DNA of 64,000 bases from Polyangium fumosum (GTDB lineage: Bacteria > Myxococcota_A > Polyangia > Polyangiales > Polyangiaceae), in assembly GCF_005144585.1 (NCBI RefSeq), contig NZ_SSMQ01000005.1:186001-250000 (forward strand), read 5' to 3'. Below are positions 1 through 64,000 of this stretch, piece by piece (position 1 is the first letter of the stretch; each line of letters starts with the position of its first letter). A model generated the notes under the pieces. The model did not search any database, was not told where the DNA came from, and saw nothing but the letters and a program-made list of their open reading frames with translations. The translations under genes and the position numbers were made by a program.

Positions 1-2
1 GC

Positions 3-887
3 CCGCCGGAGACGTTCCCCGTGGCCATGAACATGAACACGATTTTGCTCTTCTCCGTTGCCATCGGCGATCTCTCGGGGGACGGCAAAGCGGACATCGC
101 GCTTTCGCACCTCGGTACGGTCTCCGTCCTCGTGAACCAGGGCGACGGCACGTTCCCGCCGCAGTCCATGAGCGCGAGTTACGAGGCCCTCGGCCAGGGA
201 ATGCACCTCGTCGTGCGGGACGTGAATGCGGACGGCCTCGAAGATTTGATCGTCCCCGGCCAGTCGGGCATCGGCGTGCACGTGCTCCTCGGCAAACCCG
301 ACGGGACGCTCGCGACTGCCATCACCTCCCCCGCCGGCACGGCGCCCATCAGCATCGCGACCGCCGATTTCGACGGCAATGGATCGCTCGACCTCGCCGT
401 TGCCGCATATGACGACGTGAGAATCCTCCTCGGTCAGGGCGACGGCATGTTCGCCGCAGCGATCGGCTATCCCGCGGGGAAGCTCGCGCGCGCCGTGGCG
501 ACGGGCGACTTCAATGGCGACGGGCACATCGATCTCGTTGCGGCGAACGCGGAGAGCAACGACATGTCCGTGCTGCTCGGCAAAGGCGACGGCACCTTCC
601 AGGCGGCCGTGCACCACCCCTCCGGCGGCGCGCCGATGGCCATCGGCGTCGCAGACTTCGACGGCGACGGGCACGCCGACGTGGCGGTCGAGAATTTCAC
701 GACCTCCGACCTGTCCCTTTTCCTCGGCAACGGCGACGGCACCTTCCAGCCCCTTCAAAAGCTCGCGCTCGGCCTATCCCCGAACGGCTTGATCATCGAC
801 GATTTCGACAAAAATGGCCGTCCCGACATCGCCGTCGCCAATCATCAGGATCGCGACGTGCTCGTGCTCCTCAACGCCGGCCCCTGA
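3..887 (+). CDS. FG-GAP/VCBS repeat protein, 5' end outside window
   Basis: The frame is open to the left edge, so the true start lies upstream; the first in-window start (GTG at 21) falls inside a repeat. The visible part is a series of FG-GAP/VCBS repeats, each with a Ca-binding loop of the form DxxxDGxxD: DLSGDGKAD, DVNADGLED, DFDGNGSLD, DFNGDGHID, DFDGDGHAD and DFDKNGRPD, alternating with strands ending in LLGxGDGTF. Such repeats fold into beta-propellers as in integrin alpha chains, and bacterial members are usually secreted or surface exposed. The signal peptide must be outside the window. Ligand and role cannot be told from the repeats. Family call is secure; function is unknown. Confidence 0.9.
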   Translation, partial: PPETFPVAMNMNTILLFSVAIGDLSGDGKADIALSHLGTVSVLVNQGDGTFPPQSMSASYEALGQGMHLVVRDVNADGLEDLIVPGQSGIGVHVLLGKPDGTLATAITSPAGTAPISIATADFDGNGSLDLAVAAYDDVRILLGQGDGMFAAAIGYPAGKLARAVATGDFNGDGHIDLVAANAESNDMSVLLGKGDGTFQAAVHHPSGGAPMAIGVADFDGDGHADVAVENFTTSDLSLFLGNGDGTFQPLQKLALGLSPNGLIIDDFDKNGRPDIAVANHQDRDVLVLLNAGP

Positions 888-1020
888 TCGCCCGCGCAAT
901 CCCGCTCTGGAGCGTGCCCGCGGCCTGCGCTGCATGAACGAGCGCCTGTGCGATGTGCGTGTCGACGATACGGATGCCCGTGACATCCAGGATCGCGACC
1001 ATGGCGTATTCCTCTTTCAT
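871..1020 (-). pseudogene. Truncated STAS (RsbR-like) relic, 49 codons
   Basis: On the minus strand an ATG at 1020 opens a 49-codon frame containing VAILDVTGIRIVDTHIAQAL followed almost at once by AGTLQSGIARAI. The first stretch matches the core strand-helix of the STAS domain at the end of the large hybrid kinase in this window (VVILDVTGVKHVDTQVAGML). The second matches that domain's last helix (MGTLQSGMEYAL). The intervening roughly 35 residues, including the LTGIxPxxAQTL segment, are missing. A good ribosome binding site (GGGGGAG) precedes the ATG, so it may still be translated. The 3' end overlaps the convergent FG-GAP gene by 17 nt. Best read as an internally deleted STAS gene; a functional mini-STAS is less likely because the fold would be incomplete. 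Confidence 0.6.
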
Positions 1021-1173
1021 GACATCTCCCCCGAGTCTTCGCCCCTCCTCGCTCTCATTGGGAGCGTAAAGGGCAACGCACGTTCAGGACGCGCACAGGC
1101 GACGCCTTCAATCCGTGAGACAACCAACCGATGAGCCGTCGGGACGGGGTGCGGATACTGTGGTGTCATCAGC

Positions 1174-1851
1174 GTGGGTACGTCGCACCTTTCCACGAGA
1201 ACGAGCGAGCCTCCTGCGGCCGGCAGCGGCGGCGGCGTGGTCGTCCGGGCCCTCCCATTCGTGGGGGACGACGCCGTCCTGGTGACCGCCGTTCGTGCGG
1301 GCAACCGCGCGGCGATCGCGGCGCTTTACGATAGGTACGAGGCGCACGTCATGCGGACGCTCGTCCGCGTGCTCGGCGCCGATCGCGAGCTCGCCGATAT
1401 CCATCACGACGTGTTCGTCCGCGCGCTCGGCTCGATCGACGAGCTGCGCGACCCGGGCGCCTTGCGCGCTTGGCTCACCTCGATCGCCATTTTCACCGCC
1501 CGAACCTGCATCTTGCGCCGCTCGCGCCGATTCTGGCTCCGGCTCTTGCCGTGGTACGAAGTCCCCGAGGTGGAGGCGCCTCTGCCGAACAGCGAGGTCA
1601 CCGAAGCTCTTCGCGCCACGTACACGATCCTCGATGGTTTGCCCGTCGACGAGCGGATCGCCTTTGCGCTGCGATTCGTCGGGGGGATGGAGCTCACGGA
1701 GGTCGCAGAGGCGTGTGGCGTCTCGCTCGCGACCATCAAACGGCGGCTCTCGCGCGCCGAGGCCCATTTCACCGAGCAGGCGCGGGAGCACCCGGCCCTC
1801 TCGGACTGGCTCGAAGGGAGTGCACGATGGGGAGCTCCGAAGAAGCGCTGA
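1174..1851 (+). CDS. ECF-type RNA polymerase sigma factor
   Basis: A 225-residue sigma-70 family protein with region 2 at about residues 35-105 (AAIAALYDRYEAHVMRTLVR, then VFVRAL) and region 4 at about 145-200 (LPVDERIAFALRFVGGMEL, then the HTH around ACGVSLATIKRRLSRAE). There are no region 1 or 3 domains, as expected for an ECF factor. It starts at GTG. Its last 25 nt overlap the start of the FecR-like gene, implying translational coupling. Sigma/FecR pairs usually respond to an envelope or uptake signal relayed by FecR. Here the next gene is a beta-barrel-like protein rather than a clear TonB receptor, so the trigger is unknown. Confidence 0.88.
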   Translation: MGTSHLSTRTSEPPAAGSGGGVVVRALPFVGDDAVLVTAVRAGNRAAIAALYDRYEAHVMRTLVRVLGADRELADIHHDVFVRALGSIDELRDPGALRAWLTSIAIFTARTCILRRSRRFWLRLLPWYEVPEVEAPLPNSEVTEALRATYTILDGLPVDERIAFALRFVGGMELTEVAEACGVSLATIKRRLSRAEAHFTEQAREHPALSDWLEGSARWGAPKKR

Positions 1852-3131
1852 TCCGGCTCGGCCGCAGGATCGGCGCGGAGCAGGACGAGATCCTCCGCCG
1901 ACGGGCGCCCGATCCCGAGGCGCGCGCGCGCCTCTTCACGGCCGACGCCGCGCGGCGGGCCCATCCTTCCCGGCAAACCCGGAAACGGTTTGTCGGGGCA
2001 GCGCTCGGTGTGGCAGCCGCGGCGTGCCTGCTCCTTTGTTTCGTCGTCGCGCAACGCCCGCTCACGTTTCACGTCGGCGCGGGCGAAGGGGCCTACGCGG
2101 GCAGGGCCGGGGCCTTCATCGCGACGCCGACGGGGCGCATGGTCCCGGTGGTCTTCTCGGACGGAACACGCCTCCGCATCCAGCCGGATTCGAGCGTCCG
2201 GATTGCGTCCGTGGATCGGGCGGGCGGGCGTGTCGTGCTCGAGAATGGCGCGCTCGAAGCCACCGTCGTGCACCACGAGGGCACCCGCTGGCTCGTCGAC
2301 AGCGGCCCCTTCGAGATCCTGGTCACAGGCACGCGTTTTCATGTCGCCTGGGATCTCGCAGCCGAGCGGCTCACGCTGCACCTCGTCGAGGGCTCGGTCG
2401 TGGTCGCGGGTCCCATCCTCGGCGAAGGAATCGCCCTGCGCAGCGGCGATACGCTGGAGGTGAACCGCAAGGAGGGGCGGTTCGTGATTCACCGGGACAA
2501 CCCGGAGACACGCGAGGCGCCGGACGTCCCCCAGAATGCAGCAGAGCCGCCGTCCCTGCCCGAGGACCCGCCCGAAAAAACCACCGATGCGCCGCCGCCG
2601 CCTGCGCCCCACGTCCCGCGCGCCGCGCCGCCGCGCAAGACAACCCTCCCACCCGCACCGCCGGGCCCCTCGTGGCGTGATCTCGCGGCCTCGGGCAAAT
2701 ACAAAGACGCCCTCGAAGCGGCGGACCGCGAGGGGCTCGGCGCCATTTACGAGGCAGGGAGCGCGGCCGATCTCCGCGACCTCGGCGACGCCGCGCGCCT
2801 GACCGGTGATACGGCGCGCGCCGTGGAAGCGTTCTCGGCGCTGCGACGGCGCTTCCCCGCCGACGAGCAAGCCGCCGAGGCAGCCTTCCTCCTGGGAATC
2901 ATCGCCTTCGACAAACAGGGCGCGCACGCAGAGGCCGCGCGCTGGTTCGCGACCTACCTGCGCGAGCGCCCGCGCGGCAGGCTCGCCCGGGAGGCTGCGG
3001 GGCGGCTCCTCGAAGCGCGCCTGCGCTCTGGAGACAAACCCCTTGCCCGCGAGGCGGCGCGCGCGTATCTGCGCGATTTCCCGGGCGGCCCTCACACCGA
3101 GGTGGCTCGGGCGGCGGCGGAGGACGAATGA
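1827..3131 (+). CDS. FecR-domain anti-sigma/sensor protein with TPR-like C-terminus
   Basis: Start taken at the ATG at 1827, which overlaps the end of the sigma factor gene, rather than the longer frame that runs antisense through it. The 434-residue product has a cytoplasmic N-terminus, one membrane helix (about residues 56-76), and a FecR domain at about 100-215 (SDGTRLRIQPDSSVRI, LENGALEATVVH, FEILVTGTRFHV). A Pro-rich linker follows. The last 150 residues form alpha-helical TPR/YbgF-like repeats (GDTARAVEAFSALRRRFP, EAARWFATYLRERP). FecR domains sense in the periplasm and control the cognate ECF factor. The added TPR region is a common myxobacterial variant that could bind the barrel protein encoded next. 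Its stop overlaps the next start (ATGA). Confidence 0.85.
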   Translation: MGSSEEALIRLGRRIGAEQDEILRRRAPDPEARARLFTADAARRAHPSRQTRKRFVGAALGVAAAACLLLCFVVAQRPLTFHVGAGEGAYAGRAGAFIATPTGRMVPVVFSDGTRLRIQPDSSVRIASVDRAGGRVVLENGALEATVVHHEGTRWLVDSGPFEILVTGTRFHVAWDLAAERLTLHLVEGSVVVAGPILGEGIALRSGDTLEVNRKEGRFVIHRDNPETREAPDVPQNAAEPPSLPEDPPEKTTDAPPPPAPHVPRAAPPRKTTLPPAPPGPSWRDLAASGKYKDALEAADREGLGAIYEAGSAADLRDLGDAARLTGDTARAVEAFSALRRRFPADEQAAEAAFLLGIIAFDKQGAHAEAARWFATYLRERPRGRLAREAAGRLLEARLRSGDKPLAREAARAYLRDFPGGPHTEVARAAAEDE

Positions 3132-4171
3132 GGGCGGCATCGCTCTGCGCGTTCCTCGCCATGATCTCCTTCCCGCTCGCCGAGGCACGCGCGAGCGGCG
3201 AGCCACGGATCGTCCTCGTCGCACCCGCGAAGGACGAGGGGATCGCTGTGCGCATCCGGGCCGAGCTCGAGGCGCTCCATTTCGAGGTCCTCGACGCGGA
3301 GATGGAGGCGGGGCCGCCGGCGCGCGAGCCGCTGGAGGAAGCCGCGCGCAAAAACGACGCGGTCGCGGCCGTGCGGATTGTCCCGTCGAGCGCCGGCGTC
3401 GAGGTGTGGATCGTCGATCGAATGACCGGAAAGACCGTGCTCCGTGAGCTCGTCGCGGAGCACGAGCCTCCCCACGGCGGCAGCGCCACGATTGCGCTCC
3501 GGGTGATGGAGCTGCTCCGCGCGAGCCTCATGGAGCTCGACGCGCCGCGGCCGCCGCCCGGCGAGGTGGCCCCACCGCCGGTCATTCGGGAGCTCCTCGC
3601 CCCTCGCCCCGCCGAGGCGCCGCCCGCCGCCGCGCGCCCCGACAAACCGCCTCTCCTCACACTCGAGCTCGGACCTTCCATGCTGATGAGCCCAGGCGGC
3701 ATCGGCCCCTCGGGGCTCCTACATACGTCCCTGCACATCTTGCGGGCGAGCGAGCGGATCGGGATGAGCGCCTTCGTGTCGATCCCGGTTGTCCCGGCGA
3801 ACCTCCTCGGCCCCGAGGGCGTGGCGACCTCGCGGATCGGCCTGCTCGGCGTGGGGTTTCGGGGGGCCTTCGCGCCTCACGGCGCTGCGTGGAACGTGAA
3901 CGTGGGCGCCGGGCTCTCGGCGGTCCTTCTCCATTTCGAAGGCCGCCCCGCGCGCTCGTATGCGGGGACGAGCGAGACGCTCTTCACCTTCGCGCCGTAC
4001 CTTCGCGCAGGGCTCGGCTACGCGGTGACGCCGCACCTTCGAATCCGGGCGGACGTGCTCACCGGCGTGACGGTCCAGCGTCCGGTCGTCCAATTCGTCG
4101 GTCGCGTGGCTGCGACCTGGGGTTTGCCCTTTTTCTCCCCCTCCCTCGGCGCCGATCTCTCCTGGAATTGA
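3128..4171 (+). CDS. Secreted protein with predicted outer-membrane beta-barrel C-terminus
   Basis: The start ATG overlaps the stop of the FecR gene by 4 nt, so it is the third gene of the sigma/FecR operon. The 347-residue product has a signal peptide (cleavage after about residue 22, ARASG). A first domain resembles the alpha/beta fold of lipoproteins that compute on paired small strands (RIVLVAPAKDEGIAVRIRAE, VEVWIVDRMTGKTV). A Pro-rich hinge lies near 145-180. The last 165 residues consist of alternating beta strands (LLTLELGPSMLM, FVSIPVVP, VGFRGAFAP, LRAGLGYAVTP, LRIRADVLTG), typical of a small outer-membrane barrel. Not assigned to a named family. From the operon I infer an envelope component regulated by the ECF factor. 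Confidence 0.6.
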   Translation: MRAASLCAFLAMISFPLAEARASGEPRIVLVAPAKDEGIAVRIRAELEALHFEVLDAEMEAGPPAREPLEEAARKNDAVAAVRIVPSSAGVEVWIVDRMTGKTVLRELVAEHEPPHGGSATIALRVMELLRASLMELDAPRPPPGEVAPPPVIRELLAPRPAEAPPAAARPDKPPLLTLELGPSMLMSPGGIGPSGLLHTSLHILRASERIGMSAFVSIPVVPANLLGPEGVATSRIGLLGVGFRGAFAPHGAAWNVNVGAGLSAVLLHFEGRPARSYAGTSETLFTFAPYLRAGLGYAVTPHLRIRADVLTGVTVQRPVVQFVGRVAATWGLPFFSPSLGADLSWN

Positions 4172-4236
4172 AAGAAAATATTTGCGACGTGAGCCGTGTC
4201 GACGGGCTCTGGAGACTGTTCGGGGGAGAGGTGCTC

Positions 4237-5139
4237 ATGTCGCTACGAAATGGTGTGCGAAGTGGTGCTTTCGTCGTTTCGATGGTCCTCGCGGGTCTGT
4301 TCTCCGCTGCGTCCGGGCTCCTGCCCGGCTGCAATGTGATCGTCGCGGAGCCCATCCAGACGTCGAGCGACGTGGGGAATCCATGTGTCCCCTTCGTCGA
4401 ACTCGACGCGCGATTCGCCGGCTCGAAGGTCACGGAGCGCAGCATCGTGACGAATGATTTCCAGCAATGCGAGACGGGGATCTGCCTGATCAACAATTTC
4501 CAGGGCCGCACGAGCTGCCCGCTCGGGCAACCCGAGCCGACCCCGTGCACGGGCCCCCTGGACGCGAGCTGCGGCCCGGACCAATCGTGCGTCGAATCGG
4601 GCGTCGTCCCGATCCCTTGTGATCCCCAGGCGGCGGACGGGGGCGCCTCGCAATGCGCGAACTACGGCGGCGCATGCAACGCGGAGCGCAGGTCCTGCGC
4701 GTGCGCCGCGGACGACCATTGCCCCCAGGGCACGACGTGCGACGTAGGAACGAAGGAATGCAAGAAGTACGTCTGCCACGTGCCCGGGAGCTGCCAGAGC
4801 GAAGACGCGAGCGTGGCCGAAAATGAGGGCAAGAGCTGCTGCGTCCCCGGATCGGACGCGCCGGTCTCGAGAGCCGTCTGTGGCCAGTGCAGGCCACGCC
4901 CTCCGGAGAAAGCAGTGTATTGTTCCTGCCGCTGCGGACCCGCGGATGGCGCCCCCGACGAAGGGAACTATTGCAACTGCCCGGACGACTTCGAATGCAA
5001 GGAACTCGTCCCCTACGTCGGGCTCGGCGATACGGCGGGGAAGTATTGCATCAAAAAGGGGACGGCGTCGGACGGCACGTGCGGCGTCGTGGACGGGTAT
5101 TTCGACCCCGCCGCGTGCAAGGGCGTCGGTTTTCCCTGA
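4237..5139 (+). CDS. Cysteine-rich secreted protein, probable lipoprotein
   Basis: ATG at 4237 is chosen because it follows a strong ribosome binding site (GGGGGAGAG) and opens a clear signal peptide with a lipobox-like end (ASGLLPGC, Cys at about residue 29). The longer upstream frame is antisense-like noise. The mature 270 residues hold about 30 cysteines in short spacing patterns (CETGIC, CSCRCGP, CNCPDDFEC, CACAADDHC), a disulfide-rich style common in secreted proteins of Polyangiales. No enzymatic motif is visible. It lies 65 nt after the preceding operon and may be transcribed separately. Function unknown. Confidence 0.7.
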   Translation: MSLRNGVRSGAFVVSMVLAGLFSAASGLLPGCNVIVAEPIQTSSDVGNPCVPFVELDARFAGSKVTERSIVTNDFQQCETGICLINNFQGRTSCPLGQPEPTPCTGPLDASCGPDQSCVESGVVPIPCDPQAADGGASQCANYGGACNAERRSCACAADDHCPQGTTCDVGTKECKKYVCHVPGSCQSEDASVAENEGKSCCVPGSDAPVSRAVCGQCRPRPPEKAVYCSCRCGPADGAPDEGNYCNCPDDFECKELVPYVGLGDTAGKYCIKKGTASDGTCGVVDGYFDPAACKGVGFP

Positions 5140-5152
5140 GCCTCGCGTCCCT

Positions 5153-5401
5153 TCATCCCCGCCCGCCGCGGCCGCGCGGATGCGCGCGATCGAACGGCAC
5201 GCCGTGACGCCACGCCTCGCCCGGGGTATCCCCGCGGTCGCTGACCACGCCCGTCGCCGGCCTCTCGCCCTCGCGCCCGGTCTCTTGCACGTGTTCCTGC
5301 GCGAGGCGCTCGCTCTCGATGGTCTCGATGTCCTGCCGGACGCCCTGTTCCGCGGGCTCCTCGCCCTTCGGCTTGCTCGGTCCCTGATTCTGGTTTGCCA
5401 T
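5153..5401 (-). other. Possible internal start giving an 82-residue hydrophilic protein
   Basis: Inside the 3' end of the histidine kinase gene and in the same frame, ATG at 5401 is preceded by GGGAGGG about 8-9 nt upstream. It would yield an 82-residue, Glu/Gln/Arg-rich protein beginning MANQNQGPSKPKGEE. The sequence has no similarity to the kinase catalytic domain that precedes it and reads like an independent small stress-type protein. Either a once separate gene has been fused by loss of the kinase stop codon, or both products are made. Protein-level evidence would be needed to decide. Confidence 0.4.
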
Positions 5402-6820
5402 CGCGTTCACCCTCCCGGCGCGGATCTCGGGCCGCCCTGCGCCCGCGGCAAGTGAGAAGCCGCGGATCGTCACCCGCAGCCCGCGCGGCGCTTCCGCCTC
5501 AAAACGAAGCTCGAAGCCCGCGCGCCGACAAACCTCGCTCGTGATCGCGAGCCCGAGGCCTGAGCCACGCGGGTCGCGACGGCGCGCTTCGTCCGATCGA
5601 AACGTCCGCTCTCCGAGCCGCGGAATCTCCGAAGGCAGGACCCCGGGCCCGTCGTCGACGACCGTGAGGCCAAAGCGCGCGTCTGCCTCGATCCGCAACA
5701 CGACCGCCACGTGCCCACCGCGCTCGCCATACGAGACCGCATTCTCCACCACATTGCCGAGGGCCTGCTCGCACGCCACGGGGTGACATCGGACGGGCAC
5801 GGCCTCGTCCGGGACCGCATGCCCGAGGGCAATGCCGCGCCGGCGCGCGAGCGCCGAGAGACGGGCGACCACGCGCTCCACGGCGTCCACGAGATCCACC
5901 CCTTCCTCGCTCGCCACGGGATCGAATCCTTGCTCGAGCTCGGCCGCGAGCCGCAGATTGCTGACGAGCCCCGCGAGGTACACGCAATCGCGCAGCGCCC
6001 CCGCGAACACCTCGCCCTGCGCGCTCTCCGTCGCTTCATCGGCCGCTCGCTCGACGGCGAGCTGGAGCGAAGCGAGCGGCGTCCGCAGATCGTGCGCGAC
6101 GTCCGACAGGTGCCGCTCGAGGTCCTGCCGTCGCTGCAAGAGCCTCGCGGCGTCGTCACGAATGCGCGCATGGGCTCGATCGAGCGCGGCGGCCACGCGA
6201 TCGAGCTCGTCGTCCCCTGCGCGCCGCGCCGGCTCGTATCCGCACGGATCCCCGACACGCGTGGCCGCGCCATACAGGCGACGCACCCGCGACGACAGGG
6301 GCCGTACGACCAGGAAAAACCCGAGCGCCGCCGCGGCCGCGGTGGCGCCGAGCACCCCGACGATGCCGGCGAGGAGCACGCGCGGCTCGGGTGGACGCGC
6401 GGGCCATACGGCTTGCAGCACCGCGCACGGGCCCTCGTTTGCCGCGCGAAACTGCGCGAGCCCGCCGCCTCCGGTCCACGGGGCCACGAGCTCCCCTTCG
6501 ACGGTCCCGGGAACCGGGCCGAGGCGCGCATGGAGCGCTCGATCCAGCGGCGGAGCGTCGGGATTCTCCGAGGTGAGCGTCCGGGCATCATAGGCGTAAA
6601 TCCGCGGTCCGTCCGGCAGCCCCGCCGACCATTCTTCCGGCCGCTCCTCGCAGCGCACCTTGCGCCGAGCCGAGGAGCGTTCGAGCCATTGGCGCATCAC
6701 GTCGGCCGCCATGCGCTGCGTCGCATACCGTGCCGCCAAGGCCGCGCTGATCAGGCCCACGCCGCCGCTCAGGATCGACACGATCAGGATCCGCATCGAG
6801 AGATTGCGCAGAAGCTTCAT
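5153..6820 (-). CDS. Sensor histidine kinase with extra hydrophilic C-terminal tail
   Basis: A 555-residue membrane kinase downstream of its response regulator with a 4-nt overlap. Two membrane helices (about 9-31 and 147-172) flank a 115-residue periplasmic sensor, followed by HAMP (about 172-225). The H-box is VAHDLRTPLASL with His243, the N-box GNVVENAV (about 355-362), the G1-box VVDDGPGV (about 387-394) and the G2-box GSGLGLAI (419-426), all intact. Catalytic sequence ends near residue 456. A further 98 residues follow without a stop, the last 82 of which begin at an internal ATG preceded by its own GGGAGG site. That tail is highly charged and predicted disordered. HK function is secure; the tail's role is unknown. 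Confidence 0.92.
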   Translation of the reverse strand: MKLLRNLSMRILIVSILSGGVGLISAALAARYATQRMAADVMRQWLERSSARRKVRCEERPEEWSAGLPDGPRIYAYDARTLTSENPDAPPLDRALHARLGPVPGTVEGELVAPWTGGGGLAQFRAANEGPCAVLQAVWPARPPEPRVLLAGIVGVLGATAAAAALGFFLVVRPLSSRVRRLYGAATRVGDPCGYEPARRAGDDELDRVAAALDRAHARIRDDAARLLQRRQDLERHLSDVAHDLRTPLASLQLAVERAADEATESAQGEVFAGALRDCVYLAGLVSNLRLAAELEQGFDPVASEEGVDLVDAVERVVARLSALARRRGIALGHAVPDEAVPVRCHPVACEQALGNVVENAVSYGERGGHVAVVLRIEADARFGLTVVDDGPGVLPSEIPRLGERTFRSDEARRRDPRGSGLGLAITSEVCRRAGFELRFEAEAPRGLRVTIRGFSLAAGAGRPEIRAGRVNAMANQNQGPSKPKGEEPAEQGVRQDIETIESERLAQEHVQETGREGERPATGVVSDRGDTPGEAWRHGVPFDRAHPRGRGGRG

Positions 6821-7500
6821 CCCTCACCCTCCGGCGGCTCGAATCGATACCCGATCCCCCACACGGTCACGATCGCCGCGGCCGCGCCCTCGCCGAGCTT
6901 CTTGCGGATCCGCGCGACGTGCGAGTCGATCGTGCGCGCGTCGCAAGGTTCGAGCGAGGACGACGCCCCCTCGGCGAGCTGCTCGCGCGGAATGGCCCGG
7001 CCCGGACGCTCGACCAGGTACGCGAGCACGTCGAGCTCGGCGCGCGTGAGCGGCAGCGCCGCCTCGCCTTGCCGCGCCACACGGGCGTCGAGGTCCACCG
7101 TCACGCCGGAAAACCGTACACGCCGTCGCGGCGCCGCCGCGCGCAAGCCGAGGTGCAGGCGGATCCGCGCCACGAGCTCCTCCAGGAAAAACGGCTTCGG
7201 CACGTAATCGATCGCCCCGAGGTCGAACGATCGCAGCCGATCGGGCAGATCCGTGCGCGCCGTCAAAACGATCACGGGGATTCGCCGCCTTCGATCGAGA
7301 TCCGCCAGGATTTCGAGGCCGGATCGTTCGGGCAACATGAGGTCGAGCACCACGAGATCAAAAGCGCCTCGGAGCGCCGATTCGAGCCCGGCGCGACCGT
7401 TCGTCGCGAGCTCCACCCAAAACCCCGCGGCCACGAGCCCGCGCACGAGCCCGGCGGCGACGCCGGGGTCATCCTCGACCACGAGCACGCGCGTCGTCAT
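6817..7500 (-). CDS. OmpR/PhoB-family response regulator
   Basis: A 227-residue regulator. The receiver domain (1-115) has the acidic pair Asp10/Asp11, phospho-acceptor Asp53 (VVLDLMLP), Thr80 and Lys102 (PKPFF). The C-terminal winged helix (about 130-222) carries the OmpR signature (LTRAELDVLAYLVERPGRAI, then TIDSHVARIRKKLGE and WGIGYRFEPPEGEG). It is first in a two-gene operon with the histidine kinase, whose ATG overlaps its stop. The pair is complete and presumably functional. The target genes cannot be inferred, though the divergent copper-monooxygenase gene starts only about 80 nt from its own start. Confidence 0.95.
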   Translation of the reverse strand: MTTRVLVVEDDPGVAAGLVRGLVAAGFWVELATNGRAGLESALRGAFDLVVLDLMLPERSGLEILADLDRRRRIPVIVLTARTDLPDRLRSFDLGAIDYVPKPFFLEELVARIRLHLGLRAAAPRRRVRFSGVTVDLDARVARQGEAALPLTRAELDVLAYLVERPGRAIPREQLAEGASSSLEPCDARTIDSHVARIRKKLGEGAAAAIVTVWGIGYRFEPPEGEG

Positions 7501-7581
7501 GCCCGAGGGGTATCACCCGCCGCGCGCGCCTGGGAGACAATCTCGCTCGCCTCCACGACCCGTCAACATCTCGCAGGCACG

Positions 7582-8949
7582 ATGGCCGGCATGGATCGAT
7601 ATCACGGCACACGCGCGGCGCTGCTCGCCCTGATGAGCGCGGGGGCGGTCGGCTGCTCGAACGCGGATGGTCAAAGCTCCTCCTCATCGCCCGGCGCTCC
7701 TCCGACCTATTACCGAGACGTCAAACCCGTCCTCGACGCGAAATGCGCGGGGTGTCACACCGCAGGCGGGATCGGGCCCTTCGCCCTCACGACGGTGGAG
7801 GACGTGGTCTTGCGCAAGGACGCGATCGTGGCTGCGGTGCAAAGCCGGCGCATGCCTCCCTGGCCCCCCTCGCCGGAGTGCGCCGAGATTGCGCACGACC
7901 CCTCGCTCACCGAGCCGCAAATCGACACCCTCGCGCGCTGGGCGAACGCGGGTGCGCCGCTCGGGGATCCGGCGGATTTCGTCGCGCTCCCGGGGGATCC
8001 GGGCACGCTCTCCCGCACGGACCTCGACCTCCCGATGCCCGAGCCCTACACGCCCACGAAGGGGCCCGACGATTATCGTTGCTTCTTGATCGACTGGCCG
8101 TACGACACGACGAAGTTCGTCACGGGCCTCGGGATCACGCCGGGCAACGATTCCATCGTCCACCACGTGGTCGTGTTTTACGCGAAGCCGAACGCGGTCT
8201 CCACGTACGAGGCCTACGACGCGGCGGAGCCGGGCCCCGGGTATACCTGCTTCGGCGGGCCGAAAGGGGACGACAAGGCCATCGAGGGGCCCTCGGGATA
8301 CGGGATCCTCGGCGGTTGGGCGCCGGGCTCCTTCGGGCGGGACGCCCCCGCGGGGACGGGCATCGAGGTCCCGCCCGGGACCAAGATCATCCTCCAGCTC
8401 CATTACAACACCGCCCACGGCACGCCGGAGCCGGATCGAACCACGGTCGCCGTACGGATCGACGATACCGTGGAAAAACCCGCCTTCTCGATGCCCTGGC
8501 TCAACCCCGCGTGGCGCAATCCGGGCGGGATGGTGATTCCAGCCGGCGATTCCGACGTCGTGCACACGTTCGAGCAGGACGCGGCCACGGCCGTCTCGAT
8601 CTTCACGAAGGGCGCGCTGCCCGCGGACCAGCCTTTTACGTTGCACACCGTCGGTCTGCACCAGCACCTGCGCGGAAAGAGCATCTCGACGTCCCACACT
8701 CCATCCGGGGGCACGGAAGCTTGCCTCGTCGACATCCCGAAATGGGATTTTCACTGGCAATCGCCGTACACCTTGCTCGAACCGCGCCGGATCATGCCCG
8801 GCGACAAGCTCAGGATCGAGTGCCACTGGGACAACTCGGCGGCGAACCAGCCGCTCGTGAACGGCGTCAAGATGCCCCCCGAGGACCTTCAATGGGGCGA
8901 GGGGACAAACGACGAGATGTGCCTCGGCTGGTTCTACGTGACGCCGTGA
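7582..8949 (+). CDS. Lipoprotein fusing a c-type cytochrome domain to a type II copper-dependent monooxygenase-like domain
   Basis: ATG at 7582 (or 7591) opens a lipoprotein signal with lipobox SAGAVGC (Cys25); upstream frame is antisense to the regulator. Residues 41-130 form a cytochrome-like domain with one haem site CAGCH (55-59). Residues 145-455 resemble PHM/dopamine beta-monooxygenase. The expected copper ligands are present in order: His194-His195, His274 (LQLHYN), His360 and His362 (HQH) and Met446 (NDEM). In PHM these form CuH and CuM, which hydroxylate substrates using O2 and external electrons. The fused haem domain would be a built-in electron donor. Substrate unknown. Transcribed divergently from the two-component operon. 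Confidence 0.82.
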   Translation: MAGMDRYHGTRAALLALMSAGAVGCSNADGQSSSSSPGAPPTYYRDVKPVLDAKCAGCHTAGGIGPFALTTVEDVVLRKDAIVAAVQSRRMPPWPPSPECAEIAHDPSLTEPQIDTLARWANAGAPLGDPADFVALPGDPGTLSRTDLDLPMPEPYTPTKGPDDYRCFLIDWPYDTTKFVTGLGITPGNDSIVHHVVVFYAKPNAVSTYEAYDAAEPGPGYTCFGGPKGDDKAIEGPSGYGILGGWAPGSFGRDAPAGTGIEVPPGTKIILQLHYNTAHGTPEPDRTTVAVRIDDTVEKPAFSMPWLNPAWRNPGGMVIPAGDSDVVHTFEQDAATAVSIFTKGALPADQPFTLHTVGLHQHLRGKSISTSHTPSGGTEACLVDIPKWDFHWQSPYTLLEPRRIMPGDKLRIECHWDNSAANQPLVNGVKMPPEDLQWGEGTNDEMCLGWFYVTP

Positions 8950-9906
8950 TCAGCGCGGCGCCCGGCGCGCTCCTCGGAGCCGCGGCACGATGTCCGCGAG
9001 CCGATGCCCGAGCGCCACCGCCGCCGGATCCCGGAACCGGACGTGAAAATGCGTCGCGTGCCCCCAGGCGTGGCGAATCAGCGTGTCCCTCTTCGTGGGG
9101 CTCGGAAAAACGTCCTCGGCCGGGCGCTCGCCCTCAGGCAGGGACGCAACGTGCGCTTGCAAGAGCCGCTGCACCGAGACGTCGATGAAGATCATCTCGA
9201 CGTTGCCTCCCTCGATCAACGACCGCACGAGCGCCCACGTGCGCGCCGCGTCGAGGTTCTGCGCCGTGGCGCGCTGGTACCAGGTCGCCTGCGTTTTGTA
9301 ATAATATCCAATATCGGCGTCGAGGCCGGATTGATGGCTCCGGTGGGGCTTCAGCCAGCCGCCGCGCTCGCGGGCGATGTCGCCGACATAAAGCGAGGGT
9401 GAGCCCGGAAAACACCGCCGCACCTCCCGCACCGCGCGCTCGATCGAGCGAATGACGAGCTCCGTGCCCCATCCATAACCGCCCGCGCGCAGGATGCCCT
9501 CGGAGTCCTTGAGCTCCACGCCGCCGAACAGCGACCCCCGCGTGGGCGAACCCAGCGACGCCGAACCAAGCGCCTCGGGCTTCTCCTTGGCGAGGCGAAA
9601 CAGCTCCGCTGCGGGCGGCGGCTCGGACACGCGCACCTCGATCGCAGGCTCCGGCGCACAACGCGCGGGCACGTCCGGCGCCTCCGCCGGGGCCACCGCC
9701 GCAGGCACGTCGTTCGGCGGTGCAGGCGCGAGCACAGACGCGACCCCCGGCAGCGCTCCCAAGCGAAGCGCGGACGTCACCGGCGCGGCGGGCGCCCCGT
9801 CGTTCGCGCGCGAAGGCGCCCCGCGCTGCGCGGCGGCGACCACGATCGACGCCGCAGCGAAGATCACGATCGCGGAGCCCAGGGCGCGCGGAGGCACGGA
9901 CCTCAC
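8950..9906 (-). CDS. Penicillin-insensitive murein endopeptidase (MepA, M74-like)
   Basis: A 318-residue protein with an N-terminal membrane/signal segment (about 8-27), an Ala/Pro-rich linker, and a C-terminal peptidase domain (about 125-310). The metal-binding signature is HRSHQSGLDADIGYYY followed later by HAWGHATHFHVRFR, matching the LAS-type zinc site of MepA-family endopeptidases that cut D-Ala-mDAP cross-links. GTG at 9906 is used; a second GTG at 9897 is an equally good start because the GGAGGG motif almost abuts the first. Its stop directly follows the stop of the convergent monooxygenase gene. Probable periplasmic cell-wall remodelling enzyme. Confidence 0.85.
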   Translation of the reverse strand: MRSVPPRALGSAIVIFAAASIVVAAAQRGAPSRANDGAPAAPVTSALRLGALPGVASVLAPAPPNDVPAAVAPAEAPDVPARCAPEPAIEVRVSEPPPAAELFRLAKEKPEALGSASLGSPTRGSLFGGVELKDSEGILRAGGYGWGTELVIRSIERAVREVRRCFPGSPSLYVGDIARERGGWLKPHRSHQSGLDADIGYYYKTQATWYQRATAQNLDAARTWALVRSLIEGGNVEMIFIDVSVQRLLQAHVASLPEGERPAEDVFPSPTKRDTLIRHAWGHATHFHVRFRDPAAVALGHRLADIVPRLRGARRAPR

Positions 9907-10084
9907 CCCTCCATTCTACGCCGAAAACGCCCGCAGGCAGCCCACTTCGTGGCGCGCCGATGTTGTGAGCCCCAACGGATCTTCCCATCGCGTCCGCCAG
10001 ACCCAGGCGTCGTCGCAGACAAACGCCGCGCTCGCCCCGCCTTCCGCCTTCCCTCCCTCGGCTGAATGGTGTAACCGGCAGTAC

Positions 10085-11839
10085 GTGGATTTGCGTCCGG
10101 GTGACCGTGTCGATCGCTACACGCTGATCCGGCCCCTTGGGGAAGGTGGACAGGGGGCGGTGTGGCAGGTGGTCGATCCCCTGGACGAAGGGGCCACGCG
10201 AGCCTTGAAGCTCGTTCACCTCTCGGAGGCGGGGCAGGCGGCGTTCGCGCGCGCCCGACGCGAGGCGAAGATCCTCGCGGCGCTCGATCACCCGGGGCTC
10301 TGCGCGTGCCACGCGTTGTTCGAGGATCTCGACAAGGGCCTCGTCGGGGTCGTGCTCGACCTCGTTCAGGGCTCGACGCTCGACGCAGCGATGCACGATC
10401 GGCGGATGTCCAAAGGGCATCGGTTCGCTGCGCTCGTGCAGGTGGTCGACGTGCTCGCGTACGTGCACGCGGCCGGACTCGCGCACCGCGATCTGAAGCC
10501 GGCGAACGTGCTCGTGACGGACGCGTTCTGGGAGACCCCGCACCAGCCCGGAGCGGTGAAGGTCATCGATTTCGGGATCGCCGTTCCGATCGGCAATCCG
10601 CAGCGCTTGACGGCGGTCGGCGGCGTGATCGGGACCGTGCGGTATCTCGCGCCCGAGCTGTTCCGCCCGCGCCCGAGCCGACGCGCAGCAGCCGAGGAGA
10701 GCTGCGCGCGCGACATGTTCGCGTTCGGCGTCATCGCGTGGGAGCTGCTCTGGGGCACGCACCCCGCAGGCCTCGGCCCTTCGGCCTCGTTCGAGGCCAT
10801 GGCGCAGAGGTACGCGGACATCGAGGCGGGGCGGAGGCCCTGGCCGAGCCCGAGTTTGTCCGGGCCGTGGGGCACGGCCATCGCGGCGTGCCTCTCGCTC
10901 GGGCCGGAGGATCGCCCGGAGCACGGCGCCGCGCTCGCGTCGGTGCTGAAGACGGGCGCGCCTCCGCCGAGCCGGCGCGCGCCGTCCGGCGCCCTTCCCT
11001 CACGCACCGAGCCCCACGCGCCGGCCCCGGCACCGTTCGTCCCGCGCACGGAGCCCATGGCCCCGGCCGCGAGGACGGCTCCGATGCCCGCGCCGCGGCA
11101 TTCGTCGGCCCGCGTGCGTCGGGACGAACCCTCGGGGCGCGGGGCGCGGGGCGCGATGTACGCGCTGGCAGGAGCAATCGCGCTCCTCGCGGGGGCCATT
11201 TACCTGAAGCCGCCCGAGAAATTCGCTGCGGACGACGTGCCGCTGCTGTCGCTGCCGACGCCGAACCCCAGCGGGACGGCGCTCGTGCCGTCGTCGTCGC
11301 CCCCGAACACCGTCGAGCAAGACCGCGCCGGCGTCTGCTGCGGCGGACTCGCTTGCAACACCACGAAGCAGGACACGCGCGGGACGTGGTGCGAGAAAAA
11401 ACCCGAGCAATGCGCCAAATGCAGCTCGGGCCGGCCCTATGTCCCCGGACGCTGCGCAGAGATGTTGCCTCTCGATCGGCCGTTCCTGCTGCGGCTTGCC
11501 CATCTCAACGGCGGACAGGCGGACCTCTCGGTCTGCTTCCGCCGCGCGGACGATCCCCGAAGCGAAGAGCAATGTATCGCCGCCGCTCAAGGCGCAGACG
11601 CTTCGCGAAACGGGACGATCGCACGGGAACGACGTCTCTCCGTGACGGCCGGCCAGCTCTCGCACAAGCCGGGCCTGGAGATCACGATCAAGGATTCGCG
11701 CGGCGAGACGGTCGCCCACGGGAACCACATCTTTCACCCGAAAGGACTCCTGACCTCCGCGCTGTGTGTCGGGACGGAGTTCCGGATTGGCGACAGGCAG
11801 ATCCCCGTCGCGTTTTACCTCGACGATCCATCGCCATGA
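10085..11839 (+). CDS. Membrane Ser/Thr protein kinase with Cys-rich extracytoplasmic domain
   Basis: Start placed at GTG 10085, just ahead of the kinase fold; upstream frame is antisense to mepA. The kinase domain covers residues 10-285: P-loop GEGGQGAVW, Lys42, HRDLKPAN with catalytic Asp136, and DFG at 162-164. The glycine loop and APE-like LAPEL are intact. A Pro/Ala-rich linker leads to one membrane helix (about 357-375). Outside it, residues 415-460 hold a compact cysteine cluster (CC, C, C, CxxC, C) followed by a beta-rich segment to 584. The stop overlaps the ATG of the FHA-sigma54 gene (ATGA). I infer that an external signal sensed by the Cys-rich domain is passed by phosphorylation to that regulator. 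Confidence 0.9.
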   Translation: MDLRPGDRVDRYTLIRPLGEGGQGAVWQVVDPLDEGATRALKLVHLSEAGQAAFARARREAKILAALDHPGLCACHALFEDLDKGLVGVVLDLVQGSTLDAAMHDRRMSKGHRFAALVQVVDVLAYVHAAGLAHRDLKPANVLVTDAFWETPHQPGAVKVIDFGIAVPIGNPQRLTAVGGVIGTVRYLAPELFRPRPSRRAAAEESCARDMFAFGVIAWELLWGTHPAGLGPSASFEAMAQRYADIEAGRRPWPSPSLSGPWGTAIAACLSLGPEDRPEHGAALASVLKTGAPPPSRRAPSGALPSRTEPHAPAPAPFVPRTEPMAPAARTAPMPAPRHSSARVRRDEPSGRGARGAMYALAGAIALLAGAIYLKPPEKFAADDVPLLSLPTPNPSGTALVPSSSPPNTVEQDRAGVCCGGLACNTTKQDTRGTWCEKKPEQCAKCSSGRPYVPGRCAEMLPLDRPFLLRLAHLNGGQADLSVCFRRADDPRSEEQCIAAAQGADASRNGTIARERRLSVTAGQLSHKPGLEITIKDSRGETVAHGNHIFHPKGLLTSALCVGTEFRIGDRQIPVAFYLDDPSP

Positions 11840-13104
11840 GCCAGACCACCACGGAAGAGCATCGACCGCCGGCGCGGGACGACGGTCCGAGCGGTGAGCC
11901 CATCCTGCTCGCCGCGTTCCCCACGCCCGCCGCCTTTCCGCTGCCGGGCCCGAGTGAACCTTTGGGCCGCGCCTTCCTCGCCGAGCGCGGCGTGATCGAC
12001 GGGGAGGTCTCGAGCAAGCACCTTCGATTCTCGCGGCCCGGAGGACGCATTCACGTCGAGGACCTCGGCTCCCGCAATGGGACGTTCATCGGCGGCCACG
12101 CGCTTCGCCCACGAGAGGCCGTGCCGCTCGAGGACGGCGCCGTCGTGCGGATCGGCCGCACGATCCTCGTCTTCCGGGAACGATTCGAAGGTCCGCTTGC
12201 CCCGGAGACGCCGCTCGGGACGCTCGTCGGGCCCTTCGGATTGCAAAACATCCGCAGAGACCTCGCGCGGCTCACCCATCGGCCCGTGCCCAACGTGCTC
12301 ATCCTGGGCGAGACGGGGACGGGCAAGGAGCTGCTGGCCGAGCAGGTCACGCGCGCGCTCGGCCGCGCGGGCAAACCCTTCGCCGCCGTGAACGTCGCCG
12401 CCATGCCGGCCACGGTCTTCGAGGCGCACCTGTTTGGCTGGAAAAAGGGCTCGTTCTCGGGCAGCGCGGACGGCGGCGAGGGCATCCTGCGCGCCCACGC
12501 GCGCGGCACGGTGTTTCTGGACGAGCTCGGCGAGCTCGCGCCCGAATTGCAGCCAAAGATGCTTCGCCTCCTGGAGAACCGGGAGGTCTTGCCCGTCGGC
12601 GAGAGCAGGCCAGTCAAGGTGGACGTCCACCTCGTCGCCGCGACGAACCGCGACATCGAGGACATGATCGACGCCGGGACCTTCCGGCGGGACCTGTACG
12701 CGAGGTTTCTGGCGCGCATCGAAATCCCACCGCTCCGCGAGCGACCTGAAGACCTGTTTGCCATTGTGGAACATCTTTTTCAAAGGCGCGGGGTGACGCT
12801 CGACCCGCGACGGGTGGAGGTGGAAGCGCTGGAGCGGTTGATGCTCGCGCCCTTCCGCGCCAATGTGCGCGACCTCGACCTCCTCGTGACCTACATGGAG
12901 CCGAGCGGCGGGCTCACCCTGCGCGCCGTCTCCGAATTCCTGGGCGTAGCGGCGGGGGACGTCGGCGCGCGACCGCTCTCACGCGACCTCGTCAATCGTG
13001 TGCTCGCCGAGTGCAAAGGAAACAAGTCCGAAGCAGCGCGGAGGCTCGGGGTGGACCGGGCGAGGCTCTTGCGGCTCCTGCGCAAAATCGCCGAAGAGGG
13101 ATGA
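11836..13104 (+). CDS. FHA-domain sigma54-dependent transcriptional activator
   Basis: ATG at 11836 overlaps the kinase stop. The 422-residue protein has an N-terminal FHA domain (about 44-115: SSKHLRF, SRNGTFI), which binds phosphothreonine. An AAA+ sigma54-interaction domain follows (about 135-345), with Walker A GETGTGKE (158-165), Walker B TVFLDE and arginine fingers. A Fis-type HTH ends it (about 385-420, NKSEAARRLGV). The sigma54-contact loop, usually GAFTGA, reads GSFSGS here; the Phe is kept but Ala and Thr are replaced. Kinase-FHA-EBP pairs are a recognised myxobacterial arrangement in which kinase output activates sigma54 promoters. Targets unknown. Confidence 0.92.
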   Translation: MSQTTTEEHRPPARDDGPSGEPILLAAFPTPAAFPLPGPSEPLGRAFLAERGVIDGEVSSKHLRFSRPGGRIHVEDLGSRNGTFIGGHALRPREAVPLEDGAVVRIGRTILVFRERFEGPLAPETPLGTLVGPFGLQNIRRDLARLTHRPVPNVLILGETGTGKELLAEQVTRALGRAGKPFAAVNVAAMPATVFEAHLFGWKKGSFSGSADGGEGILRAHARGTVFLDELGELAPELQPKMLRLLENREVLPVGESRPVKVDVHLVAATNRDIEDMIDAGTFRRDLYARFLARIEIPPLRERPEDLFAIVEHLFQRRGVTLDPRRVEVEALERLMLAPFRANVRDLDLLVTYMEPSGGLTLRAVSEFLGVAAGDVGARPLSRDLVNRVLAECKGNKSEAARRLGVDRARLLRLLRKIAEEG

Positions 13105-13108
13105 CGCC

Positions 13109-13972
13109 TCAAAAGGCATAATCTCCCCCGCGCCCCTGGAACCGGACGAGCGAAAAACGAACGCTGTCCCAGGCCGCGTCCAGGCCGACGTCCAGGATCG
13201 GGCGGCCGTAATGGTGCACGCTGTCCATGTCATCGAAGAAACGGCCGGCGGGATCCACCATGGCATAACTGCCGAGGATGTCCTCGTGGTCCTCGGGCAC
13301 GAGGGCGACGCCGCGCGCCTGCACGCGCTCGTGCCGCGCGACGAACGCACCAAAGGCCTCCGCGGTGCACAGAAGCGGCTCGACGCGCCCAGAGTTCTGG
13401 CCGTCGATCGGCAGCACGCGCAAGACCTTCCATCGCTCCGGGCGGAGGGCGAGGATCAAATCGGACATGTCCTCGTCGGCCTGAAGCGCCGTGACCACGG
13501 TGTTCACCTTGATACGCATGCCCAGCGCGCGGGCCTGCTCGGTCATCTCGATGTACCTCGTGGTGGGAATGGCGCTGCCCCGCACGGCGCGCCCGAGGGC
13601 CACGTGTGTCTCCTCGGACACGCTGTCGATGCTCAACGTGAGCCAATCGAGCCGCCCCTGGAGCGACGCGAGGACCTCGTTCTTCAGGCGGGTGCCGTTC
13701 GTGACGAGCATGGTCACGGCCCCGCGCTCCTTCGCGACCTCGATGAGCTCCGGGAGCCAAGGGCAAAGCGTTGGCTCGCCCCCGGCAAACGTGATCTTGC
13801 GGAATCGTTCTGCGAGGAGCTCCACGACGCGGATGGACGCGGCGCGAGGCAAATGGCCGCGGGGCAGATCCGTCGCTGCGATGTCGTCGAAGGTCGCAAA
13901 ACAATGACGGCACCGCATGTTGCACGGCTTCCACAGGTGGTAGTTGACGGACGGGGGCATGGGTCGAGGCAT
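13109..13972 (-). CDS. Prokaryotic viperin homologue (radical SAM ddhNTP synthase-like)
   Basis: A 287-residue radical SAM protein. It has NYHLWKPCNMRCRHC (Cys17, Cys21, Cys24 for the 4Fe-4S cluster), FAGGEP (62-67) and VTNG. Viperin-specific stretches run through to the C-terminus: LSIDSVSEETHVALGR, KVNTVV, ADEDM, RWKVLRVLPIDGQN, LVPEDHEDILGSY, ILDVG and RGGDY. Human viperin has CNYKCGFC, AISCDSFDEEVNVLIGR, RWKVFQCLLIEGEN and RGGKY at the same places. Viperins convert an NTP to the 3'-deoxy-3',4'-didehydro nucleotide, a chain terminator used against phage. ATG at 13972 is preferred over GTG 14002. The nucleotide-kinase partner often found beside pVips is absent. It ends 4 nt from the convergent sigma54 activator. 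Confidence 0.9.
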   Translation of the reverse strand: MPRPMPPSVNYHLWKPCNMRCRHCFATFDDIAATDLPRGHLPRAASIRVVELLAERFRKITFAGGEPTLCPWLPELIEVAKERGAVTMLVTNGTRLKNEVLASLQGRLDWLTLSIDSVSEETHVALGRAVRGSAIPTTRYIEMTEQARALGMRIKVNTVVTALQADEDMSDLILALRPERWKVLRVLPIDGQNSGRVEPLLCTAEAFGAFVARHERVQARGVALVPEDHEDILGSYAMVDPAGRFFDDMDSVHHYGRPILDVGLDAAWDSVRFSLVRFQGRGGDYAF

Positions 13973-14074
13973 GGCACCGGGTGTGCGGGGGCAAGGACGC
14001 ACGCAGGCCCGGAGGAGCGAAGGTCATGCCATCCCCAAAACGCTTGTTTTTCCGAGCGTTCTCGCTTGGGCCGG

Positions 14075-14123
14075 GTGGTCGCGATCAGGAGGGCAGGCGC
14101 GCCTGACCGATCGCGATCACCAC
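14075..14123. repeat. Large imperfect inverted repeat between SRPBCC and viperin genes
   Basis: The outer arms TGGTCGCGATCAGG (14076-14089) and CCTGACCGATCGCGATCACC pair with a few bulges around a perfect 12-bp palindrome CAGGCGCGCCTG (14094-14105). A smaller hairpin (AACGCT 14039-14044 with AGCGTT 14055-14060) lies on the viperin side. On the minus strand this would fold in the leader of the viperin gene or at the end of the ArsR-SRPBCC transcript. It has no long T tract, so a simple intrinsic terminator is uncertain; an attenuator, processing site or protein operator is possible. Confidence 0.5.
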
Positions 14124-14151
14124 GCGCCTCGACCGCGCCGCCCGCGCCCCG

Positions 14152-14619
14152 TCAAGCGGCGGCGTGCGCCTCGCGCTCGAGCCCCTCGACGAGTTTGTCG
14201 AGGACGACCTTCGTCCCGTGCTCGCGCCCCTCCGGCGCGTCGTGTCCGTCGAGGAACGCGCCCTGCTCGGTGAAAACCAGCCGCGTCCCTTTGCCCTCGG
14301 CCTTGAGCTCGATCGTCACGAGCGACACCGAGATCCGCGTCTCGTCGCGGTGCATGTCGTACGTGTAGACGATTCGCTGGTTCGGAACGATGTCCTGAAA
14401 ACGCGTCTCATTCATGTAGATCGGGCCGCCTTTCGGGCCGCCTCGATACATCTCGTGGCCTCCGACGCGGAAATCCAGCTCGTGGGTTGCGCCCTCGTGG
14501 CAGCCGAACCACTTGCGCTTCTGTTCCGCCGTCGACCAGGCGGCGAACACCCGCGCCGGCGAGACCTGGAAAAACCGCTCGATAACAAACGTCGTATGCG
14601 TGACAGATCGTTCGGTCAT
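14152..14619 (-). CDS. SRPBCC (AHSA1/START-like) domain protein
   Basis: A 155-residue single-domain protein of the AHSA1-like branch of the SRPBCC superfamily. It starts FVIERFFQVSPARVFAAWST, continues with KRKWFGC and VGGHEMYRGG, and ends with a long C-terminal helix (KVVLDKLVEGLERE). These helix-grip folds enclose a hydrophobic ligand; the ligand of this branch is unknown. It follows the ArsR-type repressor by 3 nt, the standard ArsR-SRPBCC two-gene arrangement, so the repressor most likely controls it. The next gene on the strand, viperin, is 179 nt downstream across a large hairpin. Confidence 0.85.
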   Translation of the reverse strand: MTERSVTHTTFVIERFFQVSPARVFAAWSTAEQKRKWFGCHEGATHELDFRVGGHEMYRGGPKGGPIYMNETRFQDIVPNQRIVYTYDMHRDETRISVSLVTIELKAEGKGTRLVFTEQGAFLDGHDAPEGREHGTKVVLDKLVEGLEREAHAAA

Positions 14620-14622
14620 GAT

Positions 14623-14970
14623 TCATTCCTTCGATTCGGGTTCGTCAGGATGCTCGGCGAGGTAATCGCCGAGGCGGTCGAAGCATCGCTCCCAGCTCGC
14701 GCGTCGCTCGGCGATCCATTGCTCGGCCGCCCGCAGCGCCGCGGGTTCGAGCCGACACGTGCGAACCCGCCCGGCCTTCTCCGAGCGCACGAGGCCGCTC
14801 GTCTCCAGCACTTGCAGGTGCTGCATCACGGCCGGAAGCGACATGGACAGCGGACCGGCGAGCTCACTCACCGAGGCCGGTCCGCGGCTCAAGCGCTCGA
14901 TCATGACCCGACGGGTCGGGTCCGCGAGCGCCTGAAACATACGATCGAGGGACGCGCTTTGGTTAAGCAC
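14623..14970 (-). CDS. ArsR-family transcriptional repressor
   Basis: The 115-residue form beginning at GTG 14970 (MLNQSASLDRMFQ) matches the usual N-terminus of this ArsR subgroup; a longer frame continues upstream but lacks support. The winged helix spans ALADPTRRVMIERLSRGPAS through LPAVMQHLQVLETSGLVRSE to the wing AGRVRTCRLEP. It has no metal-binding CxCxxC motif, as expected for regulators paired with SRPBCC proteins. A TTGACA/GATACT promoter places transcription start at or next to the GTG, so the mRNA is probably leaderless, and a palindrome covers the start codon, suggesting autorepression. Confidence 0.88.
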   Translation of the reverse strand: MLNQSASLDRMFQALADPTRRVMIERLSRGPASVSELAGPLSMSLPAVMQHLQVLETSGLVRSEKAGRVRTCRLEPAALRAAEQWIAERRASWERCFDRLGDYLAEHPDEPESKE

Positions 14971-15005
14971 GTGCCTAAGTATCGACTTCGGACCGGGGTT
15001 GTCAA
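14963..15005 (-). promoter_or_regulatory. Leaderless promoter with overlapping ArsR operator
   Basis: Reading the minus strand, TTGACA (15005-15000) is followed after 16 bp by GATACT (14983-14978), a good sigma-A-type pair. Transcription would begin at about 14971-14970, at the GTG of the ArsR gene. The imperfect palindrome TTAAGCAC/GTGCCTAA (14963-14978, seven of eight positions paired) abuts the -10 element and covers the start codon, an ideal place for repressor binding. The divergent DGPF gene begins at 15152 and could share the control. Confidence 0.7.
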
Positions 15006-15151
15006 GAAATAGTTTGGCAAACGTTGAAGTGTTGTACCCGACGAAAGAAAATGTTGGAGGTGTGTCGATCTGGCCTGCCCTGGTTCGTCGTGACCATGAA
15101 GCCCGGTCGGGGAGCCCCGTCCGACCCAGCCACGAAACAAGGAGACAAACC

Positions 15152-15583
15152 ATGCGATTCATGATCTGCGCCGCCCCCGACCCGAACGCCCCGAAGACCG
15201 AGGGAGCCCCGCCGAGCGACGAGCTCATCGCCGCCTACATGAAGTTCAACGAAGACATGACGAAGGCCGGCGTGCTCGTCGCGTCCGAGGGCTTGAACCC
15301 GGCCCAGGAAGGCGCGCGCGTGGCGAACAAGGGCGGCAAACGCGTCGTGCTCGACGGTCCGTTCGTGGAGTCGAAGGAGCTCGTCGGCGGGTTTTACCTG
15401 ATCGACGTGAACAGCCGCGAGGAGGCGATCGAATGGGCCCTGCGCTGCCCCACGGGGATCGGCCACGACGACATCCTCACCATTTTGCCCATGACGGGCG
15501 CGGAGGACATTCCGCCGGAGATGATGGCCATCGTCGAGAAGGCCGCCCCGACGTGGCTGCGGACGTTCTGGAAAAAAAAGTAG
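15152..15583 (+). CDS. YCII/DGPF-domain protein
   Basis: ATG at 15152 follows AAGGAGACAAACC. The 143-residue product has the DCP/YCII-like fold with the diagnostic VVLDGPFVESKELVGGF motif (residues about 68-84) and the C-terminal REEAIEWALRCP helix. DGPF proteins are small dimeric proteins of unclear activity. They are repeatedly encoded beside ECF42 sigma factors, as here, where a second copy and the sigma factor follow on the same strand. Probably the first gene of a three-gene operon. Confidence 0.9.
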   Translation: MRFMICAAPDPNAPKTEGAPPSDELIAAYMKFNEDMTKAGVLVASEGLNPAQEGARVANKGGKRVVLDGPFVESKELVGGFYLIDVNSREEAIEWALRCPTGIGHDDILTILPMTGAEDIPPEMMAIVEKAAPTWLRTFWKKK

Positions 15584-15648
15584 AGGGGCTTGTCGATCCG
15601 AACGACGCTCGTTCGACGTATCGCTGAAGGCAAGAAGGAGAAACGACG

Positions 15649-16077
15649 ATGAAGTTCATGATTCTGGTCAAGGCCACCAAGGACAGCGAGACCGGCGTTC
15701 TTCCCAGCGAGGAGATGCTCGCCGCGATGGGGAAGTACAACGAGGAGCTCGTGAAGGCCGGCGTGATGCTCGCGGGCGAGGGGCTGCACCCGAGCTCGAA
15801 GGGCGCGCGCGTCCGGTTCTCGGGGAACAACAGGACCGTGATCGACGGGCCCTTCGCCGAGACCAAGGAGCTGCTCGCGGGCTTCTGGCTTTGGCAGGTG
15901 CGATCGAAGGAAGAGGCCATCGAGTGGGTCAAGCGCATGCCGAACCCCATGCTCGAGGAGAGCGAGGTCGAGATCCGGCAGGTGTTCGCCACGGAGGACT
16001 TCGCGCCGAGTGATCCCACGGGCGAGCTCCGAGCGGCGGAGGAGCGCCTGCGCGCCCAGGTCGAAGGGAAGAAGTAA
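15649..16077 (+). CDS. YCII/DGPF-domain protein, second copy
   Basis: A 142-residue paralogue of the preceding gene: MKFMILVKATKDSETG start, TVIDGPFAETKELLAGFW at the DGPF site, and KEEAIEWVKRMPNP. It lies 65 nt downstream of the first copy with an AGGAGAAACGACG ribosome binding site and 48 nt before the sigma factor gene. The two copies differ mainly in the last 30 residues, so they are diverged duplicates rather than a recent repeat. In ECF42 systems such proteins are the conserved targets or partners of the sigma factor. Confidence 0.9.
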   Translation: MKFMILVKATKDSETGVLPSEEMLAAMGKYNEELVKAGVMLAGEGLHPSSKGARVRFSGNNRTVIDGPFAETKELLAGFWLWQVRSKEEAIEWVKRMPNPMLEESEVEIRQVFATEDFAPSDPTGELRAAEERLRAQVEGKK

Positions 16078-16125
16078 CGGGACAAACCCTTGCGCGGGCG
16101 GAAGAAGATGCTCTGATCGGGGGCC

Positions 16126-17406
16126 GTGACGGCCTCCGCTACGCACCGAGCGATCGACGCAGTCTTCCGGATCGACTCGGCCAAGCTCATCGCAGGGCTC
16201 GCGCGCATCGTGCGCGACGTCGGCCTCGCCGAGGAGCTCGCACAAGACGCGCTCGTCGCCGCGCTGGAGCGGTGGCCAGAAGCGGGCATCCCGGAGAACC
16301 CGGGCGCCTGGCTCATGGCCACCGCGAAGCACCGCGCGATCGATCTCGTGCGGCGGAGCAAGAGGATCGAGCGCAAGCACGAGGAGATCGGCCACGCGAT
16401 CGAGGCCGATCGACACGCGGCCGTGCCCGACCTCGAAGCCGCGATCGACGAGGACGTGGGCGACGATCTCTTGCGCCTCGTGTTCACGGCCTGTCACCCG
16501 GTGCTGTCGACCGAGGCGCGTGTCGCGCTCACGCTCCGCTTGCTCGGCGGATTGACGACCGAGGAGATCGCGCGCGCGTTCCTGGTGCCGGAGCCGACCG
16601 TGGCGCAGCGGATCGTGCGCGCCAAACGCACCCTCGCCGAAGCGAAGGTGCCGTTCGAAGTCCCGCGCGGCGAGGCGCTCGGCGCCCGTTTGTCGTCGGT
16701 GCTCCAGGTGATTTACCTGGTCTTCAACGAGGGGTATTCGGCGACGGCCGGGGACGACTGGATGCGGCCGGCGCTCTGCGAGGACGCGCTGCGCCTCGGC
16801 CGCATCCTGGCCGAGCTGCTGCCGAAGGAGCCGGAGGTCCACGGGCTCGTCGCGCTCATGGAGATCCAGGCCTCGCGCGCGCGGGCGAGGGTCGGTCCGA
16901 AGGGCGAGCCGATCCTGCTGCTCGATCAGAACCGCGCGCGCTGGGACCACCTCTTGATCCGTCGGGGTCTCACGGCCCTCGCGCGCGCCGAGGCGCTCGG
17001 AGGCGCGCTGGGGCCGTACACGCTGCAAGCCGCGATCGCTGCCTGCCATGCGCGCGCGCGGACGGCGGAGGAGACGGACTGGAAGCGCATCGCGGCGCTG
17101 TACACGGCGCTCGCCGATCTCACGAACTCGCCCGTGGTCGACCTGAACCGCGCCGTCGCGTTCTCCATGGCGTTCGGCCCGGCCGCGGGGCTCGTGCTCG
17201 TGGACGCGCTGGTCTCGGAGCCCTCGCTCGCGAGCTACCACCTCTTGCCGAGCGTCCGCGGCGACCTGCTCGCCAAGCTCGGCCGCGACGCCGAGGCGCG
17301 CGTGGAGTTCGAGCGCGCCGCGTCCCTCACGCGCAACACGCGCGAGCGCGCGCTCCTGCTCGAACGCGCTGCCACCTGCAAGGGCGCGTCGGTTCGTACG
17401 GATTGA
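16126..17406 (+). CDS. ECF42-type sigma factor with C-terminal TPR-like extension
   Basis: A 426-residue sigma factor starting at GTG. Region 2 (about 8-80: LIAGLARIVRDVGLAEELAQ, then AWLMATAKHRAIDLVRR) and region 4 (about 125-175: LRLLGGLTTEEIARAFLVPE, then QRIVRAKR) are followed by a 240-residue alpha-helical extension (VLQVIYLVFNEGYSATAGD, ALMEIQASRARAR, PYTLQAAIAACHARA). The extension and the DGPF genes upstream identify the ECF42 group, which has no anti-sigma factor and is thought to be controlled through its own C-terminal domain. The signal is not evident. Confidence 0.92.
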   Translation: MTASATHRAIDAVFRIDSAKLIAGLARIVRDVGLAEELAQDALVAALERWPEAGIPENPGAWLMATAKHRAIDLVRRSKRIERKHEEIGHAIEADRHAAVPDLEAAIDEDVGDDLLRLVFTACHPVLSTEARVALTLRLLGGLTTEEIARAFLVPEPTVAQRIVRAKRTLAEAKVPFEVPRGEALGARLSSVLQVIYLVFNEGYSATAGDDWMRPALCEDALRLGRILAELLPKEPEVHGLVALMEIQASRARARVGPKGEPILLLDQNRARWDHLLIRRGLTALARAEALGGALGPYTLQAAIAACHARARTAEETDWKRIAALYTALADLTNSPVVDLNRAVAFSMAFGPAAGLVLVDALVSEPSLASYHLLPSVRGDLLAKLGRDAEARVEFERAASLTRNTRERALLLERAATCKGASVRTD

Positions 17407-17420
17407 CCCTGGAGATCACC

Positions 17421-17693
17421 ATGTGCCGGAACATCAAGACCCTGTTCAACTTCGAGCCCCCCGCCACCGAGGAGGAGATCCGCGCGGCGTCGCTGCAGTT
17501 CGTCCGCAAGCTGAGCGGCTTCAACAAGCCGTCGCGGGCCAACGAGGCGGCATTCGAACAAGCCGTGGAAGACGTCACCGCCGCGGCGCGCGCGCTGATG
17601 CAATCCCTCTCCACGACGGCGGAGCCACGCGATCGCGAGGTCGAGGCCGAAAAAGCGCGGGAGCGCTCACGGCAGCGGTTTCACCGCGATTGA
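17421..17693 (+). CDS. DUF2277 family small protein
   Basis: A 90-residue protein starting MCRNIKTLFNFEPPATEEEI, followed by ASLQFVRKLSGF, the conserved pattern of DUF2277 (MCRNIK..LxxFxPPAT). It begins 14 nt after the ECF42 stop with GGAG 7 nt before the ATG, so it is probably the last gene of that operon. The C-terminal quarter is charged (EVEAEKARERSRQRF). Family members are found in many bacteria without known function. A metal or nucleic acid role has been guessed from the Cys and basic residues but nothing here proves it. Confidence 0.85.
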   Translation: MCRNIKTLFNFEPPATEEEIRAASLQFVRKLSGFNKPSRANEAAFEQAVEDVTAAARALMQSLSTTAEPRDREVEAEKARERSRQRFHRD

Positions 17694-17789
17694 ATATTTT
17701 TCCTTCTTTTGCCATAACGCCCCGGACAGGAGGCGCAGGCGTCGTGCTCTCGCCTCGTGCCCGTCCACGGGCTCTGGCACGATGCCCTC

Positions 17790-18812
17790 ATGCGAATCAC
17801 CGCTCTCCTCGCCTGCACCCTCGCCCTCACGGCATGCGAGCGCGGTGGTCCTTCGGGATCGCCCGCAGATTCGACGGCAGCGCCGCCTCCCAGCGCGGCC
17901 GCGCCGGTTGTCTGGACACCCCCGTCCGCCTCGACCGAGCCCGCCGCCGCAGCGCCCACGGCCAGCGCGAGCGCGGCTCCTTCTGCGGCCCCGGCCGCGG
18001 CGAGCGCCGAACCTTCGGACGCAGGCGCAAAGGACGCCGCCCCGCTCGCCGATCCGAGCCGCCTCACGCTCGAAGGGCGCGCCGTGCAAGGCGGGCTCCT
18101 CCGCGCGAAGCTCGACGGGAAATTGGGCAAAATGGCGTTCCCCGGGCATCGGGCCATCGTCAGCGACGAAGGAGACTTCTTGATCGCGTTCGGGCGCAAC
18201 GCCCCGAAGCAGGAGAAGATCACCATCACGTTCGAGGACGGTCAGGTGCTCGAACGTGTGTTCGACGTGGAACAACGCACGTTCGAGACCGACAAGATCG
18301 ACAACCTGCCGAAGGACATGGTCGAGCTCGACATGCCCACGCGGGTCAAGCTCACGCAGGCCGAGCAAAAGCTCGACGCGGTTCGCAAGAAGTACACGAA
18401 AAAGACCTGCTTCAAGGAGCCGTTCATCTGGCCCTCGAAGGGAAAGGTCACCTCGCGGTACGGGCAGCCGCGCGTGCTCAATGGCACGGACGGCGGGATC
18501 CACTGGGGCGTCGATATCGCCGTGCCCACCGGGACGCCGGTGCGCGCGCCGGCCTGCGGGACGGTGGTGTTCGCCGAGAAAAACCTCCCGCTGAGCGGCG
18601 ATACGCTCATCATCGACCACGGGCAGGGTTTGACGTCGACCTTCATCCACCTGAACGGCTTCGCCGCCAAGGTGGGGGACGAGGTGAAACAGGGTCAGAC
18701 CGTCGCGCGCGTGGGGATGACCGGCCGCACGAACGGGGCGCACCTCGATTGGCGCATGAACTTCTTCGAGGTCCGGATCGACCCCGAGCTTTTGGTCACC
18801 TCCGAGAAATGA
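17790..18812 (+). CDS. M23-family peptidase lipoprotein
   Basis: ATG at 17790 opens a lipoprotein signal (MRITALLACTLALTAC, lipobox LTAC). An Ala/Pro/Ser-rich spacer extends to about residue 95, then a beta-rich domain, then the LytM/M23 domain (about 215-335): HWGVDIAVPTGTPVRAP, DTLIIDHG and GAHLDWRM. The first zinc motif HxxxD is intact. The second, normally HxH, is HLD, as in a recognised HLDWRMN variant subgroup. Upstream of the zinc domain is YTKKTCFKEPFIWPSKG, a typical M23 lead-in. Likely an outer-membrane-anchored cell-wall endopeptidase or an amidase activator. It converges on the kinase gene with only 3 nt between stops. Confidence 0.85.
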   Translation: MRITALLACTLALTACERGGPSGSPADSTAAPPPSAAAPVVWTPPSASTEPAAAAPTASASAAPSAAPAAASAEPSDAGAKDAAPLADPSRLTLEGRAVQGGLLRAKLDGKLGKMAFPGHRAIVSDEGDFLIAFGRNAPKQEKITITFEDGQVLERVFDVEQRTFETDKIDNLPKDMVELDMPTRVKLTQAEQKLDAVRKKYTKKTCFKEPFIWPSKGKVTSRYGQPRVLNGTDGGIHWGVDIAVPTGTPVRAPACGTVVFAEKNLPLSGDTLIIDHGQGLTSTFIHLNGFAAKVGDEVKQGQTVARVGMTGRTNGAHLDWRMNFFEVRIDPELLVTSEK

Positions 18813-18815
18813 CCG

Positions 18816-20924
18816 TCACCGCCTCGGGAACCGCGTCCGGAGGTCGTAAATGACCTTTTCGATGTTCGGGTTCTGAGGAAAACACGCGCGCCCGAGCGTC
18901 TCCAGCACGAGGCGCGCGCGGAAGTCGCCGTCCTTTTGCGCGCGGTCGAGCAGGGTGAGTTTGTCCACGCACGGGGCAGTCCGCAAGTCGAGCGCGATGC
19001 GCATCGCCGGCGACGCCTTCGTGAGCCGCGTCTCGTCCTGCAGGAGTTTTCCGGAGGCCACGGCGATCGGCGCTTTTCCTTGTCCCTCGACGAACGCGTA
19101 GAGCATGTCGAGCCCGTCGCTCCCGAGGTCGTTCGCGAAGAACTCGAGGAGCTCCGCGTCCGCGTTCTCCCGCGAGAGCTGAATGGCGAGGCCCTGCACG
19201 AGCTGCGAGAACTCGCGATCCTTGAACGCCTCGGGCGCGCCTTTGCCGAGATCGATCACCACGCGGCTCGCGCCCCTCCAGTCCTGGTACCGGAATGCGT
19301 CCTTGAATTTCCTCTTCGCGCCGTCGATGGCCTCCGCCGACATCGTGGACGCGGGGACCGCCGCGGATGCCGAGGGCTCGGGCGCGGCCGACGCCATCGC
19401 CGCGGGGGCGGCCTCGATCGCCGACGGCGCCGGCGTGGCTGCGGACGCGGTCGGCTTGGGCGCGGCCGTCGCTGTCACCGTCGCTTGCGGCGCGACCGGC
19501 GTCGTCGCATTCTGCTTTTGCATCACGAGGGCCGCATACGCCGCGCCGCAACCGAGCGCCACGCCCACCACGATGGTGAGCACGGTGGACGCCTTCGACT
19601 TCTTCTTTCGAGCGGGCGACGTCGGCGACTCCGTGAGTTCGATCGCGTCGGTCGCCGGCGGCTCGACCACCCTTTCCTTTACCGGTTCGTCGGGCAGCGG
19701 CTGCGCCAATGGCAGAATCGGCTTCGGCATGGACGCCGCCGGCTTCGACACGGGCGCGTCCGTGCCTTCCGAGGGCAACGTCGGCGCGGCCGGCCTTTGC
19801 GACGGCGCCGGCGGCTTTTGCGACGATGTCAGCGCGGGCGGCCTTTGCGACGGCACGGGCGGCCGCATCGAGGGGACCGACGTGCGCATGCTCGGCTCGC
19901 CGTCATACCCTTCGCTCATCGGGGCCACGTCGTCCTCGCCTTCGGCTGGAGGGCCCATCTCCCGCAATGCCTCGTCGATGGCTCCCGCGAGCTCGAACCC
20001 CGACTGATATCGATTGTCCGGCTGCTTTTCGAGCAGCTTCCGCACAACGGCTTCGAGGGGCGCCGGCACCGTCACGCCCGGGCAACGGTCGGAGATCGCC
20101 GGGGGCGGCTGGAAGCGGTGCTGCATGAAGAGCTCGACGGGGTTCACCGCTGTGAACGGGTGTTTGCCCGAGAGCATCTCGTAGAACATCAGGCCGAGCG
20201 CATACAGATCGCTGCGCGCGTCCACCGCGTCCATGCCGTCGGCGGCCTCCGGCGAGAGATACGCGATCGTACCGAAGATCGTGCCGGCCACGGTCAGGGT
20301 GCCGTACTCGTCTTCGTCGCCGATCGAGGCGCGCGAGTCTTGCCGCTCCCTGTCGCCCGCGGAGAGCTCGTTGACCTTCACCTTCGCGAGGCCGAGATCG
20401 ATGATCTTCACGGTCTCAGCCGGACCGTCGACGATCATGATGTTGCGGGGCTTGAGGTCGCGGTGGACGATGTCGAGGCGGTGGATCGCGTCGAGGGCCG
20501 AGGCGAGCTGCCGCGTCAGGCGCGCGGCGCGGCGCGGCGGGAGCGGGCCGTCTTGCAAGAGCTGATTGAGCGTCTTGCCCTTGACGTACTCGAGGACGAG
20601 GAAGTAGCTCCCGTCCGGCAGCTTGCCGAAATCGGTCGCGCTCGCGACGTTCGGGTGCTGGATGTGCGCGCCGGCGATCGCCTCTCGCTCGAAACGCTTG
20701 ACGAGCTCCGGGAGGTTTTCCGTCTCCGGGTGGAGGATCTTGATCGCGATGCGCTTCTTCAGCAGCAGATGCTCGCCGCGGTAGACCGCGCCCATCCCGC
20801 CCATCGCGATGAGCTCACGGATGCGGTACCGATCCGAGATCACGCGATCGATCAGGCCGCGTGCGCGGTCCTGGGCCGCCCGGTCCGCCTGCGATGTGCC
20901 GCCTTGGGGTTGCTTGGAGGTCAT
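18816..20924 (-). CDS. Membrane Ser/Thr protein kinase
   Basis: ATG at 20924 (MTSKQPQGG) is used; the frame continues upstream but without a start context. The 702-residue protein has a kinase domain at about 30-310 with glycine loop AMGGMGAVY, Lys62 (IAIKIL), HRDLKPRN with Asp156, and DLG instead of DFG at 176-178. SPE replaces APE (AYLSPEA). Pro/Ser/Gln-rich repeats (SMRPPVPSQRPP) form a roughly 150-residue linker to one membrane helix (STVLTIVVGVALGCGAAY, about 490-510). The periplasmic part is an Ala/Pro spacer and a 170-residue helical domain ending FPRR. Typical PknB-like myxobacterial receptor kinase; ligand unknown. Confidence 0.92.
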   Translation of the reverse strand: MTSKQPQGGTSQADRAAQDRARGLIDRVISDRYRIRELIAMGGMGAVYRGEHLLLKKRIAIKILHPETENLPELVKRFEREAIAGAHIQHPNVASATDFGKLPDGSYFLVLEYVKGKTLNQLLQDGPLPPRRAARLTRQLASALDAIHRLDIVHRDLKPRNIMIVDGPAETVKIIDLGLAKVKVNELSAGDRERQDSRASIGDEDEYGTLTVAGTIFGTIAYLSPEAADGMDAVDARSDLYALGLMFYEMLSGKHPFTAVNPVELFMQHRFQPPPAISDRCPGVTVPAPLEAVVRKLLEKQPDNRYQSGFELAGAIDEALREMGPPAEGEDDVAPMSEGYDGEPSMRTSVPSMRPPVPSQRPPALTSSQKPPAPSQRPAAPTLPSEGTDAPVSKPAASMPKPILPLAQPLPDEPVKERVVEPPATDAIELTESPTSPARKKKSKASTVLTIVVGVALGCGAAYAALVMQKQNATTPVAPQATVTATAAPKPTASAATPAPSAIEAAPAAMASAAPEPSASAAVPASTMSAEAIDGAKRKFKDAFRYQDWRGASRVVIDLGKGAPEAFKDREFSQLVQGLAIQLSRENADAELLEFFANDLGSDGLDMLYAFVEGQGKAPIAVASGKLLQDETRLTKASPAMRIALDLRTAPCVDKLTLLDRAQKDGDFRARLVLETLGRACFPQNPNIEKVIYDLRTRFPRR

Positions 20925-21253
20925 GTCGGGGAGCGAGATCGCGCGTGGGGAGCGACCTCGGAGGTCGAGGTCGAGGATACGGTACCTGCTCGACGCGCGG
21001 CCGCCTAGAGGGATCGAGGTAGGGTGACCGCCTCGAACGATCCCGCGGCGCCGGGAGGCTTCTCGAGGAGCGCTGGTCGGCCTACCATCGAGCCGCTCGC
21101 CCCGCGCCCCCGCGACCTCCAAGCACAGACCCGACGCCCAGATTGCGAACGCGGGGACGTGCCCAAGAAAAAGCCCGAGCCAAAGCCACTCGAAGCACTC
21201 CAGGTATGCTCGCCGGACGAGCCCAAGGGTTGAGGGAACACGGAAGGGGAACC
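20925..21253. other. Divergent intergenic region, possible small ORF
   Basis: The 329 bp between the kinase (minus) and nitronate monooxygenase (plus) starts contain no recognised element. A GTG at 21024 opens a 69-residue Pro/Arg-rich frame ending at 21233, 20 nt before the next gene. It has GAGGTAGG just upstream but no similarity I recognise and a composition close to random high-GC sequence. The AAGGGGAACC before 21254 is the ribosome binding site of the next gene. Confidence 0.3.
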
Positions 21254-22309
21254 ATGCGCATCCGCGATTTGCTGGGAATCGAGCTCGACATTCTCCAGGC
21301 CCCCATGGCCGGCGCCCAGGGGAGCCGGCTCGCCATCGCCGTCTCCAATGCGGGCGGGCTCGGCGCCCTCCCCTGCGCGACGCTCGGCCCCGACGCGTTG
21401 CGCCGCGAGCTCGAAGCCCTCCGCAGCGGGACGAGCCGGCCCTTCAACGTGAACTTTTTCTGCCACACACAGGTCACGCCGAGCCCCGCCGAGGAGGCCC
21501 GCTTCCGGGAAAAACTCGCGCCGTATTACGAGGAGCTCGGCCTCGACCCGAACCTCGCGCCCGCGGGCGCTGGGCGCGCGCCGTTCACGCACGACGTCGC
21601 CGACATCGTCGCCGAATTCGCGCCGCCCGTGGTCAGTTTCCACTTTGGATTGCCAGCGGCCGATTTGCTGGCGCGGGTCAAAGGTTGGGGCGCCAAGGTT
21701 CTCTCGTCGGCCACGACCGTGGAAGAGGCGCGCTGGCTCGAAGCCCACGGCGCGGACGTGATCATCGCCCAAGGCCTCGAAGCGGGCGGACACCGCGGCC
21801 ACTTCCTCCGATCGGACCTCACCGAGCAAATGGGCACGTTCGCGCTCCTGCCGCAGATCGTCGACGCAGTGAAGGTCCCGGTGATCGCGGCCGGCGGCAT
21901 CGCCGATGCCCGCGGCGTCCGGGCGGCGATGGCGCTCGGCGCGGCCGGCGTGCAGATCGGGACCGCTTATCTCCTCTGCCCCGAGACCGATACGAGCGCC
22001 GTGCATCGCGCCGCCCTGACGAGCGCCGCGCGCCATCACACCGCCCTCACGAACCTGTTTTCGGGGAGGCCCGCGCGCGGAATCGTGAATCGGCTCATGC
22101 GCGAGCTCGGCCCCATGAGCCCGGACGCGCCGCCATTTCCGTGGGCAGTCGCCGCCGTTGCGCCCTTGCGCGCCCGGGCCGAGCGCAATGGCAGCGGAGA
22201 TTTCTCGCCTCTCTGGGCCGGTCAGAATACGAGCCCCCTCGCCGAGGTCGACGCCGCCACCTTGACGCGCGCGCTCGCTCCGCTCGACGCCCACCGGGAG
22301 ATCGGATAG
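21254..22309 (+). CDS. Nitronate monooxygenase / enoyl-ACP reductase II-like flavoprotein
   Basis: ATG at 21254 follows GGAAGGGGAACC. The 351-residue TIM-barrel protein shows IDILQAPM-type strand 1 (ELDILQAPMAGAQGS), AVSNAGGLGALP, RPFNVNFFCH, VVSFHFGLP, then DVIIAQGLEAGGHRGHF and VPVIAAGGIADARG, with FMN-phosphate binding at GAAGVQIGTAYL. These are the conserved stretches of class I nitronate monooxygenases, which oxidise alkyl nitronates with FMN and O2; the His in GGHRGH is the usual catalytic base. Some relatives are FabK enoyl reductases, but the AxGGHRG pattern favours NMO. Followed 9 nt later by a MYXO-CTERM gene, probably by chance. Confidence 0.88.
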   Translation: MRIRDLLGIELDILQAPMAGAQGSRLAIAVSNAGGLGALPCATLGPDALRRELEALRSGTSRPFNVNFFCHTQVTPSPAEEARFREKLAPYYEELGLDPNLAPAGAGRAPFTHDVADIVAEFAPPVVSFHFGLPAADLLARVKGWGAKVLSSATTVEEARWLEAHGADVIIAQGLEAGGHRGHFLRSDLTEQMGTFALLPQIVDAVKVPVIAAGGIADARGVRAAMALGAAGVQIGTAYLLCPETDTSAVHRAALTSAARHHTALTNLFSGRPARGIVNRLMRELGPMSPDAPPFPWAVAAVAPLRARAERNGSGDFSPLWAGQNTSPLAEVDAATLTRALAPLDAHREIG

Positions 22310-22318
22310 CCTCGAATC

Positions 22319-23152
22319 ATGCAAAACAGAAGCGTTGGTTCGATTTTGCGTGCGCCTCGGCGTGCAGGCATTTTCCTCGCGGCCGCGGCGCTCGTGTCGT
22401 GCTGGAGCTCGCTCGCGGCGGCCGAGCAGTTCGTCGTGGTCGACGAGACGTACGAGCACACGGCCGACATGCCGGACTCCCATTACCGCGTCGAGCCGCG
22501 CGCCGGATCGCCCTCGAACTGGAAGAGCCCGATCGATTACACCACGAGCACGGCGCACATGCACCTCGAGGTCTACACGAAGCCGACGGAGACGCCCACG
22601 CGTTTCCAGGCCTGCTTCGAGGCGCAGCCGACGTATGCATGCGTCGGGCAGGCGCCCGCCTACACGACCGTGGGCGTCTACGACTGGGCGACGAAGTTCT
22701 CGGATTTCTGGTCGCCGCCCGGCACCGCCGTCGACTGGAGCCTCGGGTCGGGAAAAATTGCGCTCATCCTGAAGGACACGCAGAACGGGAAGCCGTCGGC
22801 GGACAACGTCGGTGCCGAGACGGCCGCACAGTACATGCCCACGAAGGTGCGGTTCGTCGTGACGATCGTCTCCGCAGGGAGCACGTACGTGCCGCCCGCG
22901 CCGGTGGAAATGGACGCGGGTGTCCCCGACGACGCGGGCGCGGGCTCGTCCACGGGTGCAGGCGGCAATGGGGGGAGCGGCGGCAACGGCGGCAGCAATG
23001 GCGGCACGGGTGGCGATCCGGTGAACATCCATCCGGTGAACGACTCGGGATGCTCGCTCTCGACGACGAATGGCGCCGCGCAAGGTGCCTGGCTCCTGCT
23101 CGTGGCACCGGCACTTCTCGCGATCCGGTCGCGCCGCAAGCGGTCCCGGTGA
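22319..23152 (+). CDS. Secreted protein with MYXO-CTERM-type sorting tail
   Basis: A 277-residue protein with a long signal peptide (hydrophobic core GIFLAAAALVSCWSSLAAA). The roughly 170-residue beta-rich domain (EQFVVVDETYEHTADMPDSH, MHLEVYTKPTETPTRFQACF, KIALILKDTQNGKP) matches no family I know. A Gly/Asn/Ser linker follows, then NDSGCSLSTTN, a hydrophobic helix (GAWLLLVAPALLAI) and RSRRKRSR. Gly-Cys plus helix plus Arg cluster is the tripartite MYXO-CTERM signal, processed by the myxosortase pathway for surface anchoring. Domain function unknown. Confidence 0.75.
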   Translation: MQNRSVGSILRAPRRAGIFLAAAALVSCWSSLAAAEQFVVVDETYEHTADMPDSHYRVEPRAGSPSNWKSPIDYTTSTAHMHLEVYTKPTETPTRFQACFEAQPTYACVGQAPAYTTVGVYDWATKFSDFWSPPGTAVDWSLGSGKIALILKDTQNGKPSADNVGAETAAQYMPTKVRFVVTIVSAGSTYVPPAPVEMDAGVPDDAGAGSSTGAGGNGGSGGNGGSNGGTGGDPVNIHPVNDSGCSLSTTNGAAQGAWLLLVAPALLAIRSRRKRSR

Positions 23153-23164
23153 ATCGACATCGTT

Positions 23165-23194
23165 TTCGGGCCTTCCGCACCGCCGCGGCCCGAA
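23165..23194. terminator. Weak hairpin between convergent genes
   Basis: TTCGGGCC (23165-23172) pairs with GGCCCGAA (23187-23194) across a 14-nt loop in the 48-bp gap between the converging MYXO-CTERM and YdeI-like genes. There is no T tract on either side, so this is at most a weak bidirectional terminator. Confidence 0.35.
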
Positions 23195-23200
23195 GGCGCC

Positions 23201-23848
23201 TCAGGGGTGGAGCTTTTCGTGCTTCGCCAGCATCTCGACGAATTGCGTGATGCGCTTCTGACGCGTCTCGGCTTTCTTCGCAGTCTGGATGCGGAACAGG
23301 ACGGCGTAACGGTTCGTCGCGTTGAGCGTTGCGAAGAACGCGGCGGCGCGAGGGTTTTTCGCCAGGGCGTCCGAGAGATCGGGAGGTACGGTCGCGCGGC
23401 TCGGAGAATCATAGGCCTGGTCCCAGCGGCCGTCTCGTTTCGCGCGCGCGACCTCCGCGAGGCCCGACGGCTGCATCTGCCCGGACGCGATGAGGGCCAG
23501 CGCCTTCTCGCGATTGATCTTCGACCAGATGCTCTTGGGTCCGCGCGGCGTGAACTTCTGGAGCCACGCCCCCTCGTCGAAGCTCTTCTTCTGCCCGTCG
23601 ATCCAGCCCCAGACGAGCGCGACTTCGAGCGCCTCCGGATAGGTGACCGACGCGACGCCGGAAGCCTTCTTCGCGAGCTTGAGCCACACGCCGCGCGACG
23701 ACGCGTGGTTCGAGGCGAGCCAGGTCGACCACGCGCGCGGATGCTCGAACGCGACGATGGGCGCTTCCCCCACGGGGGTCGCCTTCGCTGTCGTTTTCTT
23801 CGGCGCCGTCGTTTGGGCCGTCGTCTTTGTCGTTCCGGTCTTTTTCAT
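23201..23848 (-). CDS. YdeI/OmpD-associated family protein
   Basis: A 215-residue protein. The N-terminal 28 residues are Lys/Thr/Ala-rich (KKTGTTKTTAQTTAPKKTTA), an H1-like basic tail. The rest matches the YdeI/bacteriocin-protection family: ASSRGVWLKLAKK, TYPEALEVALVWGWIDGQKK, FTPRGPKSIWSKINREKA, PPDLSDAL, then RYAVLFRIQTAKKAETRQKR. E. coli YdeI affects OmpD-dependent sensitivity to peptides; biochemical activity is not established. The basic tail suggests nucleic acid binding and is an addition to the usual family length. Confidence 0.85.
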   Translation of the reverse strand: MKKTGTTKTTAQTTAPKKTTAKATPVGEAPIVAFEHPRAWSTWLASNHASSRGVWLKLAKKASGVASVTYPEALEVALVWGWIDGQKKSFDEGAWLQKFTPRGPKSIWSKINREKALALIASGQMQPSGLAEVARAKRDGRWDQAYDSPSRATVPPDLSDALAKNPRAAAFFATLNATNRYAVLFRIQTAKKAETRQKRITQFVEMLAKHEKLHP

Positions 23849-23969
23849 GCAAATCGTCCCGCTCCCACGCGCAGCGCTCCGACTCTACAGGAGGCCGGGT
23901 TTGGAGGACAAGACCTGGCGGGTGAATCAAGGATGGCCTTCCGCAGGGCGGTCGACTAAATTCGTGGCG

Positions 23970-25535
23970 ATGCCTGCGGTTCGAGCCTCGACGATGTCCG
24001 CGCTGCTCCTTACCGCCGTATCGTGCGGGAAGCCGCCGACAACGGCGGGCCCGCGTACGCCGGCCTGGAACGAAGCTCCCGCCGCGCCGACCTCCGCGGA
24101 AGCGCCCGCTCCGGCGAAGCCCATTCCGGAGGCCGAGCGTCCGTACGGCCCGCTGTCGATCACGGCGAGGGTCGCGGAGACGCCATGGGCCGAGAGGAAA
24201 CGCGCGATGCGGCGGAATGAAGAGCGGCGCGTCGACCTCGCGGCCATGCGCGAAGACATTGCGGCACTCTCCACTGCCATCGACCTCTTTTTCATTCCGC
24301 GCACGCCCGATCGAAAAGAAGCGCTGGCGTTCGAGCAGCACCACTTCGGCTTGCTCCTGAAGCTCGCACCTTATGCGGTGGACAGCACCCACCACGCCCT
24401 CCTCTCGATCGGCGAGCGCGTAGGCTTCTGCGCGCGTCCGCCCGACGAGATGTGGCATTGCGATCCGTACTTCACCCCGCGGCCGGCCGCCGATCCGACG
24501 AGGGCGCCTTACGAGGTCAGCGTCGCGCCGTCGGGCATTGCAACCCTCACGATCCGCGACCTTTCAAATGCCTACGATCCTGCATGGGCGCGGCTCTCGA
24601 CCGACCTCACGCAAGGAACGCGCGCGAGCGGCATCGTGATCGACATGCGTGCGGCGTGGGGCCACGATCCTCGGCCGCTCCTCCCGTGGCTCGAAGGTCT
24701 CACGGGACGCTCGCCCCTCGCACCTCTCCGCGAGATCCGCCGCGCACCCGCGCTGACACGATACGTCGATGCCTATCGAGCGAAATATCGTGCTGAATCG
24801 CGGGATCCCGCTCCATGGCAGGCGCTCCTCGGAACACCCTCCACGACGAGCGCCTCGGCGCCCCCGCCGATCGCGGTGGTGGTCGGGCGGCATTGCGAAT
24901 CGGCGTGCGAGCTCGTCGCCCGCGTGCTCGAGACGTATGCGGGTGCGTCGGTCGTGGGCGGCGTGGGCAGGAGCGGCCGGCTCCACCACGACGAACCGGC
25001 GATGCTGACGCTCCCGCACTCGCGCATCGACGTGTATTTCCATGCGACCGAGTACCTGCTCTCCTCCGAGATCGAGGCGAAGACGGGCCCGACGCACGCC
25101 TGGCGCTCCCTCGGGGCCGATCCGGTCGATTTCGATGGAACGGCGTACGCGACCCGGGAAGTTGAGATGCGCATCAAGAACCCCGCCGGGTGGCCCACGC
25201 GTTGTGATGAATATCGCGGCTACCCGCAGAAGGAAGCGCTCCCCGAGCCATTCCGGAAGAAAATCCAGGGCGCGTTTTCCCTGAACGACCCGCGTTGCAG
25301 CGAGGGCTCGCTTTCGATCACCGGCACGACGGACCTCCCGGCCAGCGCGGTGCGCCGCTTCGTCGAGACCTGCCCGCCGCCGACGCCGATGCTCGGGAGC
25401 TACGTGCTAGGCCAATTCAACATGAGCTCCCCCGCGAAGGACCCGTTCGTCGTCGTGTCCAGGCTGGCGCAGAGCGACGTCGTGCAATCGATCCGGATCC
25501 AGTGCGCACGTCCTCCGGAGCCCGACGGAAGATGA
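23970..25535 (+). CDS. S41-peptidase-like lipoprotein
   Basis: ATG at 23970 gives MPAVRASTMSALLLTAVSC, a lipoprotein signal with lipobox TAVSC. The 521-residue product has a helical N-terminal region (MREDIAALSTAIDLFFIPRT) and a central segment like tail-specific proteases: a beta strand SGIVIDMRAAWGHDP, then GRHCESACELVARVLE and ASVVGGVGRSGRL, resembling the S41 serine-containing loop and following strand. The Ser of CESAC would be the nucleophile, but the surrounding motif is not canonical and I do not see the Lys. A C-terminal beta domain follows. Catalytic activity is uncertain; it could be a substrate-binding relative. Confidence 0.6.
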   Translation: MPAVRASTMSALLLTAVSCGKPPTTAGPRTPAWNEAPAAPTSAEAPAPAKPIPEAERPYGPLSITARVAETPWAERKRAMRRNEERRVDLAAMREDIAALSTAIDLFFIPRTPDRKEALAFEQHHFGLLLKLAPYAVDSTHHALLSIGERVGFCARPPDEMWHCDPYFTPRPAADPTRAPYEVSVAPSGIATLTIRDLSNAYDPAWARLSTDLTQGTRASGIVIDMRAAWGHDPRPLLPWLEGLTGRSPLAPLREIRRAPALTRYVDAYRAKYRAESRDPAPWQALLGTPSTTSASAPPPIAVVVGRHCESACELVARVLETYAGASVVGGVGRSGRLHHDEPAMLTLPHSRIDVYFHATEYLLSSEIEAKTGPTHAWRSLGADPVDFDGTAYATREVEMRIKNPAGWPTRCDEYRGYPQKEALPEPFRKKIQGAFSLNDPRCSEGSLSITGTTDLPASAVRRFVETCPPPTPMLGSYVLGQFNMSSPAKDPFVVVSRLAQSDVVQSIRIQCARPPEPDGR

Positions 25536-25577
25536 CTCCTCAGCGCGTGGCGCAGGAGAGGCTCGAATCGTTCACGT

Positions 25578-26282
25578 TTATTTGATTTTGTCACGCTCCT
25601 TGCACGCGTCCTCGTCGCCTTCCTGGCAGCCACGGTCATACAACTTGCGCGCCTTCTCCGGATCCCGCGCGACCCTGTCGCCCTCCGCGAACGCCTTCGC
25701 CGCCGTGTTGCAGCCTTGCGTCGCGCCTTGGGCGCAGGCGCTTTCGTAAAAACGAATCGCCGCCGGCCAATCCGCCGTGACATGGCGACCTTCCTCGTAG
25801 GCCATGGCCACGTGCAGGCACGCCGTGCTCACCTCGCCCTCGCAGGCTTTTTTGTAGAGCTCCATCGCGCGCCCGACATCACGGGGGACGCCCATTCCCT
25901 GGATGTACATCACCCCGAGGCCGTTGCAGCTCGGCGCATATCCGCCCTGGCATCCCTTTTCGAATGCCGCGAACGCGCGCTTGTTGTTGTCCCCCTCCTT
26001 GTCCTTCGGCGTCATCAGGGCGAGTCCGAGCGCATGACAGCTCGCAAGCTCGTTTTTCTGGCAGCCTGCCTCGTGCGCCGTGATCTCGCCGGCATCCTTG
26101 CCATTGCCGGCGCCGTGAATGAACACCATACGGCCCTTCTCCGACGCCGCTTCGGGCGCGGGCGGCGGAGGCGCGGGCAGCGGAGGCGCGGACGGTGAAG
26201 GCGCGGACGGCGGGGAAGGGTCCGCACCGCAGCCGATCTGCAGGGCAGCCGCGGAGAACAGGAGCAGGAAGCGCAGGGGCAC
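25578..26282 (-). CDS. Sel1-repeat lipoprotein
   Basis: A GTG start at 26282 opens a lipoprotein signal (PLRFLLLFSAAALQIGC). After a Pro-rich spacer, at least four Sel1-like repeats follow: AHEAGCQKNELASCHALGLA, FEKGCQGGYAPSCNGLGVMY, YKKACEGEVSTACLHVAMAY and YESACAQGATQGCNTAAKAF, plus a final partial one. Each repeat has two Cys, typical of secreted Sel1 proteins such as the Hcp/SLR group, where disulfides staple helix pairs. Such solenoids bind protein partners; the partner is unknown. Converges with the S41-like gene across 42 nt. Confidence 0.85.
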   Translation of the reverse strand: MPLRFLLLFSAAALQIGCGADPSPPSAPSPSAPPLPAPPPPAPEAASEKGRMVFIHGAGNGKDAGEITAHEAGCQKNELASCHALGLALMTPKDKEGDNNKRAFAAFEKGCQGGYAPSCNGLGVMYIQGMGVPRDVGRAMELYKKACEGEVSTACLHVAMAYEEGRHVTADWPAAIRFYESACAQGATQGCNTAAKAFAEGDRVARDPEKARKLYDRGCQEGDEDACKERDKIK

Positions 26283-26428
26283 AACCGTGAATCTACCAAC
26301 CCCCGGGTCGCGGGGAAAGAGGCGCCGGCAGGAATCGAGGCTTCACATTTTGGAGCAAACTTTCGCACACGTTGCCCTGATCCTCCCCCGACGGCCTCGC
26401 CGAGGGTCTGTCCGGCTGGCGGCTTCAA

Positions 26429-26569
26429 TCATTCGGGCACGACCTCGTAGCCCGGGGCATCGGCGCCCGTGACGTGCGGGGGTGGCTCGTCCGCGCAGCC
26501 CGCGCCCGCGACGAGGCTCCCGAGGAGCAGACCTCGACGGCGGGGACCATCTCCTGCTTGTGAAGTCAA
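26429..26569 (-). CDS. 46-residue putative Tat-type lipoprotein stub
   Basis: In the 398-bp gap before the zinc-ribbon gene, a minus-strand frame from TTG 26569 (GAGG 5 nt upstream) encodes 46 residues. It has PRRRGLLLGSLVAGAGC, a twin-arginine-like, hydrophobic, lipobox-ended signal, then only 21 mature residues (ADEPPPHVTGADAPGYEVVPE). It resembles the N-terminus of a larger Tat-exported lipoprotein whose body is missing, so it may be a remnant, or a genuinely tiny lipoprotein. The rest of the gap (26283-26428 and 26570-26680) shows nothing else recognisable. Confidence 0.45.
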   Translation of the reverse strand: MTSQAGDGPRRRGLLLGSLVAGAGCADEPPPHVTGADAPGYEVVPE

Positions 26570-26680
26570 GGCATCCTCGGTACGCTCTTCCGCGCTCCGC
26601 GCCGCATGGATGGCGCGGGGAGGGCGACGCAAGCCGGTGCTTGCGCGCTTTTTCGCGAATCCCCCGAGGGAGGTTGGTGC

Positions 26681-27268
26681 GTGTTCTGTCCGACCTGTGG
26701 TACGCCGAACGTCGATGGCGCGCCCACGTGCATCAAGTGCGGCAATCACCTTCAGGGAGCAGCTCCGCCCCCGGGGTGGGGCGCGCCGCAAGGGTATCCG
26801 GGCATGCAGCAAGGGTATCCGGGCCCGCAGCAACAAGGATGGGGCGCCCCTCCGCAGCAGCAGGGATGGGGGCCGCCTCCGCAAGGGTTCGGGAACTACC
26901 CGGCCCCCGCGCAGTTTGGCCTGGTGCCCGCGGCGTACAACGGGATGGCCGGCCCGAAGGGCACGACGCGGGATCCCGTGATGGTCCTCGTGTTCAGCTT
27001 CTTTTGCTTCTACGGCGTCTACGTCGCGTGGGCCATGCTGAGCGAGCTGCAGGCCTACACGCAGGACGACAACTTCAAGCCGTGGAAGATCTTCATTCCG
27101 ATCTACAACCTCTTTTTCTGGCACAGCGAGGTGCCGGAGCAGGTCAGCAAAGCCAAACGAATGGCAGGCTGCCCGAACCCGTACGCGAACGGGTTTTACG
27201 AGCACGCCAACGTGGCGCTCTACTCCCTCGCCAAGGACCTGAACGAGGTCTGGAAGTGCAGCCCCTAG
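26681..27268 (+). CDS. Zinc-ribbon, DUF4234-like membrane protein
   Basis: GTG at 26681 is chosen over an upstream in-frame start because GGGAGG lies 7 nt before it and the protein then opens directly with the zinc ribbon (CPTCGTPN, CIKCGNHL). A Gly/Pro/Gln-rich stretch (GYPGMQQGYPGPQQQGWGAP and similar) forms a disordered linker to about residue 85. The C-terminal half has two hydrophobic segments around FSFFCFYGVYVAWAML and KIFIPIYNLFFW, matching the small-membrane DUF4234 type. Length 195 residues. Zinc ribbon plus membrane domain proteins are frequent in Polyangiales, with unknown function. Confidence 0.75.
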   Translation: MFCPTCGTPNVDGAPTCIKCGNHLQGAAPPPGWGAPQGYPGMQQGYPGPQQQGWGAPPQQQGWGPPPQGFGNYPAPAQFGLVPAAYNGMAGPKGTTRDPVMVLVFSFFCFYGVYVAWAMLSELQAYTQDDNFKPWKIFIPIYNLFFWHSEVPEQVSKAKRMAGCPNPYANGFYEHANVALYSLAKDLNEVWKCSP

Positions 27269-27280
27269 CGCGCCGCTCCA

Positions 27281-27304
27281 CGCCGCGCGCGATTTTGCGC
27301 GGCG
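27281..27304 (+). terminator. GC-rich hairpin after zinc-ribbon gene
   Basis: CGCCGCGC (27281-27288) pairs with GCGCGGCG (27297-27304) across the loop GCGATTTT, 13 nt after the stop codon. No T tract follows, so it may terminate only with Rho or protect the 3' end. Confidence 0.4.
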
Positions 27305-27340
27305 CTTGCATCGACGGTCGATCCGCGCGAAGACGCGCCC

Positions 27341-27964
27341 ATGTTGACGATTTACGGATGCAAGGGGTGCGGCTCGGTGGTGGTCGAGGCCGCGTGTGAG
27401 CTCCTCGGTGAAACCTACGAGCGCCGGGAGGTCGAGCCCTGGACACCCGGCCCTGCGCTCGACGCGCTGCGCGCGCTGAACCCCCTCGCGCAGGTGCCTA
27501 CGGTCGTGCTCCCGGACGGCCAGGTCCTCACCGAGAGCGCGGCCATCCTCCTCTGGCTCCTCGAACGCCACCCGCAGACGCCCCTCGCCCCGCCGCCCGG
27601 CGACCCGAAAAGGCCGGCATTTTTGCGCTGGCTCGTCTATTTCGTGTCCAGCATCTATCCGATGTACACCGTCGGCGATTTCCCCGCGCGGTGGGTGAAG
27701 GACGAGGGCGCGCAAACCGAGCTCAAGGCGGCGACCGTGCAGCGGACGCTCGATTGCTGGCGCTCGCTGGAGCAGGGGATCTCGCCCGGAACCTATTTGC
27801 TGGGGGAATCCATGACGATCCTCGACGTCTACGCGGCGATGATCTCCCGCTGGCGCCCCGGGCGCGAGAAGATCCGCGACGTCGCGCCGCGCTGCATCGC
27901 CGCGGCGGAGCGGGCCGAGGCGCACCCGGTCGTGGCGCGTGTCTTCACGCAGTTTCCGGTATGA
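27341..27964 (+). CDS. Glutathione S-transferase family protein
   Basis: A 207-residue protein with a thioredoxin-like N-terminal domain (MLTIYGCKGCGSVVVEAACE, then NPLAQVPTVVLPDG and LTESAAILLWL) and an all-helical C-terminal domain ending GTYLLGESMTILDVYAAMIS. The ESA triplet that binds the glutathione gamma-Glu is present, as is the N-capping/hydrophobic staple region near the C-terminus. The N-terminal catalytic position is Cys/Gly-rich (GCKGCGS), suggesting a Ser- or Cys-type GST rather than Tyr-type. Substrate unknown. A single gene with no evident operon partner. Confidence 0.9.
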   Translation: MLTIYGCKGCGSVVVEAACELLGETYERREVEPWTPGPALDALRALNPLAQVPTVVLPDGQVLTESAAILLWLLERHPQTPLAPPPGDPKRPAFLRWLVYFVSSIYPMYTVGDFPARWVKDEGAQTELKAATVQRTLDCWRSLEQGISPGTYLLGESMTILDVYAAMISRWRPGREKIRDVAPRCIAAAERAEAHPVVARVFTQFPV

Positions 27965-28021
27965 GCGGGTAGAGCCTTGCCGCCGCCGACGCCGGGCCCC
28001 ACGCGATATGCGGAGGCTCCC

Positions 28022-28315
28022 ATGCCCGAGAAAAAGACCATCGAGCGAGCCCGGCGGGATCAGCGCGAGGGCAAAGCACCCACCACGCAGGCCGGCGAGT
28101 TTGTCCGCGAGGAGATCGAGCACGTCAAGGAGGGCAAACACGGGGTGAAAAACCCCCGGCAGGCCATTGCGATCGCCCTCTCCAAAGCGCGCCGCGCCGG
28201 CGTGGCCGTGCCGCCGCCCGCCCCCGGCAAAGCCAAGGAGCGAACGCGGCGGCAAGCGAAACGTGACCTCGAAAAAGGGAAACAAGAAGGCCCGCTCCGC
28301 AAGAAGGCGGCCTGA
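28022..28315 (+). CDS. DUF6496-like small basic protein
   Basis: ATG at 28022 gives a 97-residue, Lys/Arg/Glu-rich protein: EFVREEIEHVKEGKHGVKNP followed by RQAIAIALSKARRAGV. The pattern (GKHGxxxxxQAIAIALSKAR) is typical of the small DUF6496 proteins that bacteria encode as probable DNA- or stress-associated factors. The C-terminal third is strongly basic (AKERTRRQAKRDLEKGKQEG). Cytoplasmic. Convergent with the next membrane protein gene across 3 nt. Annotation rests on pattern only. Confidence 0.7.
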   Translation: MPEKKTIERARRDQREGKAPTTQAGEFVREEIEHVKEGKHGVKNPRQAIAIALSKARRAGVAVPPPAPGKAKERTRRQAKRDLEKGKQEGPLRKKAA

Positions 28316-28318
28316 CGA

Positions 28319-28729
28319 TCACGCGATCGCCGCCCGGCCCTCCGCTCCCCGCGCGCCTGCGCCGATCCGCGCGCTCCGGAGCACGCCCACGGACACCACC
28401 AACGCGACCAGGGTCAAGAGCAGCCCGCCCAACGTCCCGGGTCGCCCGGCCTCCTTCAGGCCCGTGAGCAAGATGCGCGTGACGTCCGCGTCCGGCGCGC
28501 GCGCCGGATCTTCGAGGAAGGACAGCACGGCGCCGACGTTCGTCCACACACCGACGATCGTGGCGATCACCGTCGTCGCGGAGAGGGCCGCGGTGAACGC
28601 GAGTTTGCCGCGGTCGGGGGCCGCCGCATATCGCACGGCCGCGCCGAGGGCCGCACAGCCGGCCGCGAGAACCATCCACATCCCGAATCCACCCTCGCAC
28701 ATGAACTGAACCAGGCTGAAACCACTCAT
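28319..28729 (-). CDS. Three-helix inner-membrane protein, MotA/TolQ-like size
   Basis: ATG at 28729 is favoured because GAGGAG lies 7 nt upstream; another in-frame ATG at 28750 has no such site. The 136-residue protein has about three hydrophobic helices (FGMWMVLAAGCAALGAAVRY, AFTAALSATTVIATIVGVW, TLGGLLLTLVALVVSVGVLR) and short loops. Architecture recalls the small MotA/TolQ/ExbB proton-channel family, but I do not see the signature Thr or charged residues. A membrane protein of unknown function. Confidence 0.55.
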   Translation of the reverse strand: MSGFSLVQFMCEGGFGMWMVLAAGCAALGAAVRYAAAPDRGKLAFTAALSATTVIATIVGVWTNVGAVLSFLEDPARAPDADVTRILLTGLKEAGRPGTLGGLLLTLVALVVSVGVLRSARIGAGARGAEGRAAIA

Positions 28730-28866
28730 GGCTCGCTCCTCTCGTTTCATTCCGGACAGCTTCTTCGCCGTCCTTTCATGAGCAGAGAACCCGCGCCCCC
28801 GGCAGGCGTGACAGGGCGTGGTCGATTTTTTTTCGAGGCGTCGGGACGTGGTACGATGCGGACACG

Positions 28867-29328
28867 ATGCCGGGGGGTGAGGCGATGACGGGCAACGAGC
28901 AAACGTTCACCATGGCCGTGGAGAACCCCAGGAAGACGGCCATCGCCTTCTCGCTGACCATCGATCCGCTCGAACACATCACGGGCGACGTGGCGGGGCT
29001 CGTCGCGAATTTCGTCTTCGAGTTGCTCGGGATGTTTTTCGCACGGTCGATCGCCTCGAAGGCCAACATGGCCGTCATCGAGATGGTCACCGACGTGATG
29101 GAGCATGACGGGGACCGCCAAGGCCCGCTCGGCGTGCGCGTCCGGATCGAAGGCGACACGCTCGAGATCACCATCGCGGGCCCGGACGTCTCCACGCGCT
29201 TCGAGCGGATCGCGAACGCCGAGGACCCGCGCAAAATGCTGGCCGATACCGTGTACAAACAACGCGTCGGCAAGGCGGAAGAGGGCCTCGGGCTGATGCG
29301 TCTTATCAAGGCCTCGAAAAAGGGGTAG
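28867..29328 (+). CDS. Degenerate GHKL (HATPase)-like small protein
   Basis: A 153-residue cytoplasmic protein. It has a strand/helix lead (LVANFVFELLGMFFARSIAS), a helix where an N-box would be (AVIEMVTDVMEHDGDRQ), a beta pair (GVRVRIEGDTLEITIAG) and a near-C-terminal EEGLGLMRLI resembling the G2 box. The N-box Asn is replaced, so ATP binding is doubtful. Similar small GHKL-like proteins act as partners of STAS or anti-sigma systems; two full-length STAS genes lie in this window. Start at 28867, or possibly ATG 28885. The family call is tentative. Confidence 0.4.
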   Translation: MPGGEAMTGNEQTFTMAVENPRKTAIAFSLTIDPLEHITGDVAGLVANFVFELLGMFFARSIASKANMAVIEMVTDVMEHDGDRQGPLGVRVRIEGDTLEITIAGPDVSTRFERIANAEDPRKMLADTVYKQRVGKAEEGLGLMRLIKASKKG

Positions 29329-29337
29329 CCTCGAATC

Positions 29338-29700
29338 ATGTCGATCGATCCGGCCCGTCTCGCACGCATCCGGGCGCGTCTCGTCGCCGCGGCGGCCATC
29401 ACCACGACGGCGGCCGGCTGCGCGAAGCCGATCATCAACGATCGGATGAGCGGCCCGCCCGAGGAGACGATCAACGAGCCGCCCCGCGAGGAGCAACACC
29501 CGATCAACGATCGGATGAAGGAGCCCCCCGCGGCCCCGACGGCGGACCCCACGCAGCCGCAGCCCGACGCGACGACGCCCCCCGGCCAGAGCCCCATCGC
29601 GCCCCATCACGTCAACACGCCGAAACCCGCGGACGGCGGCGCCAAGTTCAATCCGCCGGATCCCGGCCAGACGATCAACACGGCGCCCGACCAGCGCTGA
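29338..29700 (+). CDS. Small proline-rich lipoprotein with repeated INDRM motif
   Basis: A 120-residue protein with a signal peptide and lipobox (ITTTAAGC at about residue 21-28). The mature chain is low-complexity and Pro-rich. It contains PIINDRMSGPPEETINEP and, 20 residues on, PINDRMKEPP, a two-copy repeat, then PTADPTQPQPDATTP and a tail ending QTINTAPDQR. It lies 9 nt after the GHKL-like gene and 21 nt before the ferritin-like gene, so all three may be one transcript. Probably a disordered outer-membrane-associated spacer lipoprotein; function unknown. Confidence 0.6.
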   Translation: MSIDPARLARIRARLVAAAAITTTAAGCAKPIINDRMSGPPEETINEPPREEQHPINDRMKEPPAAPTADPTQPQPDATTPPGQSPIAPHHVNTPKPADGGAKFNPPDPGQTINTAPDQR

Positions 29701-29721
29701 CCCCAAAAACCCCGGGCCCCC

Positions 29722-30540
29722 ATGCGAACGCCGGTTCCTCTCGGCACCACGGTGCGCCTCTTCGGCACGCTCCACCGTCGCATGCTGGATCGTGGCTACG
29801 AGGTGCCGCCCTGGGATCGTTTGAGGGCCGACGATCTCGACGCCGAGGACGTGGAAATCGCCCGGAGCGCGTGGGCCGCGCGGACGGTCGCCGAGTACCG
29901 ATCGATGATCGTGTTCGGTGAGCTCATCGCGCGGTTCGGGGAGGTGGGCCTGCCCCTCGAAGTGACGACCGCCGCGTCGCGCCTGCTCTCCGACGAGGCC
30001 CGGCACACCGAGCTCTGCGCGCGCGTGGCCGACGCGCTCGGCGGGCACGACGGCGTTGCTTTGAAGCCCAACGATCTCCGCTTGCACCGCAACGACCTGC
30101 CCGCCCACCTCTTCGTGGCGCGCTGGACGACGTCGATGTTCTGCGTCGGCGAGTCGGCCTCGGTCGCCATTCTGCGGGTCCTCCTGGCCCACGCGAAAAA
30201 CCCCTGCATCGAGGCGGTGCTCCGGATCCTGCTCCGCGACGAGATTCTGCACGATCGCTTTGGCTGGGCGCTCGCGCGCCTCGTGCTGCCGCGGCTCACG
30301 GACGACGAGCAGGAATGGCTGGCCGCCGACCTCGCGCACACGTTCGCCCACTACGATCGCGCGCACGGCGCCTCCGATTCGGATACGGGGGACGCGGTTC
30401 TCCGCGGGGACCTCGGCCTCGCGCCCGCGCGCGCCCGCAGCGACGCTTTCCACCACCGAATCGACACGGTGATCCTCCCGTCGCTCGCGGGCCTCGGCGT
30501 ACCCGCCTACGAGGCCTGGATGCTGCGGTCCGAGGTCTGA
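29722..30540 (+). CDS. Ferritin-like diiron-type protein
   Basis: A 272-residue largely helical protein with ferritin-superfamily metal-ligand patterns: AEYRSMIVFGELIARF, SDEARHTELCARVADA (ExxRH), ESASVAIL and DEILHDRFGWALA (ExxLH). Two E-x-x-H sites on antiparallel helices are what diiron oxygenases or ferritin-like proteins use. Extra length compared with bacterioferritin places it with the ferritin-like oxygenase/reductase group rather than with storage proteins. Possibly cotranscribed with the two genes upstream. Substrate unknown. It converges with the PAS-STAS gene, with 1 nt between the stops. Confidence 0.75.
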   Translation: MRTPVPLGTTVRLFGTLHRRMLDRGYEVPPWDRLRADDLDAEDVEIARSAWAARTVAEYRSMIVFGELIARFGEVGLPLEVTTAASRLLSDEARHTELCARVADALGGHDGVALKPNDLRLHRNDLPAHLFVARWTTSMFCVGESASVAILRVLLAHAKNPCIEAVLRILLRDEILHDRFGWALARLVLPRLTDDEQEWLAADLAHTFAHYDRAHGASDSDTGDAVLRGDLGLAPARARSDAFHHRIDTVILPSLAGLGVPAYEAWMLRSEV

Positions 30541-30541
30541 G

Positions 30542-31696
30542 TCACTTTCCGCGCATGCAAATCTTGATGGCGTCGCGGAGGTTCGAGACCGTCCGCGCGC
30601 CGGCGAACCCTGCGCCGAGCGAGATCAAGGTCTGCGCCACGGCCGGCCGAATGCCCGTTACGATGCTCTGCGCGCCGAGGAGCTGGATCGAGCGAATGAT
30701 CCGCACCACGTGGTCGGCCGTCGCCTCGTCGACGCTCTCCACGCCGGTCAGATCGAGGATCGCGTAGGTCGCCGCGTGCGCCACGACGGCGGAGAGCATA
30801 CGCGCGGTAATCTCGGACGCGCGCGCCTCGTCGAGCGTCCCCACGACGGGGAGCGCGAGCACGCCGTCCCATACCTGGATGATCGGCGCCGACATCGCGT
30901 GAATGGCCGAGCGTTGCGCCTCGATGATCGCGAGCTTCTCTTGCAGCTCGAGCTCGCGCCGCTTGAAATCGTCGATGTCCTGGAAGGCCCCGACCAGCCG
31001 GATCACCTTTCCGTCCTCGAACACCGGATGCCCCGAGGCGCGCACCCACAGGCGTCTTCCCGTGGCTGTGAGGATTTGCAGTTCGAGGTCGTACGCCTCT
31101 CCCCGCATGCAGCCCTCGACTGCGGCTGAAATGACGGGGATCGCCTCGGGCGTGTAGAAATGGATGGCCGTCTCGATGACCGGCCGAAACCCCGCCGGCA
31201 CCTCGTGGATGCGGTACGTCTCCTCGGTCCAGTAAAGGTCTCCGGTCCGGTTGTCGACCTCCCAGCCGCCGACCCGGGCCGTCGCCTGCATCTTTTGAAG
31301 CACCTCCTCGCGCCGTCGGGCCGCGTCCGTGCTCTCCTGCGCGTATACCTCGCGCCCGATCACGTAGATTGCTTTGTCCTCGGTCACGCGCCGGAGCGAA
31401 AGAGTGACCGCCCGGGCGCCGAGGTCGCGATGCAGCAGCCGTTTCGTGATCCGGAGCGTCGCGTCGCCCTCCCCGTCACCCTCGAAAAAGGCACGCACCT
31501 CGGCTGCGTCGTCGGGGTGCACGAGCATCGAGAACGACTGCCCGAGGAGCGCCTCCTTCACGTATCCGAGCACGTCGCGGAATGCCCGGTTCGCCTGCAC
31601 GAAGCGTCCCCCCCGATCCAGCACAGCGAGCAAGTCGCCGGAGGTCTGGAAGAAGCGCTCATAAGAGAGCGCGCGTACGTCTAGGACGGTTTCCAT
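30542..31696 (-). CDS. PAS-PAS-STAS regulator (RsbR-like)
   Basis: A 384-residue cytoplasmic protein. PAS 1 covers about 13-120 (FFQTSGDLLAVLDRGGRFVQ, FRDVLGYVKEALLG) and PAS 2 about 140-250 (VGGWEVDNRTGDLYWTEETY). A coiled-coil hinge (KLAIIEAQRSAIHAM) leads to the STAS domain at about 265-380 (YAILDLTGVESVDEATADHV, IVTGIRPAVAQTLISLGAGF). The conserved phospho-Ser/Thr region of RsbR-type STAS proteins is around LDLTGVE. Such proteins integrate small-molecule or redox signals in stressosome-like complexes. Same STAS type as the end of the giant hybrid kinase and as the relic near 0.9 kb. Confidence 0.9.
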   Translation of the reverse strand: METVLDVRALSYERFFQTSGDLLAVLDRGGRFVQANRAFRDVLGYVKEALLGQSFSMLVHPDDAAEVRAFFEGDGEGDATLRITKRLLHRDLGARAVTLSLRRVTEDKAIYVIGREVYAQESTDAARRREEVLQKMQATARVGGWEVDNRTGDLYWTEETYRIHEVPAGFRPVIETAIHFYTPEAIPVISAAVEGCMRGEAYDLELQILTATGRRLWVRASGHPVFEDGKVIRLVGAFQDIDDFKRRELELQEKLAIIEAQRSAIHAMSAPIIQVWDGVLALPVVGTLDEARASEITARMLSAVVAHAATYAILDLTGVESVDEATADHVVRIIRSIQLLGAQSIVTGIRPAVAQTLISLGAGFAGARTVSNLRDAIKICMRGK

Positions 31697-31908
31697 GCGT
31701 CGATGGACATTGCGCCGACGGGAGAACCCTTGTCAATCGAGGCGTATCGAAGCCGGCCTAGATGTGCGCTGCGCGTCGCACGCAAGTCCGCCAGCCGTTT
31801 GACGCACGCGAAAACGGGAAGCGCGCTCTCAGAGAATGGCGCTTGTGTCGCGCACAGAAACGGAGTTATGTGGAAAACTCGGGGCATACGTTCCTAAAGG
31901 AGGCCCAT

Positions 31909-32496
31909 ATGACCAAGACCTCATTTGCATCCGTAGGTCGGCGCGCGAAGGTAGCTCTCACGGTGGCCGGGGCAGCGGCGGCCGTGGCGCTGTTTGCAGG
32001 ATTCATTACCCCCACCCCGAACGGGTGGAAACTCGCGGCCGAGCTGGAAATCGCAAAATTGCCGGTTTGTTACGCGCTCGGGACCGACGCGATCGGGCGC
32101 GGGGACCTGCAGGCCGGCAAGAACATTTACGCCCCCTGCTTCAAGAGCGACGCGGAGCTCGCGGTCTATTTCCCCGGGACCCCCTTCAATGGTCCGCCGA
32201 GTTCCACGGCGATCGGCGCGAACGCCTGGGCCGATTTCGTCGAAGGCGTGTTCACCACGAGCGGTTACACGTCGACGCAACACCTCATCGGCAGCATCGA
32301 CATCAACGTGATCGACGAGGACGAGGCCACGATGACCTCCTACCTGCACGCGACGCACGTCCTGCCCAACGGCACGATCGACGTGGCCAACGGCACCTAC
32401 GAGGACGAGGTCATCCGCGTCAATGGCACCTGGAAGATCAAGCGCCGCACGCTGAAGCTCATTACATTCTTGAACCTCGGCACGCCCACCCCCTGA
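31909..32496 (+). CDS. Secreted SnoaL/NTF2-like protein
   Basis: ATG at 31909 has an unusually strong ribosome binding site (AAAGGAGG 5 nt upstream). The upstream frame is noise. The 195-residue product has a signal/anchor helix (VALTVAGAAAAVALFAGFI) and an NTF2-like cone fold: AIGRGDLQAGKNIYAPCFKS, ADFVEGVFTTSGYTSTQHLI, INVIDEDEATMTSYLHATHV and RVNGTWKIKRRTLKLI. The SnoaL-like fold covers isomerases, dehydratases and non-enzymatic receptors; no catalytic Asp/His set can be assigned here, and the fused export signal is unusual. Exported and probably abundant given its RBS. Confidence 0.75.
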   Translation: MTKTSFASVGRRAKVALTVAGAAAAVALFAGFITPTPNGWKLAAELEIAKLPVCYALGTDAIGRGDLQAGKNIYAPCFKSDAELAVYFPGTPFNGPPSSTAIGANAWADFVEGVFTTSGYTSTQHLIGSIDINVIDEDEATMTSYLHATHVLPNGTIDVANGTYEDEVIRVNGTWKIKRRTLKLITFLNLGTPTP

Positions 32497-32506
32497 ACAT
32501 CGCCTT

Positions 32507-33562
32507 TCAAGGCGCGGGGAGGGGCGGCGTCGCGGCGCCGACCGGCTCGGCGTGGACCCGCGTGTGCACGACGCGCCGCCGCCTCGCTCCGATGTTGGTG
32601 ACATCGAAATCGAACTGGAAGCCAATCATGATGGCGTCCGGGGGCAGGTGGGTCGTCATGGGGCTCGACAACCGATCGTCACGCACGCCGGGGAGCGTGA
32701 CGATGCTCGTGTTGCCACCCATCAGGGTGGGTCGGGGATTCGAGACGACGTCCTTCGTGCCGGCGGGCAAGACGAGCTGGCTCTTCACGCTGACGAACAC
32801 ACGCCCGCCGCCGGCGAAGGCGGTCGGCATCGGGAACACGCGGCCCGCGAATTGATCTTTTACGGCGCGAGCAATTCGCTCCCATTCTTTTCGATCGCCG
32901 CCCTTTGCCACGACGACGTCGACGGTGGCAATTTGCCCGCGTGCGTCGAGCGTGAGGAGGAACGTGCTGTCGGATTCGGGGGGCGTACTCGAAGACCGGA
33001 CCTGCTCCGTGACGGCCGACGCGAGCGTCCCGGCCGCGGGGAATCTCGCCTGCTCGGCGCTCCCGGCGAGGACGGCCTGCGCCGTGGGTCGAATGGGCGC
33101 GGGCTTCGGCGCCGCCTCGCGGGGCATGGCGCCCGGGACCGCCCATACCGGCGGACCGGCGAGCGCCGGGAGGGCGCCTCCGCGCGGGGGTTCGTCCGGG
33201 GGGCCGTCGTAATCGGAAGCGCCGGCCGGGGGCGGTGCAGGACTCGGGGAAGACCCCGAATTCGGCTCGGGCGGCGCGGACGTCTGCGAGGTCGTACGAC
33301 GCGGAAGGACCGCCACGCGGAGCGCGGGCTCGGGAGCCGGCGGGGGCGTTTCCAGGGCGCCACGCGGGGGCTCCGAGGACGCGGCGGGCTCGATCGGGCG
33401 GAGGTCGACCCAAAGCTCGGGGGCCCGCTCGAAGGCATGCCCGATCGTCGACAGTTCGAGGGGGCGGGGCGGGACGGCGCGCACGAGCAGGAGCCCCGCC
33501 GCGTGCAAGGCGAGCGCGGCGAGCAGCGAGAGCGGAATCCGGCTGCGTGCGGTGGGGCTCAA
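32507..33562 (-). CDS. TonB-like proline-rich envelope protein
   Basis: A 351-residue protein read from TTG 33562. A short basic N-terminus and one membrane helix (SLLAALALHAAGLLLVRAV) are followed by a 160-residue Pro/Ala-rich spacer. The C-terminal region (FLLTLDARGQIATVDVVVAK, VKDQFAGRVFPMPTAF, VFVSVKSQLVLPAG) has the alternating strands of the TonB C-terminal fold, extended by an unusual beta tail ending with HTRVHAEPVGA. TonB proteins carry proton-motive energy to outer-membrane transporters; ExbB/ExbD are not adjacent. I would call it TonB-family with moderate certainty. Confidence 0.55.
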   Translation of the reverse strand: MSPTARSRIPLSLLAALALHAAGLLLVRAVPPRPLELSTIGHAFERAPELWVDLRPIEPAASSEPPRGALETPPPAPEPALRVAVLPRRTTSQTSAPPEPNSGSSPSPAPPPAGASDYDGPPDEPPRGGALPALAGPPVWAVPGAMPREAAPKPAPIRPTAQAVLAGSAEQARFPAAGTLASAVTEQVRSSSTPPESDSTFLLTLDARGQIATVDVVVAKGGDRKEWERIARAVKDQFAGRVFPMPTAFAGGGRVFVSVKSQLVLPAGTKDVVSNPRPTLMGGNTSIVTLPGVRDDRLSSPMTTHLPPDAIMIGFQFDFDVTNIGARRRRVVHTRVHAEPVGAATPPLPAP

Positions 33563-33623
33563 GGTGGATGATCCGTGCGTTGCAGGAGCCTGCCCGCGTA
33601 TTCACGCGGGCGCAAGGATCCCG

Positions 33624-34412
33624 TTATCGAAAGGCCTCCGTCGCGGCCGTGATGCGCCGCACCCCCATCGAGCAGGGCAGCATTCCGTCCGGCCGCAGGA
33701 GGGCCTGCCAATCTGCGCGCAAGGCCTCTTCGAGGACCGACACGCGGGCGGGCACCATTCGAGTGACGTCGTACGTCTCCCGGAACAGGGCGAAAACCTC
33801 GTCAGGCGTGCCTGACAGATCGACGTGGATGGGCTCGATCCGCACGTTCACGAAAGGCTGGAGCAGCTCCCGGAGCCCCTCTTCGCTGTAGGTCCGAGGG
33901 TCACCGATCGACGGCCCCTCGAAGGGCTCTTCGCGGAGGCGACGCACGAGCATCGTCCACGCATCCTCGTTCGGCGCCGCGATGCGGCCGCCCACCACGG
34001 CCGCGAAGGTCCCGCCGGGCCGCAAGACGCGCCGCACCTCGGCGAGGACCTCCTCCACGGGGCGCATCAACATGAGCGCGAGGTGGCACGTGACGAGGTC
34101 GAACGAAGAGTCCTCGAATGGAAGTGCCTGCGCTCGCCCCTGGACGAGAATCGCCTCCAGCCCGAGACGCGCGCGCGCCGCCGCGAGCTCGCCTTCGCTC
34201 ATATCGATCCCCACGGCGCTCTGGATGCCGTGGGATCGAAGCAGCGAGAGCAACGCGCCGTCGCCGCACGCGAGATCGAGCACGCGATCGCCCGGCCGCG
34301 CGTGGTCGGCGAGCCATTCGTAGGTCGAGGGTTTTCCGCGGAGGAACGCGCGCGACGTGGCCCCGGGGCGATCGTCGTGCCAGCGCCGAAGCCAGATTTC
34401 GGAGGGATCCAT
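33624..34412 (-). CDS. Class I SAM-dependent methyltransferase
   Basis: A 262-residue Rossmann methyltransferase: motif I VLDLACGDGALLSLL (about residues 44-58), the acidic end of strand 2 in VGIDMSEGELAAARARLG, and motif IV region FEDSSFDLVTCHLALMLMRP. LRPGGTFAAVV lies near 131-141. It belongs to the UbiE/Methyltransf_11 type. The C-terminal third (YSEEGLRELLQPFVNVRIEP, VFALFRETYDVTRMV) is probably the substrate cap. Substrate unknown. Divergent from the PPOX-fold gene with 48 nt between starts. Confidence 0.9.
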   Translation of the reverse strand: MDPSEIWLRRWHDDRPGATSRAFLRGKPSTYEWLADHARPGDRVLDLACGDGALLSLLRSHGIQSAVGIDMSEGELAAARARLGLEAILVQGRAQALPFEDSSFDLVTCHLALMLMRPVEEVLAEVRRVLRPGGTFAAVVGGRIAAPNEDAWTMLVRRLREEPFEGPSIGDPRTYSEEGLRELLQPFVNVRIEPIHVDLSGTPDEVFALFRETYDVTRMVPARVSVLEEALRADWQALLRPDGMLPCSMGVRRITAATEAFR

Positions 34413-34460
34413 GGCCGTTACGTACCATGGAGCGCGCGGAGTCTGCTACCCTCGTCGGCC

Positions 34461-35021
34461 GTGGGAAAACTCTATGACAGCCTCGATGACGAGCTCATCG
34501 AGTTCATCCAGCGACAACACGTCTTTTTCGTCGCCACGGCGCCGCTCACCGGCGACGGCCACGTGAACCTCTCGCCCAAGGGCTACGATACCCTGCGCGT
34601 GTTCGGCCCGCGCACGCTCGGGTACCTGGATTTCGCGGGGAGCGGCGTCGAGACGATCGCCCACGCCCGCGAGAACGGGCGTATCGTGCTGCTCTTTTGC
34701 GCCTTCGAGGGCCCGCCGCGCATTTTGCGGATCCACGGCCGCGCCGAGGCCTTCGAGCCGGACGACCCGCACTTCGCCGCCCTACGCGAGCCCTTCGGCC
34801 CGCCGCGCGTGAACGAACGGGCACTCCTGCGCATCGAGGCGACGCGGATCGCGACGTCGTGCGGCTATGGCGTGCCCCTGTACGAGTTCGTCGGGGAACG
34901 TACGCAGCTCACGGATTGGGGAGAAACCAAAGGGGCCGAGGGGATGCGGCAGTATATGGAAAAGAAAAACATGACGAGCCTCGACGGGCTGCCGGGGCTC
35001 CACCTCGGCAAGCCCCGTTGA
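34461..35021 (+). CDS. Pyridoxamine 5'-phosphate oxidase-fold protein
   Basis: GTG at 34461 gives a 186-residue protein with the split-barrel flavin-binding fold: QRQHVFFVATAPLTGDGHVN, LSPKGYDTLRVFGPRTLGYL, VETIAHARENGRIVLLFCAF, PPRILRIHGRAEAF. The NLSPKG motif is typical of the PPOX-like subgroup of general flavoprotein oxidoreductases rather than true PdxH. The C-terminal part (CGYGVPLYEFVGERTQLTDW) is a family-specific lid. Probably an FMN or F420-type reductase of unknown substrate. Confidence 0.85.
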   Translation: MGKLYDSLDDELIEFIQRQHVFFVATAPLTGDGHVNLSPKGYDTLRVFGPRTLGYLDFAGSGVETIAHARENGRIVLLFCAFEGPPRILRIHGRAEAFEPDDPHFAALREPFGPPRVNERALLRIEATRIATSCGYGVPLYEFVGERTQLTDWGETKGAEGMRQYMEKKNMTSLDGLPGLHLGKPR

Positions 35022-35045
35022 TCGGTCCCTGGAAAGCGAAATAGC

Positions 35046-36038
35046 CTAGCCGAGGCGCTCCCGCGCGAGCGCCGCCGTATACGACTCGGGATCCCGCTCG
35101 GTCACGAGCCGCCATACTTCGGCCGCCCGCTCGGCCCGCCCGAGCGACGCGAGCGTATCGCCCCACGCAAGCAGGCCATCCCCTCCCTGTCCGCGGAAAA
35201 CATGCCGCGCGCCTTCCTCGAACCGCGCGAGCGCCTCTTCGAAGCGGCCCTCGCGCGCTGCGATCCGGCCGAGCAAAAAAAGCGCATTGCGCCGCGACGA
35301 CGCGCGCTGCGCGACCGCATCCCCGCGGAGAACCGCGCGCCGCGCAGCCTCAGGGTCCCCCTCGGCGAGGCGCACGAAGGCCTCGGCGAAATGGTATTCG
35401 CTCCGGAAATCGTCGGGGAGATCATTCTCACACGCGAGTTCGAGCAGGGCGCGCGCCTCCTCGGCGCGCTCCTGCGAGGCGAGCACCCACGTCCCGTGCA
35501 GCGCCGCTCCCGTGCGGGCGAGCGCGTCGCCGGTGTCGAGGGCCCGCCGTGTATGCGCGAGTGACGCCTCCCAGCGGCCGAGGTTCGCCAGCGCTTCGGC
35601 CTCGTTGATGCATAAAATGGCGTCGTTCTGCGCGAGCGACCACGCCGCGCGACGCGAAAGCGCCCGCTTGTAATACCCCGCGGCGACATCCACGCAGACG
35701 AGCAGGTTCACGACATAGAGGGCGAACTCGCCGCTCGGCTCCTCGAATACGGGGATGTCGTCGATCGCGCGGCAAGCCTCCTCCACCCGGCCCGCGTAAT
35801 AGAGCGCCATCGCGATCTCAGCCTGCACGTAGGCCGCGGGCAGACGGCCGCTCGACGCCGCGAGGAGCAGCCTCGACGTCGTGAACCACCCGCGGCCCCG
35901 TGCCTGCCGCGCATACGAGCTCAGCTTGGCCGCGGCCTCGTACGAGATGAGCCGATCCCCCACGAAGGCCCCGGCCGCGACGAGCCCGACAAAGAGCCAG
36001 GCCCCCAGAAAGAGCTCGTAAAACCCATTCTCGTCCAT
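35046..36038 (-). CDS. TPR-repeat membrane protein
   Basis: A 330-residue protein with an N-terminal membrane helix (LFLGAWLFVGLVAAGAFVG) followed by about seven TPR units. Examples are AYVQAEIAMALYYAGRVEEA, NEAEALANLGRWEASLAHTR, EYHFAEAFVRLAEGDPEAAR, FLLGRIAAREGRFEEALARF and GDTLASLGRAERAAEVW. The spacing and the Gly/Ala/Tyr pattern are canonical. No catalytic sequence. Such anchored solenoids act as scaffolds. A convergent gap of 24 nt separates it from the PPOX gene and 65 nt separates it from the MerR gene upstream on the same strand. Confidence 0.85.
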   Translation of the reverse strand: MDENGFYELFLGAWLFVGLVAAGAFVGDRLISYEAAAKLSSYARQARGRGWFTTSRLLLAASSGRLPAAYVQAEIAMALYYAGRVEEACRAIDDIPVFEEPSGEFALYVVNLLVCVDVAAGYYKRALSRRAAWSLAQNDAILCINEAEALANLGRWEASLAHTRRALDTGDALARTGAALHGTWVLASQERAEEARALLELACENDLPDDFRSEYHFAEAFVRLAEGDPEAARRAVLRGDAVAQRASSRRNALFLLGRIAAREGRFEEALARFEEGARHVFRGQGGDGLLAWGDTLASLGRAERAAEVWRLVTERDPESYTAALARERLG

Positions 36039-36103
36039 GCTTCGCCCCGCGAGGGGGCGCCAGGGTACGGCAGGACGTGCGGCCGGGACAAGCTATTTTT
36101 TCA

Positions 36104-36877
36104 TCAGGCGCTCGTGCCCCTCTTTCGCGCGGCCTGCGCCCGGCGCACGTAATCGTAGAGCGCCGGGTCGTGGCCCTGCTGCGCCGCGAGGCCGGGCTCG
36201 TTCTTGTACATGGTTTCGAGCGACCGGCGAATCTCCGGGTTTCCCCCGGTGAACATCTCGACGAGCTCCATCCAGCGCCCGGCGAGCGCCTGCACGGCCG
36301 GATCCTCCGGCGGCGTGCCCTTCTCCATTTCCGCGCGGACCTTCGCGATCAGCGCCGGCCATTCCGCCTGCACGGCCTGCATCGCCTCCTCGCCGAACGC
36401 CTGCCGCCGCGCCTCGAGCTCCGCGAGCTGCTCCTTCGTGTAGTATTTCTCGATCATGTTCATCACCTCGATGGTCTTCAAAAGTTCGTCGGCCGATACG
36501 CGCTCGCTCTTGGCGAACCAGGCGGCGAGCGCCTCCAGGCGGCCGAGGAGCTTCCGGGTGAGCTCCATTTGTTCTTGCAAACGCGTGATGTGCATGTGGA
36601 CGATGGAAAGCGGCGAGACGTCGGGCCGCGCGAGCAGGGCCCGGATCTCGTCGAGCGACATGCCGAGCTGCCGCAGCGATAAGATCTGCTGCAGCCGGGC
36701 CACGTCCCCCTCCCCGTACAGCCGATACCCCGCCCGTGAATGGTCGGACGGCGAGAGGAGCCCAATCTCGTCGTACCAGTGGAGCGTCCGGATGGACGTC
36801 CCCGTGGCCTTCGCCAGCTCTCCCACCTTCCACGCGCGCTTCTTCGCGCCCTTGTCCTTGCGCTCTCCAGCAGCCAC
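36104..36877 (-). CDS. MerR-family regulator with TipAS-like drug-binding domain
   Basis: A 257-residue regulator starting at GTG 36877. The MerR HTH (KVGELAKATGTSIRTLHWYD, EIGLLSPSDHSRAGYRLYGE) and dimer helix (QILSLRQLGMSLDEIRALLA) are followed by a long coiled coil (ITRLQEQMELTRKLL). The C-terminal TipAS domain is at about 140-245 (YYTKEQLAELEARRQAFGEE, VQALAGRWMELVEMFTGGNP, RRSLETMYKNEPGLAAQQG). TipA relatives are activated by binding bulky ligands such as thiopeptides. The N-terminal 18 residues (GERKDKGAKKRA) are a short basic extension. It is transcribed from a MerR-type promoter whose initiation site coincides with the GTG. Confidence 0.92.
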   Translation of the reverse strand: MAAGERKDKGAKKRAWKVGELAKATGTSIRTLHWYDEIGLLSPSDHSRAGYRLYGEGDVARLQQILSLRQLGMSLDEIRALLARPDVSPLSIVHMHITRLQEQMELTRKLLGRLEALAAWFAKSERVSADELLKTIEVMNMIEKYYTKEQLAELEARRQAFGEEAMQAVQAEWPALIAKVRAEMEKGTPPEDPAVQALAGRWMELVEMFTGGNPEIRRSLETMYKNEPGLAAQQGHDPALYDYVRRAQAARKRGTSA

Positions 36878-36884
36878 GAACGGG

Positions 36885-36915
36885 ACTCTAGGCCCTCACG
36901 CGACGTGAGGGTCAA
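36885..36915 (-). promoter_or_regulatory. MerR-type promoter with 19-bp spacer and perfect operator palindrome
   Basis: Minus strand: TTGACC (36915-36910), a 19-bp spacer, then TAGAGT (36890-36885). The spacer holds CCCTCACG/CGTGAGGG around a 3-bp centre (36893-36911), a perfect 8+3+8 palindrome overlapping the -35. A lengthened 19-bp spacer with an operator inside is the defining feature of promoters remodelled by MerR-family activators. The expected start of transcription, about 7 nt past the -10, is the regulator's own GTG, so the transcript is leaderless and autoregulated. Confidence 0.8.
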
Positions 36916-36975
36916 GAGGCCCCGCGAAAAAAAGGAGGGGTAGTCGGGCCGCCACGGCCCGAGGTACCCTTTGCC

Positions 36976-38754
36976 ATGATCTCCCGCATCCTCCTTGGCT
37001 CCCTCGCGCTCCCTCTCCTCGCCGTTTCCCTCGCCGCGTCGTGCAGCGGCAATGGCGGCAGTTCCTCCGCCTCCTCGAACGCCACCGCCTCGGGCGGCAC
37101 GGGCGGCTCCGGCGGCACGGGCGCCGACCCCGGGACCGGCGGGTTCGTCTCCGTCGGCGGCTCCGGCGGCGGCGGGCCCGACGTCTGCGACCCGCCCGAC
37201 GTCCTCGTCGTCCTCGACAGGACCCTCACGATGCACAAGACCCCGGAGGGCGGAACCCCGGGGGACGGGCCCGATTACAAGAGCTCGAAATGGTTCCAGG
37301 CGATCACGGCCGTCGAGCAGCTCGTCGCGCCGCCCCTCGACAAGGGCATTCGGTTCGGCGTCGAGCTCTGGCCCAAGGACCCGGGCGGCGGCGCCTGCAT
37401 CACCCTCGCCGAGCGCGTGCTCAATACGAAGCAGGCGACGAACCCGGCCTGCCAGGAGGGCGAGGTCCTGATCACCCCGGGCCTCGATCAGGGCACGGCC
37501 ATTCAAGCCCTCCTCGATCCGGCCACCACCACGCTCTGCACGAGCACGCCCACCGGCAATGCCCTGCTCACGGCCGAGCAGCACCTCCAGGGAATCGCCG
37601 TCCCCGGGCGCGAGCAATACGTCGTGCTCGTGACCGACGGCGCGGACTGGGACCAATCCTGCCCCGAGCCCAATCCCTTGCCCATCGCGCAGGCCCTCAT
37701 GAAGAAGGGCATCAAGACGTACATCGTCGGCTTCTCCGCGACCGGCGACATCCAGCCCGGCGGCGTCGGCGCCGAGTTCCTCAACAACATGGCCTGCGCC
37801 GGCGGCACCGCGAAGGGGTTCCCGGCCTCCTGCACCGACGACGGCAATGGCAACTATACGTCCACCGATCCCACGGGCGCGCCGCTCTACCTCAAGGCCG
37901 GCAACGCGGCGGAACTCGCCCTCGCGCTCAAGTCGATCGGCGGCAAGCTCTGCTGCAATTGCGGCGACACTTGTGATCCCCCCGAAATCCTCATCGCCCT
38001 CGACCGCACGCTCACCATGCACAAAACCCCGAACGGCGAGACGCCCGCGGATGGGCCCGATTACGCGAGCAGCAAGTGGCACCAGGCGGTCACCGCGATC
38101 GAGAAGATGGTGGCCCCGCCCCGCGACGCGCACGCGCGGTACGGCCTCGAGCTCTGGCCGAGAGACCCTGGCGGAAACACGTGTATCACGCTCGCGGAGC
38201 GGGTCACGGACACCAAGCAGGCGACGAACCCATTCTGCGAGAACGGCGAGATCGTCGTGCCCCCGGCCCTCGGCACCGGCGCCGCCATCCAGCAATACCT
38301 CGATCCGGCCACCACCCGCCTCTGCATCAGCACGCCCACGGGCCAGGCCCTCTTCACGGCGACGGACCACCTCCTCAAGAGCGTCACGCCTGGCCGCGAC
38401 CAATACGTCGTCCTCGTGACCGACGGCGCGGACTGGGACCAATCTTGCCCCGATCCGAACCCGCTGCCCATCGTACAGCAGCTCGCGGCTTCGGGGATCC
38501 GCACCTTCGTGGTCGGCTTCTCCGCGGAGGGCGCCATTCAGCCGGGCGGCGTCGGCGCCGCGTTCCTCAACGACATGGCCTGCGCGGGGCAGACGGCCAA
38601 AGGGTTCCCGACGGGCTGCCAGGAGGGACCGGGCGGTTTCGTCGCCAAGGACCCGAACGGGGACGTCCTCTACCTCCAGGCGAGCGACGCCGCGGGCCTC
38701 GACAAAGCGCTCTCCGGCGTGGCCGACGACCTTTGCTGCGACTGCGTCAAATGA
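36976..38754 (+). CDS. Lipoprotein with tandemly duplicated von Willebrand factor A-like domains
   Basis: A 592-residue lipoprotein (signal ending SLAASC). A Gly/Ser/Thr linker is followed by two tandem copies of a vWA-like domain, residues about 71-332 and 333-592, that share most of their sequence: CDPPDVLVVLDRTLTMHKTP against CDPPEILIALDRTLTMHKTP, both with YVVLVTDGADWDQSCP, PTGxALxTA and LCCxC. The metal-site motif DxSxS is DRTLT in both, keeping the metal-binding hydroxyls as threonines. Ca or Mg coordination is therefore plausible. Duplication was recent enough to leave nearly identical blocks. Probably a surface adhesion or sensing protein. Confidence 0.9.
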   Translation: MISRILLGSLALPLLAVSLAASCSGNGGSSSASSNATASGGTGGSGGTGADPGTGGFVSVGGSGGGGPDVCDPPDVLVVLDRTLTMHKTPEGGTPGDGPDYKSSKWFQAITAVEQLVAPPLDKGIRFGVELWPKDPGGGACITLAERVLNTKQATNPACQEGEVLITPGLDQGTAIQALLDPATTTLCTSTPTGNALLTAEQHLQGIAVPGREQYVVLVTDGADWDQSCPEPNPLPIAQALMKKGIKTYIVGFSATGDIQPGGVGAEFLNNMACAGGTAKGFPASCTDDGNGNYTSTDPTGAPLYLKAGNAAELALALKSIGGKLCCNCGDTCDPPEILIALDRTLTMHKTPNGETPADGPDYASSKWHQAVTAIEKMVAPPRDAHARYGLELWPRDPGGNTCITLAERVTDTKQATNPFCENGEIVVPPALGTGAAIQQYLDPATTRLCISTPTGQALFTATDHLLKSVTPGRDQYVVLVTDGADWDQSCPDPNPLPIVQQLAASGIRTFVVGFSAEGAIQPGGVGAAFLNDMACAGQTAKGFPTGCQEGPGGFVAKDPNGDVLYLQASDAAGLDKALSGVADDLCCDCVK

Positions 38755-38866
38755 CGCAGGGCCGCCGGACGGCCCTCCCTCCCTCCTTCTTATCGACATC
38801 GCCTGAGCCCCCTCGCGGTCCCACGGACCCGAGTTCAGCAGAAGCAGAATCCACCCATCCCCCTCC

Positions 38867-39080
38867 AGGCGAATTTCTCGGTTCGCCTCGGAGATGGCGT
38901 ACGCGCGTCGAAAATTCGTCATCATGCAATTGACTCAAATTGCTCTTGAAAGGCGAACCCATTTATGTAGGATACACTTGGGCTCGGCATTTGCTCATGC
39001 CCGGATCGCACGATCGCACCTGGCGAACGTGATACCTCCTTTTGTGCCGATGGGACGATCTCGGTTGGATCGCCCCATCG
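38867..39080. repeat. Two inverted repeats in the 339-bp region before the cytochrome gene
   Basis: AGGCGAA (38867-38873) pairs with TTCGCCT (38882-38888) around an 8-nt loop. Nearer the gene, CGATGGGACGATC (39048-39060) pairs with GATCGCCCCATCG (39068-39080) with one mismatch and a 7-nt loop, ending 13 nt before the ATG. The second lies in the predicted leader and its 3' arm is close to the ribosome binding site (AAGAGG), so it could be an operator or a translation-controlling hairpin. The rest of 38755-39093 shows a sigma54-like site only. Confidence 0.5.
38979..38995 (+). promoter_or_regulatory. Candidate sigma54 promoter
   Basis: GGGCTCGGCATTTGCT (38980-38995) matches the sigma54 consensus TGGCACGNNNNTTGCW at all but two of the twelve specified positions, with the invariant GG and GC (38981-38982 and 38993-38994) 12 nt apart. 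A transcript from it would start near 39006 and carry an 88-nt leader into the cytochrome gene at 39094. A sigma54 activator with an FHA domain is encoded in this window but any link is speculative. Confidence 0.5.
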
Positions 39081-39093
39081 AGAAAGAGGCCCC

Positions 39094-41895
39094 ATGTCCA
39101 CGAAGCTCCCTCCGGGCGAACGGCATTCCCCTTCACAGGAGAGCGAGGCGCGCACCCCGATTTTGCGTCGCCGCGTCGGAGCGGCTCTCGGTTTTGCGGC
39201 CGCGCTCGCGACGCTCGCGGCGCCGGCAGCGGCCGAGGCCTCTTCTTTTGCGCTCTTCGAGAGTGGTCAGGTACGACCCCTCGCTCTTTCTCCGGATGGG
39301 AGCCGGCTCTATGCCGTCAACACCCCCGACAACCGCCTGGAGATTTTTCACGTCACGACCCTCGGCCTCATCCATCTCGGCTCCGTCACGGTGGGCCTCG
39401 AGCCCGTCGCGGTCGCGGCGCGGAACAATGACGAGGTGTGGGTCGTCAATCACCTCTCCGATAGCATCAGCGTCATCGACGTGAAGCCCGGCCTTGCGCC
39501 GCGCGTCGTACGTACGTTGCTCGTCGGCGACGAGCCGCGCGACATCGTCTTTGGCGGACCCGGCAAGAACCGCGCGTTCATCACGACGGCCCACCGTGGT
39601 CAGAACGTTCCTTTCGACCCCCAGCTCACGACCCCTGGCATCGGCCGGGCCGACGTATGGGTCTTCGACGCGGCGAACCTCGGCCCGAACACGCTCGGAG
39701 GCGCTCCGCTCAACATCCTCACGCTGTTCACGGACACGCCGCGCGCGCTCGCCGTGAGCCCTGACGGGTCGCGCGTGTATGCCGCCGGATTCCATACCGG
39801 CAATCGAACGACGTCCCTTCACCGGGACCTCGTGGCGCAGCTCGGCGGCCTGCCGGCGCCGAGGGTCGATTCGGACGGTGTGAAGCAGCCGCCCACCGCG
39901 CTCATCGTCAAATTCGACGGACAGCATTGGGTCGACTACGACGGGGACACCTGGGACGGGGTCGTCAACTTCACGCTCCCCGACAAGGATGTCTTCGTCA
40001 TCGACGCCGCGGCGAACCCGCCGGTAAAGCTCCCGGGCGCGTCGGGCGTGTATTCCGGCGTCGGCACGATCCTCTTCAACATGATCGTCAACCCGGCGAA
40101 CGGAAAGGTCTACGTCACGAATACCGAGGCGAACAACCTCCAGCGGTTCGAGGGCCCTGGGACGTTCGCCGGCTCGACCGTGCGCGGCCACCTCCACGAG
40201 TCCCGGATCTCGATCCTCAAAAATGGCACCGTGAGCTCGCGGCACCTCAACAAGCACATCGATTACAACGCCCCCGTCGCGCCGCTCCCGAACGCCACGA
40301 ACGCGAAGAGCCTCGCGACCCCGGTCGGAATGGCCATCACGCAAAACGGCCAAAAGCTCTACGTCGCGGCGCTCGGATCGAGCAAGATCGGCATCTTCGA
40401 CACGGCGCAGCTCGAAAACGACACCTTCGTCCCGAGCGCGTCGAACCACATCGTCCTCGACGACGGCGGCGAGCCCGTGGGACCCACGGGCCTCGTGCTC
40501 GACGAGGCCCGCAATCGCCTCTATGTGCTTACGCGCTTCGACAACAAGATCGCGGTCGTGAACCCCACGACGAAAGCCGTGCTCGCGCGCGTCCCGATGT
40601 ACAACCCCGAGCCCCCGAGCATCACCGAAGGCCGCCCGTACCTCTACGACGCCCGGTTCAGCTCCAGCAACGGCGAGTCGTCCTGCGCGAGCTGCCACGT
40701 CTTCGGCGACTTCGACAGCCTCGCCTGGGACCTCGGCAATCCGGACGAGACCACGATCCCCATGCCGGGGCCGGTCGCCCTCGCGTTGCCGGAGTTTTTC
40801 GAAACGTTCGACAACCTCGACGCCCTCAAGGGCCCCATGACCACGCAGAGCCTGCGCGGAATGGCGAACCACGGCCCGATGCACTGGCGCGGCGACCGCA
40901 CCATGGGCAACGCCGAGCCGAGCGCCCAGCCGAACGACGGCACCTTCGACGAGCGCGGGGCCTTCGCGACGTTCCAAGGCGGATTCGTCGGCCTGCTCGG
41001 GCGTACCCAGCCCATTCCGCCCGACGACATGGAGGCATTCACGGATTTCGTGCTCCAGATCATGTATCCGCCGAACCCGATCCGGCACCTCGACAACTCG
41101 CTCACGCCGGATCAACAAGCCGGACGCGACCATTTCTTCACGCCCGACGCCGCCATCCTGGCCTGCGAGGACTGCCACCGGCTCGCCCCCGACGCGAACG
41201 CCGCGTTCGGCGAGCCATTCCCGGGTTTCTTCGGCACGGACGGGCGGTACGTCCTCAACGAGGTCCCGCAGCCGATGAAGGTCCCGCACCTCAGGAACCT
41301 CTATCAAAAGGTCGGGATGTTCGGCATGCCCGCGGTGCCGTCGATTCTCCCGGGGCACAACGAGCTCACGGGCGATCAGGTCCGCGGGTTTGGCTTCCTC
41401 AACGACGGCGCCGAGGACACGATCTTCCGCTTCATGCACTCGCCCGGGTTCGACCTCCTGAGCGGCTTCAGCCCGAACGGGTTCGACGATCGTCCCGGCG
41501 GCGACGGCGATATCAAGCGCCGCCAGGTCGAGCAATTCCTCCTCGCGTTTGATTCCAACCTCGCGCCGATCGTCGGCCAGCAGGTCACGTGGACGAGCCA
41601 CAACGGCGCCGCGGCGAGCGGGCGCCTCGACCTCTTCCTCGCGCGGGCGGACGAGGGCGAGTGCGACGTCGTGGCGAAGATGCGATTCGGGCTCGAAGAA
41701 ATCGGCTTTTTGTACGTCGGCGCGAGCCAGTTCGTCTCGAGCCAGCCCTCGTTCGGCCCGCTCTCGCGGGCCATGCTCGTGCTCGTCGCGAACCTCCTCC
41801 ACACCGAGCTCACCTTCACCGCCGTCCCCCCTGGCTCCGGCGAACGAATCGGCATCGATCGCGACGACGACGGAATCTGCGACGGCTACGAGTGA
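39094..41895 (+). CDS. Secreted beta-propeller protein with dihaem cytochrome domain
   Basis: A 933-residue exported protein (signal with two Arg runs and AALGFAAALATLAAP). Residues about 50-510 form a YVTN/Lactonase-type beta-propeller (LALSPDGSRLYAVNTPDNRL, AVSPDGSRVYAAGFH, GMAITQNGQKLYVAALGSSK). Residues about 525-810 are a MauG-like cytochrome c region with two haem motifs, CASCH and CEDCH. The C-terminal region has additional beta structure and ends DRDDDGICDGYE. Such fusions occur on outer surfaces of myxobacteria; possible role in peroxide- or O2-dependent oxidation. A second protein of the same design lies on the other side of the hybrid kinase. Confidence 0.85.
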   Translation: MSTKLPPGERHSPSQESEARTPILRRRVGAALGFAAALATLAAPAAAEASSFALFESGQVRPLALSPDGSRLYAVNTPDNRLEIFHVTTLGLIHLGSVTVGLEPVAVAARNNDEVWVVNHLSDSISVIDVKPGLAPRVVRTLLVGDEPRDIVFGGPGKNRAFITTAHRGQNVPFDPQLTTPGIGRADVWVFDAANLGPNTLGGAPLNILTLFTDTPRALAVSPDGSRVYAAGFHTGNRTTSLHRDLVAQLGGLPAPRVDSDGVKQPPTALIVKFDGQHWVDYDGDTWDGVVNFTLPDKDVFVIDAAANPPVKLPGASGVYSGVGTILFNMIVNPANGKVYVTNTEANNLQRFEGPGTFAGSTVRGHLHESRISILKNGTVSSRHLNKHIDYNAPVAPLPNATNAKSLATPVGMAITQNGQKLYVAALGSSKIGIFDTAQLENDTFVPSASNHIVLDDGGEPVGPTGLVLDEARNRLYVLTRFDNKIAVVNPTTKAVLARVPMYNPEPPSITEGRPYLYDARFSSSNGESSCASCHVFGDFDSLAWDLGNPDETTIPMPGPVALALPEFFETFDNLDALKGPMTTQSLRGMANHGPMHWRGDRTMGNAEPSAQPNDGTFDERGAFATFQGGFVGLLGRTQPIPPDDMEAFTDFVLQIMYPPNPIRHLDNSLTPDQQAGRDHFFTPDAAILACEDCHRLAPDANAAFGEPFPGFFGTDGRYVLNEVPQPMKVPHLRNLYQKVGMFGMPAVPSILPGHNELTGDQVRGFGFLNDGAEDTIFRFMHSPGFDLLSGFSPNGFDDRPGGDGDIKRRQVEQFLLAFDSNLAPIVGQQVTWTSHNGAAASGRLDLFLARADEGECDVVAKMRFGLEEIGFLYVGASQFVSSQPSFGPLSRAMLVLVANLLHTELTFTAVPPGSGERIGIDRDDDGICDGYE

Positions 41896-42096
41896 ATGCA
41901 GCACCGCCGCGTGGGACCGTTGTAGCACAAACTACACCGAGCCAACCACGCGGCGTACCTCCCAGGATCCAGCGTCGACCCAATGACGAGGACACAGCGG
42001 CAGAAAAACGACACGACGAGAGCACAAAGCCTTGTTACAGACGGCGGCACCGGATAGCTTCGTGCTCTTGCGGGGGGACATGTCCAGGGAGCTGTC

Positions 42097-45000
42097 ATGT
42101 CCGCCGAGCCCATCCATCGCGCAGCCGATGACGTCCAGGGGGTCTCCTTCGAGGGTTTCACCGCGCTGACCCCCATCTACGAAGGGGCCGAGACGCTGGT
42201 GTTCCGCGGAGCGAGGATCGCCGACGGCGCCCGGGTCGTCCTCAAGCAGACGAAAAACGAATATCCCACCGTCCGAGAGGTCGGCCGCCTGCGGCGCGAG
42301 TTCACGATCCTGCGCGAGCTCGGCGTGGAGTGCGCGCCCGAGGCGCTCGCGCTCGAAGAGCACGGCCGCGGCGTCGTCCTGATCATGGCCGACATCGGCC
42401 ATCCGACCCTGCGCGAGATCCTGGAGAGCCGCAAGCTCGATATCGAGACCGCGCTCACGATCGCCCTTTCGATCACGAATGCGCTCGCCGCGGTCCACCG
42501 GAAGGGGATCCTCCACAAGGACTTGACCCCACGGAATGTCCTGATCGAGGCGTCGACCTGGACCGCGCACCTCATCGATTTCGGCATTTCCGCGCGCATC
42601 TCCCGCGAGCTCCACGCGCCCACGGGGCCGCGCTCGCTCGAAGGGACGCTGCTCTACATGGCCCCCGAGCAGACGGGGCGCATGAACCGGGCCGTCGATT
42701 CCAGGACCGACCTCTACTCGCTCGGCGTGATCCTCTACGAGATGCTGACGGGCTCGGTGCCATTCCCGCAGCGCGAGCTCGCGGAGATCGTCCAGAGCCA
42801 CCTCACGCGCCCCCCGGTGCCGCCGCACGAGGTCGTCCCCGCGGTGCCCCCGCCGCTCTCCGACCTCGTGATGACGCTGCTCGCAAAGACGCCGGAGGAG
42901 CGATACCAGAGCGACGCCGGGGTCCGGGCAGATCTCTCCGAATGCCTGCGGCAATGGAAAGCCTCCGGCACCATCACGCCCTTCCCGCTCCGGCAACACG
43001 ACAAGGCGCCCGAGCTCCGCCGCGCGCAGCGGCTCTACGGCCGCGACCATGACATCGAGGCGCTCCTCCAGGCCTTCGGCCGCGCCCGCGCGCGCGGCCC
43101 GGAGCTTTGCCTCGTCGCCGGCTACTCCGGCGTCGGCAAATCGGCGCTGGTCCACGAGATCCACAAGATCATCGCGCGGCACGGCGGCGGCTTTTTCGCC
43201 GCCGGCAAGTTCGACCAGATCTCGCGCGACGTCCCGCTCGCGCCCGTCGTACAGGCGCTCCGCGAGCTCGTGCAGCAAATCCTGACGGAGCCGCCGGAGA
43301 CGCTCGCGGCGTACAAAAACGACCTGCTCACCTCCCTCGGCGGCAATGGTGGGCTCCTCGTCGAGCTCGTCCCCGAACTCGAGCTCGTCCTCGGGCCGCA
43401 GCCCAAGGTCTCCGACCTGCCGCCCGATCAAGCGAAAAACCGCTTCGAGCTCACGCTCCAGAACTTCCTGCACGTGTTCGCGAGCGAGGCGCACCCCCTC
43501 GTGATCTTCCTCGACGATCTCCAGTGGATGGATCCCGCCTCGCAGCGGCTCCTGCACCTGCTCCTCACGGACGCGTTCAGCCGTCATTTGCTCATCATCG
43601 GCGCGTATCGCGACAACGAGGTTTCTCCCGGCCACCCGCTCTCGACCCTGCTCGACGAACTCGCGAGCTCGGGATTTTCGCCGGCGAGGATCCACCTCGC
43701 GCCCCTCGATCGCGACATGGTCGGGAGCCTCGTCGCCGACACGCTGACGAGCAAGCCCGAGGAGGTCCAGACGCTCGCGGACCTCGTCTACGAGAAAACG
43801 CAGGGCAACCCGTTCTTCGCGCACCAGTTCATGGTCGCCTTGTACGAGCGGGGCCTGCTCCGCTTCGATCCGGAGGGCGGCGCGTGGCAATGGGACGACA
43901 CGGCCATCCGCGCCGCGAACGTGACCGACAACGTGGTCGACCTGATGGTCGGCGTCCTCCGCCGCCTCTCGTCGGAGACGCAGCACGTGCTCGAGCGCGC
44001 GGCGTGCATCGGCCATTCCTTCGATTTTGGCTCGCTCGCGACGATCGCCGAAAAGCCGGCGACCGAGGTCTCCGCCGCGCTGTGGGAGGCGCTCCGCGCG
44101 GGGCTCGTCGTGTCGCTCGACGGTGATTACAGGTATCTCGAAGCCGGGCTCGGGGGCGGCGCGCGAGAGCTCGCGGCGTCGCTCTTCAACGTCCGGTACC
44201 AGTTCGTCCACGACCGCGTCCTCTCGGCCGCCTACACGCTCGTCGAGCCGGAGCAACGAAAGCAGCTCCACCTCTCCATTGGCCGCCTGCTCCGGAAGCG
44301 CTCGGGCGAGCGGCCGCGCGACGACGAGCTGCTCGACCTCGTCCACCATTTGAACCTCGGCGCCGCGGCCATCACCGATCGGGCCGAGCGGCTCGACCTC
44401 GCGGAGATCAACCTCCGCGCCGGACAAAGGGCGAAAGCCGCGACGGCCTATCACGCGGGGGCCATTTACACGCGCGCGGGCATCGACTTGCTCGACGTGA
44501 CCGACTGGGACGAGCATGACGACCTCTGCTTCTCGCTCTACATCGAAGGCGGCCAGAATGCGTACCTGAGCGGCGACGCCGCGGGGGCCGAGGCGCTCTT
44601 CCTCGAACTCTTGCGCCGCGCGAAGACGGACGTCGAGCGGGCGACGGTCCAGAGGCAACGCATCTACAACAACGTCTCGCACGGGCGCTTCGTCGAGGCG
44701 GTGCAGACAGGAAGCGAGACACTCGCGTTCCTCGGGCATCCCTTGTCGATGGAGGAACTCGGTTCGCCCGCGGTGATGATGTCGGAGCTCGAACAGCTCA
44801 CCACGAACCTGCGCGGGCGCCGCATCCTCGACCTCGCCGATGCGCCGGAGGCTTCGGATCCAGTGGTCCGATCGGTCCTCTCGATCCTCGACGCCATCTC
44901 GGACAGCGCCCACCACCTCAACCCCATTGTGTTCTCCGTCATCAACTTCCGGGCCGTGAACGTGGGCCTCGTGCATGGCCACACCGAGCTGTGCCCGTTC

Positions 45001-47265
45001 CCCTATGCGTGCGTCGGCTACGTGCTCGCGGGGATGTTCGGCCGCGTGAACGAGGGGATGGAGTTCTGCAAGCTCGCCGAGGACATCAACAAGAAATGCC
45101 CGAGCGCGATGCAGCTCTCGCGGCTCCACATCCCCTGGGGGAGCTGCGCCCACATGCAGCACCCGATGCGAAAGGCCAACGAGAACTGGGCCGTCGCGCG
45201 GCAGAAGGGCCTGGAGACCGGCGAATACTACATGATCGGCACCGCGTGTTTCCTCGAGACGATGGGGAACGTATTCGCGGGCAATCTCATCGAAGAGCTC
45301 GTCGAGGAAGCCGAGAAGCACCTCGCCATCGTCCGACGCACGCGCATGCCGGCGAACCTGGCCACCATGACGGTCGTCAGGCAGACCGTCGCGTGCCTCG
45401 CGGGCAAGACGCGGGATCGGACGTCGCTCGACGACGAGACGTTCCACGAAAAAGAGTTCGTCTCACGCCTCGATGACGAGCATTTCGGCAACGCAAAGAT
45501 CCACCACGCGATCCTGAAGACGCTCGTCTGCCTGATCCACGGCCAGTACGAGGATGCCTGGACGTGGTCCGAGGCCGCCGAGCGTAGCCTCGGGTTTGCC
45601 GGCGGAAACCTCGCCTCGAAGGTCCACCCCTGCCTCCGCGCCCTCGTGCTCCTCGGCCTGCCTCGCGCCGAGGCGCACGAGGAGGCCGAACGACGGGCGG
45701 AGATCCTGCACAAATGCCGCGCGGAGATCACGCAGCTCGCCGCCTGGTCCCCGAAGAGCTTCGCGCACCTCGAAGCCCTCGTGAACGCCGAGGCCGCGCG
45801 CACGGAAGGGGACCTGGAGGGCGCGATCCGCCTCTACGAACGGGCGATCACGCTCTGCCAGGAGAACAAGGCCCCGCATTTCGAGGCGCTGGCCGGCGAG
45901 CTCTGCGCCAAGTTCTACCTCAGCATCGGCGCGCCGACCGCGGGCGGCGGCTACATGAAAAACGCTTACCGTGCCTACGCGCACTGGGGCGCGGCGCCGA
46001 AGGTCGCGGCGCTGGAGAACGAGGCCACGCACATCTGGCCTTCGCTCCGCGAGGTCTCGCGCACACGCGGGTCTTCCACGACGGCCAGTTCGAGCGCATC
46101 GCTCGCGACCCGAACCCTCCTCGGACAAACCAGCCTCGGCAGCCTCCGCGACGCCGCGCTCGTCGTCCGGGCCGCCCAGGAGATCGCGAGCGAGATCGAC
46201 CTGCCCAAGGTCGTCGATCGGCTCGCGAAGCTCGTGCTGGACAACGCGGGCGCCGACCAAGGCTTGCTCATCCTCGCGCGGGACGGAGAGCTCCTCGTCG
46301 AAGCGACGTTCCGGCCGGCCGGCAGCACGCTCGACGTGGGGCACGGCCAGCCGCTCGAAGACGTGCAGGCGTGCGCGAAGAGCGTCATCCACTACGTCAC
46401 GCGCACGCTCGAACCGGTGGTCCTCGACAACCCGCGCAAGGCCTCGCGGTTCTCGGACGACCCGTACATCCAGACGCTCGCCCCGAAATCGATCCTCTGC
46501 CTCCCGCTCCTCCACCAGGGCCGGCTGAGCGGCGCGCTCTACCTCGAAAACCGCATGACGGCCGGCGTCTTCGACGTCGCGCGAGTCGAGCTGCTCGCGC
46601 TCCTCTCCTCCCAGGCGGCCATCGCGATCGAGATCGCGCGCCTCATCGAGAACGCGCACGTCGCGAACGAGCAGGTCAAACGCGCGAACGAGCGGCTGGA
46701 GATGGAGGTCGCGCACCGGACGGAGGAGCTGCGCCGGGTCAACGACAGCCTCTTCGACATGAACCAGGCGCTCGAAATGGAACTCGGCCAGCGCCGTGAG
46801 ATCGAGCAGGAGCGCGCGGCGCTGCACGAGCAGGTCATCGCGGGGCAACGCCAACGCCTGGCGGAGCTCTCGACGCCGCTCTTGCCGATCACGAAGGACA
46901 TCGTGGTGATGCCGCTCATCGGCACGATGGATACCGAGCGCGTCGAGCAGGTGCTCAGCGTGGCGCTCGACGGCGCCCAGCGCCTCGGGGCCCGGGTCGT
47001 GATCCTCGACGTCACGGGCGTGAAGCACGTCGACACGCAGGTCGCGGGCATGCTGGTGAACGTGGCCGCCGCGCTCCGCCTGCTCGGCTCCGAGACGGTG
47101 CTCACGGGCATCGCGCCGCGGATCGCGCAGACGCTCATCGCGCTCGACGTCGATCTGAAATCGTTCGTCACGATGGGCACGCTCCAGAGCGGCATGGAAT
47201 ACGCGCTCCGGCGCTGCCGTCACGTCGACCTCGCGCCCGCTCGTCGAGGCGGCCCGCACCGCTGA
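42097..47265 (+). CDS. Giant hybrid regulator: Ser/Thr kinase, AAA-type ATPase, GAF, STAS
   Basis: A 1722-residue protein. The kinase domain (about 20-285) has HKDLTPRN as catalytic loop, DFGIS and MAPEQ. Around residues 305-640 lies a ThrB-like ATPase with Walker A GYSGVGKS (about 342-349) and LVIFLDDLQWMD. A long helical/TPR-type region (about 700-1250) contains IYNNVSHGRFVEAVQTGSET. GAF covers about 1350-1510 (SILCLPLLHQGRLSGALYLE), then a coiled coil (about 1540-1590) and a C-terminal RsbR-like STAS domain (about 1600-1715). This is the myxobacterial class of hybrid kinase usually ending in a histidine kinase, but here the transmitter is replaced by STAS. That end implies output by partner switching. 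Confidence 0.92.
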   Translation: MSAEPIHRAADDVQGVSFEGFTALTPIYEGAETLVFRGARIADGARVVLKQTKNEYPTVREVGRLRREFTILRELGVECAPEALALEEHGRGVVLIMADIGHPTLREILESRKLDIETALTIALSITNALAAVHRKGILHKDLTPRNVLIEASTWTAHLIDFGISARISRELHAPTGPRSLEGTLLYMAPEQTGRMNRAVDSRTDLYSLGVILYEMLTGSVPFPQRELAEIVQSHLTRPPVPPHEVVPAVPPPLSDLVMTLLAKTPEERYQSDAGVRADLSECLRQWKASGTITPFPLRQHDKAPELRRAQRLYGRDHDIEALLQAFGRARARGPELCLVAGYSGVGKSALVHEIHKIIARHGGGFFAAGKFDQISRDVPLAPVVQALRELVQQILTEPPETLAAYKNDLLTSLGGNGGLLVELVPELELVLGPQPKVSDLPPDQAKNRFELTLQNFLHVFASEAHPLVIFLDDLQWMDPASQRLLHLLLTDAFSRHLLIIGAYRDNEVSPGHPLSTLLDELASSGFSPARIHLAPLDRDMVGSLVADTLTSKPEEVQTLADLVYEKTQGNPFFAHQFMVALYERGLLRFDPEGGAWQWDDTAIRAANVTDNVVDLMVGVLRRLSSETQHVLERAACIGHSFDFGSLATIAEKPATEVSAALWEALRAGLVVSLDGDYRYLEAGLGGGARELAASLFNVRYQFVHDRVLSAAYTLVEPEQRKQLHLSIGRLLRKRSGERPRDDELLDLVHHLNLGAAAITDRAERLDLAEINLRAGQRAKAATAYHAGAIYTRAGIDLLDVTDWDEHDDLCFSLYIEGGQNAYLSGDAAGAEALFLELLRRAKTDVERATVQRQRIYNNVSHGRFVEAVQTGSETLAFLGHPLSMEELGSPAVMMSELEQLTTNLRGRRILDLADAPEASDPVVRSVLSILDAISDSAHHLNPIVFSVINFRAVNVGLVHGHTELCPFPYACVGYVLAGMFGRVNEGMEFCKLAEDINKKCPSAMQLSRLHIPWGSCAHMQHPMRKANENWAVARQKGLETGEYYMIGTACFLETMGNVFAGNLIEELVEEAEKHLAIVRRTRMPANLATMTVVRQTVACLAGKTRDRTSLDDETFHEKEFVSRLDDEHFGNAKIHHAILKTLVCLIHGQYEDAWTWSEAAERSLGFAGGNLASKVHPCLRALVLLGLPRAEAHEEAERRAEILHKCRAEITQLAAWSPKSFAHLEALVNAEAARTEGDLEGAIRLYERAITLCQENKAPHFEALAGELCAKFYLSIGAPTAGGGYMKNAYRAYAHWGAAPKVAALENEATHIWPSLREVSRTRGSSTTASSSASLATRTLLGQTSLGSLRDAALVVRAAQEIASEIDLPKVVDRLAKLVLDNAGADQGLLILARDGELLVEATFRPAGSTLDVGHGQPLEDVQACAKSVIHYVTRTLEPVVLDNPRKASRFSDDPYIQTLAPKSILCLPLLHQGRLSGALYLENRMTAGVFDVARVELLALLSSQAAIAIEIARLIENAHVANEQVKRANERLEMEVAHRTEELRRVNDSLFDMNQALEMELGQRREIEQERAALHEQVIAGQRQRLAELSTPLLPITKDIVVMPLIGTMDTERVEQVLSVALDGAQRLGARVVILDVTGVKHVDTQVAGMLVNVAAALRLLGSETVLTGIAPRIAQTLIALDVDLKSFVTMGTLQSGMEYALRRCRHVDLAPARRGGPHR

Positions 47266-47276
47266 AACAAGGGCCA

Positions 47277-47309
47277 CCGCCCGCCCCGACGTTCGCGCGG
47301 GGCGGGCGG
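47277..47309. terminator. Bidirectional GC-rich hairpin terminator
   Basis: CCGCCCGCCCCG (47277-47288) and CGGGGCGGGCGG (47298-47309) form a perfect 12-bp stem with a 9-nt loop, placed 12 nt after the stop of the hybrid kinase and 30 nt before the end of the convergent cytochrome gene. It lacks a long T tract (CTCCTT follows) but the stem is very stable and serves both strands. Confidence 0.6.
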
Positions 47310-47338
47310 CTCCTTAGCTGACGAGCGGAATCCGACCT

Positions 47339-50278
47339 TCAGGGCGCAGCGCAGAAATCGCCGCCCTTGGCGCCTGGCATGGCCGGCAGATCGATCGGCG
47401 TCGTGTCCTCGTCGATCGAGAGCACGAAGGCCACGAGGTTCTCGATGTCGCTCGGGCCGGTGAGGTAACTCGGCGCGGCGAGCGCCTTGTTGTGGGCGAC
47501 GAACGTATTCGAGAACAACTCCTCGAGCGTCCGCGCGTTGCCGGCGTGGAAGAACGGCGCGCCCACCTGCATGCCGAGCAGGGACGGCACGTTGAAGCCC
47601 TTGCCGATCGCCTCGTCGCCCTGGGCCTTCGCGACCATGTCGGCGCGCACCTCGATCACGTTCACCGTGGCCGGCGAGATCCCGAACGTGCCCACGGGAC
47701 GAAGCACGCACTGGATCTGGTCGAGCCCGGCGTTCTTCGGGCTCGGCGAGCGCATGAACTGGTTGCCCGCGGTGGCCGGGAGCAAGGCCGCGGGGAAGCC
47801 GGCGGCGAGCAGCGCGTCGCCCTCGTACGCCTTCGCGAGCAGCGCCTCGTTCGTCGCCGCGGACGGCGTGTAGAAGCGCTTCGAAAGCGTCCACTTCGCC
47901 CCGCCGTGGCAGCCCTGGCAGCTCCCGCCCTCCATGAACAACGTCATGCCCGCGGCGACCTTCGCCGGGTCGAGGTTCGAAGGCTTGCGCGGCGAACGCA
48001 GGCTCCGCGCGTAGGCCTCGAAGTCGTCCCAGTCCTTCCGCACGCTGTCCGTGTCGTGGATCTCCTTCGTCGAGCCATTCAGGCCCACGGCGCCCGCGGG
48101 CGCGTATTTCGCCGTGTCCGCGAGGTTGATGCGATCCGTGTTCGCCGGCGGGTTGCTCTCCGTCGTCACGAGGGCGCCGACGCCGCCTTGCGTGCCGCGC
48201 GCGCTGTTCTCGAAGTCGTGCGCCTCTTCCTGGAACGCCGTCCAGCCGAAGATCCGCTGATCGGTGGGATCCTTCGACGCGTAACTCCCATCGAGGCTCG
48301 TCGCTTGCCGCGGCCCGCGGGCGAAGTACCACGTCACGTTGTCGCTCAAACCGTCGATGTGGCACGTCTGGCAAGAGACCCACGCCTGCCCCCGGAGCGA
48401 CCAGCGCCCGAGCCCCGTGTTGAAGATCCGCTTGCCGCGCAGGACCGACATCCCCGCCGCGTCGGCGGGCAGCGGCGTGGTCTGGACGACGCGCGCCGTG
48501 CCGAGATCGGAGCCCGCGACGACCTGCTTGCCCGGATCGATCGCGAGGGCCGACACGTTGCGGCTGATGTCGTTCGCCACGAACGCGAACGGATGCGTGT
48601 TCGCCACGGCGACGCCGATCGGGCCCACGCCCTTCAGGCTCTCGGCGAGCGCCTGGGGCGCGAGGTCGATGAACTTCTTGTCCGTGGCGCCGACGCTGAC
48701 GACGGCGCCGCTCGTCTCGTTGAAGTTCACGCGGAACACCGCGTCCGCGCCGTTCGCCGGCACGTACGCCTCGCCCGTCGCCCCCACGAACGCGATGTCG
48801 TTCGCGACCAGCGGATACCGGCGGCTCGCGTCGTCGGCCACGCTCGCGCTTGCGTACGTGTCGCGGAAGACGCGGTTCAGGTTCGTCGGCGCCGCGGCGA
48901 CGGCCGCGTCCGTCTTCGTGTCGAGCACGTTCACGACCGGGTGCACCACGGTCTTGTTGTTCGTCGGGATCGCCCGGCACGCGCCGTTGCCGCCGATCGG
49001 TCCGGCGCCCTGGCACGAGCCCGCGGGCGCGTCGCCGCCGCAATCGGCGTCGGTCGAGCAGCTATACGTGCAGGAGCCGACGGTCGTATTGCACGTGCTG
49101 AGGACGTTCACGTTCGTGCATTGCGCGTTCGTCGTGCAGGCGTTCTTCTGGAACGGGCCCACAGGGCCGGCCGGCGAGGCGCAGATCGACGTGACGTAGG
49201 CGAGATCCTTGTGGATCGTGATCGACTGGAGCTGGTTCGGGAAGCAGCCCGTGGCTTGCCCCTTGTGGTCGACGAAGCCCGTGTCGTCGATCGACGGCAG
49301 GGCGATCGTGGCGACCGCGCCGTCGGCGGCCTTCACGCTGTAGACGATGCCTGCCCAGTTCGTATCGACGTTCGACACGCCCTGCGCGTTGATCTGCTCG
49401 GGGGCCGTGCGCTGGGCGAAGAACTCGGTCGCGTAGATCTTCTCGTCGGCGTCGTCGGCGTCGCCGTCGTTCGTGATCGCGAGCGAGCGCGGGTGCGCGA
49501 GCGCGGGCCGCGCCTTGTCGGCGGCGACCGAAGGCCCGAGCAGGCCCGTGCCGGCGAGCGGCCCGTTCAGATCGATCGTCTTCGACAACGTCAGCGACGC
49601 GAGGTCGATGAGCGAGAGCGTGCCGTCGACCCAGTTGGCGACGTAGAGCGACGTGTTGTTCGGGGTGATCGCGACGGCCGTGGGCTCCGAGCCGACGGCG
49701 ATCTCCTTGCCCATGACGGGCGTGCCCTTGAGGTCGCGGATCTCCACGACCTTCTGGTCCTTGCGCAGCACCACGTAGGCCTTGTCGCCGCAGCCGTCGA
49801 TCGCGACCTGCCAGGGCTCGCCCCCCACGACGATCTCGGCCTTTTTCGTGAGCGTCGGCAGATTGTCCACGGGATTGTATTCGACGGAGAGCACCGTCAC
49901 GCTGCCCGCGTCGCGGTTCACGGCGACGACGGTCGTGTCGTCCGCCGAAATCGCGACCGCCGCGCCGCGCGTCGCGCCGGGCGCGGGCGTCGTGCAAAGC
50001 GCTGCGCCGCCCCCGGCGCCGCCTTGCCCGCCCATTCCGCCGCCGCCCATTCCGCCTTGCCCGCCGGCGCCGCCGCCGCCGGTATTCCCGCCGCCGGTGC
50101 CGCCGCCCGCGCCGCCCGAGCCCGAGCCCGAGGACGAGCTCGTCGCCGTGGATGGATTCGTCGGTTCGTCGCTGCAACCGGCCCCGGTCACGGCGCTTCC
50201 CAGCAACAGCGCGCATACACCAGCGAACGCGCCGCCCAGGCGACGCCGCACGGGCCTGCTCATCGAAGGTCTTTGCAT
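47339..50278 (-). CDS. Lipoprotein beta-propeller with multihaem cytochrome c (MauG-like)
   Basis: ATG at 50278 follows GGAAGGGG. The 979-residue lipoprotein (lipobox VTGAGC) has a Gly/Ser/Ala-rich linker (GGGTGGGNTGGGGAGGQGG), a beta-propeller with YVTN-type repeats (KTVVHPVVNVLDTKTDAAVA, LANNTSLYVANWVDGTLSL-type elements) and a Cys-rich insert (CTTNAQCTN, CSTDADC). The cytochrome region toward the C-terminus has haem sites CQTCH and CQGCH. Overall design matches the protein at 39.1-41.9 kb but with separate surface anchoring and a Cys-rich insertion. Likely part of an extracellular electron-transfer or oxidase function. Confidence 0.85.
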   Translation of the reverse strand: MQRPSMSRPVRRRLGGAFAGVCALLLGSAVTGAGCSDEPTNPSTATSSSSGSGSGGAGGGTGGGNTGGGGAGGQGGMGGGGMGGQGGAGGGAALCTTPAPGATRGAAVAISADDTTVVAVNRDAGSVTVLSVEYNPVDNLPTLTKKAEIVVGGEPWQVAIDGCGDKAYVVLRKDQKVVEIRDLKGTPVMGKEIAVGSEPTAVAITPNNTSLYVANWVDGTLSLIDLASLTLSKTIDLNGPLAGTGLLGPSVAADKARPALAHPRSLAITNDGDADDADEKIYATEFFAQRTAPEQINAQGVSNVDTNWAGIVYSVKAADGAVATIALPSIDDTGFVDHKGQATGCFPNQLQSITIHKDLAYVTSICASPAGPVGPFQKNACTTNAQCTNVNVLSTCNTTVGSCTYSCSTDADCGGDAPAGSCQGAGPIGGNGACRAIPTNNKTVVHPVVNVLDTKTDAAVAAAPTNLNRVFRDTYASASVADDASRRYPLVANDIAFVGATGEAYVPANGADAVFRVNFNETSGAVVSVGATDKKFIDLAPQALAESLKGVGPIGVAVANTHPFAFVANDISRNVSALAIDPGKQVVAGSDLGTARVVQTTPLPADAAGMSVLRGKRIFNTGLGRWSLRGQAWVSCQTCHIDGLSDNVTWYFARGPRQATSLDGSYASKDPTDQRIFGWTAFQEEAHDFENSARGTQGGVGALVTTESNPPANTDRINLADTAKYAPAGAVGLNGSTKEIHDTDSVRKDWDDFEAYARSLRSPRKPSNLDPAKVAAGMTLFMEGGSCQGCHGGAKWTLSKRFYTPSAATNEALLAKAYEGDALLAAGFPAALLPATAGNQFMRSPSPKNAGLDQIQCVLRPVGTFGISPATVNVIEVRADMVAKAQGDEAIGKGFNVPSLLGMQVGAPFFHAGNARTLEELFSNTFVAHNKALAAPSYLTGPSDIENLVAFVLSIDEDTTPIDLPAMPGAKGGDFCAAP

Positions 50279-50372
50279 CGTATCCCCTTCCTTTTTTCGA
50301 TGTGCGCCGGTACCCCCCATGGCCGGAGACACATCAAGCTGGAGACTACGCGCGAGCCGACCTTCGGTTTCG

Positions 50373-50921
50373 TTATTTTTCGACGAGCGAGCAGCGCGAG
50401 ATCGTCCCCGTCACGACATTGTCGCCCACGGTGATGTAGAGCTGCTCGTCATCCCGGAGAAGGTCGAGCTTCGTATTCCGATCGACCTTGGCTTCGACGG
50501 CATCGAGGAAGGACGGTTCGATTCGCCACACCTCGATCGCCTCGACCTTGTGAATGACGCGCGACGACGCTTCGCGCTGGAGCAACGCGAGCGGCGCGTG
50601 TGTGAAGAGCGCGACCCGGCGCGCGGCCTTGGCGGCCTTGTGCAGCCGCTCGGCCGAGGGGGATCCGATATCGATCCAGGCGAGGAGCAGCCCCGTGGGA
50701 TCACGAATGACCACCGGCGGCTCTTCCGTGGAGCAGAGGCCCTCTTTGCTGAACGTAATGCCTTCCTCATAGCTGAGGCAGTAGGCGATCGTACGCGTCA
50801 GCAAATATCGCATGCTCTCCGACGGGTGGCGCGCGAGGCGGAGATCGAAGGTCTCGTAGACCCCACGATCGACGTCGGAGAGGTTCACCTGCAAGTGGTA
50901 GATGGTCGCGGTCAGGGCCAT
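50373..50921 (-). CDS. yaeQ: YaeQ family protein
   Basis: A 182-residue protein that follows the YaeQ pattern through its length: MALTATIYHLQVNLSDVDRG, YETFDLRLARHPSESMRYLL, RTIAYCLSYEEGITFSKEGL, EEPPVVIRDPTGLLLAWIDI and KKAAKAARR-like basic centre, ending with a beta hairpin (EQLYITVGDN). E. coli YaeQ has 181 residues. YaeQ structures show a PD-(D/E)xK nuclease-like fold, with activity unproven. Single gene. Confidence 0.9.
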   Translation of the reverse strand: MALTATIYHLQVNLSDVDRGVYETFDLRLARHPSESMRYLLTRTIAYCLSYEEGITFSKEGLCSTEEPPVVIRDPTGLLLAWIDIGSPSAERLHKAAKAARRVALFTHAPLALLQREASSRVIHKVEAIEVWRIEPSFLDAVEAKVDRNTKLDLLRDDEQLYITVGDNVVTGTISRCSLVEK

Positions 50922-51046
50922 GGGCGGCCGCAGGATAGCGGAACCGGGGCGGCGCGCCCGGGCGACACGCCTCCCGCCGCGGGCATACGCTCACCACCGG
51001 AGCCCACCGAGCAGGATCCCGACGTTCCAGGTTCCTTCGATCTTCC

Positions 51047-51087
51047 TTGCCCTCCATCAACTACCTAGGTAGTATTACTCGGGTAGT
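51047..51087 (+). promoter_or_regulatory. BlaI-type promoter with two tandem operator palindromes
   Basis: TTGCCC (51047-51052) and TAGTAT (51070-51075) are separated by 17 bp. ACTACCTAGGTAGT (51060-51073) is a perfect 14-bp palindrome overlapping the -10, and ATTACTCGGGTAGT (51074-51087) is a degraded copy directly downstream covering the transcription start. Two adjacent sites suit cooperative binding of BlaI/MecI-type dimers, whose known operators are TACA/TGTA-centred palindromes. The arrangement predicts strong autorepression of the blaI-M56 pair. Confidence 0.72.
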
Positions 51088-51103
51088 AGCTGACGAGGAA
51101 CAC

Positions 51104-51541
51104 GTGTCGAACAAAGACAAGGGCAAGGACGCATTCGAGGACGAGGCCGAGGGGGGGCAAAAGCTCACGCATCTCGGCGCTTTGCAGCTCGCGATCATGC
51201 GAGTGCTCTGGGAGCTCGGCGAGGCCACGGTCACGGACGTGCACCAGGCCTTGCTTTCGGAGCGTGGCCTCGCGCCGACGACCATCGCCACCATGCTGAA
51301 GAAGATGGAGGAGAAGGGCGTCGTGGCGCACCGCGCCGACGGCCGAAAATTCATTTATCGGCCCACGGTGAGCGAGGACCAGGTCACGCGAGGCATGGTC
51401 TCCGACCTGACCGAGCGCCTCTTCCGGGGAGATCCCGTGGCGCTCGTATCGCATCTGATCGCGCGCCACGAGATACGCGCCGACGAGCTCTCCGAGCTCG
51501 AACGAATGATCGCCGCGGCCAAGAAGGAAGGGAAGCGATGA
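51104..51541 (+). CDS. BlaI/MecI/CopY-family repressor
   Basis: GTG at 51104 follows GAGGA and is downstream of two operators; the longer upstream frame would start inside them. The 145-residue protein has the winged helix of the penicillinase-repressor family: LGALQLAIMRVLWELGEATV, then APTTIATMLKKMEEKGVVAH and KFIYRPTVSEDQ, and a dimer C-terminus with ALVSHLIARHEIRADELSEL. A cleavage-sensitive loop lies between. An unusual acidic N-terminal lead (KDKGKDAFEDEAEGG) precedes the HTH. Its stop overlaps the M56 gene start (ATGA), the canonical BlaI-BlaR1 order. Confidence 0.92.
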   Translation: MSNKDKGKDAFEDEAEGGQKLTHLGALQLAIMRVLWELGEATVTDVHQALLSERGLAPTTIATMLKKMEEKGVVAHRADGRKFIYRPTVSEDQVTRGMVSDLTERLFRGDPVALVSHLIARHEIRADELSELERMIAAAKKEGKR

Positions 51542-53592
51542 ACACCCTCGTGGGATGGTTGGTCACGTACCTGATCCACAGCACGGCCCTCCTCGGGGGC
51601 GCGTGGCTGTTCGATCGTTTGTCGCGGAATCGCCCCGATTGGCAGGAGCTCGCGTGGCGCGTCGCCCTCGTGGGCGGGCTCGTCACGGCCACCGTGCAGA
51701 CGGCCGCGTCCCTCCGCCCCGTGGGCGGGACCTTTTCGCTCGCGGGGCCCGCGCCCACGGCCCGCGTGCTCGACCGCGAAATGCCCCGCGCGACCGAAAT
51801 CATCGTCACGACGGACATGGGCCCCGCGACGCACGTCGTCGTGACCTCGGCGAAGCCCTCGGCCTTCCTGCCCAAAACGAAAGCCACGTCGGCGGCGAAG
51901 CCCTCGCGCGCGGCGTTCCTTTCGTGGTCCAAGGTCCTCGTGGCTGGGTGGGCGATCGGCTCGCTCTTCTTGCTCGGCTCGCTCGCGCGCGCCTGGAGGT
52001 CCCTGCGCAAGCGCCTCGAAGGCCGGCGGAGGCTCGAAGGGGGTCCGCTCGGTGATGTCCTCGCCACGCTCGCAGCGCGTGAACCTGTTTGCATGCGGGC
52101 GCCCTTGCTCAGCGCGTCCGAGAAAGTGAACGTTCCCATGGCCCTTGGTATTCGTCGTCCAGAAATCTGTCTGCCGGAGCGCGTGACGAAAGAGCTCGGC
52201 CCGGACGCCCAGGAGAGCGTGCTCGCGCACGAGCTCGGGCACGTGGCGCGGCGTGATCCGCTCTATCGATTGGCCACGAGCATCTTTTGCCGGGTGTTCT
52301 TCTTCCAGCCTTTGAACTGGCTCGCAGCGCATCGCCTCGCGGCAAGCGCGGAGCTCCTGGCCGACGATTGGGCCGCGCGGCGCACGGCGCGCCCGCTCGA
52401 CCTCGCGGAGTGCCTGACGAAGGTGGCGCGCTGGGTCCACCGGCCGATGACGGGCCTGCCCGTGCCGACGATGGCGGCGGGGACGAGCGAGCTGCGGCAG
52501 CGCGTCGAGCGCCTCGTGCGGGGCGAAGGCATAACGGCGGAGCCGCGCAAGCCGCTGTGGGCCGCGCCGATCGTCGCATTCGTCCTGACCGCGTTCACGC
52601 TGCTCGCGCCTTGCGCCTGCGGCGTGGCCGAAGCGAAGGGATTGCCCCCGGCGACGCCCGTCGCCAAGAAGGGCGCCGCGCCCGCGAAGCCCACGCCCGC
52701 CGCCCTCGCGGACGAGGACGAGGACACGGACGAGGACACGGACGAGGAGCCCGTCTGCGAGGGCCCGAAGCACAAGCGAAACGACAAGCACCACGCCAAG
52801 GCGGAGAAGCACCATGGCGAGAAGCACGCGCATCACCGCCCTTACGTGCCCGCCGCGCAGGACGACGACGACGACCAGGACAACGACGACGACGACGACC
52901 AGGACAACGATCCCGCGGACCAGGACAACGATCCCGCGGACCAGGACAACGACGACGACCACCAGGACAACGAAGTCGCCGTCGCGCGTGGCCCGCGGAT
53001 CCGCATCCACATGCCGGCGCCGAGCGTCGATATCGACTTCGAGCAGATCGACGCCGACCTCGACCGAGCCCTCGCCGACGTGCGCAAGAACGTGCACGAC
53101 GAGGACGCGCGGAAGCTTGCCGAGCGAGAGATCAAGCGGGCGCGCAAGGACGCGCGCAAGGAGCTCGAAGACGCACGCAAGGAGCTCGAAGACGCGCGCG
53201 AAGAGATGCAGGAGCGCCTGCGCGAGCTGCGCGAGCAGATGCCGGAGATCCGCCGCCGGGCCATGGAGAGCGCCCGCGAGGCGTCCGAGCAGGCGCGCGA
53301 GGACGCGCTCGAAGAGGCGCGCGACGCCGAGGAAGAGGCCACGAAGGCGCAACGCAAGGCCCGCAAGGCCCGCAAGAAGGCCCAGCACGCCGTGCCGCCG
53401 GCGCCGCCCGTGCCGCCTCCGCCGCCGGCGCCGCATGCCGCGCCGCATCCCATGCCGCACCCGTCCCCGATGCCGCACCTGCCGCCCATGCCGCCGGGCC
53501 ATCGTGGCGTGCCCGCGCCCCCCGCGCCGCCCATGCCGCCTGCGCCGCACGGCGCGCCGATCCCGCCGCCGCCGCCTCCGCCGGCGCCCTGA
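51538..53592 (+). CDS. M56-family membrane metallopeptidase (BlaR1-like) without sensor domain
   Basis: A 684-residue protein. Membrane helices surround a gluzincin-type site HELGH (231-235) with RRDPLYRL after it, as in BlaR1/MecR1. The C-terminal penicillin-binding sensor is absent. In its place are an acidic repeat (DDDDQDNDDDD with four DQDND units at about 442-479) and a highly charged coiled coil of about 115 residues (AEREIKRARKDARKELEDAR and similar). A Pro/His/Met-rich tail follows (PPVPPPPPAPHAAPHPMPHP). The protease probably inactivates the BlaI-type repressor as in beta-lactam systems, but the stimulus is not a beta-lactam bound by a fused sensor. Confidence 0.88.
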   Translation: MNTLVGWLVTYLIHSTALLGGAWLFDRLSRNRPDWQELAWRVALVGGLVTATVQTAASLRPVGGTFSLAGPAPTARVLDREMPRATEIIVTTDMGPATHVVVTSAKPSAFLPKTKATSAAKPSRAAFLSWSKVLVAGWAIGSLFLLGSLARAWRSLRKRLEGRRRLEGGPLGDVLATLAAREPVCMRAPLLSASEKVNVPMALGIRRPEICLPERVTKELGPDAQESVLAHELGHVARRDPLYRLATSIFCRVFFFQPLNWLAAHRLAASAELLADDWAARRTARPLDLAECLTKVARWVHRPMTGLPVPTMAAGTSELRQRVERLVRGEGITAEPRKPLWAAPIVAFVLTAFTLLAPCACGVAEAKGLPPATPVAKKGAAPAKPTPAALADEDEDTDEDTDEEPVCEGPKHKRNDKHHAKAEKHHGEKHAHHRPYVPAAQDDDDDQDNDDDDDQDNDPADQDNDPADQDNDDDHQDNEVAVARGPRIRIHMPAPSVDIDFEQIDADLDRALADVRKNVHDEDARKLAEREIKRARKDARKELEDARKELEDAREEMQERLRELREQMPEIRRRAMESAREASEQAREDALEEARDAEEEATKAQRKARKARKKAQHAVPPAPPVPPPPPAPHAAPHPMPHPSPMPHLPPMPPGHRGVPAPPAPPMPPAPHGAPIPPPPPPPAP
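52861..52973 (+). repeat. Tandem 21-bp coding repeats in the M56 gene
   Basis: Two exact copies of GACCAGGACAACGATCCCGCG (52897-52917 and 52918-52938) are flanked by partial copies sharing GACCAGGACAACG. The region encodes Asp/Gln/Asn runs (DQDNDPADQDND). It is a low-complexity expansion likely to vary in length between strains. Confidence 0.75.
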
Positions 53593-53630
53593 AAAACCCC
53601 GCCGCAGGCGAATCGACAATCAGCAACACG

Positions 53631-53676
53631 GCCCCGGAGAGCAGTCTCCCTCCCTGCTCTCCGGGGCTCTTTTTTT
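53631..53676 (+). terminator. Strong intrinsic terminator after the M56 gene
   Basis: GCCCCGGAGAGCAG (53631-53644) and CTGCTCTCCGGGGC (53654-53667) form a perfect 14-bp stem with a 9-nt loop, followed by TCTTTTTTT. This is a classic Rho-independent terminator located 38 nt after the stop codon, separating the BlaI-M56 operon from the SDR gene. Confidence 0.92.
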
Positions 53677-53735
53677 CGCGCTCGCTGCGCGTGGCCGCCG
53701 CGCGCGCTAGCATCCGCCCGAGCAAGGAGGAAACC

Positions 53736-54530
53736 ATGGATCTCGGATTGACGGGAAAGCGGGCGCTCGTGACGGGTTCGACCGCGGGAATTGGCCTCGC
53801 CGCTGCGCACGCCCTGGCGAGCGAGGGCGCGCATGTCACGGTGAACGGTCGGACCGAGTCCCGCGTGCAGGGCGCCGTGGATGCGCTCCGGCGCGCGTTG
53901 CCCGGCGCGACGATCGAAGGCATCGCGGCGGATCTCTCGACCGCGGCCGGATGCCAAGCGCTGATCACGAAGCTCCCCGACGTCGACGTGCTCGTCAACA
54001 ACATGGGCATCTTCGAGCCCAAGCCGTTCGAGGAGATCCCGGACGAGGACTGGCTCCGGTTCTTCGAGACGAACGTGCTCAGCGGCATCCGGCTCTCGCG
54101 CCATTACGTGACCGGCATGCGGGCCCGGAACTGGGGCCGCATCGTGTTCGTGTCGAGCGAGTCGGGGATCCAGATCCCGACCGAGATGATCCATTACGGC
54201 ATGACGAAGACGGCGCAGCTCGCGGTCGCGAAGGGCATCGCCGAGACGTTGCGCGGGACCGGCGTCACCGTGAACAGCGTCCTGCCGGGCCCGACGTCGT
54301 CCGAGGGCGTGGGGGCGTTCGTCTCCCAGCTCGCGGCGGCGCGCGGCGTGGACGCCGCCACGGTCGAGCGCGAATTCTTCGCCACCGCGCGGCCGACCTC
54401 GATCATCCAGCGCTTCGCCACGCCAGACGAGGTCGCCGCCATGATCGCATACGTGTGCAGCGCCCGCGCGTCGGCCACCACGGGCGCGGCGCTCCTCGTG
54501 GACGGCGGCGTGGTGCGCTCGATCGCGTGA
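53736..54530 (+). CDS. Short-chain dehydrogenase/reductase
   Basis: ATG at 53736 follows AAGGAGG, a strong site. The 264-residue protein has the SDR cofactor motif TGSTAGIG (13-20), NNMG (88-91), and the catalytic triad Ser141 (SSES), Tyr154 and Lys158 (YGMTK). It ends with the family C-terminus ASATTGAALLVDGG. Position 38, after the second strand, is Asn-Gly-Arg, favouring NADP(H). The oxidation or reduction substrate is unknown; similarity to FabG-type reductases is general. Monocistronic, preceded by a terminator. Confidence 0.92.
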   Translation: MDLGLTGKRALVTGSTAGIGLAAAHALASEGAHVTVNGRTESRVQGAVDALRRALPGATIEGIAADLSTAAGCQALITKLPDVDVLVNNMGIFEPKPFEEIPDEDWLRFFETNVLSGIRLSRHYVTGMRARNWGRIVFVSSESGIQIPTEMIHYGMTKTAQLAVAKGIAETLRGTGVTVNSVLPGPTSSEGVGAFVSQLAAARGVDAATVEREFFATARPTSIIQRFATPDEVAAMIAYVCSARASATTGAALLVDGGVVRSIA

Positions 54531-54627
54531 CCCACGCGCCGAGCGAGCGGGCGAAATCGCCCCCAAGATGCTCGCTCGTCGGGCTGCTCTCCGCGGGTCC
54601 GCCTCCTGCTCTTCGTCCTCTGGACGA

Positions 54628-56382
54628 ATGCATGCCTACGACCTCATCCTCACGCTGACGGGCGGGCTCGTCGCGGCGCTCCTGCTCGGCATGATGACGC
54701 GCCGCCTCGGCGCTTCGCCCATCCTCGGCTACCTCCTCGCCGGCGTCGTCGTCGGCCCGTGGACCCCGGGGTTCGTCGCGAACCTCGAGCTCGCCGGGCA
54801 GCTCGCCGAGGTGGGCATCGTCCTGCTCATGTTCGGCGTGGGATTGCATTTCCAGCTCGGCGACCTCCTCAAGGTCCGGCGCATCGCCGTGCCGGGCGCG
54901 GTCGTGCAGAGCCTCTTCGCCACCGTGATCGGGGCCGTGGTCGCGGTCGCGTTCGGGTGGTCCACGTCGGCCGGCCTCGTGCTCGGCATGTCCGTGGCCG
55001 TCGCGAGCACGGTCGTGCTCATCCGAATGCTCACCGATCACGACGCGCTCGAAACGCCGCACGGGCACGTCGCCGTCGGATGGCTGATCGTCGAGGACAT
55101 CTTCACGGTCGTCATTCTCCTGATGGTACCGGTCCTCGCGTCGTTGCGAGGCACGGACGCCTCCCCTGTGCAGGCGGTCGGGATCGTCGGCATTGGATTG
55201 CTCAAGCTCACCGCGCTCATCGCGCTCGTGCTCATCATCGGGGCGCGCGCCGTCCCCTGGTTCCTCACGCGCGTCGCGCAATCGCGCAGCTCCGAGCTCT
55301 TCACGCTCGCCGTCCTCGCGGTCGCGCTCGCCGTCGCCACGGGCTCCGCCGTCATTTTCGGGGCGTCGATGGCGCTCGGCGCGTTCCTCGCGGGCATGGT
55401 CGTCGGACAATCGAAGGTCAGCCACCAGGCGGCCGCGGATGCGCTCCCGATGCGGGACGCCTTCGCGGTGCTCTTCTTCGTCACCGTCGGCATGCAATTC
55501 GACCCGCGCTCGCTCATCGCGCAGCCCGGGCTCGTCCTTTCGGTGCTCGGAATCATCCTCCTCGCCAAACCCCTCGCCGCGCTCCTCGTCGTCGTGGTGC
55601 TCGGATATTCGGTCCGGACGGCGCTCACGGTGGCGATCGGGCTCGCGCAGATCGGCGAATTTTCGTTCATCCTCGCGGACGCGGCGAACAAGGTCGACCT
55701 CTTCCCCGCGGAGGGGCGCAGCGTGCTCGTGGCGTGCGCGATCGTCTCGATTGGCCTGAATCCCTTGCTCTTCCGGCTCATGGATCCCCTCGAAGAATGG
55801 CTGCGCAGGCGCCCGACGCTCTGGCGCGGGCTCAACCGCCGCGCCGAGGCGCGCGGGGAAGCGCTCCGGGAGCAGGCCCCGAAAGAGCCGACCCGCGCAT
55901 GCGACGTCCGCGCGATCGTCGTGGGGTATGGCCCCGTCGGCCGTACGGCCGTGGACATCCTGGATCGATTCAACGTCTGCTCGGTCATCGTGGAATTGAG
56001 CATCGACACCGTCACCGAATTGACGAACAACGGCCGAATCGCCGTGTACGGCGACGCGCGCAGGGCCGAGGTCCTTCATGCGGCGGGCATTGGTACCGCC
56101 GACTACCTCGTCGTGACCACGCCGAACCCGGAGACGCGGGCTGCGGTGGTCAACGTGGTGCGCAGCCTCCAGCCCGACCTGCCGATTTTTGTGCGGGCCC
56201 ATTACATCAGCGAGCGTCAGGCGCTGGAGACGCACCGCGCGACGGCGGTTTGTTACGAAGAGGCCGAGGTCGCCGTTCGGTTGGCGGAGATGCTCCTGAC
56301 AGAAATCGGCGTCGAGGCAGCGCAGATCGAGGCAGAATCGCTCCGCATTCGCGAGGAGCTCGGGCCCGGCGCGTCGCCGTGA
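54628..56382 (+). CDS. CPA2-family cation:proton antiporter with TrkA-N domain
   Basis: ATG at 54628 (MHAYDLILTLTGGLVAALLL) starts a 584-residue membrane protein with about 12-13 transmembrane helices of the Kef/CPA2 antiporter fold (GYLLAGVVVGPWTPGFV, VGIVLLMFGVGLHFQLGDLL, ALGAFLAGMVVGQSKVSHQA, VLFFVTVGMQFDP). A C-terminal cytoplasmic Rossmann domain follows (about 420-560, VVGYGPVGRTAVDIL), the nucleotide-binding TrkA-N regulator. It has no glutathione-binding partner gene nearby. Probable K+/H+ or Na+/H+ exchanger for pH or osmotic control. Confidence 0.9.
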   Translation: MHAYDLILTLTGGLVAALLLGMMTRRLGASPILGYLLAGVVVGPWTPGFVANLELAGQLAEVGIVLLMFGVGLHFQLGDLLKVRRIAVPGAVVQSLFATVIGAVVAVAFGWSTSAGLVLGMSVAVASTVVLIRMLTDHDALETPHGHVAVGWLIVEDIFTVVILLMVPVLASLRGTDASPVQAVGIVGIGLLKLTALIALVLIIGARAVPWFLTRVAQSRSSELFTLAVLAVALAVATGSAVIFGASMALGAFLAGMVVGQSKVSHQAAADALPMRDAFAVLFFVTVGMQFDPRSLIAQPGLVLSVLGIILLAKPLAALLVVVVLGYSVRTALTVAIGLAQIGEFSFILADAANKVDLFPAEGRSVLVACAIVSIGLNPLLFRLMDPLEEWLRRRPTLWRGLNRRAEARGEALREQAPKEPTRACDVRAIVVGYGPVGRTAVDILDRFNVCSVIVELSIDTVTELTNNGRIAVYGDARRAEVLHAAGIGTADYLVVTTPNPETRAAVVNVVRSLQPDLPIFVRAHYISERQALETHRATAVCYEEAEVAVRLAEMLLTEIGVEAAQIEAESLRIREELGPGASP

Positions 56383-56496
56383 CGCGGCGCGTCCGCCGGG
56401 ATGCGCAGCACGTATTCGGCTTGCAGCCCGCGACAAGCCCGGGATACGATGCCTCCACGGTGCGCGGATCACGCGCCCGGGCGGGAGGGAACGACA

Positions 56497-57240
56497 TTGA
56501 GCTCGCATTTCACGAGGCCCCGATACAATTACACGAGGCACCTCGGCGCCGTGTCGCTCGGCGTCGGATTGCTCGCCGCGCCGGCCACGTCGGCGGCGCA
56601 GTCGCAAAAGGCGCCCGCTGCGCCGCCTCCCCCGGCCGCGGCAGCGCCGGCGCCGCCGCCTCCCCCGCCCCCCGGCGCGGCGGCGCCGCTCCCGCCCGGG
56701 ACGCCGCCGCCGGGCGTGCAGCCGGGCCAGCCCCCGTACCCGTATCCGTACCCCTATCCCTATCCGTATGGGCAACCGGGGTATCCGTATCCGCCTCCTC
56801 CCGGGTATGGCCCTCCCCCCGTCGATACGACGGAGATGAAACCCGTCATGCCGTACAAGGGAGGCGTCGTTCCCCCGGGATATGTGCTCGAAGAGCGCAT
56901 GCGGAAGGGCCTCGTCATCGCGGGCAGCGTGGTCTTCGGGACGTTTTATCTCTTCACGGCGATCGGCGCGTCGGCGGCCGAGTCGGATCGGGCCCCTTGG
57001 CCGGCGCTGTTCGTGCCCGTCGTCGGCCCCTTCATCGTCGCCGGAGCGGGTAAATTCAGCGGGAGCGATGAGATCGCGAGGCCCCTGCTCGTGCTCGACG
57101 GCCTCATCCAGGCCGGCGGCGCGGCCATGCTGATCGCGGGGATCGTCGCCAAGCAAAAGGTCCTCGTGCGGGAAGACCTCGCCGCGCGTCCCGAGTTTTT
57201 CGTGGGCCCGAGGTCCGTCGGAATGAAAATGAGCTTCTGA
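56497..57240 (+). CDS. Secreted proline/tyrosine-rich protein with membrane helices
   Basis: TTG at 56497 is preferred, since GGGAGGGA stands 6 nt upstream and the predicted product opens with a signal peptide (HLGAVSLGVGLLAAPATSAA). The frame continues upstream without support. The 247-residue product has a Pro/Ala run (residues about 40-75), a tandem YPYPYPYPYPYG stretch (about 85-96), and two hydrophobic segments (LVIAGSVVFGTFYLFTAIGA, ALFVPVVGPFIVAGAG) near the end. Secretion and the repeat are visible; function unknown. Followed by the PP2C-like gene 3 nt later, so they are probably cotranscribed. Confidence 0.65.
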   Translation: MSSHFTRPRYNYTRHLGAVSLGVGLLAAPATSAAQSQKAPAAPPPPAAAAPAPPPPPPPGAAAPLPPGTPPPGVQPGQPPYPYPYPYPYPYGQPGYPYPPPPGYGPPPVDTTEMKPVMPYKGGVVPPGYVLEERMRKGLVIAGSVVFGTFYLFTAIGASAAESDRAPWPALFVPVVGPFIVAGAGKFSGSDEIARPLLVLDGLIQAGGAAMLIAGIVAKQKVLVREDLAARPEFFVGPRSVGMKMSF

Positions 57241-57243
57241 GGG

Positions 57244-58098
57244 ATGTCGCCCTCGCTCACGCTCCACGCCGCGGCGCGCACGCGGATGAGCACGCGCTCG
57301 TTTGCGTGCGCGCACGGCGAGAACGACGACCGATGGCGAATCGACGAGCGCCGGGGCCTCTTCCTCGTCGCGGACGCCTCGGGCCCGACGTATGGCGGTT
57401 ATCACGCGCCGTTCGGCGTGGATCCCGGCCTCGCGGCCATCGCCGAGGCGCTCGACGGCGGCGACAGCGACGAGGACGGCGAGGCCCGGCTCCGGGCGGC
57501 TTTGTGGGCGGCGCATTCGATGATGCGGGCCATACATGACCGGCAGGAAGAGCTCGCCAAAGCCGTGCAGCAAACGCGCGGCGGCGATCGGCTGGATGCA
57601 TCCCTCGACGCCTCGGATGCGCTGCGGGATCGCTGCCGCTGGCCCCATCGTGTCTTTTCGCACCACGCGGCCTGGTGTACAGCGCTGTCTCGCTGGCGAG
57701 GTGATCGCGTGAGCGTCGCGCAGGTCGGCGGTTGTCGGGCGCATCGTATCCGAGGCCGCGCAATCGAGCAGCTTCTCCCCGACCATACCCTGCGCAGCCT
57801 CGTGGAGGCGCAAGGCGGTCCGATGGAGTTGCTTGAAATGCACGGCGGCATATCCACCCGATCGCTCGGATACCTCCAGGGGCCCGAGCAAATCGACACC
57901 CGGACCGTCGAGATCGAGCCCGGGGATTGCTTCGTGGTATGCACCGATGGCCTCTGGTCCCTCCTCGACGAGGAGCGAATCCGGGACATCGTCGTCCAGA
58001 AAACCCCCTCCCCCGACAGCGTGGCCGAGGCCTTGCTCCAAGCCGTCGAGGGTCCCTCCACGGACGACGCCACCGTCGTCGTAATCGTGGCCCGTTAG
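57244..58098 (+). CDS. PP2C-like phosphatase with altered metal site
   Basis: A 284-residue protein with PP2C-like order: ENDDRWRIDERRGLFLVADA in place of the normal NEDRxxxD and VADGMGG; HAAWCTALSRWRGDRVSVAQ; VGGCRAHRI; PGDCFVVCTDGLWSLLDEER; and STDDATVVVIV for the DNxTxxV end. The metal-binding Asp set is partly altered: the usual GMGG following VAD is SGPTYGG, whereas the DGLW and DDAT positions are kept. Reduced or specialised activity is likely. It could oppose one of the Ser/Thr kinases in the window. Convergent overlap of 4 nt with the following gene. Confidence 0.7.
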   Translation: MSPSLTLHAAARTRMSTRSFACAHGENDDRWRIDERRGLFLVADASGPTYGGYHAPFGVDPGLAAIAEALDGGDSDEDGEARLRAALWAAHSMMRAIHDRQEELAKAVQQTRGGDRLDASLDASDALRDRCRWPHRVFSHHAAWCTALSRWRGDRVSVAQVGGCRAHRIRGRAIEQLLPDHTLRSLVEAQGGPMELLEMHGGISTRSLGYLQGPEQIDTRTVEIEPGDCFVVCTDGLWSLLDEERIRDIVVQKTPSPDSVAEALLQAVEGPSTDDATVVVIVAR

Positions 58099-60269
58099 CC
58101 CTTCGTGTTGCCCCTGCGCCGCCGTCGCGAAAGCCCCCAGGCGAGCGCGCCGAAGGCATAAAGCCCGAGCCCCGGCCCGGCGCCATCCCCGAGCCGGCAC
58201 CCACAACCGCCCTCGTCCTCGGGCGAGCCGCCTCCGCCATTGCCGCCCGCGCCAGGGCCGTCCCCGCCGCCCCCGCCCACGCCGCTCGACGAAGCCCCGG
58301 ATCCGCCGTCCGGCAATCCGCCATCCGGCAGCGGCCCCACGCCTCCTCGCTCGAACGCGCCGAGATCGGGCGCCGCGCCGACCACGAATCGATCGTTGAT
58401 GCCCTCGATCACCACGCCGACGTCGACGAGCCCGCTCCCCTCCACCGGCGTGAAATCGCCGCCCTCCGCGTCTTCGTATTTCGGCTCGATCTGAAACCCG
58501 TGGCTCTCGATCGTCCCCGAGGCCGCGAGCTCCGCGATGCTCGCGTATTTCACGTCGAGCCATTTCACGAACCGCGGCGTCCCGTCGAGGATGTCCGTGA
58601 ACAGATCGTCCCAGTCGAGGTCCACGGGCCCGCTCGGCGTGACGCTGCTCTCGATGACGTAGCGGTGCGAGGTCCAGATGTTGTTTCGCGTGATCAGGTT
58701 TGCAAAAGGAATCGTCGGGGCGATCGCCTGCGCCTCCGCCAGCCCCGCGGCCGGGCGGCTCGTCGTGTGATACACGAGCATGAACCCTTGTGAGCCGTTG
58801 TTCACCTTGAGCGCGTGCTCCTTGAAGCCGTCGATCACATTGCGCACCACGAACAGCGGGCCGACCTCGATCGGCGCGAGCGAGACGCCGTTGAGCACCC
58901 CGCGCATGTGGTTGTTCCAGAAACGGACGTTCACGCAGGCGCCCTCGGGTTCGAGCCCGTCATCGCCGTGCTCGACGAGCACGTTCTCGTACACGTCCGT
59001 GTCCGGGGTGATCGTCTCCGAGGCGTCGTCGAAGCTGCCGACGTACACCCCATTGAAGGTGCCGGTGAGCTGGTTTCGCCGGACGACGTTCGCGCCGCCG
59101 CCCGTGATGCTGATGGCGCTCGCCTCGGGCGTATGGTTTTTGACGGAGCTCCAGGGCCACGACCAGATGCTCGTGTCGCGGACGACGTTGTCCTCGATGA
59201 CGTTCTCCGCCGCGAGGGGCCTGCGCACCCGGACGCCGCCGTTCATGTGGTGGATGTTGTTCCTCCGGATCCACGCGCGCGCCGTGTCGCGCACGTCGAT
59301 GCCCGCTCCCTCGGCGTCGGCGCCGAGATGACGGATCTCGAAGCCCTCGACGACGACGTCGGTCACGGTGTCGAGCAGAATGCCGACATTCCGGATGGCC
59401 ACGTGAACCACATGCCCGGCCGGGGATCCGCCGTCGGGCAGCTTCACGTAAATCCGCCCTGCGGCGGCGTCCACGTAAAAGCCGCCGGCGAGGCCCGCGG
59501 CGGCTGATTGCAGATCCGCGAGGGAGCTGTAATCGTAGAGGCGCGTATCATCCACGGCGACATACTGGGACGCGCCGGAGAACGGCGCCGAGTAGATCCC
59601 ATTGCCTTCCGATTGAAAGACCGACCCATCCTCGAGCGCAGGATCCGAGCCGTCGACGATCGCGCCCGGCGCGGCGACGAACCAGACCGGGTTTCCCGCG
59701 GCGCCACCGTGATTGCCCGCGACCGTCACGGTCTCGCGATAGACGCCCGCCGCGACGTGCACGACCGTCCCCGGCCCGGCCGCGGCCGCAGCCGCGCCGA
59801 TGCTCTTGAAGGGCGAGGCTTGCGAGCCGTCGTTTCCATCCGAGCCATTCTTCGCATCGACATGAAGCTGCTTGCTCCCCTGCGGTGGAGGCGCGTCGTC
59901 GCGCGTGCGGATCGTCCCCGTCGCCTCCTGGGGCCCGCCGTTGTCGGGATCGTCGAGCGTGACGCGCACCTCGTATTCGGTCGCAGGCTCCAGGAACAGC
60001 GCGCTCCCTCGGCGCCCGCCGGGCGTGCGGAGGAGCGGATGACCGGGGGTGAAGCTCGCATCCCCGGCCTTGCGGAACGCGAGCTTGACGGTGGCATCCC
60101 CATCGTCATCCCCCGTGACCGCGGCCGTGACGCCCACGGCGTGAATCGTGGGCCGGAGCGTGAGGCTCCCGAGCGTCGACGTATCCGCGGCACGGGCGGA
60201 GCCGGCGCTCCCGACGACGAACAGAAACAGGGAAGAGGCGAGAATCTGGCGTAGAGGGGATCGAAGCAT
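58095..60269 (-). CDS. Secreted right-handed beta-helix protein with MYXO-CTERM-type tail
   Basis: ATG at 60269 (MLRSPLRQILASSLFLFVVG) gives a signal peptide; longer starts are unsupported. The 724-residue protein has an N-terminal beta-sandwich (about 30-120) and a long parallel beta-helix (about 130-560) recognised by strings such as GFEIRHLGADAEGAGIDV, NNIHHMNGGVRV and NNHMRGVLNGVS. A beta-domain, a Gly/Ser linker, then EDEGGCGCRLGDG, a hydrophobic helix (GLGLYAFGALAWGL) and RRRRRG form a MYXO-CTERM-type sorting signal. Parallel beta-helices with these features often bind or cleave polysaccharide; no catalytic set is obvious. Confidence 0.88.
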   Translation of the reverse strand: MLRSPLRQILASSLFLFVVGSAGSARAADTSTLGSLTLRPTIHAVGVTAAVTGDDDGDATVKLAFRKAGDASFTPGHPLLRTPGGRRGSALFLEPATEYEVRVTLDDPDNGGPQEATGTIRTRDDAPPPQGSKQLHVDAKNGSDGNDGSQASPFKSIGAAAAAAGPGTVVHVAAGVYRETVTVAGNHGGAAGNPVWFVAAPGAIVDGSDPALEDGSVFQSEGNGIYSAPFSGASQYVAVDDTRLYDYSSLADLQSAAAGLAGGFYVDAAAGRIYVKLPDGGSPAGHVVHVAIRNVGILLDTVTDVVVEGFEIRHLGADAEGAGIDVRDTARAWIRRNNIHHMNGGVRVRRPLAAENVIEDNVVRDTSIWSWPWSSVKNHTPEASAISITGGGANVVRRNQLTGTFNGVYVGSFDDASETITPDTDVYENVLVEHGDDGLEPEGACVNVRFWNNHMRGVLNGVSLAPIEVGPLFVVRNVIDGFKEHALKVNNGSQGFMLVYHTTSRPAAGLAEAQAIAPTIPFANLITRNNIWTSHRYVIESSVTPSGPVDLDWDDLFTDILDGTPRFVKWLDVKYASIAELAASGTIESHGFQIEPKYEDAEGGDFTPVEGSGLVDVGVVIEGINDRFVVGAAPDLGAFERGGVGPLPDGGLPDGGSGASSSGVGGGGGDGPGAGGNGGGGSPEDEGGCGCRLGDGAGPGLGLYAFGALAWGLSRRRRRGNTKG

Positions 60270-60419
60270 GGGCCGGAATCCTACGCGCAACCGGGACGGA
60301 GCGAAAAGAGAATTTCGCAGTACGTTCCGGGCACACCTCAAAAAAGCGGGAATTCCCGCATTGCGGTCCACGCGCAGGCCGGGTATGAGCCAAAGAACGA
60401 CGGAAAAGGAGACCACGCC

Positions 60420-60875
60420 ATGACGAATGCAATGCCCGCCATGAACATGCCGATGCCGATGATGCCCTCGTCCATGCCCATGATGGGCTCACCCATGCAG
60501 GGTATGCCCATGATGAACATGATGCCCGGGATGCCCGGCATGATGCCCGGCATGATGGGCATGATGCCCAACATGATGCCCGGCATGATGGGCATGGGCA
60601 TGGGCATGATGCCCGGCATGATGAACATGATGCCCATGATGGGCATGATGCCCGGCATGATGGGTATGGGCATGATGCCCGTGACGTGTCGTATGACCTA
60701 TGAAATGACGAAGGACGGAATCACCTGCAAATTGACCCCGGGCGAGGGCATCTCGCTGGACATGATGAAAGAGCGCTGCGAGGCCATGGCCCGCATGATG
60801 TCCGCCGGCATGCCCATGATGATGATGTGCGGCGGGATGCCGATGATGATGTGTATGCCGAGCCCGACGAAGTAA
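60420..60875 (+). CDS. Extremely methionine-rich small protein with Cys-rich end
   Basis: A 151-residue protein, start ATG 60420 with GGAGACC upstream. By hand count 61 residues are Met. Residues 1-86 are repeats built from MMPG, MMG and MGM units; residues 87-151 form a folded-looking tail with VTCRMTYEMTKDGITCKLTP, KERCEAMARMM and MMMMCGGMPMMMCMP, five Cys in all. There is no signal peptide. Met-rich proteins elsewhere bind Cu(I)/Ag(I) or act as oxidant sinks; the added Cys support metal or redox roles. I recognise no family. It is a plain coding gene with RBS and stop, not noise. Confidence 0.75.
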   Translation: MTNAMPAMNMPMPMMPSSMPMMGSPMQGMPMMNMMPGMPGMMPGMMGMMPNMMPGMMGMGMGMMPGMMNMMPMMGMMPGMMGMGMMPVTCRMTYEMTKDGITCKLTPGEGISLDMMKERCEAMARMMSAGMPMMMMCGGMPMMMCMPSPTK

Positions 60876-60899
60876 CCCGCGCGGCGGGTCACTTCCAGG

Positions 60900-61046
60900 T
60901 CACATCGCGGGCCAGACGGGCACCCAGAACCAGACGGGCACCCAGACGAGCAGGACCGGCGCCGACGTCGGCTTCTGGCGCTGCTCGTCTGCGCGCTTCC
61001 TTCGCACCTCGTCGAGATCGATCACACGAGCGCTGTGCTGGTTCAT
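60900..61046 (-). CDS. 48-residue small protein with hydrophobic Trp/Pro/Val tail
   Basis: ATG at 61046 follows GGAGGGT 6 nt upstream, a strong site. The 48 residues are a basic N-terminal half (MNQHSARVIDLDEVRRKRAD) and a C-terminus with a two-fold repeated VWVPVW element (LVWVPVWFWVPVWPAM), encoded by near-identical DNA repeats. This would insert in a membrane edge or bind a protein groove. Too short for a family call. A perfect palindrome lies 40 nt upstream, so it may be a regulated small gene. Confidence 0.55.
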   Translation of the reverse strand: MNQHSARVIDLDEVRRKRADEQRQKPTSAPVLLVWVPVWFWVPVWPAM

Positions 61047-61084
61047 CGGACGACCCTCCAACAAAGCGTGACGACGTCCAAGAT

Positions 61085-61101
61085 AACGGACGTCGTCCGT
61101 T
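61085..61101. promoter_or_regulatory. Perfect 17-bp palindrome, candidate operator
   Basis: AACGGACG, one central base, CGTCCGTT: eight perfectly paired bases on each side with no mismatch. It lies 39 bp upstream of the 48-residue gene on the minus strand and between that gene and the L7/L12-like fragment. Symmetry and size suit a TetR- or MarR-type dimer, but neither regulator is adjacent. Confidence 0.5.
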
Positions 61102-61140
61102 CGATCAAGTCCCACGGAAGATCTAGCCCCGAAGCCGAGC

Positions 61141-61281
61141 TCATCCGAGGCCGAGCTGCTTTTCCAGCGCATCCACGGTGTTCTTCGCGTCGAGGAGCGA
61201 GGAGGTTCGCGCTTCTCGGTAGAGCCGGATCGCCTCGGACTTGTTGCCGGCGCGCAGCGCCTCGGGATCGCCGCCAAATCT
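61141..61281 (-). pseudogene. L7/L12 C-terminal-domain-like fragment lacking a start codon
   Basis: On the minus strand, a frame ending in TGA at 61141-61143 reads ALRAGNKSEAIRLYREARTS, then AKNTVDALEKQLGLG. This follows the pattern of the ribosomal L7/L12 C-terminal helix-helix (AGxKxEAIKLYRExTGxxLKEAKDxVEALE) used in many small stand-alone proteins. No ATG, GTG or TTG opens the frame before an upstream stop at about 61344. A nearby ATG at 61326 is in another frame and stops after 14 codons. Most likely the start of the gene was lost by a frameshift, leaving a pseudogene. Confidence 0.45.
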
Positions 61282-61323
61282 TACGGGGACTTCGCGCGTC
61301 TTAGGCGGTCTCCGGAGTCTGCC

Positions 61324-62757
61324 ATGAGAGATCTCGCGTTTCGCACGTCAATCCCCCTCCTCCTCGTCGCCGCCGTCCTCTTCATCCTCGGCTGCGGGCC
61401 GGCCGCGTCGCCTACGGGCGCGCGGGACCCGAATGCCGTCCGCGTGGAGGCGCTCCTCGGTTCGCCCATGCTCCTCGCGAATGGGGACAGCACGGTCTAC
61501 GCCGTGCTTCGTATCTCCACGGCCGCGCGTCCCGCGCGCGAGCGTGGCCCCGTGAACGTCGCGCTCGCCATCGACACCTCGGGCTCGATGGAGGGCGAAG
61601 CCATCGTGGCCGCGCGCCGCGCGAGCCTCCAGGTGATCGACGCGCTGAAGGACGGCGATCGGCTCGCGGTCATCGTGTTTCATTCGAAGGCCGAGGTGCT
61701 CGTCCCGTCGACCGAGCTCGACGCCGAGGTGCGCGAAGACGCGCGGAAGCGCATCGCGGCCATGGAGGCGCGCGGCACGACCGAAATGGCGGACGGGCTC
61801 CAGACCGCGCTCGACCAAGTGCTCGCGAATTACAACCCGAATGGCGTGAACCGCGTCGTGCTCCTCGGCGACGGAATCCCGAACCAGGCGGCGAACCTCG
61901 AATACACCGCGAAGCGCGCGGCCGACCGCGGCGTCGCGGTCACGACCCTCGGGCTCGGGCTCGATTACGACGAGACGCTCATGGGGAAACTCGCGGACCT
62001 CTCCGGCGGGCGATACAGCTACATCGAGAGCGCAGACAAACTTGCCGGCTTCTTCCGGGAGGAGCTCGAACGCCTCGACACGGTGTACGGCCGCCAGGCC
62101 TCCGTGACGCTGACCCCCGGCCCCGGCGTGCGGATCGACGCGATCGTTGGCACGGAAATGATGTCGCCGGCCGGCGCCGCGTACATGCCGCTCGGCGACA
62201 TCGTGCGTGGCGACACCCGCGACGTCGTCGTTCGAATGACGGTGACGCCTCGCAAGGCGAATGTGCCGATCGAGCTGCTCGACGCGGTGATCACCTTCGA
62301 CGACGCGCTCGAGCAGGCCGGCCGCCTCGAACGCCGCCTCTACTTCGGCGCGCGGACGACGCTCGACGAGGGCGAGGTCGCGAAGGCGAAAAACCCCGCG
62401 GTCGACCTCTCGGCCGCGCTCGCCGAGGCGTCCGCGACGACGCTCCAGGCGCTCGAGTTCGGCAAGCAGGGCTCGTACGTGCACGCGCGTGGGCTTCTCG
62501 AAAAAGGCGCCGCGGCGGCGCTCGCGCAATCGAAGCGCACGCCGAGCGCCGAACTCGAAAAACTCGCAACGAACATGACGTCCGTGGCCAAGGACATGCC
62601 GGAGGTCGATCGCCCGGCCCCTCCGTCGGCCTCGCCCTCGGGCGGCGAGTACGAATTCTCGGACGACACGATGGCCACCCCCATGCCCTCAGAATCACCG
62701 TCCGTCGTTCGCAATCGCAAAGAGGTGCACCAGAAGGCGGTCAAGGCTCTCCATTGA
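61324..62757 (+). CDS. vWA-domain lipoprotein
   Basis: A 477-residue lipoprotein (lipobox ILGC; MRDLAFRTSIPLLLVAAVLF). The vWA domain at about 75-245 has an intact MIDAS: DTSGSM near residue 82 and GTTEMADGL for the Thr position, plus VVLLGDGIPN. The architecture (vWA followed by a beta region GPGVRIDAIVGTEMMSPAGA, then helical and disordered ends) resembles bacterial surface vWA lipoproteins. Unlike the tandem vWA gene at 37 kb, the metal site here is canonical. Probably binds a protein ligand at the cell surface. Confidence 0.9.
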   Translation: MRDLAFRTSIPLLLVAAVLFILGCGPAASPTGARDPNAVRVEALLGSPMLLANGDSTVYAVLRISTAARPARERGPVNVALAIDTSGSMEGEAIVAARRASLQVIDALKDGDRLAVIVFHSKAEVLVPSTELDAEVREDARKRIAAMEARGTTEMADGLQTALDQVLANYNPNGVNRVVLLGDGIPNQAANLEYTAKRAADRGVAVTTLGLGLDYDETLMGKLADLSGGRYSYIESADKLAGFFREELERLDTVYGRQASVTLTPGPGVRIDAIVGTEMMSPAGAAYMPLGDIVRGDTRDVVVRMTVTPRKANVPIELLDAVITFDDALEQAGRLERRLYFGARTTLDEGEVAKAKNPAVDLSAALAEASATTLQALEFGKQGSYVHARGLLEKGAAAALAQSKRTPSAELEKLATNMTSVAKDMPEVDRPAPPSASPSGGEYEFSDDTMATPMPSESPSVVRNRKEVHQKAVKALH

Positions 62758-62824
62758 TAGATCGCGGGGTGGACGAGGACTTTCGCTTGTCGGCGGGCCG
62801 AGGCTCGCGCTACCATCCGCGGCC

Positions 62825-63613
62825 ATGCCCATCGAGCTCGACGGTTTCAAGCGCGGATCCTTCACCCACGACGGCGCCGAACGGGACGTCTACCGCCGCG
62901 GCAGCGGGCCCGGCGTCGTCGTCATGAGCGAGATTCCCGGCATCACGCCCCAGGTCATTCGTTTCGCCGAGCGCGTCGCCGCCGAGGGATTCACGGTCTT
63001 CATGCCGCAGCTCTTTGGCACGCCCGGAAAGCCGTTCAGCACCGCCTACGCGGCCTCCCAGCTCGCGCGCGCGTGCATCTCGCGCGAGTTCGCGGTGCTC
63101 GCCGCGAATGAATCGAGCCCCCTCGTCGATTGGCTGCGCGCGCTCTGCCGTCACGTGCACGCCGAGCTCGGCGGCAAGGGCGTCGGCGCGATCGGCATGT
63201 GCATCACCGGCAATTTCGCGCTCGCGCTCATGGTCGATCCGGCGGTCGCGGCGCCCGTGCTCAGCCAGCCGTCGCTCCCGCTCGGCCTCGGCGCGGCGCG
63301 CCGCGCGGGCATGCACATCTCGGAGCGTGACCTCGCCGCCGTGAAGGAGCGATGCGCGTCCGGCGCGCAGGTCCTCGCCATGCGATTCACGCACGACCCT
63401 CTTTGCCCGGGCGAGCGCTTCGTGTCCCTTCGCAAGGAGCTCGGCCCCGCGCTCGAATCCATTGAAATCGACTCGGGCCCGGGCAACACCTGGGGCATCC
63501 AGCGGCTCGCCCATTCGGTCGTGACGAACGACCTCGTCGACGAGGCCGGTCACCCCACGCGACAGGCGCTCGACCGCGTGCTCGCCTTCTTCGGCGAGCG
63601 CCTGCGCGGGTAA
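62825..63613 (+). CDS. Dienelactone hydrolase family protein
   Basis: A 262-residue alpha/beta hydrolase of the dienelactone hydrolase type: SEIPGI with Glu36, catalytic Cys126 in GMCITGNFA, Asp in RFTHDPLCP and His in RLAHSVVTND. The order Glu, Cys, Asp, His matches the Cys nucleophile DLH class. Some relatives in bacteria are general esterases; substrate unknown. Short gap (67 nt) after the vWA gene with no RBS of note, probably monocistronic. Confidence 0.85.
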   Translation: MPIELDGFKRGSFTHDGAERDVYRRGSGPGVVVMSEIPGITPQVIRFAERVAAEGFTVFMPQLFGTPGKPFSTAYAASQLARACISREFAVLAANESSPLVDWLRALCRHVHAELGGKGVGAIGMCITGNFALALMVDPAVAAPVLSQPSLPLGLGAARRAGMHISERDLAAVKERCASGAQVLAMRFTHDPLCPGERFVSLRKELGPALESIEIDSGPGNTWGIQRLAHSVVTNDLVDEAGHPTRQALDRVLAFFGERLRG

Positions 63614-63616
63614 CCT

Positions 63617-64000
63617 TCAACGCCCCGTTCGCCGCCGGACGAGCCGCAGCGCGACGAAACCCATTACCACGACCACCCCAGCGCCGACGGGCCCCGGCTC
63701 GTCGCCCGCTTCGCCCACGCGACACCCCGCGCATCCGCCCTGCGGCGGCGCGGGCGGCGGCCCGGATGCATTCGTGTCGGTCGGCGCCGGGGACGCGGAG
63801 CCCGCGGGCAGCGGGGTCGTCTCGGGGGCCGCTGCATACATCGCCGGCGCGGGCACGAGCGGACCGCTGTCGATACGCGTCTCGCTCTCGTCGCGCTGGA
63901 CGAGGGCGGCGAGCTCGACCCCGCCGCGCTTCGCGAACGCGAGCTTTTGCGCGGCCTCCGTGCCCTTGTGCGCCACGCCGCCCGGCGGCCCGCCCCAGAT
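63617..64000 (-). CDS. C-terminal part of a MYXO-CTERM-type protein, 5' end outside window
   Basis: The frame reads through the right edge, so the start is not visible. The last 127 residues end with APPQGGCAGCRVGEAGDEPG, a hydrophobic helix (VGAGVVVVMGFVALRL) and VRRRTGR, a Gly/Cys, helix and Arg pattern like the MYXO-CTERM tail. Upstream is a helical stretch (EAAQKLAFAKRGGVELAALV) that may be part of a vWA or helical domain. The rest lies outside the window. Converges with the hydrolase gene with 3 nt between stops. Confidence 0.7.
   Translation of the reverse strand: MWGGPPGGVAHKGTEAAQKLAFAKRGGVELAALVQRDESETRIDSGPLVPAPAMYAAAPETTPLPAGSASPAPTDTNASGPPPAPPQGGCAGCRVGEAGDEPGPVGAGVVVVMGFVALRLVRRRTGR

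Follow-up and report, generated by a model that had tools for sequence, protein, structure and literature searches.

The methionine-rich (Met-rich) protein encoded at positions 60420..60875 (+) of the analyzed stretch of Polyangium fumosum DNA (64,000 nucleotides, hereafter the window) belongs, judging by profile and pattern searches, to an undescribed myxobacterial family, and we lean toward regarding it as a cytoplasmic methionine (sulfur) reserve that is controlled by a regulator of the XRE-cupin type and has a microprotein as its partner. This reading is favored over copper binding or oxidant buffering, because a protein that is 40% Met appears to stand under a sulfur regulator, and the predicted sign of its control is opposite to that of sulfur uptake.

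The open reading frame encodes 151 residues, including 61 Met and 5 Cys. A recount bears out the figure given in the initial annotation (61 of 151, about 40 percent), and the methionine repeats followed by a Cys-containing end that it described correspond to a repeat spanning residues 1–86 and a conserved Cys/Met domain spanning residues 87–151. Elsewhere among the window's called genes Met averages 1.93%, and finding at least 61 Met in 151 residues at that content has a binomial probability of about 10^-62. A ribosome-binding site can be read from the sequence (AAGGAG, 60406..60411, +), as can a promoter-like pair composed of a non-consensus −35-like element (TTGCGG, 60361..60366, +) and, after a 17-nt spacer, a −10-like element (TATGAG, 60384..60389, +). 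Inspection by eye shows no signal peptide in the window protein or in the family members that were read, and Rfam detects no known RNA or riboswitch near the gene at gathering score in 10 loci.

It should be noted that the same annotation had envisaged a spurious repeat frame, to be recognized by a lack of conservation. The gene is present in all five Polyangium congeners of the sample and is part of a wider family; all 16 reading frames checked, one of which starts with GTG, are free of internal stops. Among the six Polyangium copies omega ranges from 0.11 to 0.29 in the C-terminal domain and from 0.11 to 0.44 in the repeat, i.e., selection among these copies is purifying. An origin of the frame from a GC-rich CATGATG DNA repeat, for which one could cite a shadow frame opening on the minus strand (60338–60673), was dropped in view of the congener copies, the wider family and the omega values; conservation of the domain across myxobacterial classes, together with purifying selection, the ribosome site and a conserved promoter, leaves this explanation a negligible probability. 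The shadow frame is Met/Ile/Pro-rich and open in several congeners too, as a by-product of the CATGATG repeats.

The repeat (60420..60677, +; 44 Met), delimited by composition, is predicted to be disordered: in the AlphaFold2 model residues 4–84 have pLDDT below 50, and block means over residues 91–140 are 71–87. Its alphabet in the window protein consists of A, G, M, N, P, Q, S and T only. In each of the 16 members checked, a repeat of 30 to 180 residues with 47–57% Met precedes the same Cys/Met domain; the other repeat residues are of few kinds, mainly G, P, N, Q, A, S and T. Whole-protein Met content in these members is very high (38–49%), and His is absent from 15 of them. The longest member (L041, 7455–8252) has 265 residues, 129 Met and 22 MMPQMMG units, which suggests a recent repeat expansion.

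The conserved domain (60678..60872, +), about 60 residues long, occupies the last place in all 12 aligned members and has invariant Met, Glu, Pro, Gly, Lys and Cys columns. Across six Cys columns of an ungapped 12-row set, Met fills 7 of the 16 cells not occupied by Cys. AlphaFold2 predicts a beta-beta-alpha-beta-beta order for this region (strands 90–97 and 100–107, helix 113–128, strands 133–137 and 140–144), which is retained when the domain is modeled alone. Foldseek returned no match at E ≤ 0.001 for either model, and VIA-align gave no confident fold match (best Z 3.2, rmsd 3.4 with 45 aligned residues, for the full model; best Z 2.6, rmsd 3.8 with 45 aligned residues, for the domain). 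The best E-value in a sequence search of the PDB was only 0.066.

The whole protein has no match in Pfam and NCBIfam at E ≤ 1, and 12 members have none in PHROGs at E ≤ 0.1, so the claim of the initial annotation that the protein resembles no recognized family stands; the single Pfam match of the C-terminal fragment, to GATase_3 (E 0.38), lies below the cut-off of that model. Of 317 genomes from the class, 25 have the family by a profile of the C-terminal domain, as have 9 of 377 genomes sampled across the phylum. Strict peptide patterns, which may undercount the family, find 11 loci in a collection of 84,980 species, all of them myxobacterial (Polyangium, Minicystis, Sorangium with two paralogues, Pyxidicoccus and Hyalangium). 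The window's own genome (G000) is 12.98 Mb in size. One Sorangium-like genome contains a third Met-rich frame (L016, G023:C3, 1495–1806) with MMPNMMGG and MMPHMM repeats, which includes His and has no Cys/Met domain. Weak matches of 20–30% identity inside a long frame of 637–1252 residues (L002, L003, L013–L015 and L017–L019) occur in five of the six Polyangium genomes and are probably compositional.

The genes around family members were surveyed at 27 loci (the window and 26 others), with genes called by a simple script in stretches of about 8 kb per side unless the contig ended, the right end of the window being 3.1 kb away; the seven neighbors in the window were scanned with Pfam, and those at the other loci were clustered and read by eye. 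A gene for an XRE-cupin protein lies within the stretch at 14 loci; at 12 of these it adjoins the Met-rich gene, and at two it is about 3 and 6 kb away. The adjoining cases comprise seven in Sorangium (both paralogues), two in Sandaracinus-like genomes, and one each in Pyxidicoccus, Hyalangium and Minicystis; in 11 of the 12 the two genes are convergent. Thus, outside Polyangium the XRE-cupin gene is the next gene at 12 of 21 loci, mostly together with a gene for a Trp-rich microprotein. It was not seen at 13 of the 27 loci (six of Polyangium, four of the genus designated g5 and three others). The regulator of locus L045 consists of HTH_3 (PF01381, E 3.5e-16) and Cupin_2 (PF07883, E 9e-12) domains, and that of L117 likewise has both. 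XRE-cupin proteins are also found in genomes without a Met-rich gene. In one such genome, in which no Met-rich gene was found (G073, L117, 5942–9712), behind the regulator gene come a DUF2325-like gene and genes for solute-binding and transporter proteins of the sulfate type, an arrangement that we read as independent support for a sulfur role of the XRE-cupin proteins.

The microproteins are 43–66 residues long, with VIDLxxxRxxR near the start and a Trp-rich V/W/P segment at the other end. The microprotein of the window, called as a frame and matched by the profile, has 48 residues (VIDLDEVRRKR ... VWVPVWFWVPVWP) and is encoded by a convergent partner gene (60900..61046, −), for which a −35-like TTGATC (61103..61108, −) and a −10-like TATCTT (61080..61085, −) can be read by eye. 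At 11 of 12 microprotein loci examined outside Polyangium, the 3-kb stretch also contains an XRE-cupin gene. The Polyangium XRE-cupin gene is on another contig; our guess that its locus would also carry a microprotein gene proved wrong, as none is beside it.

The link between the microprotein and the Met-rich gene extends beyond physical proximity. When the microprotein profile was run on the 317 genomes and the best 20 candidates per genome were scored, 32 genomes had a match at E ≤ 0.01 and 22 at E ≤ 1e-6, the next best value being 1e-3. With the same scoring of the best 20 candidates, matches at E ≤ 1e-6 occur in 22 of the 25 genomes that have the Met-rich gene versus none of the 292 others (12 of 15 versus 0 of 292 when the genomes used to train the profile are left out) and in 8 of 10 genera versus 0 of 141; the three genomes with the Met-rich gene but no such match are G175 and two incomplete ones, G581 and G541. 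Fisher's test on these best-20 counts, uncorrected for kinship, gives 5e-31 by genomes and 8e-12 by genera. The two genes are unlinked in six genomes, being about 42 kb apart in G575, about 36 kb apart in G576, and on different contigs in G579, G110, G478 and G482.

The promoters of these genes share a palindromic element. A search of 593 kb (both strands of 45 stretches, a few of them overlapping) finds the string CGGAGGAAAR ten times, and nine of these occurrences are located 80–114 nt upstream of a Met-rich gene. With a matrix built from the nine sites, eight more Met-rich genes prove to be preceded by a site of this form; six of these eight sites score above 12, as do six places unrelated to Met-rich genes. 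The dyad TCCG-N6-CGGA, exact or altered at one or two positions, is contained in all 17 Met-rich sites. The site is present at 17 of the 28 Met-rich loci that have upstream sequence; the 11 loci without it are the six of Polyangium, including the window, Minicystis, G110, G576 and two copies of Sorangium paralogue 1, which have only a variant. The dyad also occurs in 13 of 15 promoters of the microprotein–regulator genes examined outside Polyangium. It is absent from both Sandaracinus-like microprotein promoters, three XRE promoters of Sorangium paralogue 1 and two Polyangium XRE promoters. From this shared occurrence, TCCG-N6-CGGA is likely to be the operator of the XRE-cupin regulator, which would itself be the protein that binds the dyad.

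The position of the dyad differs between two kinds of promoter. At 29 of 33 auto- and target promoters, oriented by hand, it overlaps the −35/−10 span of the best promoter, a count helped by seven promoters in which the dyad's own TATA was read as the −10; in 15 of the 33 promoters the dyad is centered at −17, typically with TTGACA. A protein bound over this span would block polymerase, i.e., the dyad is in a repressor position, and the spacers, most of which measure 17 nt, argue against action in the manner of MerR. In all 17 Met-rich promoters that have the site (which are not independent, as they include four of Sorangium paralogue 2 and two Sandaracinus-like ones), the −35 begins 35–36 nt after the dyad center and the −10 is at 57–60 nt, versus a mean of 1.31 of 17, and a maximum of 6, in 200 shuffles. 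The Met-rich dyad is thus centered near −71, before a weak −35, and a center near −71 is the classical place of a class I activator. The extended form TCCGN6CRGAGGAAA has 18 matches in 20 genomes, 11 of them at Met-rich genes; since the 7 found elsewhere correspond to the control level (6), this form apparently has no target other than the Met-rich gene. Judging by position, the regulator would be an activator at the Met-rich gene and a repressor at sulfur genes.

The genes located behind the dyad indicate the likely physiological context. The pattern TCCGYTNNARCGGA has 58 forward matches in 13 genomes versus 47 for the reversed control; most of its matches are therefore chance. Attention was given to the TATA-centered subset, which was picked after the match list had been seen: all 18 such sites that were not the regulator's own were examined (16 stretches, with one copy of repeated cases scanned with profiles and the other copies joined by BLAST), and sulfur-related genes lie behind 12 of the 18. 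They comprise cysH-cysG-tetrapyrrole methylase-cysD (2), rhodanese, rhodanese-ThiF (3), an mtnB-ARD cluster behind a RelA/SpoT-like gene, cysE at a distance of 0.8 kb, DUF2325 with a sulfate transporter, TauE, ArsR-metH/sulfatase, and sulfatase. Of the other six sites, four are near carbonic anhydrase (2), DUF2292 with a porin, and an amidase, and two have no clear target; no sulfur gene was seen at one additional site (L187). Sites of the form TCCGYTATARCGGA precede cysH-cysG-cysD, sulfate transporters, metH, mtnB and cysK, and likewise genes for a cystathionine-gamma-synthase-type enzyme, sulfatase and rhodanese. In 11 more genomes TCCGYTWWARCGGA has 14 matches versus 2 in the control; the 14 include matches before a sulfate-binding-protein gene (5), a DUF2325-type gene (5), cysK (1) and a gene for a cystathionine-gamma-synthase-type enzyme (1), these targets being identified by profiles for some copies and recognized by sequence for the rest; one match is inside a coding region and one has no assigned target. 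Four of the 11 genomes (G036, G425, G175 and G073) have no match. None of the operator targets scanned is a copper or silver protein. Both the co-occurrence and the operator held in common suggest that the family is tied to sulfur assimilation.

Two components recur in this context. A protein with the Pfam DUF2325 domain is encoded at several sulfur operators (L076, 7464–7754; L178, 2894–3217; L202, 3202–3570); its gene heads a sulfate transporter operon and also stands beside a Met-rich gene, and the protein is likely a further part of the sulfur system. In Minicystis (L177, 5920–9000), the operator is separated from two genes of methionine salvage, mtnB and ARD, by a RelA/SpoT-like gene.

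For the window copy, the link to sulfur is indirect. The activator site is absent from its promoter, which has another palindrome, GCGGGAATTCCCGC (60346..60359), centered about −43.5 from the inferred transcription start and constituting a candidate Polyangium operator. The corresponding pattern GCGGGAWTTCCCGC has eight other sites, spread over four genomes; the genes in which they fall, or to which they are close, appear unrelated on inspection by eye, so the pattern gives no clue to a regulon. Since its own promoter has this other palindrome, the sulfur link of the window gene would follow from orthology, from the partner microprotein and from perfect operators at other places in its genome, namely before sbp-cysT (L204) and before the DUF2325 gene (L202). 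The three Polyangium microprotein promoters examined contain TCCGTTATSTTGGA, one mismatch away from the dyad; in the window a sequence with one mismatch from TCCG-N6-CGGA, TCCGTTATCTTGGA (61077..61090, −), overlaps the −10 of the microprotein gene.

The following mechanism would account for these features. The XRE-cupin regulator would bind TCCG-N6-CGGA sites and, when sulfur is plentiful, block the promoters that drive sulfur uptake and the genes for cysteine and methionine, together with that of its own operon, which includes the microprotein; from the site near −71 it would at the same time turn on the Met-rich gene. Surplus methionine would then be deposited in the polymer-like protein, the folded Cys/Met domain of which may be a handle for assembly or controlled breakdown. 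When sulfur is short, repression would end, the Met-rich gene would fall silent and the microprotein would be made, perhaps binding the Met-rich chains and promoting their release or proteolysis. The family and its conservation, the co-occurrence, the common dyad with its two promoter geometries and the sulfur genes behind it come directly from the computation; the identity of the binding protein, the sign of regulation, the reserve function and the part assigned to the microprotein are suggested by these results, and the microprotein as a mobilizing partner is a conjecture, prompted by its predicted appearance in scarcity and by its being found only in genomes that have the Met-rich gene. For the complete three-part bank, in which a methionine polymer is combined with a dual regulator that uses one dyad at two positions and with a microprotein that releases the store through Met–Trp contacts, our confidence is tentative and on the low side.

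Two alternatives derive from the chemistry of methionine. The initial annotation, correct with respect to the family, had proposed Cu(I)/Ag(I) binding or an oxidant-related function, and in this respect the sulfur operator and the co-occurrence point elsewhere. A cytosolic Cu(I)/Ag(I) sponge, in which MxxM/MGM thioethers and the Cys/Met domain chelate the metal and the Trp residues of the microprotein cap it as Trp44 does in CusF, is chemically possible, and the exchange of Met for Cys in the Cys columns is what such a sponge might be expected to show. Met and His are ligands in CusF, with Trp44 capping the metal (PMC9302797), and SilE is disordered without metal and able to take up to eight Ag+ through His and Met (PMC5008109). 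However, nearly all members checked are devoid of His; no signal peptide is seen by eye, whereas SilE, CusF and CopM are periplasmic; the operator points to sulfur, and neither the scanned operator targets nor the neighbors in the window include a copper or silver protein, the one copper name among the latter being a beta-helix protein that matches NosD with 16 bits, below the cut-off of 23.6. We consider the sponge unlikely, albeit the most probable of the rivals. Next in rank, and improbable, is a sacrificial oxidant sink, in which Met would be converted to the sulfoxide and recycled by Msr enzymes, as in the hypochlorite defense that involves MrpX. The very high Met content agrees with such a sink, as does the existence of MrpX and BcrX, which are small Met-rich scavengers (PMC8315932). 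MrpX is a periplasmic protein whose gene accompanies those of a methionine sulfoxide reductase and a sigma factor; Pfam finds no methionine-sulfoxide-repair or sigma-factor protein among the seven neighbors in the window. Moreover, the MXKDX pentapeptide occurs at most once per protein, and the regulon looks like one of sulfur acquisition.

Two further alternatives are based on the form of the protein. It might be a methionine gauge: translation of 43–129 Met codons requires plentiful Met-tRNA, and the domain, being made last, would signal sufficiency to the XRE-cupin regulator or the microprotein. This fits with the terminal position of the domain in all aligned members, with predicted membership in the sulfur regulon and with the tight pairing with the regulator–microprotein operon; the variation of repeat length among relatives, from 30 to 180 residues, is better suited to bulk storage, and cis attenuation of the regulator is unlikely because the genes converge in 11 of the 12 loci where they adjoin. 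We assign the gauge a low probability, below that of the oxidant sink. A redox- or sulfur-responsive condensate scaffold is a distinctly remote prospect. Met-rich chains would in this case self-associate as in yeast ataxin-2, with the microprotein as a modulator; the repeat is predicted to be disordered, and droplets of ataxin-2 and TDP-43, both of which contain Met-rich low-complexity regions, melt upon Met oxidation (PMC8394241). Nevertheless, no RNA-binding or client domain is seen, and the regulon alone does not demand a condensate. Condensate formation could also coexist with the reserve function.

The nearest functional analogues of a methionine reserve are the maize delta-zeins (10 and 18 kDa), to which no homology is claimed. 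These are Met-rich, Lys-poor seed storage proteins that act as a Met sink, the 10-kDa zein containing 22.48% Met and 0% Lys (PMC3420316). Delta-zein is a protein of the plant seed, whereas the myxobacterial family, with 38–49% Met, a separate Cys/Met domain and an XRE-cupin regulon, is assigned to the bacterial cytoplasm. The nearest bacterial Met-rich protein is MrpX, which resembles the family in being a small Met-rich repeat protein. BcrX is described as an MXKDX repeat protein (PMC8315932); in the myxobacterial family MXKDX is present once in 13 of 16 members and absent from three, i.e., it forms no repeats, and Pfam finds no MsrP/MsrQ or ECF sigma/anti-sigma genes among the seven window neighbors. 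SilE and CusF, the nearest metal-binding proteins, share with the family the use of Met as one of the soft-metal ligands and, in SilE, disorder without metal. SilE/PcoE, CusF and CopM are periplasmic proteins of metal-resistance systems that have both His and Met, unlike the family described here, which is almost devoid of His and belongs, as far as can be predicted, to a sulfur regulon. PMC4623255 and PMC4335983 were consulted as well. Ataxin-2/Pbp1, Pab1 and TDP-43 also have Met-rich low-complexity regions, but these are located within RNA-binding proteins. The Met-rich family is thus filed under none of delta-zein, MrpX and SilE/CusF.

As regards the regulator, the closest known system is probably SutR (YdcN) of Escherichia coli, a small HTH regulator, which carries a cupin domain; the myxobacterial regulator has HTH_3 and Cupin_2 and, unlike SutR, is linked with two further proteins, one of them the Trp-rich microprotein and the other Met-rich. 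SutR is named for sulfur utilization, and its site is palindromic (PMC8464067). NCBIfam gives generic matches below cut-off for the myxobacterial regulator, with no model named SutR among them.

Known bacterial reserves store carbon, phosphorus and nitrogen (PHA, polyphosphate, cyanophycin), as well as elemental sulfur. No bacterial storage protein for methionine or sulfur was found among the open-licence papers listed; the matches dealt with plants or with unrelated subjects, apart from a review on stress by hypochlorous acid. If the interpretation of the Met-rich protein as a methionine reserve is true, the family would represent a new kind of nutrient reserve, extremely rich in methionine (up to 49%), with its own regulator and a candidate mobilizing partner. 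For sulfur control in myxobacteria, an operator and a regulon would become available for testing, and the protein may also be useful as a compact, naturally occurring Met-rich scaffold in metal, redox or nutrition work.
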